Assembly: GCA_037043015.1 (NCBI GenBank)
Contig: CM073324.1
Coordinates: forward strand, 20,848,097-20,912,096
Reading direction: 5' to 3'
Length of the DNA: 64,000 bases
Source: Bryum argenteum
Lineage: Eukaryota > Streptophyta > Bryopsida > Bryales > Bryaceae
How positions within the stretch are numbered: the stretch's first letter is position 1; every line of letters begins with the position of its first letter. The notes below the pieces were generated by a model. The model saw only the letters and a program-made list of their open reading frames with translations, had not been told where the DNA came from and made no database searches. Positions 1 to 64,000 of this stretch are shown here, one piece after another. A program made the translations under genes and the position numbers.

Positions 1-557
1 TGCAGTTCTTGAGCCAGAAACAGGAGGAGTTCTTGAGCGCCGTGCTGTTGCTCACCATCCTGATTCAGGTCGCCGAAGGGATGAGTTACATGCACAGCCA
101 CCATGTCCGGCACCACAATCTCAAGTGTTCCAACGTGCTTGTGGGCGGAATCTATGAGAGCTTGGAGGTTGTGCACGTTGAAGTTTCGGACTACGGGTTG
201 GAACCACGACGACCAGTGATCGAAGAGGACGAGGCTTCGGAATCCAGCTCCATGAGAGACATAGTGCAGTTCGGTGAAGGTGACGAAAACGATGAGTATG
301 CATTTGATGTTTACCAATTTGCCCTGTTGAGCTCGGAGCTCTTTTCTATCCGTGGTTCAGAATGCGCTACTTCTGATTCTGGTAGGATAGCAAATGCGGT
401 GTCGTTCCCAGCCAAGTGCCCTGAGAATCTTGCCTCGTATCTGCACAAGTGTGGGTCCAAGGATCCAAAAGAGAGACCCAGGTTTGCGGAGATTTGCACT
501 GTGCTCCGGAACCACAAAGCTTACATGATTTTGAGTGGAGATCAAGTGCAAGCATAG
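1..557 (+). CDS. Pseudokinase C-terminal part (partial, cut by window start)
   Basis: This is the last 185 or so codons of a kinase-fold protein; the frame is open from base 3 and ends at TAG 555-557. The catalytic loop reads HHNLKCSN where active kinases have HRDxKxxN, and the DFG position reads DYG, so catalysis is unlikely (seen in sequence). It is a close copy of the 3' end of the gene at 14161-17951: about nine residue changes plus a seven-residue gap near base 154, where the other copy has CKSSESGARS. Homology continues past the stop to about base 980, matching 17952-18310, so the duplicated block is larger than the coding part. Its 5' half lies outside the window, so whether it also has the kinase half cannot be told. 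Confidence 0.8.
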   Translation, partial: QFLSQKQEEFLSAVLLLTILIQVAEGMSYMHSHHVRHHNLKCSNVLVGGIYESLEVVHVEVSDYGLEPRRPVIEEDEASESSSMRDIVQFGEGDENDEYAFDVYQFALLSSELFSIRGSECATSDSGRIANAVSFPAKCPENLASYLHKCGSKDPKERPRFAEICTVLRNHKAYMILSGDQVQA

Positions 558-2347
558 TACCGATTACGTCGTCCATGGTGATTACTCGTGCCTTCTTGCC
601 AACTTACGGCTCTGATGCTTGTGCGCATGACGGTACAAAGAGGTCAATTGGACGGATGGAATTTGCAGCGCTGATACCACAGGGACATCACCTTCTCCAG
701 AGCATTGATTTCCCGCCCTGGAGCTAATGCCAGTCGACTGCAGAACACCGCTCACTCTATGCTGTCATAAGGAGATCACTCTAGGCACGACTCTCTTGAG
801 ACCGCTTCCCTAGGAATGGTAAAGAATCCGAGAGCGTGTATCGAAGCTGCAGTGGACAAGCCCATTTGCATATGAAGGTGAGTGACCAGAGAATTTATCA
901 ACCAAGTCATTCTAGATCCATATTTGCCAGCGTATTTGAAGGCCGACCAACGGACATTGTTGGGAGATGAGATCTTCTAAATTTTAAAAGATGAGAGGAC
1001 GTGTTTGGATTTGGTGTCCTCAACCTCAGTGTATAACTTTGTACTTGGATTCATGACTTTGAAATTTGTCTGGTGAAATTACAGCATGCGTTTGAGTGCT
1101 GATATTTTGGGTTTGTTTCTGGAACTCGGAGGAAGGGATTGTGTTTGAGGGATAGATCTATCAACGAAATCCCTGTTCAGTGGCAATGCAGTCATGGCCA
1201 TGGCCAGCTATCAAAGCACCGGGGTCGGAACATTTCTTACCCACTACTCGCCGCATTTGTCAGTTCTCGAACAGAAAAGAACCAAGCCCAGGTGCACGAA
1301 TATATGGGGCATTCGATCAGTTCCACGCTGGTCATTCACAGGTACTGCACAAGACATTCTTCAGTACTTGGAGTTAAAAAGACATTCTTCAGTACTTGGA
1401 ATTAAAGTATCTGTTGTTTGCGTTTCTGGGCTGTGCAACTTCACGATTATCGTTTTCATTAATTTCTATGCAATCATCTAGTCACCTAAGCCAAGATCAG
1501 AATGTCTTCTTTGAGAGGTCATTTGTATCATGTAAACTCTTAGAGCACATATACATGGTTTTCACTCACTTCTCGTGCATATTGTTACTTCTCGGAATGA
1601 TATCCTGGAACCGCTAAGAACGATCGCTTCACTCATTAATCGGCAATTGCAACTGCAGCCTTGATTGACCTCTGTATACATGTACAGAGGTAGTGTCGAG
1701 TGTATTCATTGATTTTGTGACATGTATCCAAATGTTGATGGTTGCAAGGCTGATGGGCAATTTTGTGGTAGTTGGCACTCATGGTGATCACATAGAGAGG
1801 TGGTAATTATTATGTCAAGTCATTGCTCTTAATGTACATTTGCATATTTTCTTAGGGCAATCTAGTGACATTCTTGCTTTGGATTTGAATAAGTCGAATT
1901 TCTCATAAAGGAAATGTGTTTAGAAAAGGCATATGGTTGCAATTGATTTAGCAACTTGATTGTTCACCAACCTTCAAATACATTGCATCAAAAAGGCTAT
2001 TCTTATCACGAGGAAGGGGCAGCGCATGATCGTCACCGCATGTGCAAGACTCACCGACTATGCATCCCCATCACCTCTATTCACGTATTTTGTTTTTCCA
2101 CCTATTTTATAAATTTTTCACCTAATATCTACCTATTTGGTTTCCACCTATTTTTTTTATGATAACACATTTTGCACAAATCTTCAAAATGTGATATTAT
2201 CGAATATGTCACACCTTGTTTATATCACACTTTTTGGTGAAATAGATGGTATGATATTATCAAGGGTATATTTTATTTCAAATAATTATTAAACTTTGTT
2301 CGACAAAGTTAAACTTAGGTAGAGTGCTTAATAATGAAGTAATTCCT

Positions 2348-2552
2348 ATAATAGGTGAGTAGGACTTTTCACCTAGAGTCACATAATAGCTTTGCGATCC
2401 AATTTCCCTTGTATTCATAGCCATCCATGATAGGTGCCAACTTAGAATCACTCAAAAGTTGAGCTCCATAATTTTATAACAAATTTTTCAAATATAATAA
2501 TTATCCTTGATCCATCCTTCTAATTATTTTGCCTATGCACAAAAGTTACTTA
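2348..2552 (+). repeat. Direct repeat, left copy (~205 bp)
   Basis: This segment and 4268-4472 share an ordered set of matching blocks, for example caatttcccttgta, cactcaaaagt and atgcacanaagttac, at roughly 80% identity by eye. The pair brackets about 1.7 kb. They could be two copies of a dispersed repeat or the decayed ends of one old element; no target duplication or primer site was found to decide. Confidence 0.6.
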
Positions 2553-3666
2553 GAGTCCCTTTACACTATGGACCAAGAGCGAGGACCGAGAATATTAAAA
2601 TCATCTTCATGGTCACGGCTTTTGGCCAAGATCTGTAATCATGATAAATCAAAAATGAATTTTTGAGTGGTTTTGTCACTCTTGTAGTGTAAAGTCAATT
2701 TGGACCGGGGCAAGTTTAAGTTCAATTCTTTAATATAAATCCTCATCATTCCCTCTTTTATCCTTCCCTTGTCCTCCTTTCTTTTTAAATAATTGAACTC
2801 TGGCCAATCAATGATTTTTGAGCCTCATGGTCTCCTTCATTGTAATTAAGTCAAGGTATGTGGGAGTTTTATATTATTCTAAAACCTTCATGGCTAAGAA
2901 GGCAAGGAACTTGAGTTTGAGTTTCTCATGGATTGCTAGTTCTAATTGCCTCCTTGCGTCCAAGCCCCGCGCCCCAATGTTTGAGCCCCAACCCACACGC
3001 CCCGGCTAGCTTGCGGGCGCCGCGGACGTGACCCATGTGGCATCCACCTTGCGCCAACGTAGCGCCCATGTGGTAGCCATGTTGCTAATTTTTCAGCTAA
3101 ACATAGCTACATCGTCAGTTTTCTACCTTGCCAAATAGTTAATGTCATGTTGACTACATTGGGCAGGCGCATACCTCTATCGAAGGGGCGGGCAAAATAG
3201 ACGCTTGCCCACTATGACAACCGTGGTCAAGACTGAAGGTGCCAACATGGTGGGCTGCGGAGATATGTTGAAGCGAGTTGAATTGGTAGTAACCCTTCGC
3301 TGCAGACGAACTAACCAATGCGATGAGAGAGTCCTCGAAGAACATGGGGTCGCAGTTCACACTTTTTGAGTTGGGCATGGTTTGTTGAGGAGGAAGGCTT
3401 AAGCACTAGGTAATAGCTGCATGCATTGGCTTTGCTATAAAAAATAACAATTTGATTAAGCTTGCAATTGTGTATGGCATATTCATTAGTAAATAATTCA
3501 AACACAGCTACCTGACCACCTTAGGTGCCTACATAGTGCCTACAAGGCACCTATAGACTTAATTGTTCTTCGTAATATATTTGTAATCATCAACAATTTC
3601 AAATATACTTGTAGTCTTTATTGAGACTCTACATCTTCATTGCTCAAGGCTACCTTTACTTGAGGT

Positions 3667-4052
3667 GTTATAACACGTATTTTGTTATAATGGGAATATT
3701 CAAATTATCATTTCAAGAACAATTGAGCTTGAGTTCGACTAAATATACCCACCGGTTGGATACTTCACTCGAATTGGACAAAACAACCAATCGTTGGCAT
3801 TTTCGAATAGCTATATCCTTTTCAAATTTTGTCCAAATTGAGCATATGACGTGCTTTTGGAAAAAACACCTCATATGCCCAATTTAGACAAAATTTGAGT
3901 AAGTTATGACCATTCAGAAATACCGACTATTGGTTGTTTTGTCCAGTTTCAATGAACTACCCAACATGTGGGTACATTCAGCTTGACTCAAGCTAAACTG
4001 TATTTTCCCCAAAATCATTAAATATTCCCACTATAACAAAATACGTGTTTTA
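3667..4052. repeat. Long imperfect foldback (MITE-like inverted repeat)
   Basis: The left arm starts with taacacgtattttgttata and the right arm ends with its near reverse complement (tataacaaaatacgtgttt). Pairing continues inward through ttggacaaaacaacca, caaattttgtc and catatgacgtgctttt to a centre near 3859 with almost no loop, giving arms of about 190 bp. Such full-length foldbacks are typical of MITEs formed from inverted duplications, and their transcripts can yield small RNAs. No coding sequence is present and no clear target duplication was found. Confidence 0.75.
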
Positions 4053-4267
4053 TGTAGTTATATTTTACCCACAACTTCTTGTGTATGGATTGCACAAGAG
4101 TTCTATATTTTCCAATTTCATTAAGTCAACTTCTACACAACTATGTAGTAGTGATTGATGTCCTACTATAGTTATAGCTATCATTGGGTTTAACAACTAT
4201 TCATAATTAACAACTATTTGATAGTCTTAAACGTGCATTTTGTCTCAATTTAACAAATAAGGCCTTG

Positions 4268-4472
4268 TAGTAGGTCAATAGGATTTTTCACCTCTAGCTA
4301 CATAATACCTTCGCAATCCAATTTCCCTTGTACACATAGTGGTCATTATAAGTGCCAATTTAAAATCACTCAAAAGTCAAGCTTTGAAATCTTATAACAA
4401 TCTGACTCAGAGTTCATAAATGATAATTACCCTTGATCTATCCTTCCATTTACTTTGTCTATGCACAGAAGT
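4268..4472 (+). repeat. Direct repeat, right copy (~205 bp)
   Basis: This is the second copy of the repeat at 2348-2552, in the same orientation and about 1.9 kb downstream. The match starts near a gtaggtcaatagga motif and fades after gcacagaagttac. Confidence 0.6.
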
Positions 4473-4762
4473 TACATATACTCTTGAAATTCCATGCTAA
4501 ATTTGAGTAGATTAATACTGAATGGGTTACCGAACACCTCCTTACACAAAAGCTGTTCCAAGTCAGGATACAATTGAGTCATAAAGTCCGCACGTACAGC
4601 ATCATGAAGTGACGATCGCCTCTCTCACGCGGTGAAGCTCGAAGCGGCACCACTGAAATTCCCTTGTCAGCTCCGTTCTGCACCTACAGCAACAATCTCG
4701 TGTCTTTCGGGCGGTAGGGTTTGATTACGGTGCCCATGTCCAGATCGGTGTCTACTTGTTTC

Positions 4763-5020
4763 TGTTGGAATTCTGTAACCAATAATGATATATTAAATAT
4801 ATATAGTTTAAGGTAACTTTCCACCCAACCATAGAAGGAGATATTGAATAGAAAAGTTTAATCAACTGTATCTCCTTCACCCTCCAAGCTACATTATATA
4901 CCATTAAGACGTATGTCTTATGGTGTTCCCACTACACACTTGTATGGTGTTCCCACTACACACTTGTATGGTGCTTCAGCTACCATAAACTAAAGAGTCT
5001 CCGGAAACCCAATTCCAACA
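4763..5020 (-). repeat. 3' LTR of outer Copia element
   Basis: This 258 bp LTR matches 13335-13592 with one mismatch. It contains an internal doubled 24 bp block (ggtgttcccactacacactt core). Since the element lies on the minus strand, this copy is its 3' LTR. Confidence 0.92.
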
Positions 5021-5048
5021 CTCCCACTTAGCTAGCACCATCACAAAA

Positions 5049-5200
5049 TGTGTATGACATTCCATTGCTCCCACTTAACCCAATCGGGCTTTCTTGGGGT
5101 TAGGAACTTCATCAATCTCCATCACAAAATGTGTATGACATTCCATTGCTCCCACTTAACCCAATCAGGCTTTCTTGAAGTTAGGAACTTCATCAATCTC
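5049..5200. repeat. Tandem duplication (~70-80 bp) inside outer element
   Basis: Two adjacent copies begin catcacaaaatgtgtatgac and run through a ggctttcttg block to ggaacttcatcaatctcc. They differ at a few bases. They lie just inside the 3' LTR of the outer Copia fossil. Confidence 0.8.
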
Positions 5201-5256
5201 CGAGACCGATTTTACTAGATGCACTCCCGTATCTCCGCTTGTAGCGTCCCCTGCAA

Positions 5257-5560
5257 CATAGTATTATGCACCCACACCCATGCCATAGTATTATACTTCT
5301 ACACCCGTGTCATAGTATTATACTTCCGCACCCGTGTCATAGTATTATACTTCCGCACCCGTGTCATAGTATTATACTTCCGCACCCGTGTCATAGTATT
5401 ATACTTCCGCACCCGTGTCATAGTATTATACTTCCGCACCCGTGTCATAGTATTATACTTCCGCACCCGTGTCATAGTATTATACTTCCACACCCGTGTC
5501 ATAGTATTATACTTCCGCACCCCTGCCATAGTATTATACTTCCACACTCATGCCATAGTA
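5257..5560 (+). repeat. 27 bp minisatellite
   Basis: About eleven units of catagtattatacttccg plus cacccgtgt stand head to tail, with nearly identical central units and more varied edge units. The array was cut by the inner Copia insertion: a further unit resumes right of that element at about 11403-11440. Because 27 is divisible by three, every frame across the array is open, which produces spurious repetitive reading frames on both strands. Confidence 0.92.
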
Positions 5561-5565
5561 TTACC

Positions 5566-5795
5566 TGAAGAAGTATTGAGGATCATAGGCATGGGGACTG
5601 TAAAACAGATGCTTGATATTCCAGAATTCAAGGTTTAAATACATTTGCATGGAGGGCAGCCCCACTCGTAATCTCATGAGAGTTCTTAACCGAACTCTAA
5701 CTAATTCTCGGAGCACTCGATTACCTGTTGGTCTTTGCCTTGTCGGCGACATGCTAGGCTCCTCGACCACTTGTCGCCATGCCATAACGTTAACA
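5566..5795 (-). repeat. 3' LTR of inner Copia element
   Basis: This 230 bp LTR pairs with 11174-11402. The first ~145 bp differ at one base; the last ~85 bp hold a cluster of about ten further differences. Termini are TGAAGAAG and GTTAACA. Confidence 0.9.
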
Positions 5796-5853
5796 CCTCC
5801 CCTCGTTCCAGTGACCATGGCACTGGACGCTTTGGCTATGGCATTTGTCAGAA

Positions 5854-6513
5854 ATGTCGACATCTCGTGGGCAGTCAGTGGAGAATTTGTCTTCGTTGGT
5901 AGCGGGCCTATCTCTATGGCAGATGTTCCTGCTTAGCATGTGGATGATTGGTCTTCTCATTCGAAGATTGGCGGAAGCAGCAACCTCGATACTGTGGCGG
6001 TCATTTGAAGAATCGATTGTTGAGGAAGCTCCAAGTTTCTCTGACATTTCCCGAATTGAGTGTTCGCTGTTGAATAGCGATGAAGGCTGGGATGAGCTGA
6101 AGAGTGAGCCAATTGTGGGCAATCTTGTTCCTTCATTGTCTGATGAAATTGTGGAGGAAAAGATCTGGCCACTGCTCGTTCAAACTCCTGAGCTCCTGCC
6201 GCGACTTAGCTGCATCAGTAGGTGGTGGAGAAGTTTTGTAGCCGCCTCAATCGAATGGAGCGTATTGACCATCATCGCAAGTGAAGCACCGTGGCTTCGC
6301 GATCCAGCTTTTCGCTACTTCAGCAGTTCAACCTTTGCTCAGCGGTGGACAGATGAGATCACTTGCTTCAGAATTGTCCTTTCTGAAGATTACAGAGAGA
6401 TAGAAGCTAGGGTTAGGTATACCGGTTTCTCAGTGAGAGCTGTTCCATTTTATGTCTCACTTGAGGGGTGTTCTCCTGATGTGGAGGAATGCCCTGGTTA
6501 CTACCACTTGTAG
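5854..6513 (+). CDS. F-box-like host gene fragment captured antisense inside inner Copia element
   Basis: An open frame of 219 codons runs opposite to gag-pol, between the end of pol and the 3' LTR. Residues about 105-150 (LSDEIVEEKIWPLL, then LSCISRWWRSFV and IEWS) have the shape of an F-box: a Leu-Pro/Ser-Asp-Glu helix start, a Trp-Pro step and a Ser-Arg-x-Trp segment. F-box proteins link targets to SKP1-cullin ubiquitin ligases. The C-terminal part ends VSLEGCSPDVEECPGYYHL. I believe similar proteins occur in early land plants, from memory only. The ATG at 5854 is the first in frame; no introns are apparent, which fits capture from a spliced transcript. It may also be an additional ORF belonging to the element lineage. 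The stop lies a few bases beyond the end of pol on the other strand. Confidence 0.6.
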   Translation: MSTSRGQSVENLSSLVAGLSLWQMFLLSMWMIGLLIRRLAEAATSILWRSFEESIVEEAPSFSDISRIECSLLNSDEGWDELKSEPIVGNLVPSLSDEIVEEKIWPLLVQTPELLPRLSCISRWWRSFVAASIEWSVLTIIASEAPWLRDPAFRYFSSSTFAQRWTDEITCFRIVLSEDYREIEARVRYTGFSVRAVPFYVSLEGCSPDVEECPGYYHL

Positions 6514-9500
6514 CTTCCTTAATCTGATGACTGAGAATTCCACGGAACTGACTCGGCCTCCTTGTTTGCGTTGATCTTGACTAGCCCCAGCTTGCTGCGG
6601 ATTTTCTCGAATGCTGTTCTCCCGAGCGCTTTCGTGAAGATGTCCGCCACTTGTTCACCTGTAGGTACAAACTCCAGAGCAATCTCTCCAGACAGAATCT
6701 TTTCCCTGATAAAATGATGTCGTACCTCCACATGCTTCGTCCTCCCATGATAAACCGGATTATGTGCCAGATTTAGACTGCCTTGATTGTCTCCACGGAT
6801 GGTGGTGGGAATCTGCAGATCTTGTAGCTTCAATTCTCCAAAGAGCCTGCGTAACCAAATTGCCTCCTTGCAGCCCTCCGTGATTGCCATATACTCAGCT
6901 TCTGTTGAAGACAACGCCACAGTAGGTTGTTTTTTGGAATTCCAAGTGATAGGTGTGTTTCCAAGAAGAAAAACAAAACCTGTTGTGGACTTCCGATCAT
7001 AGAGATCTCCGGCCCAATCCGCATCAGTGAAGCCACAAATAAGATCATCCTCCCCTCGTTGGTAAAACAGAGCAAACTCCGAAGTGCCCTTCAGGTACCT
7101 GTAAATGTGCTTGACAGCAAGCAGGTGGGGCTCTTGCGGGCTACACATGAAGCGACTTACAAGGCTTACCGCAAATGAAATATCAAGTCTGGTATGGGTG
7201 AGAAAAATTAACTTGCCCACCATTCGCTGATAAGTTGTTGTGTCGATCGAAGGAGCTGCCATGTCTGGTTCTAACTTCAACTTGTCCACCATGGGTGTGT
7301 GAACAGGGCGACACTCCGAAAGGCCAAAGTCTGAGAGCAGCTCGCGTACATATTGCCGCTGTGTGACTAGGATGCCATTCGTGGTGAATACAAACTCCAG
7401 GCCCAGGGAATAAGATAGCATACCAAGGTCAGACATGGCAAACTCACGCTGGATCGCAGCACGAATCGCAGCGATGTGCTCAGAGTGATCACCAGTGATG
7501 TAAACATCATCCACGTAGAGAAGTAGCAAAGTAAGTTTACCATGAGCTTCGGAGTAGTACAAGTTGCTATCGGCAGATGATTTCCGAAGACCTTGGCTGA
7601 GAAGGTAAGCGTCCACCTTGCTGTACCACGCCCTTGGAGCTTGTTTCAGCCTATAAAGGGCCTTTTTAAGCTTACAAGCAAAGCCAGAGCGGGAGGAATC
7701 TTCAAATCCAGGGGGCGGAGCTACGTAGATATCTTCAGTGATCTCACCATTGAGAAAAGCCGTCTTCACGTCCAGGTGAAATATGGGCCGCCCTCGATGT
7801 CCCGCGAGGGCCACAATACTCCGCAAGGTGTTCCATTTCACCACTGGAGCAAACGTTTCCGTGTAGTCGGTGCCGGCTTGTTGCTGGAAGCCTTTTGCAA
7901 CAAGGCGAGCTTTCAGCTTGGCGGTCGATCCATCTGCGTTTGTTTTCACGCGGTATATCCATTTTGTTAAAATTGCTTTGCGGCCGGGGGGAAGTTGAAC
8001 TAGATTCCATGTGTAGTTCTGATGAATTGAGGAGAGCTCATCATGCATGGCTGTACACCAGCCAGGATGCTGCAGGGCGGCATGCACGCTTTCTGGTAGC
8101 AGGGGTGTGGACACTGTGGACTGAGCTTCAGTGGCGTTGAGCTCATAATCGGAGAGTCGGCTGGGAAGCTTACGGGGGCGACAACTACGAGAAGGTACTG
8201 ACGGTTCAACTGGGAGTGTTGTTGCAGGAACTTCAGTGGGACTGGGAGTGGATTCTAGTAAGACTCGAGATTGCCTATGGTAAGTATGAAGAGGGACTTG
8301 AGCAAGGTGGGAAGTATCGGGCATTATTGGAAGTGCTACACGAAAGTCTGTGATGGAACAAGGAATATCAGAGCCCGGAGAATGCGGCTGCTGCGGGGAG
8401 CAGTTTGGGGAGAAGTTCGGTGCCGGACTGAGCGGAGACTGCGGAGTGGAGGTGGGTAGATCCTGAATCTGAGGCGGTAGAAATGGATCTGGAGTCGAGT
8501 CTAGCATGGCAGGTGTGTGACTAACGATCTGTTGGACCTGTGTAGCTAAAGATGGTCGTGCCAGCTGAGAGTAAGTGGGAGAACGTGACGAGGTGGCTGA
8601 CACGCTAGGATTAGATTCTAAGCTGGCCGGATTGGACTGTGCAGGAAGCGTTTCATGACTTTCATCGGACCAGGTCGGCCACTGTTCAGGAGAGACGTTA
8701 GAACGGACGGGACCAAGCTGGTGTGATTGACACGGATAGGTGTTTTCATCAAACTCTACATCCTTAGAGATCAAAATTTTGCGGGTGGTTCGATCATAGG
8801 TTCTAAATCCTCGAGAGTTCTGGTCATAGCCTAGAAAAACGCACTCACAGGATCTAGGTGCCCATTTTTTCTTATGAGGATTAGTGTTGAGAACGAAAAC
8901 TCTACATCCGAAAACCTTTAGGTGGCTAATGGAGGGGGTAGTACCTGTAAGCTTTTCATATGGCGTTTCCCCGGAATTTGCTCGTGTAGCCGTCCTGTTG
9001 TGAGATAATTTGCTGTAGCAACAACTTCTGACCACAAATGAGGAGGAATGTGGCTTTCAAAAGCCATGCTCCGCGCTTTCTCCATCAGACTTCGATTCTT
9101 TCTTTCCGCTACTCCATTCTGATGAGGAGTGTTGCTCTGTGTGAATTGGCGCAGTATGCCATGTTCATCACAGAAGAGCTAAAACTCCTTGGAGATGTAC
9201 TCGCCTCCGCGATCAGAGCGAATTGCTTTGATCTTTAGGTTGCTGTGAAGTTCAATCATCGTTGTGAAGTGCTTGAACTTTGCAAGAGTCTCGTCCTTTT
9301 TCTTCAGGAAATAGAGCCTAGTAAACCTGCTGTAGTCGTCAATGAAGGTAAGAACATAGCTTGAACCTGAAAGCGACATGGTGGAGAGTGGACCGCAGAG
9401 ATCCGTGTGAATCAGCTTCAGGGGTCCATCAATGCGAGTAGACCCTGTAGAAGCACTGCCAGATACGGTGCGTCGTTGTGTTTGAGGTCGCAAAACTCGC

Positions 9501-11173
9501 TGCCTGATCTGCTTTCCAATGCGGCAACTTGTACAGAAGTGTCGTGACGGCACGCTGATCAGCGGCAGTCCAGTAACCTTGCGATTTTGTGCCATGAACG
9601 CAATCGTTTTAAAGTTTGCATGGCCAAGTCGGAGATGCCACAATTCTGCTTCTCGTGCCTTGGTTTCCGAAACAGCGCTGTTGATGAGTGTGTCTGGTGG
9701 ATGAAAAGAGTAGAGTCCGTTTCGAGCATTGCGCTTGCCAACCGTGACAATGTGATGAGTCTCAGGAGACGGAAAGTTTCTCAGAATCCATACTCTTTCG
9801 GAATCAAAAAGCAGCTTGTGATTTCCTGGCTTGTCTTTTATTGTACCAACTGACAACAAGTTCTTTGTCACACCGGGCACGTAAAGAACGTCATCGAATG
9901 ATATTGAACCAGAAGTGGTAGGAATCTCAACTGAGCCCTTTCCATGAACATGCAGCCTTTGTCCTCTGGCTGTGCTGATTTCAGATCTACTGCCTCGAGC
10001 AAGATTAGTAAGGAGATCTTTCTTTCCAGTTACATGTCTGGAGGCGCCACTATCTAAGTACCAATCTTCTTCTTGATTGCTATCTGCTAAATGGAGCTCA
10101 CTCACATTGAGTGCTAACTCGGTCTTTTCTCCTGGTACAGGGAACTCTTGCTGCTGCGGCCATGGAATGGTAGTGTCATCGCCAGAGTCGGATGAGTCGC
10201 TTGGTGCGGTGAAGTTGTCCACGAGGTTCACGGAAGGCTTCTCACTTCGACTGGCTCTGCGCTTCTTTAGTTCAACCGCAAGATCTGGACAGTTGCGGAG
10301 CCAGTGATCTTTCTTGCCACAGTAATGGCAGCTGCTTCCTGGCTTCTTCTGTTTCTTTCCTTTGTCTCCAGATTTGCGTGAAGCAGAGCTGCGGCCACCG
10401 TTCTTGACCAGCAATGCTTCATTTTCAACATGTTTTGTACCGCGTAGCTCCCGTCTGGTTTCTTCCTGAAGAAGGATGACTGTAAGTGCTGCCAAGGATG
10501 GAAGAGACTCACGATACATAAGATTGTTAACTAGACCTTCAAAACTTCCTGGTAGAGCCATCAGAGCATGTTCTACGAGTTCAGCGTCATTGAGAATTTC
10601 TCCCACACATGCAAAATCATTAACAAGTTCTTTCAACTGCTGCAGAAAGTGGGACACGTAGGTGCCTTCCTCCATTTTGAGGTTAGTTAGCTTCCTTTTA
10701 AGCAATAATTTCCTGGAGTTAGTTTTGTTTGAGTACAAATCTTGCAAGACTTTCCAGCATACATCCGGTTCTGTTATATTCGCTATATAAGGAATGACAT
10801 TGTCCTTAACTGACAAAGCTATGATTGTTAGTGCCTTTTTTTTCTGTATTTCCAATGCTGCAATCTCTGCAGGATCGGTGGGAGCAATCGCCCCTGGAGG
10901 TGGATCTACCAACTTCCACACATCATTCCCGTTCAAGACATTTCGAATCTTGAAGTTCCAGACTGAGTAGTTAGGAATGCCGTCAAGCTTAGACGAATCG
11001 CCAAGCTGACTCTCTCGGAATGCCATTCTTGAAAGTTAGTATCAGTCACCTCCCCTCTCTTGACTGTTCCTCAAAGTCTCAGTTAGTAGTTCACTATTCA
11101 CCTAGGATAGACGCTTCTAGCTCTAGTCACTGAAATAGGACATCTACTCTCCCAAAGCCTCGCTCTGATACCA

Positions 11174-11402
11174 TGAAGAAGTATTGTGGATCATAGGCAT
11201 GGGGACTGTAAAACAGATGCTTGATATTCCAGAATTCAAGGTTTAAATACATTTGCATGGAGGGCAGCCCCACTCGTAATCTCATGAGAGTTCTTAACCG
11301 AACTCTAACTAATTCTCAGTAGCACTCGATTACCCTGCTGGTGCTGCCTTGTCAGCAGCATGCTAGGCTCCAGCCACTTGTCGCCATGCCATAACGTTAA
11401 CA
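11174..11402 (-). repeat. 5' LTR of inner Copia element
   Basis: This 229 bp LTR lies next to the minus-strand primer site (ctctgatacca on the plus strand just left of it) and is followed on the right by the target duplication TTACC. It pairs with 5566-5795. Confidence 0.9.
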
Positions 11403-11565
11403 TTACCCATGCCATAGTATTATACTTCTGCACCCCTGATTGTACGATTGTACAATACACGTCCGTTTGACGCTATTCCATGTAATAGGTCAATTGCCTA
11501 AAATGAAAACTTAACAACTTCTTGACTTTCTTTTGATCGAATCTCCCACCCAGTTTGCATCCCAA

Positions 11566-11655
11566 ATCCAACCACCTCGCAAAGTCCAACTACCTCGCAA
11601 AATCCAACCACCTCGCAAAATCCAACCACCTCGCAAAATCCAACCACCTCTAGGC
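11566..11655. repeat. Short tandem array, 18 bp unit
   Basis: Four to five units of aatccaaccacctcgcaa lie within the decayed RNase H part of the outer Copia element. The unit length keeps frame, so the array looks like a slippage expansion of one short coding motif. Confidence 0.75.
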
Positions 11656-13334
11656 TAACCTTGTATTTCTTTCAGGATTAGACCATCGTTAATCTTACCA
11701 TTAAGTTATCTAAAAATCCGTTTAACACATGACCAATGGCTTTCACGTGGCTTAGAGCTCTACTGTGCCACCATGCTAACCGGGTCGAGACATAATAACC
11801 AAATATATCAACGCTCCCACTGCAGATTTATATGGAAATGTCTCGATTATACTTTCCTCCTCTTGTGAAATGTCTTCCACACAATTTAATCTGCAATTAA
11901 CCTCCAATGGCATACGCCATTGGTTTTACGTAACTTATACTTAATTATTGTAATCTCTTCTACATGTACTTGGCTTGGCTCTTGTCTCTATCTCCTTTAG
12001 TCATCTCATTGGTCTCATTAATATATAGAATAACATCAAACGGTGAGGTTTCTTAAATACCCTCCTCTTGATTTATCGTCCCATGTTCCATAAAATCCAC
12101 ATCCCTAATTATAACCATTTGTTTTTTGATTGAATCAAATAGCTAGTACCCCTTAGATTGGTCACTATATATAATAAAGATGCATTTCTTGGTTTTTACA
12201 TCTAAATTCTCTCTTTCCATCCATAATTTTACCAATCATTTACAAAAAAAAATCCAAACATGGCAATACAAGGACTTAGATCCATACCAGATCTCATATG
12301 GTTTAGATTTTACCACTTTTGTTGAAATGATGCTCAGTAAATAACATGCCGTAGATATAGCCTTCGCCCACAATCATCATGCTTTTAGCAGCTTCCACTA
12401 AAGTTTGATTTCACCAAAGTTTGATTCGTCCTCTTTGCTATCCCATTTTGTTGAGGTGTATATGGAATAGGAAACTCCCCTGAAATTCCAAAACCTTCCC
12501 AAAATCTTTTGATCACTAGAGATGTATCCTCCCCCTAGAGACGTATCCTTCCCCGTTGTCAGTCTGACAAAGTAGGACTCTCCGACCATTTTGTTCGAGG
12601 TCTTTTAACCTTGTTTTCCCACGACTTCTTCTTACTCTCCTTTGTAGATGGTTCGTACTTCCCACCTTTATTTTCTTCCTCCTTTTTCTTTTCTTCATCT
12701 CCAGAAGAATCACCTTCAGCATTCTCTTCTTTGAGCTTACACTCATTAGCTTTATGGCCAACTTTCTTACATAAGAAACATTTGCCCTTAAATGCTCTTG
12801 TTTTCTTAAATTTCTCTTTTCTAACCGCCAAAGCTTTAATCGAGTCTTTAGAACTTTCACCATTTTCATCTTAGATTCTTTGCTCTTCTTGTAGAATCCT
12901 CCCAACTAGCATATGCATTGATAAATTTTGTTCGTTTCCATTGATGCTCGTAAAACTTTTCCAAGAATCTGGTAGGCTACTCAGAAGAGAATTTGTCTTG
13001 TCTCCTTCATCAAGAAGAACACCAACTACCAATTTCCAATATCCTTCTCTTTTCAAAAGAAAGGACATTCGAAGCTTCCACGCATGAAAGTTCTCACCAC
13101 CAAACATGTCCAAGAATCTAGTCCCCACAGGACTAGTCATCATTGCAACTAATGCAATGAAAGGATGATTTGATTTACAACTCTTATGTAATCAATCCGT
13201 TTGAGAGTTGAAGAAAATGACCAATACTTTGGGTTTCGCTTATAATCAACTACTTTATCATAACCATGCTCGATCTACCTAACTACTCAAAGTACATTTA
13301 ATATATCAATAACATAACCTTCGCTCTGATACCA

Positions 13335-13592
13335 TGTTGGAATTCTGTAACCAATAATGATATATTAAATATATATAGTTTAAGGTAACTTGCCACCCAA
13401 CCATAGAAGGAGATATTGAATAGAAAAGTTTAATCAACTGTATCTCCTTCACCCTCCAAGCTACATTATATACCATTAAGACGTATGTCTTATGGTGTTC
13501 CCACTACACACTTGTATGGTGTTCCCACTACACACTTGTATGGTGCTTCAGCTACCATAAACTAAAGAGTCTCCGGAAACCCAATTCCAACA
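13335..13592 (-). repeat. 5' LTR of outer Copia element
   Basis: The 258 bp LTR is preceded on the plus strand by ctctgatacca (the minus-strand primer site) and followed by the target duplication GTTTC. It matches 4763-5020 except at one base. Confidence 0.92.
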
Positions 13593-13597
13593 GTTTC

Positions 13598-14160
13598 CGA
13601 TGATTCCGATTAAGATGTTGTAGGGCAATCTTTGGAAGCTCGCACGGTCGCCATAGCTACTGAATGGTGATACAACTAGCCATGGATGTGCGAAGAAGCT
13701 TGTTGGCGAAGCTATTGTAGAAGGTGCATATTAGAATTCAGTCATCGTCCTTCGAGCACGTTACGTCGCCCTTCGACGTCCTAGCTTGGTATTTGCTACG
13801 AATTTGAAGTATATCCAGAGACAGTTCCAGCGCGGTTCGTGATTTTCGCGAGACAGTGCCATTGCCATACCGACATTGGAGGGCGACTTCGTGGCCTCCA
13901 ATTTCCGTTCCAGTGGGTGAGTCTCACCTTCTTTCTACGAAGTGGTGCGCCCACCAAGAATGTGAGTGCGTGTCTCTGGTCAATCATTCATCAAGTCCTC
14001 TTTTGATGATTTGCGAAGTTTTGATAGGTTCGTGAAACATGTAGCAAAGAATCGATACTGATTCTGTTGGGACTAATCGTAGCTGCGTAACGTACAATGT
14101 CTTTGATACATCCTCTACATTATTCGGCCTCATTTTCAGCTAACATGTACTCGTGAGATC
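13598..14160. other. Upstream region of the tandem kinase gene
   Basis: No gene is recognised. Just before 14140 the sequence cctcattttcag resembles a 3' splice site, and the kinase frame is open from it, so the true start of the downstream gene may lie in an exon within or left of this stretch. Confidence 0.45.
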
Positions 14161-17100
14161 TTGGCAGAGCCACGAGCTCACATGAAGAATGCCGCTTATT
14201 ACCTGTCAAGCATATTGGACCGGATCGACGAAATCCGGAGGTTAACAGAAGATGGGGATCCTTCTAAAGGTTCAGTAGCCTTCAACAAAGAGAAGTGCAA
14301 ATATATGGCTTGTAAGCTCACAATGAGTGTCAAACCGATGATCGAGACTTCATTGTTATCAGCGGGGAATGGCAACACAGTTGGGCCAATGCTTCGATAT
14401 ATTGCTTTCGCAGTGGAGAATGCAGAGCGTCTCGTGAAGCGAAGTTGTGAACGTAAGTGGTGGAAAGAGATATTCAGGAGGGGAGATGGGACTGAAGCAT
14501 TCGGGGAAGTACTCCTCGACTTGCATGCAGCAATGGACATTGCAATTGACAGCATGATCTTGGCCTTGCATGCAGCAGTGGACATGAAGGCCATGGACAA
14601 CACAAGTCGAAGCAGGTCAAGGTGTAGATCTGAGCAGCTGGGACAGGTGTGGAACTCGAAAGTGCTTCAGGACCGATCGTTACACATGTGCAATATCAGG
14701 CTGGTGGTACAACACAAATCTCACCTTGCAACTGGGAAGAGGTTGGACGATGTGGACCTTAAAATCGCCAAGCATGTGATGGAACGGGATCATCCAGAAA
14801 GTGTCATCCAGTTAAGGACGACTATTTTCGTCAAAAGAATTGACAAGGACATAACCTGCATCACATGGCATGGTAACAAGTGCGTGATGAAACGCCTCCC
14901 GAGAGATGACCTTGCTAAGAAAGAGGCCGCCATCATGAAGGACCTCATGCACCCGCACGTTGTGCAGCTGATCGGCTATGCACTTCACAAAAACAGACTC
15001 AATCTCTTCACGCAGCCCTCACCAAACATTCTCTTGGAATATGCAGATCGAGGAAATTTACGTGACTATATCCAGAATCTGAAGAAGGATCTGGAAGCGG
15101 ATATGATTGTGAATGTCATGTTGGAGATTGCCGAAGGAGTGCGGTACATTCACAGCAAGAAGATCGCACACCTGGATCTGAAATCGATGAATATCTATGC
15201 TACCACTCACGAGATCTTGGACTTGAAGACTGCTAATTTCGTTCATGTCAAGATTGGGGATTTCGGCTCTGCCATCAGGTGCGACCACGACAAAGTCAAA
15301 CCGGATTGGGTGTATGGCACTCCCAGTTGGCGAGCACCGGAGTTGTTCCAAGAGGCAAAAAGTTCGGGTTCAAAGAAAGAGCTTCCAAATTCGAATCTGG
15401 AGCCTCTGGATTTGTTCAAAGCCGATGTTTACAGCTATGCAATGGTGTGCGTTGAGCTTGTGACCAGACAGCTTCCTTTGCAAGTCCAGTTTCCCAGTTC
15501 CCCCATATCGAGCGAGGTGTACGAGTATATCAAAGTGGAGACCAACAGACCTTCGCTCCCAGACACTTACCCACCAGAACTCTTGCGCATCATCCGTCGT
15601 TGCTGGGATGGTGAGCCCTCGAAGAGACCATCGTTTGAACACATCGTCGAAGAGCTCACGAAGTTGAAGAGAGATATGCTTCTGAAAGACCAGTTTTACT
15701 CTGCTCTCCCGAAAGTAATCTTCAATGAGGATAAGTAAGTTACTGCCTAATTATCGTGAGATTCAAAGTTACATGGTGTGTTAAGCATCTTCACATATTT
15801 GGCACTGTTGCACGGATGATGTGAACTCATAAGCTCTTACTTTGCTTTGTTTGGTTGTTACTCAGGGTTACAGCACTCATGAAAGTTCGAAAACGATTGC
15901 AAAGAGTTGGCTGGTATGAATTCGGAAAAGCAATATTGAGTGAGTCCACGCGTCATTCTGATTTACGAAGGCCCATCGGAGAAGCAATGTTGAATTATTA
16001 CGACGTGTTTCCTGGAGAAAGGTTTATGTGTTTCGACATGCTTACTGAAGCAATGTCGAGTGGGTCCGGCATGGATCGATCTGTAGCAACAATGAGGGAT
16101 GATCCTGAAGCAATGTCGAGTGGGTCCGGCATGGATCGATATGTAGCAACAATGAGGGATGATCCTGAAGCAATGTCGAGTGGGTCCGGCATGGATCGAT
16201 CTGTAGCAACAATGAGGGATGATCCTGAAGCAATGTCGAGTGGGTCCGGCATGGATCGATCTGTAGCAACAATGAGGGATGAGCCTGCTGCGTATTATGA
16301 TGGCATCGAACTAGAAGATGTGCTGCTTAGACCTTTCCGCAGGAGAGGTCGAGACCAAAAACCAGATCCCTTCCTTGGTCAGGAGTCTACCTCAGATTCA
16401 GGTGAAGATGATGGTGATGATGATCAATCGGTGAGGACGGGTACAATGTCTCCTCTTTTTGTCGTACACACCATCCATCCACCTTTCAATGCTCAGGGTT
16501 GCGAGATGTTGATTCAACTAGGAAAAGATGTGAGTTACAAGATCGATGACGTCGTGGCTGGAGGGGCTTTTATTTATCAGCAGATGTACACCGCACGAGC
16601 ATCCCACCTATAACGCGTTTTCGGCCAGTTCCAAGAACAACTACGCCTTCTATATGCCGATGCCATCAATCTCAACGTCACTTTATACGATGAAGTGTTC
16701 AACGTCTTAAAGAGGGTGGAATTCTTACTGGCAAGTTGTTCGTGGCCGGCCATCGAATTCCATGGTGGACCAACTGCCACCGACGAAGCTTTTCTTTCTC
16801 TACGAAAGAATCTACAGCATTGTGTGCACATGATGAGACATGCTTCAACGGTTCAGCGCATCACCATCGAGAGAGTCTCCGACTTTGTGTTCGAGGACCT
16901 AAACGAGGATACTTGGAGCCATGCATGTGAATCTGATCGGAATAAATTGCTTCAATTTCTTTCAAGTTCCCTTATTAAGATTAGTAGGGATGATGAATGC
17001 AAACGTCACCAGTATCTGGGGAGCATCGCAATGATCTCAAAAGACCCCACGATGTTCAGGGAGTGGCTTCCTTCAAAAATTCCATCTGAGTTCGTCAGCT

Positions 17101-17951
17101 CGATGTCTAAAGGTCTTTGGGATGAAGGTCCGGATGGCCTCATCCTGGATCCACTAACATTCTTACCTGTAAAAACAAGATATCGCGGCAAAGAGAAGGC
17201 AATGTACCACTATCGACCAGTGTCATGGGCCGTGAAAGTGTCATCCAGGAAGCTGGCCTACGATTTCATCAAGCTTGCAAGCCTCCAACATCCACACGTG
17301 GTGCAAATGTTCGGCGCATGGGAATCCAAGGGGTCTGAATATGTGGCCATGAAGATGATGCAGACCAACGTGATGCAGTTCTTGAGCCAGAAACAGGAGG
17401 AGTTCTTGAGCGCCGTGCTGTTGCTCACCATCCTGATTCAGGTCGCCGAAGGGATGAGTTACATGCACAGCCACCATGTCCGGCACCACAATCTCAAGTG
17501 TTCCAACGTGCTTGTGGGCGGAATCTGTAAGAGCTCGGAGTCTGGAGCTCGAAGCTTGGAGGTTGTGCACGTTGAAGTTTCGGACTACGGCTTGGAACCA
17601 CGACGACCAGTGATCAAAGAGGACGAGGCTTCGGAATCCAGCTCCATGAAGGACATAGTGCAGTTCGGTGAAGGTGACGAAACCGATGAGTATGCATTTG
17701 ATGTTTACCAATTTGCCCTGTTGAGCTCGGAGCTCTTTTCTATCCGTGGTTCAGAAGGCGCTACTTCTGATTCTAGTAGGATAGCAAATGCGGTGTCGTT
17801 CCCAGCCAAGTGCCCTGAGAATCTTGCCTCGTATCTACACAAGTGTGGGTCCAAGGATCCAAAAGAGAGACCCAGGTTTGAGGAGATTTGCACTGTGCTC
17901 CGGAACCACAAAGCTTACATGATTTTGAGTGGAGATCAAGGGCAAGCATAG
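14161..17951 (+). CDS. HeLo-like helical domain + kinase + repeat linker + pseudokinase (tandem kinase protein)
   Basis: I join three exons: up to 15734, 15866-16529 and 16629-17951. The introns are GTAAGT...CAG (131 bp, phase 2) and GTGAGT...CAG (99 bp, phase 0, containing an in-frame TAA at 16611-16613). The sum is 3561 bases, 1187 codons with the stop. The first ATG in frame is 14182; the frame is open back to a possible 3' splice site at 14139. Residues ~30-145 are all-helical with FNKEKCKYMA, resembling the MLKL/HeLo N-terminal fold (inference). Residues ~215-500 are a kinase with VMK (K244), HLDLKSMN, DFG and APE but no clear glycine loop. A four-copy 20-residue repeat follows, then another helical stretch and a pseudokinase (AVK kept, HHN for HRD, DYG for DFG). 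Plant MLKLs and tandem kinase proteins act in immunity; that role here is inference. Two separate genes remain possible. Confidence 0.7.
16047..16286 (+). repeat. Four 60 bp in-frame tandem repeats in kinase linker
   Basis: Four nearly identical 60 bp units encode EAMSSGSGMDRSVATMRDD-P. Only a few bases vary, so the expansion is recent. Two decayed relatives of the unit start seem to lie upstream at about 15924 (aaagcaatattgagtgagtc) and 15979 (gaagcaatgttgaa), suggesting an older array. Confidence 0.93.
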
Positions 17952-18310
17952 AATCGATAACTCGTGCCTTCTTCCTATCAGCCCGGACTTACAGGTCAAA
18001 TGGACGGAAGGAATTTCCAGCACTGACATCACCTTCTCAAGAGCATCCCTGCCCTGGCGCTAATTGTATACAGTCTAACATTAATGACTCTGTACAGAAG
18101 CATGCTTTCATAAAGAGATCATCCGCATAGGACTCTTTTGAGATAACTCCTGTACGAGTGCTGAAGACTTCGAGGGCGTGTATCAAAGAGGCAGTGGACA
18201 AGCTTATTTGAAGGTGAGTGACCAGAGAATCTACTACCCAAGTCAGGCTAAACCGAACTCGGCCAGCGTGTTTGAAGACAACCGACCGACAATGTTGGAA
18301 GATGAGGACT

Positions 18311-19978
18311 TGTGGCTGTAATTTTGGCTGTGATTTTTTGGTACGCACCCACATTCTTTGTGATGGCTGTAATTTTTTGGTAGTTGGCAAAGTTAAGAAC
18401 TGATTTTTTATCAAGTCATTGGGTTGTAATGCGTGTCTCTATAGCATCTGTAGGTATCTTGTTTTATTCTATCTCTCAAGTCAAGTAGTTAAGTGGTTGT
18501 GGTGTGTACATTGTGTGACCTATCCATCTAGTCATGCACAATTGCACAAGCACAATCAAGCTTAATTTAAGTGTGTTGGCATGTTGTCATGTGGACAGAT
18601 CGCAATATTCGTTGGTTAGATTTCATAGTATATTTGTGTTACTCCCTTGTTGAGGTATTTTTATACTTGTCTGTATGACTTGTAGATATTCTTAATCACC
18701 CTAAGGGATTTGAATGTCATATGGATGGAGTTGATTTTCATGCTTCAGGGAAGTTTTTAAAAACATGTTATGTTCCTATTATTCATTCGATATGCCATGA
18801 CAAAAGTTGATGTGATGAGAAATCTGGTATGATCTTACAACTCGAGGAAAACTATCAATTCACCTATGAACATGAATGTGGTGAGCTCTACGTCTAAAAA
18901 TGGCTTATTTAGTACCCCACAATATTGCTTTCCTTTTCTAAAACAAGGGAAAGAACTCTATTTCCAACTTTGAACATCATGATTTCACAAACCATGGAGA
19001 CATTGAGTCTTAGATTGAATGTGGAAGTGCATGTACAGAACTACTAGGCCCTCTAGCCACCATGTTTCCAAGTACCATCAGACAAGGAAAACTTTACCTT
19101 GCATTAATTGTGGGCAATTTTGAGGGTAAAATTACATTTTAGGGGTTAAAGTATGCCCACCTACTTGTTGGTGCTCTATCTAGCAGGATTCATTTGTAAG
19201 TGTATGATGTAGTAACTAACTTGTAGATTTACGTGTGCACTAAATCTTGCATTCAAATTGCTCACCATTTTTGAGATCAAAACGTTCAAAACAATAATTA
19301 ATTCCCTTCTTGCAATAAAAATCAAGATGTTTTGTGAGCCAAATATCCAATTTCAAAAAAATATATTGACATGAGTCTTTTCAAATTCTTATTCCTAAAC
19401 GAGTTAGGTACATGTCTACATAATTTTTACCCTCATAAGACCTAGAAAACCTAGGAAATAGATTGATATTTCACATGGAGGTATGTTGAAATTCACACAC
19501 AAAGGCCGGTCTTCGACAATAAAAAAAGGCACAAGAATTATTAAATTGGGAATCATGCAAAGATACCTCTTGTACATGCTCAAAAAACAAAACTTGAAAA
19601 AAAAGTAAAAAATTGGTAAGCCTTAAAGCTTCTTGCGTTTTTATTGAATTTGGGGCAGATTTTGAGAATAAATGAGCATAAACTGCAGTTTGTGCAATTT
19701 TGATCACATTTAAATTGTATTCTCAAACTTTGACGGTAAATATCTCCCAAAGTTTGAAGAATATTGAAGCATGAAATGACTTTTTGGTGAGGTACACGAA
19801 AACTCTACAATCATAATAAAGTTCCAACTTTCATAATATTTATATTTAGTAACTGAGAGGCTGACCAGAATTCAAGCGTCCCGTTTTGGGATAAAACTCT
19901 CATTAATGATTACTAAGAAATATGCATATGAGCAAAAATCACAATGTTAGGCATTAGAATGATATGTGTAATATGTCC
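18311..19978. other. AT-rich intergenic stretch
   Basis: I see no supportable gene or clear repeat. A minus-strand frame of 78 codons at 19471-19707 has no recognisable motif. Confidence 0.5.
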
Positions 19979-19984
19979 AAGGCA

Positions 19985-20165
19985 CCACAAGCCTTGGCTT
20001 GGTGGTTAGGAATCATGGCTCTCAATGAGGAGGTCGTGGGTTCTATTCCCCATGCCGGCGCGGTGCTCACCACTATAGCCCACCCAACTATTGTGGGAAG
20101 TCCTTGGACCTTGTTGTATGGGTAGCTCAAAGCCCTTTGGGGATACTATGTCAAGTATCTTCAAG
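19985..20165 (+). mobile_element. tRNA-derived SINE
   Basis: The head reads like an RNA polymerase III promoter: an A-box-like ttggcttggtggttagg at about 19994-20010 and a B-box-like gtgggttctattccc at about 20036-20050. The spacing of about 30 bp is as in tRNA-derived SINEs, and the body does not fold as an intact tRNA. The 3' end is uncertain. Confidence 0.65.
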
Positions 20166-20176
20166 GCAAGTATCTT

Positions 20177-20230
20177 CAAGGCACCAGTAACTAACTAGAA
20201 ACTAGCGCAGTTTTAGTGTCCACCTTCAAG
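20177..20230 (+). repeat. ~54 bp repeat unit split by solo LTR
   Basis: The unit starts ggcaccagtaacta and ends gtgtccaccttc. A second copy starts at 20711, directly right of the solo LTR. The two copies were apparently adjacent before the LTR-bearing element inserted at their junction. Confidence 0.75.
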
Positions 20231-20234
20231 GCAC

Positions 20235-20710
20235 TGTCACGGACATACACAAGAAGTTTCTAGAAGGTTCTTCTAAAATATTCTCTGAAGATTCCCTAAA
20301 ATATTCCTTGAAGATTCCCTGTGTCACGGCCACGTACTAGGTAGACAACTTAGGAAGGTTCTAGAAGGTTCTAGAAGCTTCCGGAAACTTCTGGAAGTTC
20401 CTGGAAGTCTCTGGAAGTTTTTGGAAGGTCCTTGAAGTTTCCGGAAGGCCCTGGAAGCTTCTGGAAGGTCTTGGAAGTTCTTGGAAGGTCCTAGAAGGTC
20501 CTAGGTTGAGGAAGGTTCTGGAGAACCTTCTTCTTAGCTAGTATTTATAGGAGTCGAGGCTAAGGGCAACCTCAGTCTCGACAACGCATCTCTTGGAGCT
20601 CTAGCTCATCTCTCTTGTTGTTGTTCGTGTACTCTTCTTGTTAATTCAAGCTCCTGTCAGTTCTTGTTAGTTTCCACATATTCTTATCATCTGTTTCCGT
20701 GTCCCTGACA
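20235..20710 (+). mobile_element. Solo LTR with dense heat-shock-element array (fossil)
   Basis: A 476 bp unit begins TGTCACGGACA and ends TGTCCCTGACA (inverted termini) and is flanked by a 5 bp target duplication GGCAC (20230-20234 and 20711-20715). No internal region or second LTR is present, so it is a solo LTR left by recombination. The first 300 bp contain at least seven perfect TTCnnGAA palindromes and many half sites in tight phase (20257-20500), the binding pattern of heat shock factors. A TATA-like tatttatag at 20542-20550 follows, where a U3 core promoter is expected. Heat-activated Copia elements with such sites (ONSEN in Arabidopsis) are known; relationship to that family is not shown. 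Confidence 0.85.
20541..20550 (+). promoter_or_regulatory. TATA-like box of the solo LTR
   Basis: The motif gtatttatag stands just after the heat-shock-element array and about 170 bp before the LTR end, a usual place for the LTR core promoter. Confidence 0.5.
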
Positions 20711-20827
20711 GGCACCAGTAACTAGCTAGAAACTAGCGCAGTTATAGTGTCCACCTTCGAGCGTACTAGTTATAGTGTCCACCCTCGAGAGAAGAAGTAG
20801 TATTGTTCCAATTTCCCCTTGTCCTGT

Positions 20828-20983
20828 GGCCATCAGGATATTAGCATTATGAACGGACACTTCATTCACGCACGCCGGCCCCTTAGAAAGGGACCCGAGT
20901 TTCTATATGGCCATCAGATATTAGCATTATGAACGGACACTTCATTCACGCCGGCCCCTTAGAAAGGGACCCGAATTTCTATC
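20828..20983. repeat. ~78 bp tandem duplication
   Basis: Two adjacent copies start ggccatcag and run through cattatgaacggacac and ccccttagaaagggaccc. They differ by a short indel and a few bases. Confidence 0.85.
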
Positions 20984-21951
20984 TATCTAGTATTTCCAAC
21001 TCATTGATCACCTACCGTCCTGGCATCGTCGTTCACGCAATTGCGATCAATGAGGTCTCCACCTGACACAAGGATTTAGATTTTCTGCATTCACGTTGCA
21101 TTTGTCACTCAATTGTTGCCTCTGATCAAAGCAATTGTCGAAAATTCATCGTACGTATACAACAGTGGTCGGCACCACTATACAGTACTATGGTCGGCAC
21201 TTACTGTTCGATGTTTTGTCTTGCTCGTAGGCGTTGATTCCGTAAGAAGCTTCACACGAGCATTCGGTGCATGATACTGCTGATCACTAGCCTGAATGCC
21301 CGAGTAGCTAGATCGGAGGTACAGTATGGAACGAACTGGTACTTTCCCGTGGAGATGCCACCACCCGGTGCCAATGGCGGGAGGGAAGGCAAAAGTGTCA
21401 TTTGCACAGGATTACAGGATCATGAATATCGTGGCTCCGAGCATGCAGGGGCCAGACATTGACTAAGCAAAGACTTTCTTTCCGGAAAGTTAGGGCGACA
21501 TTCTATGTGTGAACGCGCAATGATAAAGGTCAAACCAAGGCGGAGCCCACGCTTCTTGCTTGCGGTGTGTTTGTTGCGATCAGTCTTTTGCCTTTGCGAG
21601 ATGTGGACTGACCAGCCACCGGCCTTTAAGTTATCATACCAGCCCGCACGAGAAAAGTGTAGCTCGCCATGCTGCTTGATGAATTAATCCGGAAGCGCCA
21701 TTTCTGTGGCCTGGCGCTAGGTAGAATAATCGAAGGATTCTTGGTCGGAAATTTATTGATCGATGCTGCCAGGCAAGTACTGTCTGGGGATAGTGTTGCC
21801 GAGGGTTGAAAGAAGTCTGTGCTTTCATTCTTCAACTAGCTAGGAATTGACATTTTAGTGATCAAGTGATCGATCTTGGTTTGCAGGTATCAGCAGCCTG
21901 CGCAGAAGCGCCATGCATGCTCCGATTGCGAGCTAGCAATCACATTATAGG

Positions 21952-24900
21952 ATGGCGAAGCAGATGGACTTCTGTCAAGAGGCTGCAAATTCTGTTGCTG
22001 CGTGGCCATGGAGCTTCGTTGGCGCGCTACTTTGCCTCTACCTTATTTCAATTTCTGGTTTGGCGTTGAATCTTGAAGGTGATCTTGCTTCTACATTCAC
22101 ATTCTGTCGGTGGCATGGCCATGGTCTCCTAAAGGGATGATAAGTGAGAAATCGGATTGGCTCGAGGTCGAGGATTGATCACTAGTGACTCGTGTTGCTG
22201 TCGTGAGCCTCCGCGCATACTGCTTTGTTGCCCTCTGCTGAATTCTCATTCGCAAGATTGCAATAACAAATTGAACAGCCTATTCTGCCTTTCACCTTGT
22301 TAAACCTATTTTTAGGGAAGTGAAATAACTCAACAAAATGCATCATCGTCTTTCTTTCAACAAAATTCACCATCGCTCTTTCTTTCAACAAAATTTATCA
22401 GCTACTTCCATCAAAACCTACCATCCTTTCAATTCTGCTGCGGAGCTAGTGTTGTCGGAACCAGGCGCAGGTTACTGTAGGTTTCGCGTTTCCGCAATTT
22501 AGAGGTCTCATTGTGAGTACTTACTTCCGTTGCTGACCCGACGGCGGCTGAATTATGCACAGGTCATGCCCTTCTTGACTTTGTACACAATGCCAGTGTT
22601 GCCGAGAGTGGCCTGAAGGATTGGAATATCACAGACAGAACACCTTGTCGTTGGACTGGCATTCAATGTGACAGTGAAGCTCACGTGTTGGTCATGTGAG
22701 CACTTCTCAGCCCGATTAACTTCGACTTTTGAAGCTCCTGCTCCCTCGACTTGTGCAAATCTTTTGGCCCTAAACGCAATCGTGGTGCAGAAATCTGTCG
22801 AACAGGAGGCTCCGCAGCAATGTCACTTTGGAAACGAGCAAGTTGAGAAGGCTCAGAGTATTGTAAGTCGGCAAAATGTACTACTTCTCTTGTCTCTTAC
22901 TACTCCGGTCTTTCTGCAGCTGATTCACATCTCTTGTGGAGTTTGCAGGAATTTGTCACTAAATAATTTGGAGGGCGGGATACCATCGTATTTGGGACGC
23001 TCCACCACCTTAAGAAGTCTGTGCGTGCATCCCCATGATCCAGTGTTCTTTTACTTTTTCCCGATGTCACTCAGTGCTTGTAACTGGAGAAAGTGCGACT
23101 GACAATCCTGAGATAAATGTGCAGAAACATTCATTCCAACAACTTGTCTGGCACGATCCCGCCAGAGCTGGGCTTTCTACGAAATCTCAGGGAATTGTAA
23201 GACAAGACTTAAGCCCATCATCATGATACATCATTGATTGAAGAGGTTTCGGATAAAGTTTTACTGATTGCTCCATTGCGGGTGTGCAGAGATCTCTCAA
23301 ATAATCATTTACAAGGTGCAGTGCCGGCAAGCTTAAATCGATTGACAGAACTTTTATATCTGTAAGCATGGTTTGAGTTCAGCATTCTGCAGCACTAGGA
23401 TTAGGTTGGAAGGAATGTGTACTTGATCTGCGAGCGAGTAGACAAAATATCAGTTACTACATAGTTAGGGTTTTGCCGTCTACTTGTTTACCATGTAGCC
23501 TTCCCTGTACTGCCTTGCACATTAAATAAGGATCTGATGAAGTTTCTGTGACGTGTGCTTTCGCAGTAATTTATCAGTCAACAAACTTCAAGGGGTCTTA
23601 CCACAAGGAGGAGTGCTTTCAACCTTCTCTACCTCCTCGTAAGAGAATGTATTCTGTCACAGTTTACCTTCTGGATATTCAATCGAGAAGAACCGACTTG
23701 TGAAAGACGGGGAGAAAATATCTCATGAATGTTTCTGCAATGTTCGTAGGTACCAACAGAACAAACTCTCTGGCTTTCCCATCACAAAGACTTATTACAC
23801 AAGCAGATCACTCTTGGAAGACACTTCCGCTTCTGCTGCTCCTGTTCATAGCTGTAAGTTTAGATCTCTCTCGCATCTGGTTCATTTCACGAATTATCTT
23901 CCCACATCCATCTGTGTCTTCACATGGTTAACAAAAATGGCATTGTATGTTGTGAGGTATAAACTGCGATAAAGTATGTAATCACAGCCATTAGATTCTT
24001 TGCAATTTGATGTATCTGTAGGTACTTAGTTCTCCATATTTTGGAATCAGTCACTCACTTTATGTCGTGCATAATGGTACAGCTACTTCGAAGAGTGGCG
24101 GTGTGCAATTTGTGAAGAACAAAAAAATCAGCATCGTCATCATCGTCCTTGTCTGTGTTGCTGCAATTGGAATATCCAAGTTGTTTTTAGGTGGCCTATG
24201 GTATTGGCGGCGGACCAGACAACGCAATATCTGCGAAATAAAGCTCTCTGGTACGAGTTGTCCCCTTTTCGAATACTAGGCAAGGTCTTAGGAAAATAAA
24301 AATTCACATCATACATGACGTTGTTCCGCTCGCTCGCCTTTTTGGTGGAATGCCCGGTTTCTCATTTTGAGTTTGGATGCAGGTGGAAAGATGGTCATTT
24401 TCCAGATGTCGGGAAAATCGACTCCTTCCACGACGTACATAATGGAGAAAATCGAGAAACTTACATCTGATGATATAATAGGAACCGGTGGCTACGGTAC
24501 CGTGTACAGGCTTGTTCTAGATGATGAGACTGTTCTGGCTGTTAAGAAGTTGTCAAGGGGAGGAATTGACCGAGAGCGGGGCTTTGAACGAGAGCTGGAG
24601 ACTTTGTCTGATCTTAAACATAAGAATTTGGTTTCTCTTCGTGGTTATTACAGCGCGCCTCATATCAATATTCTCCTATATGACTTGATGGGGAACGGAG
24701 GTTTGGACGCATGGTTGCACGGTGCGTTACTATCTCATACTAGTGAATCCTGTATGCATACATTGGGATGTTCTCTTTTAACAAGGTGCAGTTATGCATT
24801 TGTGCAGAATATGAATCAACGGAGCTCAATCCATTAGATTGGGACACGCGAGTAAAGATAGGGATTGGAGCTGCTCGAGGCCTGGCATACCTACACCATG

Positions 24901-25621
24901 ATTGTGTTCCTCGAATTATTCATCGCGATATCAAGAGTAGCAACATTCTTTTGGATGCTGAATTTGAGGCTCATATTTCTGATTTTGGACTTGCAAAGCT
25001 CATGGACATCGATCAAACGCATGTTACAACGGTGGTGGCAGGATCCCTTGGTTACCTTGCCCCAGGTAAGGCCATTTCTGATAATGAATTCCTCTTCTAT
25101 CTCGCTTTTAAGGCTCTAGACGTCTGAAATTGTGTTTTCACGTTCCCAGAGTATATCGATACCGGTCTTGCAACCGAAAAAGTGGACATTTACAGCTTTG
25201 GCGTGGTACTTTTGGAGCTCATCACTGGAAGACATCCTTGTGATGATATTTTCAAAGACAGTGGAATTAGTCTTCCTCAATGGGTAAGAAATATTGCACT
25301 CTTTTCATGCCATCTTGCACTTGAATTTTGGTTTTACATTCATTTTTAGGAATGTACGTTGATGGGCTTGCCTTTGTGCTGCAGGTTCGCAACAAGGTAG
25401 ATGATAACAATATTGACGAAGTTGTGGATGACGTATTGGTGAACACATGCTCTGATGAAGAAGTTACAATGTTCGTGGACACGGCCTTGTTTTGTACCAA
25501 CACTTTACCCTCGCATCGGCCCAGTATGGCCCAGGTAGCAAAATTGCTCGAAACGCATCAGTCTCCAAGACCTTCTGTTGGCAACGACAGCATGGCCAGC
25601 TCCAGTTACACATTTAGGTAG
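21952..25621 (+). CDS. FEI-like LRR receptor kinase, copy 1
   Basis: Twelve exons: 21952-22078, 22563-22695, 22949-23020, 23126-23197, 23290-23361, 23567-23638, 23750-23853, 24083-24250, 24383-24721, 24808-25065, 25150-25283 and 25385-25621. They sum to 1788 bases, 595 residues, the size of Arabidopsis FEI1 (LRR-XIII). The product has a signal peptide ([16 protein letters not shown]), an LRR N-cap (ALLDF, then CRWTGIQC), four LRR exons of exactly 72 bp each in phase 2, a membrane helix (about 245-268) and a kinase with GTGGYG, K328, HRD (about 425-427), DFG and APE, so it looks active. FEI kinases act in cell-wall signalling at the plasma membrane. The exon at 23750 is unusual: it lacks the GN..LCG motif that normally ends the LRR block. 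Splice sites are inferred by hand. Confidence 0.85.
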
Positions 25622-28600
25622 CGCAATCTTTTATGGTGCACCTGAACTTATACCCAAGCGCCCAATGCTTGATCCCTAGAGAGGAATCCCTTGCCATGAA
25701 GGTACAAATACCCGGTAGCATTGGTGCACAGTCTATTCTAAATGCCAATGAGGGGCTATCTATCTTTGAGCATATACAACTTTCCTGGGCCATTCAGGAA
25801 ACCTGCAACTATGTTCCTGAGGCATTCTGAAGCTGAGAGATTATTCTGTTTACTTATTTTTCGAGTGCAACAAGATGATGCAGCTCTTGTATAATTCTTC
25901 TCCTGCGGAGAAAGTAGCAACCTTACCAGACTGCGAGGCGGCTCCAAGCTTATCGAAACAATACCAGGGTACGCACAGCCTTTTTCCTTGTACCTCAGAG
26001 TTGCAAGTACCTCTCAAATGCAAGGTTTCACCTCTTTCCGTGCGAACAACAGTTGCCATATGCAGTTTTGATCGACTAGATATGCTCCAATATTACAATA
26101 GTTCATAGAAACCGCACCGCTGGTGGATAGTTCCAACACAGTTCTTGAACGTGGCTGGGTGTAAATGCCAGCCTAGATCGTTCATTAGACTTGCCAGAGA
26201 GAGCAGCTAGAGACTCTAGTCAATGCAGAAATCAATGTGGGTTCAAGAGGTGACTAAAATTGGCCTCGTTTCACACAGATCAATAGAAAAGGGAACTCTA
26301 GCTGCAAAGGTATGACTTGTCATCAGTAAAGCTCGATATCCAAGGAACTGTTCGTATTGTTTGATGTGTATACAAAGGGACGAAACTAACATGTAATGGA
26401 CAAGAGAGACGATGTTCGTTCCAGGTACACATTACTTTCAGTTTACAGTTCAATGAGTCATGTAACTGAATCGCATGTTTTTCAAGCTGCCACTAATAAA
26501 TTGACAGCTATGGCCTTCCTTTCAGCCCGTGACTGGTGAGGACTGAGTAAGTACGATATGCTTAAGATTTAATATGGAGCGTCCGGATGTAAAGTCACTG
26601 CTTAAAAGCCTGTAAGTCACGAAATGGGTTGCCACACCTACTCCATTCGGTTTTTGTCCGTTAGCGTTTTTACTGCTCGAAAGGCGTGAGGCAAGTGGAA
26701 GCATTATTAGCACAGTACAGTACTTGCGTTCACAAGGCAAGCCACATGCTTGCCCATGCTTTGCAATATATTATCGCTAATCCGGGTCGGCAACATGTTG
26801 AACGTTTCAAATTATAGGCCGTGTGTGCTACAGTAGTTTGCGACTTGCTTGTGTTGGAAAGCTTCTGGTTGGATGTACAGTATCTTCAAATTCTCTAAAT
26901 CCACGAGAGATGGCTGGCTTCGTCACCGATATATCCATCCTGTCAGAACATTCTTTAATTTTATCTGCGATTGCTGGCGACCTTGCCTTGGTGTACCGAA
27001 AAAAAAGTGACCCGTGCATATCGGACTGAAGCTGCTGATTGCACGTTGCCACACCAGTTTCTTCTCCCAAAAGGTTGCTTGGATGCTGGGTCAACGAGCT
27101 TCTTGCTAAAGTAAGGTGGCCGTATCTTAACCTGATCTGAACGTGTATTTGATTCCTTTTCCCTAAAACGCATGTGGGTGTCACCCTATGGCCTATGCTT
27201 CAGAGTTTAGTGCAGTGTGTATTGCCCCTACGAGGATTAAAAGGTGCCCTCCATAATGTGGCTGAAGGCCTCATTTTTCAGTTCAAAACTCAGGGGTGGT
27301 TCACACTATGCCTATTAGTCGAGAAGTCAAGGAAATCCAATAATTTGATTGTTGGAGAGCAAAAGTTTGGCCTCTCGGCTTTCACACTAGAGCCCAAAGT
27401 CCAAAAGTGAACGGTGTTCAAAGTGCCTACATGGCAGCACTTTTTGACATTTTGGCGCCAAGAGTTTGGCGTCTTAACCACTAGTTTTTGCAAAATGAAC
27501 ATAGAAATTTTGATTGAGAGGTCAAACATTTTTTCAATAAAATACTCAAATGTCACTAATATTAAATTTGTATTGGACTTCTCTCTCCATCTCTTGCCCA
27601 AGAATGAGAGGAGTTTGGGCAACAACCTCTCGACTTGGGCAGCATAGTGTGAACGAGCTCTCATTTTTTAGTTCAAAATTCATTTCTCAATTCAAAACTT
27701 ATAAAACATGATTTGAGGGACTCCACAATGAGAATTCCACAAATATCACTTGCACACAAGAAAGCTAGAAGGGGACAAATAGAGCAATTTCTTTTTCATA
27801 TTCAAGCACTATTACAACAAAGTTTGGTTCCAAGCCGAAAAGAAAGAAAAGAAAAAGAACTAAGGCCTTAGAAAGCCTTAGAAAGCCAATGTAAATAGAA
27901 CGCCATTATTACCCCCTACTTTGATACCCTATGACCACCCGTCATAGGCACGAACGTGGGGATTATTGTGTTCCAAGCACAAGTGAAGTTGTAGTGAATC
28001 AAATAGATGTATGTGGGAGTAGTTGTATTATCACATATGTAGACCTACGTGCCTTGATTATTGCTCTTGCAAAATGCATATTTCCAAGAAATGCAACATT
28101 CCCTTTAATTTCAATAATAAAAAGATGTTCACAAGCTATGCTGAACGGTGCTCGGGAACATGCGTGGTGGCTATACATAAGCTAGTTCACAAGGGAGAAC
28201 AGATGTGGCACTCTCTACTCTCTTTATTTCTAAGTGAGGTTTCTAACACCATCAAAATTTCCACAATCGACATTTATTTTGGAATGAAGAAAGTAAATGC
28301 AAGCTAATCATTCTTCTTCTTTGAACCATAAATTGCAAAATCCAAAATGTTCAAATTTCCCTAAATAACATTGCAACCATGAACCAAGATTACAATTTTC
28401 ACAACCCATTCAAACAAGCTTCAGTCCGTGGAAGCATGGGTGCTAGTAAGAGATGAATGGATATGGCTACAACGCCTTCCCTTTCGGCAGGCATGGCGCC
28501 AATGACGTGATCATCGCGCACAGTTGAGGTGTCTTCTTCCATCAAAAATTAAAATAGCTACCTGGCCGTGCAATCATCGGAGCTCATCAGTTGGTGATCA

Positions 28601-29309
28601 ATCGCAGTTCCCCTTTCCGAACAATACATTTCAATACGATTTCCGCAATACAATTCTCTAACTTCAAGACCCCGGGATTCGATCGATCCATGGCGGGCGG
28701 GAGAGCTCGGGTGAGAAAACCCGGAGGAACAAGCAAGGGCTGCAAACAGGCACCGGATTCAGCGCCCATGCAATTGTTGATCAGAAGAATCAATCACGAG
28801 ACTCATTGATTGGCGACTTTTTCCACTCATTAAGATACTAAGCATCTTGTCTAAGCACCATCCGTTGAACAGTAGATGAAGAAGAAGATGTTTTTCACAC
28901 GGGGGTTAATTACCTTGGCAGCATCTCATCCTGGTGTAATTAGCGGTGGAGGTGTAGAATCGCCGCCAACTTTATTGACGCGTAACGTAGGATAGAATCG
29001 CAATCATGCCAATTTTATTATTCCGCTCTGTGCACGCTCACCGAGGTTTAGCTATGGAGTGTATTGCTTGAGCGAGCGGAGCGATCTTCATGCGGAAGAG
29101 CTGAGAGCGAGAGATGATTGAGTATAGCGTTGGAGCTGTGAGAGAAACTTGAATTGGCCTCGAGGCTCTGTGTAGTTTCTTCCTGGTTCTTGAAGTGTGG
29201 AGCAATGTGATGCGACTGGGAGCTCTGGTTCTTTGAAAATGTGAGGAATGGAGTCCGCGTGCGATTTAGAAATGCCTTCAAGGATTTTCTTCGCGGATTG
29301 AGGATTGAG
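25622..29309. other. Intergenic stretch between the two receptor kinases
   Basis: No gene is supported. The 3' flank of copy 1 lies at the left. A terminal-inverted-repeat element is proposed at 27298-27654. A small frame at 28690-28809 (39 codons from ATG) has no known family. Confidence 0.5.
27298..27654. mobile_element. Candidate MITE with terminal inverted repeats
   Basis: The left end reads GGTTCACACTATGC and the right end is its near reverse complement GCATAGTGTGAAC; an agtcgaga block also pairs further in. An imperfect 23 bp direct repeat (tcatttttcagttcaaaa core) lies on both sides at about 27270 and 27660, too long for a normal target duplication. Confidence 0.5.
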
Positions 29310-32300
29310 ATGGCGTATTTTCTTGAGTGGAAGAGGAACAGGAACAGGAACAGGCTGCTGGTACTGGCCGTCGCCATCGTGCTCTGTCTTGTTCCGTGCA
29401 GCGTAGCCCTCAATCCTGAAGGTACTATTGCAATCAACTCTGAAAGTTGCTGTTCATCATTTTCGCTGTACAAATTCCTGATCGATCTATCACATTTATA
29501 ACTTCTAGAATTAGTTCTGCCCTTCCAGATGCACTGAACAGCGAAATTTGGTTGGGATTTTCCCGCAGTGCCGCCGCGTAGGAGGATTGAATACAGAATA
29601 TATTTCTTTTGTGAGTTGATTAATGTGGTGCTACGGCTATAGAGAGGAGCGATTGGAACCCTAGCAAAGCACTCAGATAATATCTAAGCTAATGAGCCCA
29701 GTGCGCAGTGGTTTCTATTATAACGTCATCGAAGTGCTGTGTGATTACATCGTGCCTTTTTTTTTCAGGATTGGCACTGATTGATTTCAAAGAGAATGTA
29801 GATGATCCAGTTGGAATACTTCGGAATTGGAACATCAATGATCTTTCGCCCTGCAGTTGGCGTGGCATCATATGCAATAATGTCACCAACCGAGTTCAAA
29901 CATTGTACGGGAAAATTCTGACCTCTAAATATGAATCTGCTGCAATTTGTCATCAGTACTGCCAATGAAGAGATGTACCCTGTCAGTAAGATTCGAAATT
30001 CTAACTGCCTCTTTTGTCCTATTCAAACAGAAATCTGCCGAGAGCTTTTTTGAATGGTACAATTAGTTCTCAATTGGGAGCTTTGGCGGAGCTTCGTCGC
30101 TTGTAAGTCTCAATCCATCCTCAATGTATTTGTTAGGCGATCTATGGAATGTTATCTGTTTCGAAGTCCCAGTGTTTTCTTTCCCTGATATTCACTGGAT
30201 TCCTGTTTTCCACAGGGGACTGCACTTCAATAGATTCACGGGACCAATTCCAGCATCTCTCGGAAACCTCACTTCCTTAAAGGCGTTGTAAGCTCCATCC
30301 TTTTTCTATTAGAAGACAATTATGAGATGCACTTCTTTAAAGCTAAAGAAAATTTTAAGTCACTTCTTAACTTCTCAGGAGGATTAAAGCGGCTATCGTA
30401 TATTGACTTTACTTACAATGATGCAGATACTTGCATAACAACAGTTTAACAGGAGCGCTGCCAGATACCGTAGGGTTACTGCCAAAACTACAAATATTGT
30501 ACGCTCTCCTAACTCTTTCTTGCAAGCTGTCTTCAGTTGAAATTTCTATTTCTAGTTCTGATCGGCAATGCAATATGAATTTAATGTGAATTGACGTATT
30601 CATGTCATAATTTTCAATCACATCTATTAAAGAGTTAAGGAGTCACCATTATCAATCACTCTTGCAGAAGCAGTGTAACCAACCATAGGAAGTGAAAACA
30701 TGGTTTCTAGATAATGAATATTTACATGGAAGTTTGAAGTGTGCCAAGTGCCACCAGTCTTCCTGAAATATTCAGTTTATGGTTATGATGCTCACTTAAG
30801 ACGATCGCAATACTTTCATGTTAGCAACCACATTGTGAGGTTACATGCAACCACTTTTTGTCGATTATTTCTCAATTCTATCATGATCACTCCTGTATTT
30901 CAAATGCCTCGAAATGCCCAGTTCAGTAAATGATAAAGCACAACAGTGTGGGACTTGCTTCACGATCGGTTGTTTGGAAACATCGGTCAGGATGAGACAT
31001 CCAGCTAATTGTATGTTTGCATTGCTTCAGTGATGTATCATACAACAAGATCGAGGGAGAAGTACCAGAAAGCTATGTAAATTTATCAAGACGCAAATTC
31101 CTGTAAGTTCACAATGACACTGCTTGACCATTGAGCTTACAAGCAAACACAAAGGAACATCCGTAAGGAAGTGACAGTTTTCGAATTTTATCCAAAGTTT
31201 CGACATGGACAGTAGCACTAACAATCTATTTATGTTCCTTGAGCGCAGATTCACGGGCAATGGTGTGTTATGCGGAAGTTCACTTCTCGGATTGCCTGCG
31301 TGCTCATTGAATGATCAGGCATCAACCCCACCACGACGCGCTTCTCGTAAGTTCCATTCTTTCGCCCCATTTTTATTGTTCTTACAGATCTGGTAAATGA
31401 AATGTAACACGGAATCGTTATGTACTTGCAGGTGCTTACTGGAGTCTGTGGAAGATTTTAACAGTCTCTGTAGCTGGTTTTCTTTTTTTCAAACTCGTAC
31501 TTGGACTCTTGCTCCTACGCCGTTGGCTACGAGAAGATGATGAACGCGAGATTGACCTTGGGAAAGGTATGTAAAGCTTAATTTTTGCTCATTCAATCTC
31601 CGGTTTGTGCCCCTGTCGACTCACATATCCATGGTGCAATGGACAGGTGGGAAGTTGGTCATGTTCAAAGGCGGTACGGATGTGCCAACTTCCAGAGAGA
31701 TGTTGAGAGCAATTCGTAGAATCAAGAAGAAGGATGTCGTAGGAGAAGGCGGTTACGGTACAGTTTACAAGATAGTTCTCAAAGACAACAGCACATTCGC
31801 GGTTAAAAAACTGAAGCAGTGCTTAGAAGCAGCTCGGGGATTCGAAAACGAGCTTGAGACGCTTGGAGAGATCAAGCACTGTAACCTCGTGAAGCTTCGA
31901 GGGTACTGCATCTCCCCATCGATCAAGCTTCTAATTTACGACTTCCTTCATAACGGAACCTTGGACCAGCTATTACACCGTAAGTTCTCATCGCCACCCA
32001 GTTACTCATTTACTATTCCGCTCCTGAGAACATTCATTCTTGACTAACTTGGAATGGTGGCTTTCCAGCTCATACCGATGCAGAGAAGCACAACCCCGCG
32101 GACTGGCAAACCCGGGTGAACGTAGCATTGGGGGTAGCTCGGGCTCTCGGCTACATACATCATTGCTGTGAACCTCGGATTGTGCACAGGGATGTCAGTG
32201 CTACAAATGTGTTGCTTGATGAGAACTTCGAACCTCGTCTCTCCGATTTCGGTTTGGCTAGGCTGATGGACCCTGGCGTTTCACACGTCACTGTAACCGT

Positions 32301-33415
32301 TGCCGGGACATTCGGCTACGTATCACCAGGTAGCAATCGCACCATCCTTCTTTTCTTAACACATGCTGAGATGGTTGAGTCCTGACATAGTCCTGTCTTA
32401 GTGCAGAGTATCTTACTAGGACGTCCTTTTGATATGCTGATCTTGTCCTGGTTGATCTTGCAGAATATGCAAAGACAGGTCAAGCGACGGAGAAATCGGA
32501 CGTATACAGTTATGGCGTGCTGCTGCTGGAGATTCTCAGTGGCCGCCGACCGACAGACTCATCAATTATTGAGGAGCATGTTAGCCTTGCTGGCTGGGTA
32601 CCACTCTCGACCTCTACTCTGTTTCGTTGCCTTCTAAAAAAACCCTGTGATACTGATGAATTTTCAGATTTAGAGATCAGAAACATCTTCAATGAACGAT
32701 AGCTTATCAAGCTTTCAACGTCAATCGCACAAACAAGAAAAAGGGCATATTGAACTAACCCAATGAAACAGAGGGGGTATAATTTATAATAAGCTTCTGC
32801 AGCTGTGAATGTTTCAAGCATGTAGTCTTTCGTTGGCTGGGAGTGATTATGAGCTCTGATGTGAATTCATACCAACGGATCATTCAACGAAACGATAAAG
32901 CATCTTCCATGAACATTTGCTTATTATGCGTGCACTGTCGATGGCAAAAGGGAAAATCGAACCAATTCAATGAACAGGGGGAGTATAAATTTCAATATGC
33001 TCGGGCTTCACTGATGAATTACTGGTTCCAGGCCCGGAGTCTGCACGAGAACTGTGAGGAATTCGAGATAGTGGAGAAGCATTTACGAGACACGGTGCCA
33101 CACCGGGAGCTAGCAATGGTGATGGAGATCGCATGCAGGTGTATTTCACTGACACCGCAGGAGCGTCCGCGAATGGACAAGATCGCCCAGTATCTCGAGC
33201 GTCTCATTGAACTCGATTCGCCACCTTCTGACTTCACCATGTCCACCACCACTTCCATACGAACTCGAAGCATGACCAATCTCACCGACGTTGGACGCCC
33301 CAGCCATGACTTTCTGGATATCAGCGACCTGCCAGGGTTTAGACATGATGGCCAGAAGTTCGTTATCGACATGGGCCAGAACCAATGTTCGGGAAGAACC
33401 GTCAGTCAGTTGTAA
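29310..33415 (+). CDS. FEI-like LRR receptor kinase, copy 2
   Basis: Twelve exons: 29310-29421, 29769-29904, 30031-30102, 30216-30287, 30427-30498, 31031-31102, 31249-31346, 31432-31566, 31647-31979, 32069-32329, 32464-32597 and 33032-33415. They sum to 1881 bases, 626 residues. Order: signal peptide ([19 protein letters not shown]), N-cap (ALIDF, then CSWRGIIC), four 72 bp LRR exons, GNGVLCG, membrane helix (about 220-245) and kinase with GEGGYG, K310, HRD (about 407-409) and DFG; APE is SPE. Each exon matches one of copy 1 in order and phase, and exon 11 is 134 bp in both. The C-terminal tail is about 49 residues longer. The ATG at 29310 starts the signal peptide; an upstream in-frame extension has no ATG. 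Intron 11 contains a diverged internal duplication. Confidence 0.88.
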
Positions 33416-34722
33416 ATTAGCCGAACGAAGTTGTCAAATTACCGATTTAAGTTGAAAGAGTTAGGTTTTTTTCCGGCTCATATTCAAAATATCACCAAAG
33501 TATCGCATGGGTATTACCCAAGTATTATGCAGGTATCAAATAGAATTACCGGATAATTTTATGAAGAAGGGGATAATAGCTGGATTGTGTTGAAAACTTC
33601 CCAGACACTGGCCAGAACTCGTCACCCTAAAACGTGTCTGTACCAGGTACTTGAAACCTCTCTGAAGTTGCTACCAAACCACGCACTGATATCCGCAAAC
33701 GAAACGTAGCTGTGGAATGTGACTTGTAAACTATAGAATGTAGTCACCGTTAGAATGAGGTTCTCATAATCGATAGAGTGGGTACCATGGTAACCCCGAT
33801 GTAAACTCAAGAAATCGTAGCTTTAGATGTGAATTTATACCGACAGAACCCAATTTTAAAGATGTGCTGATGGTGCAAACAGCGGGACGAATAAAATAGC
33901 TGTCATAATGTGAGCCATGTTTTCCAGACCCATCATAGCAGTGGGAAAAAAGAGTAGCGTGGGCTATGATCAGGCACAAATCAAGTTTTTTATTAGCAAA
34001 TCCTCGATGAAAGAATGAAGTTGCAAAGCCCACTTTGTTGTACTTCTATGCTGGTACTTATCAGGAAATCATTAAGAAAAGAAAAGCATTTCATTAATCT
34101 ATTCATGCAGTACATAAAATTGGATCTCGTGAGCACCAATTGTGTTCATACTTATAATCGTACAGAATTTGAGCAGAAACATTCAAACTTTTCACTTATT
34201 CTTTATATATGTTAATATTTGTTATAAGGCAGATAGTTTGTTTGTTTGTGGCTTTATAATCTTGGAGACCGTTAGTCGGACCAGGCCGCATGAGGTGTCA
34301 TTGGAAGTGGGTAATTCTGCAGGGGTGCAAGCAACGATCAGATCGTGGATTGAGCCCGTGGATTTTGAGATATTGAATTCCAAAAGTATGTATGGTTTCA
34401 AAAATTACCGGAATTTGCAAAAAATCACCTAATCTTAGATTAAGCACAAAAACAATAGGAATCCAATTGTAGAAGAATGCCAGTCATTTGGAGCCCTAGA
34501 AAATTTACCAAAGATAGAAATGTAGGTCTATAAGCGTTGAATCCCTACAAGCGAGTTTTGAATCGTGGAGTTTTCTTTTTTTCTTTTTTTTTACGGTAGC
34601 AGGGAGGGGCATGGTCAAAGTGTGAGAAAAATTAGAAAACTTATGCACAATTAGCCAATGAAGGGTGTTCTTTTAAGAAAAATGTGCATTACAAGATGTG
34701 TCAAAATTAGTCAATGTATTCT
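33416..34722. other. Intergenic stretch with a diverged dispersed repeat
   Basis: No gene is supported. The segment at about 34226-34395 is related to 41340-41525; see that repeat entry. Confidence 0.5.
34226..34395 (+). repeat. Diverged dispersed repeat, copy A
   Basis: Shared ordered blocks with 41340-41525 include gtagtttgtttt-like, ttat-atct-gaga, cgcat-a-gtgtc and gatattgaat. The identity is low, so the family is old or fast-changing. Confidence 0.45.
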
Positions 34723-36127
34723 TCAACCTAAAGAAGGCCAATCATACACTTCTCTGTGTACGTTATAACCTTTACACCACACGCAGTATTTTCCCTTGTA
34801 ATTTTTATCCTTTGTTGGATCTTTGTACGGTGGATTGGGGTAGTCATTATAATCTTCTCCATACAACTTCCTATGTACATTGAATCCTTCGCACATGGGA
34901 CACCACTCTCCTTCATCGACTTCTTTATCTTCTCCTTCTTTTTTCTCTTCTTCCAGGGGTGGCCATTCATAAACCTTTCTATGAAGATCGAATCCTTTAC
35001 AAACTGGACACCATACCATAGGACCTTTTGGCTTAACTTCTTCCTCTTTACCTTTGTCATCTTCTTTGGTTTTGTCAACGGGTTTAGAAGGTGATGCCGG
35101 ATAACTACTATGGTCTTCTCCGTATACTTTTCTATGTAAACTTCTTCCACTACACATGCGACACCACTCGTCGTCATCAACAATTTCTACAATTGATGCT
35201 TTCTTACTCTTATCAATAAGATCTTCTTCCTTTGCTTCCTCTTCATTGTGAATAGGGCAAAAATGTTTTGGAATACTGTATCCATGAACCGTGCATTTTG
35301 GTCCATCATTTACAAATATTATTTCTGGGACTATTGCAGATTTTGCTACTTTTTTTGCTTCAAGTTTCTTCTTAGCATCTGAATATGTGGAGCCGTATTA
35401 TAAATTTAGTAAATTTTCAATGTTGATAATATTAATGCAAATACTTGGGTAGTTCTTACGATTTCATGATGTTAGAAATAGACTCTATGTAAAAATAGAT
35501 TGATGATCATTATCTTGATTAAGTTATAGTGATGAATATAGTAAATTGTTCTTTACGTGCTTTAATTATATTGATTTTACACAACATTTGTTGATGTTGC
35601 ACTAGTTTGAACGTTGTCTACTTGCAGAGATATAATAGAATTCACAAAGTAATATATATATATATATATATATATATCAAATATACAAATCAATTAATAA
35701 AATGTATAAAATCAAAAAAAATTACCGAGAATCTTTTGTCGCCACCTAGGTAATGCACGTTTTTTAATGACAGGAGGAGCTTTGTCTGGAGGTCTAGGTA
35801 CTATATTCAACAATTTTTGTAATGCTCGTATTCGTGCTTCTTTATTGGACTTATCATAGGTAGATAAGTTTTCTAAGATTGACCTTAAAAAGATTCTTGT
35901 TTCTACTTCATTGATTTCTGATCATGAACACACAGTGATGTATATGATTCATGAAAACATATCATATCATATCTTTAAGTAATATCACACATGATAATAT
36001 TTTTTCAAATAGATAATAAAAACTTGAGTGATATTATTTAAAGGAGAAATAGAGTAAGGTGAGCACATTAATCAGAAAAACCTTGTAGTGTGAGTCTTTC
36101 ACATACTGAAATAGTTGGTTTTCTCAT
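34723..36127 (-). CDS. Unrecognised protein with four CxxC-GxxxHR modules
   Basis: Three minus-strand exons: 36127-36082 (from ATG), 35917-35726 and 35378-34723, both introns phase 1 with GT-AG ends, summing to 894 bases (297 residues). The N-terminal third is basic and helical (NEVETRIFLRSIL, ALQKLL, LPRWRQKIL). Residues 152-297 hold four copies of a pattern W/Y-C-x2-C-x-G-x3-H-R-x-V/L-Y at Cys 152, 203, 239 and 278. They alternate in type: copies 1 and 3 continue GED..YP, copies 2 and 4 continue WPxL, so an A-B pair seems to have been duplicated. Lys/Glu-rich spacers separate them. A degenerate cysteine/histidine stretch (CTVHGY...CPIH) precedes them. C-x2-C-x5-H suggests metal binding, perhaps with two modules per ion (inference). 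I do not recognise the family. A start in an exon further upstream cannot be excluded. Confidence 0.7.
35648..35680. repeat. (TA)n microsatellite
   Basis: About fifteen TA units lie in the second intron of the CxxC-module gene. Confidence 0.95.
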
Positions 36128-36397
36128 ATCCTGAAAGATAAAGACTGAAGTAAGTGCATCAAGTCTCAATATGAGTATTACACATATACCAAAATTATTG
36201 CAACCAAACAAGCCTACTAATTTCACATTGATTTCCAGATGAATCTGGTATAATAGAATTTGATTATATCATAATCTTATTAAAAAAAAATACTTTAGAT
36301 TTTTATTATTTATAAAATCAAGCCGTTGGGTTGTTGTAATATAAAGCACTTTAAAACCATTCTAAAGTTCTCATTGTCAGAAATCACATATTTTCAT

Positions 36398-36708
36398 CAC
36401 TACACAAGAGTTGTTGATTAGTTGTTGATTGATCACAAAGTGTAACACTAAATGTCACATGTCACCATATTATTGCACCACTAATCTTCAAACAGTAACA
36501 CTAAATGTGAGAGGATGCAAAGTTAGATTCTTGCAAGTGAAAGAATTTATAAAAAGTGGTGCAATTGGTAGCTTGAAGAAAAGACAAGGAACATTGATGA
36601 CAATGGCTGCCTAAAGTAAAGACTAATCTCAAGAGAGTTGGAAAATAGTGTTCTTTTACCAAAAGTTATCCATCACACTAATCATTCATCAACAACTCAT
36701 GTGTATCA
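36398..36708. mobile_element. Candidate short TIR element
   Basis: The left end has tacacaagagttgttgatta and the right end tcatcaacaactcatgtgta, which are inverted relative to each other with few mismatches. The interior is non-coding. No target duplication was fixed. Confidence 0.45.
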
Positions 36709-37522
36709 TATATAAGAAAGGTGTTGAGGTTTATCTTCAAATATTCCCCAGCATTTCAATCGTCAAAAAAAAAAAGCCCTTGCATTTCTAAAATTCAAAT
36801 TGTTAAAAAAAAAATATAATTTTTCCAATAGTAATTAGTTAAAGATATTCTTCTTGGATCTTTCTATGAAACAAATCTAATAGTGGTAGTTTTAGAGAGT
36901 TTCTCCATGATTTCATGAGAAGGTGAAGAAGTAACATACCGCAGCAGGGGGTTGCCGGAACGGAAGCTCACTATTCCGATGAGGAAACACAAGCGTCTTC
37001 TTGATAGGGTGCCGTTCAGCCTCACTGAGGGTCATGCCCGTGAGCGCATAGCTTCCGGGAACCGTTTGCTTCTTCTCCCCACCAAGCTTCCTCTTCTCCC
37101 TCTTCCGATGGGCGTTCTCCCTCCTCCGATGTGCGATGTGCACCGGCCATGCTGCAACACACAAATGAAGCTTCGCAGCCTTGCGCTCTCAATTGTGCAT
37201 TTGCGAGTTCCTTTTTCTCAAGAGGAGGAGTGAGTGTCTTGTCTTGTCGCACCTGGATCGTAGAGCACCGGGTAATGCAATGCCATGCCTCTGTAAAAAT
37301 TGTCCGGGTGGAGTCTCGGATTTGGTGCTATGTCCCACTCCAGAAACTGCGTCTCGCCGTCTCGATACTGCGTCTGTGCTGCTTCTGAGACCAGCTCTTT
37401 CTCCATCATCGCTGGCATTGCTTTCTTCTCTTGACCTCTTTATTTTGCGCCACATTTGCATAATCACAATCACACTCATCAATTGTTACGATGCAAGGAC
37501 TTCCTCTGCTCTTATCCTCTAG

Positions 37523-38200
37523 AATTGAAGGTTTCGAAAGAGTGTTTAAAGCTTCCAAGGATTTTGTTGTTCACAGGAAAGTAATGAGAGTGCTAAGTAC
37601 AAACTCTTTAAGAATGTATGCACACTAAAATCCGAAGTAGACCTTTCTTAGAAAAACTTCTAAAATGCTTTCAGTTCGCTCTCCTCTTAATCGCTCCACA
37701 TTTGAATGCAATCAAACTCTTTCTCGTTGAGATTGTCGAGATTTTCATTTTAAGTACATATTCTGAATTCATGCACTAAAATTGAAGGTATCGAAAAAGA
37801 GTGTTCAGAGCTCCCCTTGCACTTGCAATTGATGCTTTCTCGATCATGAGCCTTTGAAACTAATGAGAGTGCGAATCACAAAATTCCTAAAATAGTATAC
37901 ACGCTGAATCAAGATGACCTTCTAAGAACACTTTCCAAAACGCTCTCATTTCGCTCCTGTTGATTCGTGATTGTGCCTGAACGAATTGAGTACACTACGA
38001 CTCATTCTTGTTCAGCTTGTCGAGATGCGATATGAAGTGCACGTATGCACTGAAATTGATGCTGAAGAAGGTTTCAAATGACTGTTGAAAAGATTGAGGC
38101 CGTAGTGTGCTTACAAACTCCCTCGGACTGTATGCACACTGAGATCTAATGTAGAACTTCTCAAAAAGCACTCTGTTAATTATCTTCGAGCATTCGGATA
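37523..38200. repeat. Degenerate tandem repeat, ~265 bp unit, about three copies
   Basis: Blocks recur in order at about 37523, 37780 and 38052: aattgaaggtttcgaaagagtg-like start, cacactga/aaatc, cttct-aaaa-ca/gctct and ttgtcgagat. Copies are strongly diverged, as in an old satellite. Confidence 0.6.
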
Positions 38201-41200
38201 ATTGATTGGTAGGCTCACCGTAGGTACGCTTCAATGGAGTCGAATTGAGAGGGACCGAAGTTTCTGAACTTCGCATGCATGGGATCCATATCTTGATCGT
38301 GTTTCATCCTTTTATCAGTTCTGTGCGGATTTGTGCAGGGACGGGTTGTGGACGCAATCAAATGATTCACGTTGCAGATGGAAAGACGTCCTCCTCGTCA
38401 AAACCTTCGCCAGAGTATTCCTGCAGCACAGTTGGAACAGTATTGCACGGTTGGAGCTTGAAAAGTACGACGTACAAGCATTACTTAGTCAACTGACATA
38501 CTGCTAGCACCTATGAATACTATTAACGATTTGACCTGCTGAATGATTTTTTCAGGAATAATAGTATTGTCCGCAGATCGCAAACTAATTACTGAAAATT
38601 CCTGTCAAGTAACAGATTACTGTTCAATGATCAGAGCCGCACTTGACAAACGAATTGTACAGAAGCTGTCCTCAGCTTACTCCAACTAAATTTTGAACTT
38701 TAGTAATCACAAGCTGGCTTGGAATATCCACCAATTCGTTACGCCTGCTACAAGGTCGTTCTCCAGGCAGGGACGTACAGCGACAAGAATGCTCGCCATC
38801 ATCATCCGCACAAACCAGAAACGATGGCTGTGGTACCAGTATTGCTTAGAGCTTAATGAGGAAACAGCTTGAAAGCAGATTCGCGAACTTCAAGCCTCAT
38901 TTCTGCATTGTTATGTCATCAATTTCTGTTCCGCGTTCAACTGCTCCATCTATGCTACACTTGAGCACGAATGACATAATTTTACGAAGGCAACAATTGT
39001 CATGGACCTGTGGCCGGGAAAATCAAAGAGTAAAACGACAGTTCTGCTGTCCTATTGCAGCGATTGGGACAGGTGATGTAGTCCTTTGAATCCTGTATCT
39101 GGATCAGGACGAGCGGGAAATTTCGGCCGAGAGAGGCGATGGTGGGAGTGGAGAAAGAAAACGACACACTCAAAGAGTTCCAAACTGCTTGACAATTTAA
39201 AGCATTTGGGAATACTAAACGCAAGTGTCACTTTCATTTGACCGCTCGAAACGAGGTCGAAGCGTCCCCCGTATCAGATCCCCTCAGCTCCAAGTGCAGA
39301 AAACCGCTCAATTTTGTTAGCCAGCACCACTAGAAGTTGCTGTAAAAATCAACTAGGAAGCAACTCAAAAGTGGGAATCAACCTACCTCGCAGTTGATTC
39401 CGAGCGAGGAGATCAAGACTTTCGTCTCGAACGGGTTAGCCCGAACGTGGAATTAGGGCTGCTATATCTCAGAACAGGATGAGTAGAATTGCAAAACGTA
39501 GTGACTTAGGCCCAAACCACACGAGGGGTTGAGGAAGTTTTACAACTTCCTCGAACATGGTACGTTGCCTTTCTTTTCCTTGCATTTCTCCTTACAAAGT
39601 GGGCTTCCAAGCACTAGTGCCTGGTAATTTTGGAATACATTTATTGTGTCATGTCATAGTATTATATTGCCATGTAGATCCCAAAGCATTATCCAAAGCA
39701 AAATCCAAAACTAAAAAGTTGTTCCATGTCATTGTTGCCACTCCCCATCTTTCCTCTCATGTAAGGTCGAGGCACCTAAAACCGACCATTTAAGAGAAGT
39801 CCCACCAAATGGGGAGGTGTATCAATGGAGGGTGCTTTTTCCTTCAAAGAGAAATAAATGTTATGAGGAATGCAACTTCAAATTTTATGTTTGCTCCAAT
39901 ATGAAATTTACAATGAATTTTGAAAGCAAAAATGTTACTCATACACTTAACCGATATGTAGGTTCACCTAAAACCGATAATGCTGAAACTAACATTTTAG
40001 ATACTTCTTTTGATTTTTTAAAATACCAATCAATGTATCATATCAATTAAGAAAATTACAATCATGAACCTAAGTATCATGGCTACTTGGCGGGGAGATT
40101 TCTTGTGAGCGGATTTGGAATACTCTACTGATTGATTATGGTTGTCTAGTTGGTTTTAGGTGCCTCCACCTTAGCAACCACTTGCTCATTTGAACCAATA
40201 CTTCATCCAACTCATTGCCTTTCCTCTCGTGTGGCTCTTACGTCAGTCATCTTCATCCTCGGCGCGATTGGCCCGGCGCGCTGTAAGGCGGCAAGCTCTT
40301 CAATGAGGAGGTGGCGGTGCTATGACGGCTAGACTGTGACTAAGTTAGAGCCTCAGTAGCACTCATTAACTCGATTAACAATTCTTAAAGTGACATAAAA
40401 AAAGATACACATCGTGCTAATACTTAAAGTGACATCAAAAAGAATATACACCGTGCTAATATGGAGGGGGACCTCCTTCTTCCTTAGTTTCAATGTTTTT
40501 CCTATTTTTTTCAATCCAGTTAATAGTGGTGATACAAGGAAGTTAAAAGAATCTCTACATTGATAATAGCAATATCATTGCCAAAAAATATTGTTGTTGG
40601 TGAATTTTAGGTTACATGGTTTTTTACAGTTTGTATGTGTGCATGTTGTGTGTTGGTGTGTGCTTCTAGTGATGGGGTTAGGGTTTGCATGCTCTTAGAA
40701 GTCTTGAAGGTCTGTTGGAGTAGTTCAAATGTGTTGATTTTTGAAAGTTTAAGGGTGGATTTGGCTATAAATGACTTGACTCGTAAGATCTTGTACCTTA
40801 TAATATTGATTGTTGGATTATTACCATTTGAGAGATTATAACATTCAACTTCTGTCTCTCAAGTTTTTTTGGGCATTACATTGATTGTTTTTGAAATTTT
40901 AAGAGAATGCCCTTTCGTAATTGGTGAATTTTTGACTTCGGTCACTTTGGAACTTAAGTGGTGATTTAGTTACAAAAATATTTTCAAAAGAAAAATTTAA
41001 AACCAAATATATTTGATTAAAGTATATATAGTCCCCAGGCTATAACTAAGAGCAATAGCCACAGAATGATTTCTAGAATCTAGATTCTATGAAGATATTA
41101 TAGGTTCTATCTGAAGATTTTAGGATCATGGATGGCTGGATCCTCCGTGTTTCAAAGTCCAAAAATAAGCCCAAAGTCCATGTTTAATTAAATGATACAT

Positions 41201-41339
41201 AATCAAGAGCAAAATTGATCCTCAAAAACACCTCAAACCTTGAAAGAAGTGATGTTCTTTTCTGTAAAATTTGAAGACAAAGTTTTACGAGCTACAATTC
41301 CATTAAATCATCAATGTTACACATACCATCTTTTATCAA

Positions 41340-41525
41340 GGTAGGTAGTTTGTTTTGTTTGTTTTGTTTTGTTTTGGTCGTGACATTATGATCTCGAGAC
41401 TGGCACGGTCGGATCAAGACGCATCACGTGTCGTATAAAGCTGATTTTTTTTTAGAGTTGTTCAAGAAACAATCTAATCCCGGATTTGGTAGCCAGACCC
41501 CAGGATATTGAATCTCGGAGTATAA
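41340..41525 (+). repeat. Diverged dispersed repeat, copy B
   Basis: This is the partner of 34226-34395 and starts with a (ttttg)n-like run near 41350. The shared part ends near ggatattgaatc. Confidence 0.45.
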
Positions 41526-41691
41526 AAAAATATTGGAAATTCTTTGTATGAGCGTAGCAATGTCACGCGGACATACTAGTTTTGACATGGAGCCAAGTAG
41601 AGTGAGAGTTATTGTACTTTTCCCATACCAAATCTTAACCAATCATCTCTATCTCGTCATGCACAATCTTGAATACTTTTCCGTCCTTTAA

Positions 41692-41952
41692 TCACAATTC
41701 TTTCAGAAACCACCATATTTCCTTCTCTTCAGTACACCCTAATAAGGCCGAAACGGCTTCTTGTAACTCACAAGGTTCTAATTCCCAGATGAAACTTTTA
41801 AAGCATTCATTGGAAATTAGATAATCAAAAGTATCACTGTTCATCCCACCCGATTCAATAACTTTCCTACACAACAATGATATAAGTTTTAGTATCCTTC
41901 TGAAAGTTGGTGTGACATGTACTTCTGAGCATTGAGTTATTATCGTACACAT
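41692..41952 (-). CDS. Possible terminal exon of an unrecognised gene
   Basis: A minus-strand frame of 86 codons has protein-like composition (FKSFIWELEPCELQEAVSAL, then EEKEIWWFLKEL) and a possible 3' splice site (aatgctcag) near 41930. No homologous family comes to mind and no upstream exon was found, so it may be a gene fragment. Confidence 0.25.
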   Translation of the reverse strand: MCTIITQCSEVHVTPTFRRILKLISLLCRKVIESGGMNSDTFDYLISNECFKSFIWELEPCELQEAVSALLGCTEEKEIWWFLKEL

Positions 41953-42235
41953 ATAGAGTAAGATAAAAATAAAAACATAGTATAATCATACAATAGGAGG
42001 AATATGTAACCTCTATTACAAATCACACAAAAATTGAACTTCTATTCCAAGTTCTGAAGCAGAGGCACTGAGAAGTTACCTTCAAGGGGTCCTCACAAAC
42101 TCTAGAATCCGAAACTCCTGCTGGCAAAGCCTTACGCTGTATACTCTTGAGGATCTTTGGCCATAACGTTTCCATATGATATCATCATCAATGTGTTGTA
42201 TTGATCACTTCATCTTCTCCAACACATGGCCCATT

Positions 42236-45200
42236 TTAACGCTCCTCTCTTGCCGGTTTTGTACCATCGGAAACCATGTCCATCATCATTGCCTCAGGTG
42301 AGTCTTTCCAGTTGCCGAAGTTCTTCAAGTCGACCTACTCACAGAAGTTGAAATATAAGGCATTATCACCTCAGCTCTCCACGGAAAGAAACTACCGAAG
42401 AACGTTGCTGTGCTTCACATACCTTTCGTCTTTGCTCAGAGAACATGTTTTCTCGATGTTGGAACTTCGCTTGGAGCTCATCAGCAGCTGCCCCTCCAAG
42501 ACCCCACACTTCCACCTCGCCAACTCTGCCCTTTACAGGTCCATAGCCCTGTCACGCAAGATAAATGAAAACTCGATCACTTGCTATGATGTTCACTGGT
42601 CCGTGCATTATAATATCGCCCTTTCCAAATGATAGGAGGTATCATATGCTCGGGAACAAATTTACTATAATTCTACCTGTCCTGGTACAAGAGATCCGGC
42701 ATGGTAAGATTTGTCGTGGGCGTGATGCTGTATAGTAATGTTCAAAAAGTCCTCGTCTAGCCACAGACGTTCCTTCCCTTCTGAACCACCGAAAGCAACT
42801 GCCTCTGCTTTTGGATGAGAACTGTAAACTGTTCCAGGTAACCGCTTGTGGCTGTAGACATAATTCGTCTCTCTTCCTGCAAGACAACACAGTCAGCAGT
42901 ACATCTGACGGCTCACATTCTAGCGACAAAATCCAGTATATCTTGACGTTGGTTGAATATAGCAGAACCTTCTTCGCGATATAGTATGATATCGAACAGG
43001 TTAAAAATACAAAGGTGATCCAACACATTATATCTTGTTTTCAAAAGAGCTCACGAGAAACTTGGAGCAGACTCCTCGTGATGATCATTATAAAAGTCTT
43101 CTGAGTGAGAAGAGTGAGACATACCAGTTGATCTCAAAGGTGAAAAGTGCGGGGAGACAGCAAAGAGGCAGCAGCCAGAATTTCCATAAAAGGTTCCTTT
43201 ATTCTCGAATCCTCCTGGAACCAAAGCGCCTACTACCCACTTCTCTCCTGTGACATGGTTATTATCACCCTCTGTCGAAGTCCCCGACATCAGCATCAAC
43301 ACTGGCGCTTTGTAACCTTCCACTCGAGAAAAAAAGCGGCTCATTCCTCTTCCGTGACTGGAAGACCTGTCCCAGGGCAATAACAGATTAGATAGTTTCT
43401 ATCACCGAGACTACGAACATCAAAACAGCTCTACAACTATAGAAGTCCTCGAAATATCACGAGCCAATCTGAAACATGAAAGACAAATATAACCGATAAT
43501 GGTGGTCAGTTTTGGAATAGCATAGATGCTGTACAGGATGCAGTATGGCAGTTTTTCTAACATTACAGAATTAGAACCCTCATCCTTATATCACATGTCA
43601 AGGTAAACAAAATAACAATGACTCAATTCTCAAAACATTTCGATAGTGGTAATGAGCAGTACCTGTACAAGAGTGTTGGATAGCTGTTAGACAAACTCCA
43701 TAGATCGCACGCAGCTGTAACAAGATCGGAGCCGCTAGAGTCTCTTTGAGACAAGCCAATAGTCCAAGCTGCTCCGATTGTGAGCAGCCCTGGTGAGACC
43801 ACTTCAACATTCTCAGAGTCCGACGCTTGTACCGATTCGTCTGCCGCTTCCGTAGCAGGCTTATGTTCCGATGTGGTATTCTGAATGTCACAGGCTATAA
43901 ACCTAAGAAGAAGCTTCACCAAATTGCAATTGATGAACTAAGAGCAGAGTAAGCGTGGTTTCCTTAATGGTGGGAAGAACCAATTATTTGGCTGTCAAGA
44001 AGGAAAGAGGATTGATCTGTGAAGAGCTAACCCCTTCTTCGCGAGTTGATCCAAGTCGCTGCAGGTGAACCTTGACGTATAGCGCAAAGCAGTCTGAAAT
44101 GCCAGGAATAGTTGCTAAGACCCAGGATGTCACTTTTTCCACTGCTATTTCCTCCTTGCCTTTCCATACTGTATCAGCAGATGCTCCGCTTGCATAAGCA
44201 TAGCAGGAAGCAAGCAGGGGATGCAAATCTGGTAGCGTCACATGCAGTTCCTGTCAAGATCGTATCCTCTATCAGTTCATGTCAACCGTTGTAAATTTTG
44301 GTGCTTAAAGCAGCGGTTAAGCAATGTAGAAAATGAAAACCTTAGCTTATCCCTAGTAAGGAAAATAGAAATCAGCAGTTCTCACTTTTGTGAATCTACA
44401 TTACAAGGTTTATTTGATGAACAATGTTACAACCGATAGTGACAGGTTTGAGAGAAAGAGAAAAAAGCAGAGCTTGAAACCAGGCCTCAAACCTTATCAT
44501 CTTGCACGTTTTTGAGCCTTGCGTGACACATAAGTAGCCAACAAAGCAAGAAAATAGCTTGCAGCTGGCTCATGGTGACGAACCCAGATAGAACTTTATC
44601 TCCTTCAATTTGTACTCCAGGTAGTAAATCGTGCTCATGCTTGCCTTTCACGAACACGGCAAAGAGCAATTTTAACTTGTCTGCGCCTAGTCCTTGTTTG
44701 CAACACATATCGAAGCCCGAAAGAAAAAGAGGCCAATCCACCTGCCAAAGTACAACAGACAAACGACTAGTAAGCTCAGAGTGTTGAGCTGCTCTGAGTT
44801 AAGATTGAATAGAAACATTGATCAGGATATGGAGTGAGGTTGAAAGATACATCAAGAAGACCTCGAACTTTCTAAATGCCAGGTACTGATGTTTGAATTT
44901 TCAATCGAGATCGTAGATGAAGAAAGTTGGAGACTTAAGACTTGTAGTTGAGACCTGTCTAAGACAAAGTAAACTGTTGAGTAATAGGAAACACTATGCA
45001 GCTCTGAAAGGCGAGTCTAACCTCTCCCGAATCGCTCTTAAAAAACGTTCGAGCAATGGCTGGTCCAATCTCCGAGATGAACAACGGAAGGGCAGAGTCG
45101 TCGACATTATTCCCCACATTTAGTGGAGCCAGATTGAAAACTTTCTGCACAATGTTATTCCCATGCTTATGAAATCTATCAAAGGAACTTCACTTCTTCG

Positions 45201-45612
45201 ACTTTGAAGACTTTGCTGCAAGTCGTCAACAATACGCAAAGTATTATGTACATAACATGAATATGATTGCAAACTAGAAACTATGAAAGCAAAAAACAAT
45301 ATCCACACTGCCTGCACAAGTACCTCTAATGTCGAAAGAGGGATTGACTGTTGATTGTCATCTTTCGAGGCACGCAATTTGGAAAAGGCGCGCCGTAAAT
45401 AATCCAGGTCCGATCGCAATTTATCCTCAAGTCCAGAGTGTTGTTGGGCTCCACCCCCTGCCCAAGGTTCACTCCGAGACAGTCATATAGAGGTAGTACC
45501 AAGTCAAACATTATGCTGAAAATTAAAGTAGACATAGGTAATGTATACTGAAGGGACATTAATGGATTGGCGATAAGATCATACCTTCACTGGTGGATGA
45601 AGAATTTCCCAT
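42236..45612 (-). CDS. TLDc-domain protein
   Basis: Ten minus-strand exons: 45612-45585, 45457-45324, 45144-45022, 44741-44493, 44250-44032, 43937-43663, 43366-43125, 42876-42677, 42548-42423 and 42334-42236, total 1695 bases, 564 residues. The N-terminus MGNSSSTSEGGG could be myristoylated (Gly2). An EF-hand-like or helical region follows (DLDYLRRAFSKLRA). The TLDc domain spans about residues 325-525: GRGMSRFFSRVEGYKAPVL, GFENKGTFYGNSGC, FGGSEGKERLWLDEDF and EVEVWGLGG. The tail KNFGNWKDSP...MMMDMVSDG...REER matches the plant TLDc protein At5g39590 in my memory (542 residues). TLDc proteins of other groups bind V-ATPase or protect from oxidative stress; the plant role is little known. The donor at 44032 is the weakest splice call. 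A ttgcag 14 bases before the ATG suggests a 5' UTR intron. Confidence 0.88.
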
Positions 45613-47050
45613 GACTCGTTTTATATACTGCAACTGTACCTGCCAGACAGCAATACCTTGGATTGAAGAACAAGAGATGGATCAGATAGACTCGACAGCG
45701 CGTCCCTCATCATCACCCTTATGGTCAAAGACAAGCTTGATCATAACCACAAATAGAGAAAGCAACACTTATTGCAATTTTCTCAAATCCAATACAATGA
45801 ATCGAGACTAAAATTGAACGATTCATCTCCCTTCTAAATGCGAACCTCCTCCTGATATGGACAAACAGCTTACCTCATAACAGATAAGCTACCAGCAGCA
45901 TATCTACCTCATCATTCACTCATGTCCTCCAAATCCAACTCGGAAACCGAAACAATGTATCAACTCAAAGAGTTTCAAGTGAATTTCTGGACTAAGCAGC
46001 TCTCATGACTACATTTCGTCAGCTCAACAAGAGAGCTCCAGTAATCATAAACTCGTTCTTCATATATTATGCCCGCTGGTTCAGATACTAAAATAACTTC
46101 GATCTCTAAAGAAACAAGTCGGACGAAAATATCCTTACTGCATCTCTTCGATCAAAGATTCAAATCTAAAGTGGTGGTCACCTCTCCAGTTCAAAGATTC
46201 AGTGTCAATCTTCCTAATTTATTTCCTTCTGGTCTAATCTTGCAGAACCTAAAGATGCACCAGAAATCCATTCCTCATGTCCTACTTAAAAACCCTAACG
46301 ATTGCAGCAATTCAGAGTTAATCAGCTTCCAAATTGCTTCTATAACTGCAATTCCTCATCATGCGCCAGTAATCGTATACTCGTTCTTTAAGTATAACCC
46401 GCCTTGTGCCACCAAATAGCCTCCGATCTTTGAAAAACCCAAGACGGACGAAAACATTCTCATTTGCAAAAAAAAGATGATCACCTGATAATTACTCTCT
46501 CCACGAAGCCTGCTCAGCAAATTCAGTTCAAAACTTCCAGTGCTTCTCTTCCTAAATAATTTTCCTCTAATCTAATATCGCAAGATACACCAGAAGCATT
46601 GCCCACGAATAACTATTTTCATTCGATCTTTCACAAAAACAAGAAAAGACAATAACATCTTTAAACAGATATTTGCAAGAATCAAGTCAAACGAGATGAT
46701 CATCTGCTGATTACTCCCTCCACGCAGCCTGCTCAGCGGATTCAGTTCAGAGCTACTCTTGCTAAATAGTTATCTTCTAAATTAATCTCGCAAGATGCAT
46801 CAGAATAATCACCTGAAAGTGCTGATCGGCACTTCCCGTTCTCGAGCCGCGTAAGCTTCAATGAGAGCGAAATTGAAGCATAAAAGGAAATTTGTCGATT
46901 GCTAAGTCATATAATAGGATTTTTTGCATGGATCGGGAAGAAGTGAGTTGCAATTCAATAAGAGAGAGTTAAGAATGTGGGTGAGGACGATGGTGACGAA
47001 GCCTTGCTTGCTGCCATGTGTGAAACGTCTAGGCCATTACGACTTTGCCG
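45613..47050 (-). other. Upstream/5' UTR region of TLDc gene with degenerate repeats
   Basis: The stretch probably holds an untranslated exon, a long leader intron and the promoter. A block with gacgaaaa, ctcgttctt and ccagtaatc recurs at about 46020-46150 and 46360-46470, and a related block with tctccacg-agcctgctcagc near 46500 and 46715, so a ~250-350 bp degenerate tandem repeat is present. A tatataaaa motif lies about ten bases upstream of the ATG, too close to serve as its TATA box. Confidence 0.5.
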
Positions 47051-49164
47051 TGTGCACACTGCAGTATTAGCGCCTATAACCAAAGCGGACCCTATTACCA
47101 AGCGAAGAGATTGATTAGCAGGCCCGGTAGTAAGTAGGAAGTAAAAATCTTGGGCAAATAATTTGAAAGTATAGTTCTTGTATGAGAAAGTACAAACATT
47201 TTATTTTTTTACTAAGTGTCAAACATTTTATTCTTTAATTAGTAATTAATTCATCATTTGGTTAGAAATAGCGAAATCTTCCACCAACTTATCTAAGGTA
47301 GGTTGTTTCTTGAGTACTGTATTGTTATATAAATTTATGAAAGTGTTGTGTGATCATAGCATCAAGGGTAGAATGGCATTTTATTTGCGCCAACTCAAAA
47401 AGGATGTTGGTTTTTATACTCATTTATTCATTTTTTTACTGTAAAAGATTAAGGTCGTTAATAAATTTCATATCATTACAGATTTACATTTCAATTTTGT
47501 ACTTTATTTTTACTTTTTTTTGTTATTTTATTTTTGTTCAAATTTTTAATTTATATTGTTGTTTGATATTGATTGATGACTCATACTTTTTAAGTTTTCA
47601 AGTGAAATCTTGTATATTTTGGATTGAGCAATGGATAACTCTAGCGACAATCTTTGTGACATTATACCTCATTAATATGCTAAACTACCCAAGAACATTG
47701 AATATATTGATTACTTATGCTCTGAAAAGCACCAAAGTACAGATTCAATAAATTATGAAATTGGAGTGACTCACGAAACTAGGCAAGGTTTTTTGTTTTA
47801 AATTGTATTAAAGGTGCTCTTTGCATTAAATGCTTTGATGTGAATTACCTACACCATACACATGAAAAACTACAGGTATGTAAAGCAACAGAGAGGCCTA
47901 CAGTGGTGAAGGTATACAACAAAGAAGGGCAATTAATTGAAAAAGTAATGGGATAATTCAAAGAAGCTCTACATGAGTTATCGCTTTATTCATTCAGTAC
48001 ACATTGGCATTACTCTTTAGCACCTCCAAAAACTTGTAAAACCTCAACAAAGAACTTGTGTAGAACTTGTGAAACAAAAGCAACAAGTCATGAAGCGTTC
48101 AAATATTGATCAATCCGGTGTTTAGTGTAATCAAATGATCCTATAAGAGCTACACAATCAACTTATTTTGACAGCTTTATAAACCCAAGATTAGAGAAGA
48201 CATAATTGGTGAAGGCAGAACGAGTAGAGGCATGTCTCAAGAAAGTATTAAAAGAAAAGGTTGATGAAGATAATGTTAAGTTTGAACCTCCTAACTCAAC
48301 AAGCAAATTCAATAATACAAGAGAACACCTCACATTCCCTTAGAGGCAATAAAAGAACAAATTGATCTTGGTGATAATAAGCACCATGATGATATTCCAT
48401 CAAATGAAAGAAACTCAAGTGATGTTGGAGTAAACACGAGCAAGTTGATATTCCATCAAATGAAAGTAATACACGCAAAGACTATATGAATGAAGTCTAA
48501 GCAAATACTTATAAAGCACTAAAACACTGCATAGACAAAACAATGAAGTAGCATCTACATCTCTTTGACAAAAAGTGAGCATTAAGCTGAAAAAGCGCAT
48601 CAATATTGACAAAATTTCATATATAGACATGTCAAACAGTGGAATTGAATACAGCCATGGAAATTTATTCTTGTAAAAATATGATATTCTCTTAGAGAAG
48701 TGAGTGTAAATTATATAGCTAACTCTATTGATGTGGGTTTCTACACCTTAATTTTGAATTATGAAGTAATTAAGTGAAATATCAGAAATCAAATAAAATC
48801 TATGATAATAGAAGAATCACTATTGATGGAAATTAATGGAGTGCAAGAAAATTAGTTCAACTCATTATCCTTTATAAATACTAAGGCATTTTCATCATTG
48901 CAAAGCTATTATTTGAGCCATGAAGCTTTTGGATGTAAGTAACATCCTAAAAGGAGATTTTTTTTTTTTTTATTGCAGCAGGTTTGTTAATAGCATCTTC
49001 ATCATAAATTTAAAATGAGGTGGTTTTGTAATCTTTGTTGAGTACCAATACATTATGATCTTTCAAATTATACAACCTTGTGATTCATAAACTAAATTTA
49101 TTATAAGTCTACATGACTTATTATAAATTCATTACACTTCTATTTTTTTAATTCAGAACCACTA

Positions 49165-49255
49165 CTCCCTCCCTCTATAAATAAACAATCTATTGTACCA
49201 ATTTTTAACACTCTAAAAAATGTTGTAAAAAAAACTTGCTTTCTACCTCAGGGAG
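49165..49255. mobile_element. Stowaway-like MITE
   Basis: The 91 bp segment starts CTCCCTCCC and ends CAGGGAG and is flanked by TA on both sides, the known signature of Stowaway MITEs (CTCCCTCC termini, TA target). The interior is AT-rich and non-coding. Confidence 0.6.
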
Positions 49256-49286
49256 TAGTAAACTTAAGGGCCACTTTATTATACTT

Positions 49287-49550
49287 GGGGCCGGATTGAG
49301 GGCCGGCCCGAATTCTTTGAATTTCAACCAATAGGATGACTCGATTCTTTCAAATCGGGCCTAAGGACTTTATACTAGGGCCCAACCGGAACTTCAATAT
49401 ATCCTATGTGGCATCCTACGTGGCATTGTTTTGGCACCAAAATGTTCGGGCCCAAGTGATGCAATTTGGACAAGGTTTACACCGGCCCGAACTTCCCACC
49501 TTGGGCCCGAACCTTAGCACTTCAATCCGGCCCGCTCTCTGGCCGGCCCC
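49287..49550. mobile_element. GC-rich TIR element candidate
   Basis: The segment starts GGGGCCGG and ends CCGGCCCC, with further inverted pairing of ggccggcccg-like blocks near both ends, in sharp contrast with the AT-rich surroundings. Internal repeats of cggcccgaac occur. No target duplication was recognised. Confidence 0.45.
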
Positions 49551-51241
49551 AGCCTGTGTATGAAGTGGGCCTTATGAATCGAACCACAATGGAATTATTT
49601 TATATTTATTTAGAAGCACAAGATAAAAAAGCTTCATGCAAGGATTTGCATCAAGATGTAGGAGATTTGAGAACAAGGGACCAAATCCACAACCTCTAAG
49701 CATCCGAAGTCTCATGGGTATCTCTACACTACCATATCAAAACTAAGGATTAGTTTAAGGGGAATTATCATGTAGGAGAAGACTTTCGTAAAATACTTGA
49801 AATAGGGGATTACTTCTGTGGAATACTTTAAAATAGGATAACACTTTTGTAAAATGCTTTTAAATAGGGGAGCAATCTCAAATTATTTGCAAAGAAGGGG
49901 AGGAAAAATTTCCTAGTATGGCTTCAAAAGCATAATGAAGAAGATCTATTATAACTTCAATTTGTTAAGATGGAAATCTATTTCACATTAATTTTAGAAT
50001 GTTAACTAGTGATGGGAAATTAAAATAAAAAATGAAATTCTCGGCTTAGTAAATATTTCGCAATTGTTCCTTTGTTTGGAAATATTTAACAAAATTAAGG
50101 TCCTTTGTTTGGAAACATTTAACAAAATTAAGGGTTAAGGTCAATCACTGATGACCAAGCTCTACACCAAGACTTCCACCAAACTTGAGAATGAGACATT
50201 CTCATTTACCACTATTCAGACCAAACCCTAACTCAAGATTCAATACTCTGTTTTCACTTTCTGATTGCTAACCGGAACTAAGCAAGTTCAAAACAAATGC
50301 TCGTGTGAAGAAAATGCACATAAGCACCGAACTGACCGAAGCTAAAAAGGAAGGTAAAAAGTTATGTTGAGGAACTTTTAGGTTTTCACCACACCTGAAT
50401 ACCACACTTGTGTTAAAAAAGTGAAATGACTACTCGAGCAAGTGAGCTACTCTGACCCTAAAAGTAGCAACTTCTAAATGCGTGTCCGGATACAGACTTC
50501 CCAGTACACGATATTAATAATATAAACAAAGGCGTGTAAAATCTTTACTGGGTGCCCACCCCAGACAAAATGACTCCGACACAGCCATAGTTTTGGAGGT
50601 GCCATATTCGAGAATTCATAATCCATAACACGGTGTCCCTTCAAGGGATCCACAAAGTGCTGAACCAGAAATGCCTTGCATGGAAAGAGATGAGATAATG
50701 GACAAAAAGGACAGTAGAAAAGATTGCAATCGGAGCTCAAATACATCCAAGTGACCTCACAGATGATCTCGGGTCCTATGTTGTTAACAAAAAACACTAG
50801 CTATTTACCGAAATGTTTGAACAGGGTTGTTTCCGGAATCTACAATATCTATGGCAAAGATACGTGCCTTGGGGGCTGATAAATCATTATCATCAATTTT
50901 TTCACAGAAACACCTATCCATTGTTTGCCTCCTGCACCACGAGCATCCAGAAGAAGGAAGACACCAGGGATTTGAAATTGGGCCTACATAACTATCTATG
51001 CGAACCAATTTATTGGTCTTGAAGGCTTCGGAGAATAACTAAAACCTCCGTTGATCAGAGGTGGGAGTTCTCACATCATCGTCACTGCTGCCACAAGCCA
51101 AAGAGGATGCAGGTGCCTGATCTTGAAAAATGATACAAACCTGAGAGAGAAAAAAATCACATGTGCCGATAGACCTGGATACACACTTATCTTATCGTGT
51201 GCATACCAGTTGGTCCAGGTCTCCTTTACATTCCAAAAAGT

Positions 51242-52685
51242 CTATTCGGAGTCGCTGTCTGCGCTTCCCATTGCCTTCAATCCCCTTGGCTTCTGCAAAA
51301 TTGGGTAGTACTCGATAGTTAGACTCGATCCACAGCCGTTACTATAAACAATACTTGCACGATACGGACTTTGAGATAGGAGATTGGATAAAGCTTTACC
51401 TTCTTCATGCACTTCTTCTCCCTTACTTCATAACGCTCCCTCGTTAGGTCACATAACCAGCTCCCAGGGCTGATGAACTGTAGGTATAGGAACATGTTAG
51501 GGGCAAGCTGATGACAAAGCTTAAGCTGTAAAGGAAACGTAATAGTCCAAGGAGGTGCAACCACTATGAAAAGGGAATTGCACTTACAGTAAGAGTCTTC
51601 TCCACGTGCTTCAACCTCTTCTTTGGTCTGATTGGAAGCTTACATCCCTTAATCGCAAAAAAATCATCCTCCTTCTCCTTTCGCGACAAAGATATGATAA
51701 ACTTCGGCCATTGAAAAAGTTCCATGTCTACTTTCCCTGAGGGAGGAGCCGACTTTTCCGCGTGACCATTCGCATCAGGTCTTGCACTGGTTGTAGGAAG
51801 GGCCCCTGTGTTAGCATTGCCGGAGGGCTTCTCAGGATTCACCGGTTCAACTCTGTTGAGTTGTAAGCCCAGGTCTGTCCTTCTGGTTGCGTTGGCTTCA
51901 CTGTCGTGAACACCGTTAGCATCGACATTCCTTGCTGCGGCTGCCGTTCCGTTTCCCTCTGTCTCTCTAATATCTCTATGGAGAACACAAAAGTCCGAGT
52001 TCAGTCCCTCAAGTCTCTCAACAATACGAAAAGCTACGATATAAAGATGTGTAATGAGCAAGCTCTCTGATATCTCTGTTAGAGTCTGAGTCAGTACCCT
52101 GAAGTGCTGAAGTCTCCCAACCAGAAGAAAAGCTATCGATGGAAAAAATTAGAAAAAGCAATAAGTTTACCTTCTGCTTCCATTCGTCGACTTGTGTGGC
52201 GACTGCGAGCTAGGGGCAGCCACTGGTGCTTTGCCCTGAGACGGAGCAACTTTCTCGGCTCTCACAACACGTCTATCCGGTCTTAAAATCGGGTTCTTAA
52301 TTCCTGATGACTCCTCAACACTGGCTTTCGCGTCGGTTTTGTTGTTGCGCGTCCGTTTCTTCTGACCCCACTGCAGATTGACTCCATCGGGGTGGGGTCG
52401 CTTTAGACCCTCATCAGAGCCTTCCTCCTCCTCCTTTACAGCACCATTCTCAACCGTCTCCGGGTGTTTGTTATCGCCGTTATTCAGCTCCCTCACTGGA
52501 TGCGCTTGGTGAGAAGAACTGGCCGCCTTCAGCCTACTACCCGGCATTTTCAACAAAACTCTCCTATGATCCGGCAGTTTCACGCATTCTCCGGGACGCT
52601 TCTCATTCCCAGGCTCCTTCTCCACCGTCCTCTTCGAAAACTGCCCACCGTGTTCTGTGAAACCGTGTCTGCATGACAGAGACAT
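51242..52685 (-). CDS. DUF1639 family protein
   Basis: Four minus-strand exons: 52685-52171, 51975-51588, 51477-51400 and 51292-51242, total 1032 bases, 343 residues; introns are GT-AG in phases 2, 0 and 0. The conserved domain spans about residues 261-335: WPKFIISLSRKEKEDDF, KLPIRPKKR, then SPGSWLCDLTRERYEVREKK and KPRGLKAMGS. This matches the plant-only family DUF1639, whose role is unknown. The N-terminal 260 residues are polar and low-complexity, rich in Lys, Glu, Asn and Ala, with KKRTRNN as a possible nuclear signal. The ATG at 52685 starts MSLSCRHGF; the frame is open further up but without an ATG. The acidic-serine end SADSDSE is usual for the family. Confidence 0.88.
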
Positions 52686-54308
52686 TCTTGAGAAAAGTCG
52701 ATACGCTACACGAGCATGCACTTCCCCAAACGACACTACTTGCTGTCCACGCGATCCTACTTTCTCTGTAACTCAACCTTCCACTCCCTCTTAGACTCCT
52801 CTGCAGAGCTAGACGTCACACAAAACCACCTATAGAGTCCGCGACGGGGGACAATCTCCACGTTTCCACACAAAAGTAAACGGAACGCTTTCAAAAGTAA
52901 ACAGGACCCCTAGATGCGACGCGATCTTCGATTCTACACTCCTCTAAACTCCCCGCACTCAAGCAACCAACACCAATCTCTCCAGAGCGTTTCAGTTGCC
53001 GGCGAGTGGCTATTCAAAACCAATTGCAGCCAGCATTCTGGAACCTCATATCTCACTTCGAATGCACCTTCTGGATAAAAATACTTCAAAACACGGTCTA
53101 AAGCGCTAAGACAGTAATTGTAACGAAAACGTAATCCTCACACCTACAGCGTCGGTTCGGCGTTCTTTCTCCACTCCTAAAGGACAAACCGATACGTCGT
53201 TTCTACAGATCTCTTTCTAACTCAGGATCGCTCTAAATTTCTCCGGAATCTCCGAAACATGCAAGAAGGGAGCTACTAACGATCAAAGAAGCCGGTGACA
53301 GAACGACAGATTAGCGTGCGAGCGCACCTCATTGCTATCGATGATCACTGTCCTACTACGACAAAACCGCATACAGGGAGTCAGAGCTTCCAGCCGGAGA
53401 AAGAAAAAGGTCGCCACCCAGCGCCCCTGCACAACAAAAAACGGCAACAGCGGAAAGCATTAGCAGTCCGTTCCTCGTCGCTACAAACAACTCAACTCTC
53501 CGAATCCTTTCCGCCCCTCTAAAGCGCCAAAAATTCATCACCTCACACACCACAATCTCCTGCAAAAGAGAGCGCCGTAGGCAGAGACCACTGGCGACTG
53601 GATACTAAGACTCCTGCTGGTAAAGCTCGTCGACGTCGTCCTCTCCGCCGTGTGAGCGAGCTTGCTACTGCTGCCTCTCAAAACAATGCCAGAGCCTCTT
53701 GAGCGTTCATGGAGACGCTCATACCAGCGAACTCACAGGCCAGGCCCGCCCTGGATGAATGATACACTCCGTTCATCCATTACGGATGATGTTCATTCGT
53801 CGACGACGTCCGACGAGCCCCGTTCCCAGCCGGCGGCGCGCGCCGGGGGCTACCATCGTGCGGTGGGTGGCTCTCCATCTTGTTGATCGTAGCTTACTAC
53901 TAGTGAGTTACTATTGCTGTACGTTACTCGAGACCCTGTGATACCCGGCCTCGCTCGATCTTTTTCTTTAGGTCACCAGCAATACCCTAATCTATTGATT
54001 GTCACTTAACAGAAAGAGTGACGTTCATTTTTCAATTGTATCAAGTAAAAGAAGCACTTGTTATATGAAATTCCACCCGGCTTTTCGTAAAGGACCTGGC
54101 AAAATGATACAGACCGCAAGGTTTTCAGTCTGTATTCAAACATATTAGAATGGAGAAGTTGTACTAAATGACTGGCACTGAATCTGAATCTTGGGGAGCC
54201 TGGTTGGTCAACTACTACTCGGGGATTCGAATGAAAAGGTTTTCTAGTATTGTGCTAGTCTTACCTGAAGAGGAGGGCGTTCTTTAATATAAGGATTGAT
54301 GGATGGCA
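52686..54308. other. Intergenic stretch
   Basis: Left part is the 5' flank of the DUF1639 gene and right part the 3' flank of the HAD gene. A CG-rich patch (ccggcggcgcgcgccgg) lies at 53828-53846. Nothing else is recognised. Confidence 0.5.
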
Positions 54309-57018
54309 CTAATTGGTAGTGATCCCTTCTTTCTTGAGGATGAAATCTACAGCTTCGTACACATTGTTAACCACTTTGTCGGCAGGGAACTTGTCATGAT
54401 TTCCAGTGCCTCGGAAGTTACCACTTCGCACGAGGATGGAAAACCATGGTCGTCCAGCACCGATGGCTCCGGCAATATCTGTTTCAGGATTGTCGCCTAT
54501 CATGTATATGGTCTTGAATGCAGAGTCGTCTTCCCTACCGATCCAAGCTCCCTGTTCTCCTGATTCTGCCATCTCGAGGTCAGCAGACATCACCGTGGCA
54601 ATGTTGAGCAACGTTTTCCTTGCATTGTGGTACACAACGGGTTTCGGCTTTCCATATGAGGTGTATACAAGTGGACGTTTTGTTAGTTTCACGTACAATG
54701 TCTCGAGCACGATTCGAAAGGCGCCCATGCCGAATCTGGGTACTGGGAATTTGGTCGGGTACTCTAAGTCGTCAGCTGCAAAATAGATTGGTGGCTGAGG
54801 AGCTCCGATGTCGCTTTTACCGGGATATCCACCAGATCGAAGCACATCACACAGAACCTGCTCAACAACAGCACCCTTGTTAACAGCAGATAGTAAATTC
54901 TGGAGTTGCACTGAACGAAACGACTGAAGCGTTCTCATTGGTGTGTCAAGAATGTGCAAGGGATGTGAATGTGTAAATTGCATTCAGTATAGAATGTCTG
55001 AAATGTAACAAGTTCAATACAAGTATTCGAGCCCAAAATACCGAATCTGATCAAACAAAAGCGTGGAAGAGTTGTGAAACGTTCACGGACCTGAAGATCC
55101 TGACCCCAGTCAACTGGGTCACTGCACACAAACACAGCTGCAATCTGCCTCTCATTTGCAGGCATAAGCATATCGCTCTTGTTTTCAGGTCTTACCCAAG
55201 GCTTGTAAGACTGCAGGGGATCAATGTGCTGAAACTCTTTGCAGAAGTCATCCATCTTCACCACTACTCTGTAAAAGCAACATCAATTGCATCAAGCTTT
55301 CATATACAAACATCTATAGAACTTGATGATATGACTACACCGTTACTGATTTCAAATGGGAGTTCAGAAAGAGAAGCAGGGAACAGAAAAATCCCCTCCG
55401 GACTTATACAGAGGTCTCAGCCTTTTCGTGGAAAAACTTGGAATCAAGGAGTTCCTATATAACAATTAGAGTTACATCATGAAGCTGCAACTTACGGGAA
55501 ACCGTAGCTGGTCAATGCCGTTGATGGATCACCTTTGCCGACAGCCAGCACTCTTTTTGATCTATATCTGCATTCGTAGAAATAGTACTTTGTAAAAATC
55601 AAAACAGACTTCGGCAGCATCAGCAGATTGAACTTCCAGACATGTATAGGCGATAGCAGACAGGCAAATGAGGCGCAAGAATTTGAACTTATTAGAAGTT
55701 TGAAACAAACCGCTTCGCAAGTGACTTGAATGGAGTATGACCTAAGAGTAACTGCGAAACATGCCATTACTAACAATCAGTCCACGATATATGTGTCGCT
55801 GAGGACGACTGCTGACAGATGAGACTCACTTGATCTAGTGACAACAAAATCCAAGTAATGCAGGAAACCGAGTGCGATTATCAAAATAATGGAAAAAATA
55901 GCTTAATAGAATGTAGAAAACTACCTGAATGGGTTTCACAGGGACTGAAAATTGGTTTGTTAGCAATTTCGCTCTGGCAGCTTCCGTTGTTCCCCCACCT
56001 GTAACAGGTACGACCATTGAGCAATTCTTAATGAGCAGGAAGTGTTATTCACTAATTCAGTCACCTTGAACCATTTTCTGCGACTACTTCGATCACAGGC
56101 TCGTAGTGAAGGCTACTAATTTCACAATGTTCAGAAATGGAATGCTTACCATTGGTGAGAAATACATACGGCACAAGGAGCTCTCCTGCAAAATACCACC
56201 CCATAAAGAACTAAGCTCCATGGCTAACATCTTGCCTCCAAAAGAAAAATGCTGATGCTTCAAATTTAAAATCTTACCCTTTTCAACATCCTTATAAAGG
56301 CGCCGCAGAGCATCAGGTGCCCTCTCTATGGTCTCATTGCCTCGAATAAGGACGCCGTCTATGTCAAATGCAATTCCAAAAGCGTTCCTGTGGACATTCA
56401 CCATGCCATTTTGATCAGATCAAAAGCATAATGCAAATAAACTCCCTATGTCCTTCTGTCGCTGTAAAACAGAATTTTACATTTTCTTTCGAATGCCAAC
56501 TCTGTTTTTGAAGTCCTTTCCTTGAGGTGTAAATGATCATGCAACAATTAAGAACCTCTTGATGAATTAGAACGATAATATCCGTTTTCCGTAACTTAGA
56601 CTTGTCAAAAACAGCACTCTGAATGGGAGACTCATAGCTCACTCAGTAATCTTCGAGGATTTCTACGTGAAATCTTCCACATGATGAGACATTAATATTT
56701 CCACATGGTAACACCCGAAAAAGATCTTCAATTTTCACATACCAATCAAGGTCCAGTCGATGTGCTAGGATGATATAAACTTAGAAAATTTCAAGAAGAT
56801 GTATCTCTTGCGACATTCCTTCAACTCTTCACATGCAAAAAGGTTTGTCAAGGTTTAGGGTTTAGGAGAGGTTCGGAAAAAAAGATGTGATGGTCTTACC
56901 TCGAAAAATGCATCCATGGCTGCGTTCGTTGCGATGATTCCCCCCACGCATGTTCTCTGACCGTGGAAGAAGAGCCAAGCCACTGTCGAGCAGCTCGTGA
57001 CCATCGCCTGGCAGCCAT
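54309..57018 (-). CDS. HAD-superfamily hydrolase, CECR5/HDHD5 type, likely mitochondrial
   Basis: Eight minus-strand exons: 57018-56900, 56387-56278, 56185-56150, 55998-55925, 55751-55711, 55567-55496, 55268-55091 and 54857-54309, total 1179 bases, 392 residues, close to Arabidopsis At3g45740. All junctions keep frame with GT-AG ends. The start MAARRWSRAARQWLGSSS is rich in Arg/Ser/Ala and lacks acids, as in mitochondrial presequences. HAD motifs are all present: FDIDGVLIRG (I, nucleophile Asp), VFLTNGG (II), YGKPKPVVY (III, Lys) and MIGDNPETDIAGA (IV). The cap region lies between. The family is a class IIA HAD phosphatase group; the substrate is not known to me. The frame chosen in exon 1 is not the longest open one there, but is the one that splices in frame. 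Confidence 0.9.
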
Positions 57019-58325
57019 AGCTTCTCAATCACCATCACCTCCCGCATCCACGGCTGCCGATTGCCTGGCTTTCAGTGCCACATCGCATCAATTCCCGCCA
57101 TTTCGTGCTCGATTGCCACTTAGGGTTAGGGTTTGAAGCCAGGGTTTGAAAAAAACAGGACAGGCTTGAGCGAACTCCAGTTGTATCGGGTAATCGTGTT
57201 TCTTCTTACGGCATCGGAGGCATCTTGTAAAATTTTAGCCGAAGCTCAATCTGATTGAGCGACAATCATCGTCGGCGAATCTGTGCTCGAGGAACACCTG
57301 TACCTCGGTCGTATCGTTGTACGAGTCTACACTAATTACCGTATAAAGTGCAATTAGTATAAGTTCCGTAGGAGAAGAGATTGAATCAGTTAGAACTCGA
57401 AACATCTGCTTAGTAAAATGTCTGTTTCACCTACCCTTGATGATATGCCAAAGGACATGACACAAAATCCCTAACCCCTCTTGAGGTGGATACATAAACA
57501 CATGAACTGATCAGTACCCAGGATTATTTGATTTGTTGACTTTAATGTGTATCTTGGTATTTTCTAAATTGGTATGAAAATAATCATTCACTCTGCTTGA
57601 TTGTCACATTGTTGACATGACCCGGTAGTTTGATAAGGTTATAGATTCTTGGAATGTTGATCCACGTTTAATTCCTCATGGCCTTGTTTTCTTGGGCACA
57701 ACAACGTTGTCTAGTGAGCAAGGCATTAGTTACCATGGACAAAACCCTGATTTATATTCATATTGAGCATAAAATATTCATGTTGTGCATGGTAGAACTA
57801 GGATGATATTAATCAATGAAAACATGCAGATAGTATGTTCCAATTGACCCTTAACGTTCAAACACCCAAGCCCTTTGAAGTAACATGCTTTTTTGAGGCT
57901 TTAAAAATCTTGTACGAAACTTTAAAAAATTGTTTAAAATTAAGAATCTGAAACTAAAATTGTAAGATCTTGAAGTTATTTACCTATTCTTGTGATTGAA
58001 TTGTTGGATTTAGTAGAAATTAAAGAATTAAAAGTTGACAAGAGTAGAGGTATAGGTACTTTAGTCTATGGGGAGGAGAATAACTCCTTTAATTTTAAGA
58101 CTACAAAATAATCACTTTATATCCATGAACAACCACTTTGGTCTCCCTAACCCTGAAGAGCCCAATTTGTTTAATGGTCGATCCTAAATTTTTAGAAGCT
58201 CTACCCGGATAATTTTATCATTTTTAGAACTTATTTTTACTTTCGAGATGTTTGAGAAGTTGGAAACTTGCATCCGACTTACGGAACCTCATTTGGATTA
58301 ATAAGACAGAACTTTTTCATACTAA
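57019..58325. other. Upstream flank of HAD gene and AT-rich DNA
   Basis: The HAD promoter region lies at 57019-57300. The rest is AT-rich and holds no recognised gene or repeat. Confidence 0.5.
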
Positions 58326-58545
58326 ATTCATACTGTAGCAATACAAAACTTTTTCTCCTATCATTATCACTGGTCAACAACTAATTTATGTTGATGACTC
58401 TTATTTTATCTCCTAATTTTAATTTATTTGATATGTCTTGTTAACATCTATTTTAGTTAGTAAGAGGAACTGCATATTATAACTTTTATTTCATCTTTTA
58501 ATTTTTGTTTTTTTTAGAAATAAGTGCATGCTATAACTTTTGTTT
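58326..58545 (+). repeat. Direct repeat left of GIY-YIG unit (~220 bp)
   Basis: The copy begins at ctgtagcaatacaaaac and runs through ctggtcaacaact and taagaggaactgcatattat to gtgcatgctataa. It matches 59118-59338 in the same orientation at about 85-90% by eye. Confidence 0.85.
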
Positions 58546-58786
58546 TATCTTTCAATCTTTTAACGATCATAACATTAACTTAACTTCACTGAACTTGACT
58601 TACTTTGGATTTAAAAAACTCAATTTTGATAATGATAACTAGAACTTTCTTGTTTGTAACTTTTATTTTGTCAGTGGTATTGCTTAAATTTGGAGCGAGA
58701 TCCAAGTATAGTGTATTTATTCTTTGTATATATTTTTGGTGTAGCTAGACCAGTTGGCTTTATTTACTTTTTCGCAAATAAGAAAC

Positions 58787-59124
58787 ATGGAGGCATCTAG
58801 GGAACTATTTATCTACAAAATCACCTGCACAAAGAATTCTCGAATTTATGTTGGACAGTCCATGCATCTATACACACGCTACAAACAACATAAATCTAGA
58901 CCCCCTACTCGTATGAAGTCGAACGTTCAAAAGTACAAACCTTTTGAAAACTATTTAAAATGGACATCTTATACAAACCTATTAATAAGAAAGACTGTGA
59001 TGTTTTTGAATTGGATACAATTGTTGCTTTGCAATCATTGGGGAAGAGTGGCTACAACATAACTCTAGGCACTCCTTGTAAAGATTCAAAGTTTAAATAT
59101 TTACGTTCTAAATCCATAGTGTAG
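58787..59124 (+). pseudogene. GIY-YIG endonuclease-like gene, one frame change
   Basis: From ATG 58787 the product starts MEASRELFIYKIT, then IYVGQS, RYKQH and RPPTRMKS. This is the GIY-YIG nuclease signature: IYK in strand 1, YVGQS in strand 2 and an Arg-rich helix (R in YTRYKQH). Coding-like sequence continues in another frame from about 58960 (KKDCDVFELDTIVALQS, GKSGYNITLGTPC) to a TAG at 59122-59124, so one frame change separates the halves. The unit is bracketed by ~220 bp direct repeats, the right one starting at this stop. GIY-YIG domains occur in homing endonucleases and in Penelope-like retroelements; no reverse transcriptase is visible nearby. Confidence 0.65.
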
Positions 59125-59338
59125 CAATACAAAACCTTTTCTCCTATCACTATCTCTGGTCAACAACTACTTTATGTTGTTGACTTTTATTTTATCTTCT
59201 AATTTTAATTTATTTAATACGTTTTGTTAACATCTAATTTGGTTAGTAAGAGGAACTGCATATTATAACTTTTATTTCATCTTTTAATTTTGATTTTTTT
59301 TTAGAATGAAGTGCATGCTATAATTTTTATTTTATTGT
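59118..59338 (+). repeat. Direct repeat right of GIY-YIG unit (~220 bp)
   Basis: This is the second copy of 58326-58545. It starts at the stop codon of the GIY-YIG reading frame, and the left copy begins with a similar gene-end remnant, so the unit of about 790 bp may once have been tandem. Confidence 0.85.
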
Positions 59339-60325
59339 TTTACCCTTAAACACCCACGATGTCGAAAAACGACATTTTGGATGTACATCCAAAAACTTTG
59401 AAGAGCCATATCTTCTTCATCCGAGGTCCGTTTTGGTTAAATCACTTGGGTTAGGTTCCAAATCAAGACTAGTTTCTGTTGTAAAATTTGCAAGCCCATA
59501 CAATAAAGTATGAATTAATGGAATGCACTTTAGTGAAGTCAGCTCTTGTTTTTGGGTTTCCAAGCATGGGGCATGTATTACCATTGCAAGCCAATTATGT
59601 GAAATTAAAAATATTTTTCATGATTTTTTTTTTCATGGTCATAATCTTAAGGTGATTCTCAACAACCTTGTAGTGAGAATTTTTTTGATCCAAATGATTT
59701 TTCTATTGGATTTGCAATGATGTTTTGTCAACAGGAAAAGTGAGAAAATGGATGATATTTGAGGAGCTATATCTCCTTCATCCACCGTTGGATTTCAACT
59801 TAATTTTTTGGGATGGCCTCCAATTAGAGTCTAGTCTAAGTGGTAGAAACCTTAACAAGATCGAAGATGTTTTGAAGATAAGGCTTGAAATTGAATGCAA
59901 AGGGTCTAGTTTTGGACTATTTTTCCTTTTTAAAGTTTTTGGTAGTTTTTACCATTGCATGGCTTTTATTTGAGCCAAGAAATTTTTTTGATGAATTTTT
60001 GTCGGGTAAAGGGCTTATTAAGATGAAGGTGAACATCTTTCTAGTTGGTGATTTTTTCATTGCAATAGGTATATTGGTAGCATTTCCACCTCAAAGTGAA
60101 AATGATGAAATTTTGCAGTTTGTTTTTGATATTAATATGTTATGATCTCCCAATCTATAAGGCCTCATGACTCAAATATTGGTCCACATGATCTTGGATG
60201 AGTCTATTACAAGTTTGTACGGTTGAATCTTAATAGCTTCTCTTGATTTTCATCTATGACAATTTCTATGGAAATGTGCTTTTCTGCTAAAAATAGGCTC
60301 GGGCGTTTAGGGGTTAATCTTAGTT
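59337..60325. mobile_element. Candidate ~1 kb TIR element
   Basis: The left end ttttacccttaaacacccac and the right end gcgtttaggggttaatctta are inverted relative to each other with several mismatches. The interior has two related blocks (gagccatatcttcttcatcc near 59403 and gagctatatctccttcatcc near 59763). No transposase motif is seen. Confidence 0.35.
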
Positions 60326-62249
60326 TACTTTCAATTCTCACATTGCTTTCACATTCCCGACATTGGGAGCGTAGGCGTGGTCCGAAGATCCCTTAACAAA
60401 GCAATGTATTCTTAGTGTAAGGAAACTTACTATTTTGCAAAAAAAATGAGGTTTCTCATGGGTTACTAGTGGCCTCTCTTCATTTTATTATATAATATGT
60501 GATTTTAACCAAGCATATTAGTTTTCAATATCTAAGAATAGAAAGTGGATTTTATACTGATTTTCAAAGTTATAGTCTCTTTAATTCATTATAACACAAA
60601 TAGTTCCTATTTGAGGAAATTTAACCATTTAGATTTGAATTAGGTTATGATGTCTTTATACTACCTTTGGAGTGCCACACCATAGGAATCCTGAAATTCC
60701 ATATTTTATAACACATCTTAATTTTTTATTAAACCCCTCGAGCCTTTCAAGGTTGAATTATACAGCTTCCTTCTTTAAAAATCTTCAGTGCCTAAGAAAA
60801 AGTAATCTTTCACTTATTTTTAATTTTATCCCCATTCTCATCATCATCCTCAACCTTATTTGTTTTTTTTTACCCCCTCGTTATAGGTTTCATGAACCCA
60901 TGTGTTCTTTTAAAGTTTTCAATCATCAATGCAAATCTAATACAAAAATTATTCAAATCAACAACTAAATCCAAATCGAAACTTGTTATATATTTATTTA
61001 AAGAACATATACTTATGCAAAATAAGTTTATATAAAATAATATAAAACAAAATTTGCTTGCACTAAAGTGCATGTCATTAATTCATAGCATCTTGGACAT
61101 TTCTATGAGTTCTACCACATAAATCAGACATTATATGAGATCCAGTGCAACATAATTTGTCAAAAATGACTTTGGACAAAGAAGTTATGGCTTATGGAAA
61201 TTTCACCTTCTCATCAAAAATGTCTAGTTCCTACATTTGGCACGTTTAGGGTTTAAAGAGAATATGAAGGTGAACTAGCTATGTTTAAAGATTACATCAA
61301 GTGAATAATTTTCAAATCTCAGTAACGATAGACATGTAAAGTAACATTATTCAAATCTCAGTAAAGGTAGACATGTAAAGTAACTAGACATGTAAAGTAA
61401 CTACGTTCAATGCTTATAATATGAAGATAAATCATACACGGAATTTTTTCATTCCATTTGAATTATTAAGACATCAGATGAAGAGTCTCACTATACTACT
61501 AAGGTCATAAAATTTCTCACACAAAGCTATTATGTTTTTATACTTCAAACTTCAAACAAACTGCAGTAACTTCTTGTTAACTTCTCGTAAACAAATTTGT
61601 GCCCCGCTTTTGACGAACTTACTTCAAATTGGATACATTCAAATTCAGATTTCAATACACATTATTTTGTTTTAGAGCTTATCCTGGTGAACTACATAGA
61701 AGTTCAACAACATGAAAAGCCCTTAAGAAATGTACCCACAAAGAAGCTTAACTTTGGACTTTTGTACTCTAACTAAAGTGTCATGATGAATATGAAATTA
61801 ATAGATATCGAAGTTATCGAATGAATTTACACTATTTTCTTGAAAATTTTCATATATTGGTAAAGAGAAGTTCACTACCTATCTTAGGTAGGTCATAATT
61901 TGCAGTTTAGATGGTTTTTACAAGCATGGTGGTCATTTAAAAGTTGAAGGTAGGTTGTTTGTTATTCCTATGGACGTAAACTTCTCTGTGGGGCACTATA
62001 GATGTTGAAGTTAAATAACACTTTATGCTCGCAATTGAAGAATTGTAATAAAAATCAAATGTTCTAAAAATCTTTGTAATAATGTACACTCAAATTCATT
62101 TCACTCTTAAAATATAAAACATGGTTGGTATAATTATTACGAATTAGGAATTTACCTTCACTCCAACATCGACACCTATTGAGGTCTGTCCTCAAGTGTG
62201 AGTGGAACAGGGGTTCGGGAAGTTTTCTAGACTTTTAGTGGCTAATAAC
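60326..62249. other. AT-rich gene-free stretch
   Basis: No gene is supported. Near 61310-61410 a ~38 bp block with gacatgtaaagtaac is repeated three times. Nothing else stands out. Confidence 0.5.
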
Positions 62250-62550
62250 CGGCATTTCCCACACCCAATCGCTTTTTCACATATCTCTTCCGGCAATTGC
62301 CTTATTTTATAATGAGAATAGAAATTTATATGTAATTCTCATCAGTTTTTTCCAACACCCAATCGGTTTTTCACAGATCTCTTCTAGCAATTACCTAATT
62401 TTATAATGAGAATCCTGTGGCCATTGAAGTAAAGACATTACAAACAGACGCTGTATTCAAGCCAATCTCTTATTAGAGATTGGAGTTCTTATATATATAT
62501 GTATATATATTGAGAATATAAATTTATATGTAATTTTTATCAGTTTTTAA
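62250..62550. repeat. Tandem duplication ~95 bp with third partial copy
   Basis: Two copies share cacccaatcg-tttttcaca, atctcttc and attttataatgagaat at about 62260 and 62350. The segment aaatttatatgtaattctcatcagtttt near 62320 recurs near 62518. A (TA)n run lies at 62490-62510. Confidence 0.7.
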
Positions 62551-62829
62551 CCGGTGGTTTCATGAATGGACATGCTAGTGTGCTAAATCCATCGGCTGAT
62601 AATGAACTAGCCGTCAGTTTTTCTCGATCATTGGAGTGGAATACTAAACCACATATTAAAATATATTCCCTAAAGCACATGCCAAAAGTACTTCGTGGCC
62701 GATTGTAGGCGCCTCTGTCATTATGATACAGCGACCTTCTCGAATAACAGGCTCCTGCATGGGAGAGGCCGCTGCCATTCGAATTTCTCGTGGATCGCAC
62801 TTTCCCGCTCACAGCCTGTCCGCCGTTGC

Positions 62830-62965
62830 CACACCGCACTCGCCATAGCCTTACTACACTCGCTTTAGGTATGCTGCACTCGCCATAGCCATACTACACT
62901 CGCTGTAGGTATGCTGCACTCGCCATAGCCATACTGCTTCCGCCATAGCCATATTGCACTCGCCC
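62830..62965. repeat. Short minisatellite, ~20-40 bp unit
   Basis: Units built from gcactcgccatagccata and ctcgctgtaggtatgct alternate about five times. No gene is attached to it with confidence. Confidence 0.75.
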
Positions 62966-63372
62966 GTAGCAAGTAACCATGAAGCTGAAGCTGAAGTTCG
63001 TACCCCGAGGTATCCGGAAGAGGTTGTCGAGGTACCGCACTTGTAATGGCACAGCGCTTCAATCTGCGATTCTCTCCTCTAGGGGTGCAACGGGGAGTTC
63101 GCCTTGATGATATGTTCGTGTTTTGTTAGCTCCAGAGTTTCTTGTCAAATCGCACGTAATCCTTGCGCCAGTTAGAAGTCCGTTGAAGATTGTGTATACA
63201 AGATTTAGGAATATCTGACGTCGGAGATGAAACGACCTTGTCCATGCTGCTTTCTGACGCTTCTAATGAAGAATGACCTTGGCTACCTTTTAGATGTCAT
63301 GTCCTGATTGTTTGCGGATACAGAGCTGGTAAAAGCAGGCAACACGAGAAGAAGGATAAAACACAGGACACA

Positions 63373-63864
63373 ATGGATAATCCTCAGGACACTGTGGATA
63401 AATCTCAAAATATGGTGGATAATTTTCAAGACATGCTGGATAAATTTCAGGAGACGATGGATAAATCTCAGGACACAATGGAGAAATTTCATGACAGGAT
63501 GGATAAATTTCAGGAGACGATGGATGAATCTCAGGACATGATGGGAAAATTTCAAGTCAGGATGGATAAATTTCAGGAGACGTTGAATAAATTTCCAGAA
63601 ACTATGAAATTCTGTCGAGACACAATGGAGTACTCTCGAGTGGCTGCGGGTTACTCTCGAGACACAATGGATGAACTCCGGAATGCGATCGATAAAAATG
63701 AAGTTACCATGAATCTCTGTCGAGATGCTATGAAATACTCTCGAGAGACGCTAGATTATTTCCAAGGCGTGACGGATAGATTTCACCGCATAATGGATGG
63801 ACCTCCCGACGACGATTCGAAGTCTGAATCAGCAGCTGAAACTCGAATACATGAAGGCCGGTGA
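63373..63864 (+). CDS. Heptad-repeat coiled-coil protein
   Basis: From ATG 63373 the frame gives 163 residues, of which about 140 form twenty consecutive heptads without a break: M/L/V at position a, F/S/C at d and acidic or Lys/Gln residues elsewhere (unit MDKFQET). The DNA is a diverging 21 bp repeat, purest at 63430-63590. The frame is open upstream to about 63310, so an earlier exon is possible. No family is recognised; similarity to other long coiled coils would be from composition. A Ser/Asp-rich tail (PPDDDSKSES) leads into one AAETRIHEG unit just before the stop at 63862-63864. The following 27 bp array encodes the same nonapeptide but in another frame. Confidence 0.6.
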   Translation: MDNPQDTVDKSQNMVDNFQDMLDKFQETMDKSQDTMEKFHDRMDKFQETMDESQDMMGKFQVRMDKFQETLNKFPETMKFCRDTMEYSRVAAGYSRDTMDELRNAIDKNEVTMNLCRDAMKYSRETLDYFQGVTDRFHRIMDGPPDDDSKSESAAETRIHEGR

Positions 63865-64000
63865 AGCAGAAACTCGAACACCTGAAGGTGAAGCAGAAAC
63901 CCGAACACCTGAAGGTAAAGCAGAAACCCGAGCACCTGAAGGTAAAGCAGAAACCCGAACACCTGAAGGTGTAGCAGAAACCCGAACACCTGAAGGTGAA
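63863..64000 (+). repeat. 27 bp minisatellite running off the window
   Basis: Five complete units of gaagcagaaacccgaacacc plus tgaaggt start at 63863, 63890, 63917, 63944 and 63971, and a sixth begins at the edge. In one frame they encode EAETRTPEG. A diverged unit lies inside the preceding ORF at 63832-63858; an extra 4 bp (near ccgg) between it and the array puts the array out of that frame. Confidence 0.92.

Follow-up and report, generated by a model that had tools for sequence, protein, structure and literature searches.

We have analysed a window of 64,000 nucleotides from Bryum argenteum together with the related loci of the same genome, and we consider it probable that the gene located in the window, copy B, forms the downstream half of a tandem pair and carries a premature stop codon within its second helical region (N2), with its upstream partner, copy A, being the intact form, in which a HeLo-type domain (N1), a kinase, a linker, N2 and a pseudokinase follow one another. 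The family comprises five loci in the genome (A, B, C3, C6 and C9), copy A being located 17 kb upstream of copy B; the order of the parts is identical in A, B, C3 and C9. Copy A consists of two exons and is open from its ATG to its stop, encoding 1056 amino acids, and copy B occupies positions 14182-17951 of the forward strand as a single gene that leads from a helical N-terminus through a kinase to a pseudokinase. An earlier note on this DNA had proposed the same order, i.e. a helical domain, a kinase with HLD, DFG and APE, and a pseudokinase with HHN and DYG, and this is borne out by the frames, the Pfam matches and the motifs; its start at position 14161, a TTG, is replaced by the ATG at 14182, a conserved start codon to which an ATG corresponds in each of copies A, C3 and C9.

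The first of the two introns that the earlier note had called recurs as a near-identical 131-bp intron in copy A. Downstream of it, the open reading frames at 15825-16613 and 16614-17951 share a common frame, with one TAA as the sole break between them, and copy B, when left unspliced at the second proposed intron, amounts to 1213 codons from the ATG, the last stop being counted. The 1187 codons proposed for the gene match the frame from 14161 minus this second intron, which itself is unconfirmed.

Table 1. Features of copy B and its upstream neighbour (positions in the window).
Feature	Position	Strand	Basis or remark
Copy A, 3' end	1-557	+	whole copy A at C4:20845352-20848653
N1, MLKL/HeLo-type helical domain and connecting region (B residues 1-222)	14182-14847	+	Pfam, profiles, AF2 model
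Kinase 1 (B residues 211-498)	14812-15675	+	Pfam PK_Tyr_Ser-Thr 8.8e-35; motifs
Intron 1	15735-15865	+	131 bp, GTAAGT...CTCAG, T 38%; in-frame junction of ORF1 and ORF2
Tandem repeat in linker, 60 bp x 4.1 (20-aa units)	16045-16287	+	not present in copies A, C3 and C9
N2, further helical region that may be HeLo-like	16440-17241	+	hhalign; weak profile match of B inside 16680-16931
Supposed intron 2, 99 bp	16530-16628	+	most likely coding exon; protein kept in A, C3 and C9; exon-like composition
In-frame TAA	16611-16613	+	premature stop, codon 767; sense codon in copy A
Kinase 2, pseudokinase	17172-17918	+	Pfam PK_Tyr_Ser-Thr 4.2e-23; motifs

The MLKL/HeLo reading of the N-terminus, also put forward in the earlier note, is supported by the family profile and by hhalign, the window protein alone remaining below the Pfam gathering cut-off for MLKL_N (14.8 bits against 27 bits, E 0.021). 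Matches to MLKL_N at E <=1 are found in eight of the 12 family members (best E 1.3e-11), and the N1 profile built from these 12 sequences, which include the window sequence and members stronger than the window protein, has been compared with the PDB: of the 14 sequences listed at E <=10, the first seven belong to MLKLs, with E values between 1.4e-4 and 1.8e-3, headed by 6lba and 6ka4, the two entries among the seven that we take to be plant MLKLs (AtMLKL2/3). Aligned by hhalign with nine other HeLo-type domains of the genome, N1 reaches 96% (E 3.6e-9). The AF2 model of N1 is of low confidence (mean pLDDT 48) and contains four helices, at residues 2-24, 36-61, 67-89 and 103-139, where the pLDDT is about 60; a Foldseek search with this model has returned 600 matches at E <=10 and none at E <=0.001, and among the best 50 of the 600 there is no MLKL, these being generic or designed helical bundles of other kinds. 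Pfam has revealed no NB-ARC domain behind N1 in the window's three frames, as in an RPW8-type NLR, the matches after N1 being the two kinases and one chance-level match to an unrelated family (E 0.62); the profile PF06760 (DUF1221) has no match in the genome and none in the control genomes either, so that no absence is shown by that search.

The two kinase folds differ in their catalytic residues, and the Pfam matches and motifs agree with the kinase and pseudokinase assignment made in the earlier note. Kinase 1 retains the K, E, HLD, N, DFG and APE elements, with a degenerate glycine loop, and its best PDB match is again 6lba (E 4.6e-24, of 1640 matches at E <=0.001); in kinase 2, HRD is replaced by HHN, DYG is present and APE is lost. 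Both window kinases are located on long branches of the kinase tree, in which a single internal duplication is not resolved.

The helical region that precedes the pseudokinase had been overlooked in the earlier note. Sequence comparison suggests, on moderate and partly conflicting evidence, that N2, located between the kinases, is perhaps a second HeLo domain. Against the HeLo profile, N2 scores 36.6 in hhalign, where the maximum of the shuffled sequences is 21.6 (0 of 50 higher), and 32.4 in a second comparison, where this maximum is 23.6 (0 of 100 higher); weak second-domain matches also occur at corresponding places in three copies, with E values of 0.2 (A), 0.076 (B) and 0.008 (C3). These observations count against the rival reading, which we consider quite possible, that the inter-kinase region is a helical spacer and the intact protein is of the form HeLo-kinase-spacer-pseudokinase. 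The spacer reading is favoured by several results: N2 has no meaningful Pfam match by sequence, and its profile, compared with the PDB, finds four sequences, none of them meaningful (best E 0.39); against subsets of the profile, N2 is weak, scoring 27.1 (9%) with three single-kinase-type sequences that include L030 and 19.6 (1%) with six tandem-kinase sequences; two other helical N-termini, of the CC-NLR and U-box kinds, score 29.9 and 25.5, close to the 32.4 of N2; the direct comparison of N1 with N2 fails (E 0.55); and the AF2 model of N2 is uninformative (pLDDT 38.7). A chance-level second-domain match (0.11) is also given by locus L016.

With the TAA at codon 767 being a sense codon in copy A, the product of copy B is most likely truncated to 766 amino acids, comprising the HeLo-type domain, the kinase and the linker, if a stable product is formed at all. 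That copy B is nevertheless a working gene for this shorter HeLo-kinase protein, with the stop being tolerated because it is located in the last exon, seems to us rather unlikely. The TAA does lie downstream of the only intron found, and HeLo-kinase frames are encountered elsewhere, at L031 and L046 of this genome and in Pm13 of wheat relatives; on the other hand, the 3' UTR would take in some 1.3 kb that formerly coded for protein, and three of the four other loci contain stops or frameshifts, being damaged or fragmentary, so that decay is usual in this family. The ratios of dN/dS (NG86) between A and C3 are 0.40 in exon 1 and 0.32 in exon 2, which indicates past purifying selection on both halves of the gene; between A and B they are high, at 0.61 and 0.83. 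Past the TAA, B-specific and A-specific changes are nearly equal in number (18 to 14 and 14 to 14), and copy B is thus without a clear sign of long decay, which weighs against our reading.

Our reading of the TAA as a nonsense codon that interrupts the gene depends on the second proposed intron, within which the earlier note had placed it, and this intron is very probably not real, judging by the conservation of its 99 bp as coding sequence in A, C3 and C9. The peptide that spans most of the segment is recognisable at all four other loci, with identities of 86% in A, 66% in C9, 64% in C3 and 55% in C6, the last across 42 of 57 residues, and copies A and C3 have uninterrupted frames through it, of 575 and 554 amino acids. 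In comparison with 10 actin introns, obtained from 12 tested junctions, the composition of the segment is exonic (T 0.25 and GC 0.52, against T 0.28-0.48 and GC 0.39-0.46); it has no G before the donor, a base that is present in 10/10 actin introns and is also missing at intron 1, and the exon that follows would begin with T, where the actin exons begin with G or A. Branch-site motifs are uninformative, as none occurs in the segment and none in six of the 10 actin introns.

These features, together with the conserved residues that splicing would remove, make it unlikely that the segment is an exitron or a new intron of copy B alone, through which the TAA would be spliced out and a four-part protein lacking 33 residues of N2 would be formed. 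On the side of splicing, the segment has a GTGAGT donor, of which the consensus form arose as a B-specific change, and an AG acceptor; its length is a multiple of 3 and, like its pyrimidine tract before the AG, falls inside the range of the actin introns (77-141 bp, n=10). Each of the 5,809 tested codon positions has a GT...AG pair by which a stop could be removed, but a pair of this kind with a GTRAGT donor is available at only 178 (3.1%), which makes the match of the donor more than trivial. The segment also holds eight B-specific changes and no A-specific one, against 78 and 54 elsewhere (Fisher p 0.023), or, counted by site, 8/99 against 78/2,883 (p 0.007); this excess has been rejected as evidence for an intron, as 245 of the 2,884 equally long, overlapping windows contain just as many B-specific changes.

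An assembly base error at the TAA, with copy B being intact, agrees with the TAA as the sole disruption in the 1213 codons, but is very unlikely in view of the stops and frameshifts that are usual at the other loci. A junction of two separate genes, of which the first would end near 15738 or 16613 and the second begin near 16614, would account for the separate open reading frames of the window and is hardly credible, given the single frame across the junction in A and C3 and the order of parts that the four copies share.

The premature stop in copy B thus remains our preferred reading, and the earlier note's proposal of a HeLo domain combined with a tandem kinase in one protein holds for the open frames of copy A and, in other forms, for seven further genes (L030, L038-L040 and L047-L049), the window copy itself being interrupted by the stop. 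As in the window family, a HeLo-type N-terminus is apparently followed by two kinase folds within a single open frame in these seven, and one of the two kinases is usually degenerate; the Pfam cut-off for MLKL_N is passed by three of them, including L038 with 32.8 bits and L039 with 29.4 bits. Unlike the window family, L038-L040 and L047-L049 have the degenerate kinase first, followed by the kinase; no second helical domain is seen between their kinases, and in the tree these kinases form clades apart from those of the window family.

N2 is probably HeLo-like, and copy A would thus probably consist of two MLKL-like units in one chain, i.e. a four-helix domain of the MLKL/HeLo type, a kinase, a short linker, the HeLo-like N2 and a pseudokinase. 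By analogy with the biology of MLKLs and tandem kinases, we infer a role of the family in immune cell death: in the resting state, the kinase and the pseudokinase may restrain the N-terminal bundle, which a trigger, such as an effector or a phosphorylation event, would set free to oligomerise at membranes and thereby promote cell death, with the pseudokinase half possibly acting as sensor, decoy or clamp. More tentatively, the family may represent a single-chain, necroptosis-like device of a plant lineage, in which an MLKL-like unit with a kinase and another with a pseudokinase are fused head to tail, and HeLo-pseudokinase-kinase proteins would have expanded separately alongside it; executioner, kinase and pseudokinase regulator would then be found in one polypeptide, where the MLKL and the tandem-kinase classes of plant immunity would be joined. 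In cereals, disease resistance is conferred by tandem kinase proteins, whose route to cell death is under active study; a HeLo domain that is built into a tandem kinase would make the link to cell death testable within one protein. As copy B is probably broken, the upstream copy A is the gene to study. Among the matches listed in the open-licence literature, we have recognised no protein that combines a HeLo domain with a tandem kinase; a prior description is possible.

In mammals, the working parts of the MLKL/RIPK3 system, a kinase and a HeLo-pseudokinase, are two separate proteins; in the window family, if our reading of N2 is right, these parts are covalently joined. In the plant MLKLs (AtMLKL2/3), as in copy A, a HeLo-type domain at the N-terminus leads into a kinase fold, but they have one such fold, a pseudokinase, where copy A has two, the first with catalytic residues, and a second helical region. 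Plant MLKLs are presented in a review as a family "across seed plants" (PMC9950082); the present genome carries HeLo-type kinase genes in several architectures. Pm13 of a wild wheat relative, an MLKL with an apparently active kinase and a powdery mildew resistance gene (PMC10951266), likewise combines a HeLo/MLKL_NTD domain with a kinase that holds the key catalytic residues, and differs in having neither a pseudokinase nor a second helical region. The presence of a kinase and a pseudokinase in one chain, by which tandem kinase-pseudokinase proteins are recognised, is found in copy A, while copy B would show it only with the stop bypassed; WTK1/Yr15 and RPG1 share this arrangement, including a non-RD first kinase. 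For 92 tandem kinase-pseudokinase proteins, one of them from Physcomitrella, no additional conserved domains are reported (PMC6170490); relative to that account, the window family is set apart by the HeLo-type domain N1 located in front of its kinases.

The window is the stretch C4:20848097-20912096 of a 259-Mb plant genome, in which the gene family occurs at five loci: copy B in the window, its tandem copy A upstream, copies on the sequences C3 and C9, and fragments on C6. Copy B is read in three open frames, and the start of the gene is the ATG that is conserved among the family copies; the start at 14161 that was claimed in the earlier note has to be abandoned, with a TTG at that position. 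Intron 1, called there by hand to join the first two frames, is good: it is 131 bp long, begins with GTAAGT, ends with CTCAG and contains 38% T, and its counterpart in copy A has the same length and identical ends. The second and third frames are one shared frame, with the TAA as the sole separator. The repeat of the B linker is absent in A, C3 and C9.

Positions of copy B and of other features in the window
Feature	Position	Strand	Remark
Open frame 1 of B	14107-15738	+	ORF listing
Open frame 2 of B	15825-16613	+	ORF listing
Open frame 3 of B	16614-17951	+	ORF listing
Conserved ATG of B	14182	+	
Intron 1	15735-15865	+	
60-bp repeat in B linker	16045-16287	+	4.1 copies, in-frame
Supposed intron 2 (99 bp)	16530-16628	+	most likely an artefact
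TAA of B	16611-16613	+	
Near-identical stretch, A and B (example)	~17296-17717		
Strongly diverged stretches, A and B	14230-14400; 16790-17200		
Two long frames, by eye copia-type gag-pol	6522-11035	-	
Identical 24-bp repeat array	4919-4983; 13491-13555		flanks the copia-like frames
Exons, by eye two related receptor-like kinase genes	24319-24834; 31556-33412	+	

The 99-bp segment that had been called as intron 2, hiding the TAA, is, on the comparison of the copies, most likely an artefact of the hand-joined frames. The peptide immediately upstream of the TAA, searched against the genome, is matched in five places, i.e. B itself, A (86% identity), C9 (66%), C3 (64%) and the C6 fragment (55%); an open frame crosses the entire segment in A (575 aa) and C3 (554 aa), and when A, B, C3 and C9 are aligned, the 99 bp prove to be both coding and conserved, a sense codon of A standing opposite the TAA. 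As a yardstick, we have used 12 actin junctions from four genes, where 10 introns are found (77-141 bp, T 0.28-0.48, GC 0.39-0.46); the segment, with 25% T and 52% GC, lacks the G at -1 that is present in 10 of 10 actin introns and is absent from intron 1 as well. That the segment is an intron in B alone is improbable against this conserved coding sequence and composition, even though the GTGAGT form of the donor arose as a B-specific change, its length and pyrimidine tract are inside the actin-intron range, and a GTRAGT donor could rescue just 178 of the 5,809 codon positions in the nine related frames tested. The segment also carries eight B-specific and no A-specific changes, compared with 78 and 54 elsewhere (p 0.023), and a comparison per site gives p 0.007, but as many B-specific changes occur in 245 of 2,884 overlapping stretches of the same size.

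The two exons of copy A form an uninterrupted frame between ATG and stop (1056 aa), exon 1 of the C3 copy contains one stop and one frameshift, and several stops are found in C9 and in C6. Between A and C3, dN/dS is 0.40 in exon 1 and 0.32 in exon 2, and therefore both halves have been under past purifying selection; between A and B, the values are 0.61 and 0.83. Near-identical stretches of A and B are interleaved with strongly diverged ones, which suggests gene conversion, or that the helical domains have diversified locally. Downstream of the stop, B-specific changes are about as numerous as A-specific ones, and the stop is therefore either young or without effect. Copy B is most likely a damaged duplicate. 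Exon-junction message decay is not expected for a stop in the last exon and, since the TAA is located in the last exon found, is not expected for the message of B, which a long 3' UTR may nonetheless destabilise. The copia-like frames and their flanking repeats are perhaps a single element, inserted between A and B.

Ahead of the first kinase, the sole Pfam match of the N-terminal domain (N1) is MLKL_N (E 0.021). With an E limit of 10, a profile of 12 N-domains of this genome, the window copy among them, retrieves 14 PDB sequences. MLKL proteins take the top seven ranks (E 1.4e-4 to 1.8e-3), five of them so named in their records and two, 6lba and 6ka4, being plant MLKLs; an eighth MLKL entry is ranked ninth. 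The N1 domains of A, B and C3 are matched by hhalign with nine HeLo-type domains of the genome, a set that leaves out the partial domain of L048, at a probability of 96% and a score of 61.7 (top of 50 shuffles, 18.5); by type, the scores are 55.4 (95%) against L030, L031 and L046 and 23.9 (5%) against the six tandem-kinase domains. The AF2 single-sequence model consists of four helices (2-24, 36-61, 67-89, 103-139; pLDDT near 60), and the best 50 of its 600 Foldseek matches are other helical bundles alone, with no MLKL and none at E <= 0.001. The MLKL/HeLo-like N-terminus proposed in the earlier note is supported; the MLKL_N score of the window copy itself, 14.8 bits, is below the cut-off of 27. 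The succession of a kinase and a pseudokinase is confirmed by motifs that are common to A, B and C3: kinase 1, whose top PDB match is 6lba, keeps the lysine, the glutamate, the HLD aspartate, the asparagine, DFG and APE, with a degenerate glycine loop, and kinase 2 has HHN and DYG, with APE absent.

The helical region between the two kinases (N2), which has no Pfam match and nothing meaningful in the PDB, is probably HeLo-like. By profile, it scores 36.6 against the HeLo set (maximum of 50 shuffles, 21.6) and, in a second comparison, 32.4 (maximum of 100 shuffles, 23.6; reversed N2, 17.6); two further helical N-termini, drawn from the MLKL_N list, score 29.9 and 25.5 against the same HeLo profile. 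The scores are weak against subsets, i.e. 27.1 (9%) for three domains of single-kinase type, including L030, and 19.6 (1%) for the six tandem-kinase ones. A profile scan gives a weak second match in A (E 0.2), B (E 0.076) and C3 (E 0.008), the direct comparison of N1 with N2 gives E 0.55, and no place beyond the five family loci is listed below E 0.05.

Across the genome, MLKL_N has 22 matches at E up to 1, seven of them over the cut-off; 21 regions have been retrieved, and the proteins of 13 of these scanned for both domains. Outside the window family, seven genes have a HeLo-type domain joined to two kinase folds in a single open frame (L030 on C2, L038, L039 and L040 on C10, and L047, L048 and L049 on C5, the domain of L048 being partial), six of which were contained in the scoring profile itself. 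The MLKL_N cut-off is passed by L038-L040; L030 has a sub-threshold DUF1221 match, and L047-L049, missing from the MLKL_N list, are assigned by alignment to the other members. In L038-L040 and L047-L049, the order of the window gene is reversed: kinase one is degenerate (HGD, DLR), and kinase two looks active, with DFG and in most cases HRD, L040 having HRN. In a tree of 36 kinase domains, the first kinases of these six genes form one clade with L042, L044 and L018, their second kinases form a separate clade, and the window kinases are placed apart on long branches. Frames that are NB-ARC-LRR-like by eye occur at L045 (C6) and L052 (C8), with N-termini whose sub-threshold MLKL_N matches are consistent with a shared four-helix design. 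Chlorophyll a/b-binding genes are clustered in tandem arrays on C5, C6 and C2.

The evidence points to an architecture that is real and uncommon. In Klymiuk et al. (PMC6170490), none of 92 tandem kinase-pseudokinase proteins, one of them from Physcomitrella, has additional conserved domains, and no HeLo plus tandem-kinase protein is described among the matches listed in the open-licence literature, where HeLo domain, tandem kinase and plant are mentioned together in the Pm13 paper (PMC10951266); MLKL is, in Chia et al., one of the NLR-associated classes sought by their tool in plants, mosses included. Published work ties MLKL-type HeLo domains to the death of cells, in animals as in plants (PMC9950082, PMC10951266), and tandem kinases to resistance (PMC6170490). 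By analogy, the kinase folds would keep the intact protein off at rest, and its release would follow phosphorylation or a trigger that the pseudokinase senses; the truncated product of B, if produced, would resemble the Pm13-type HeLo-kinases.
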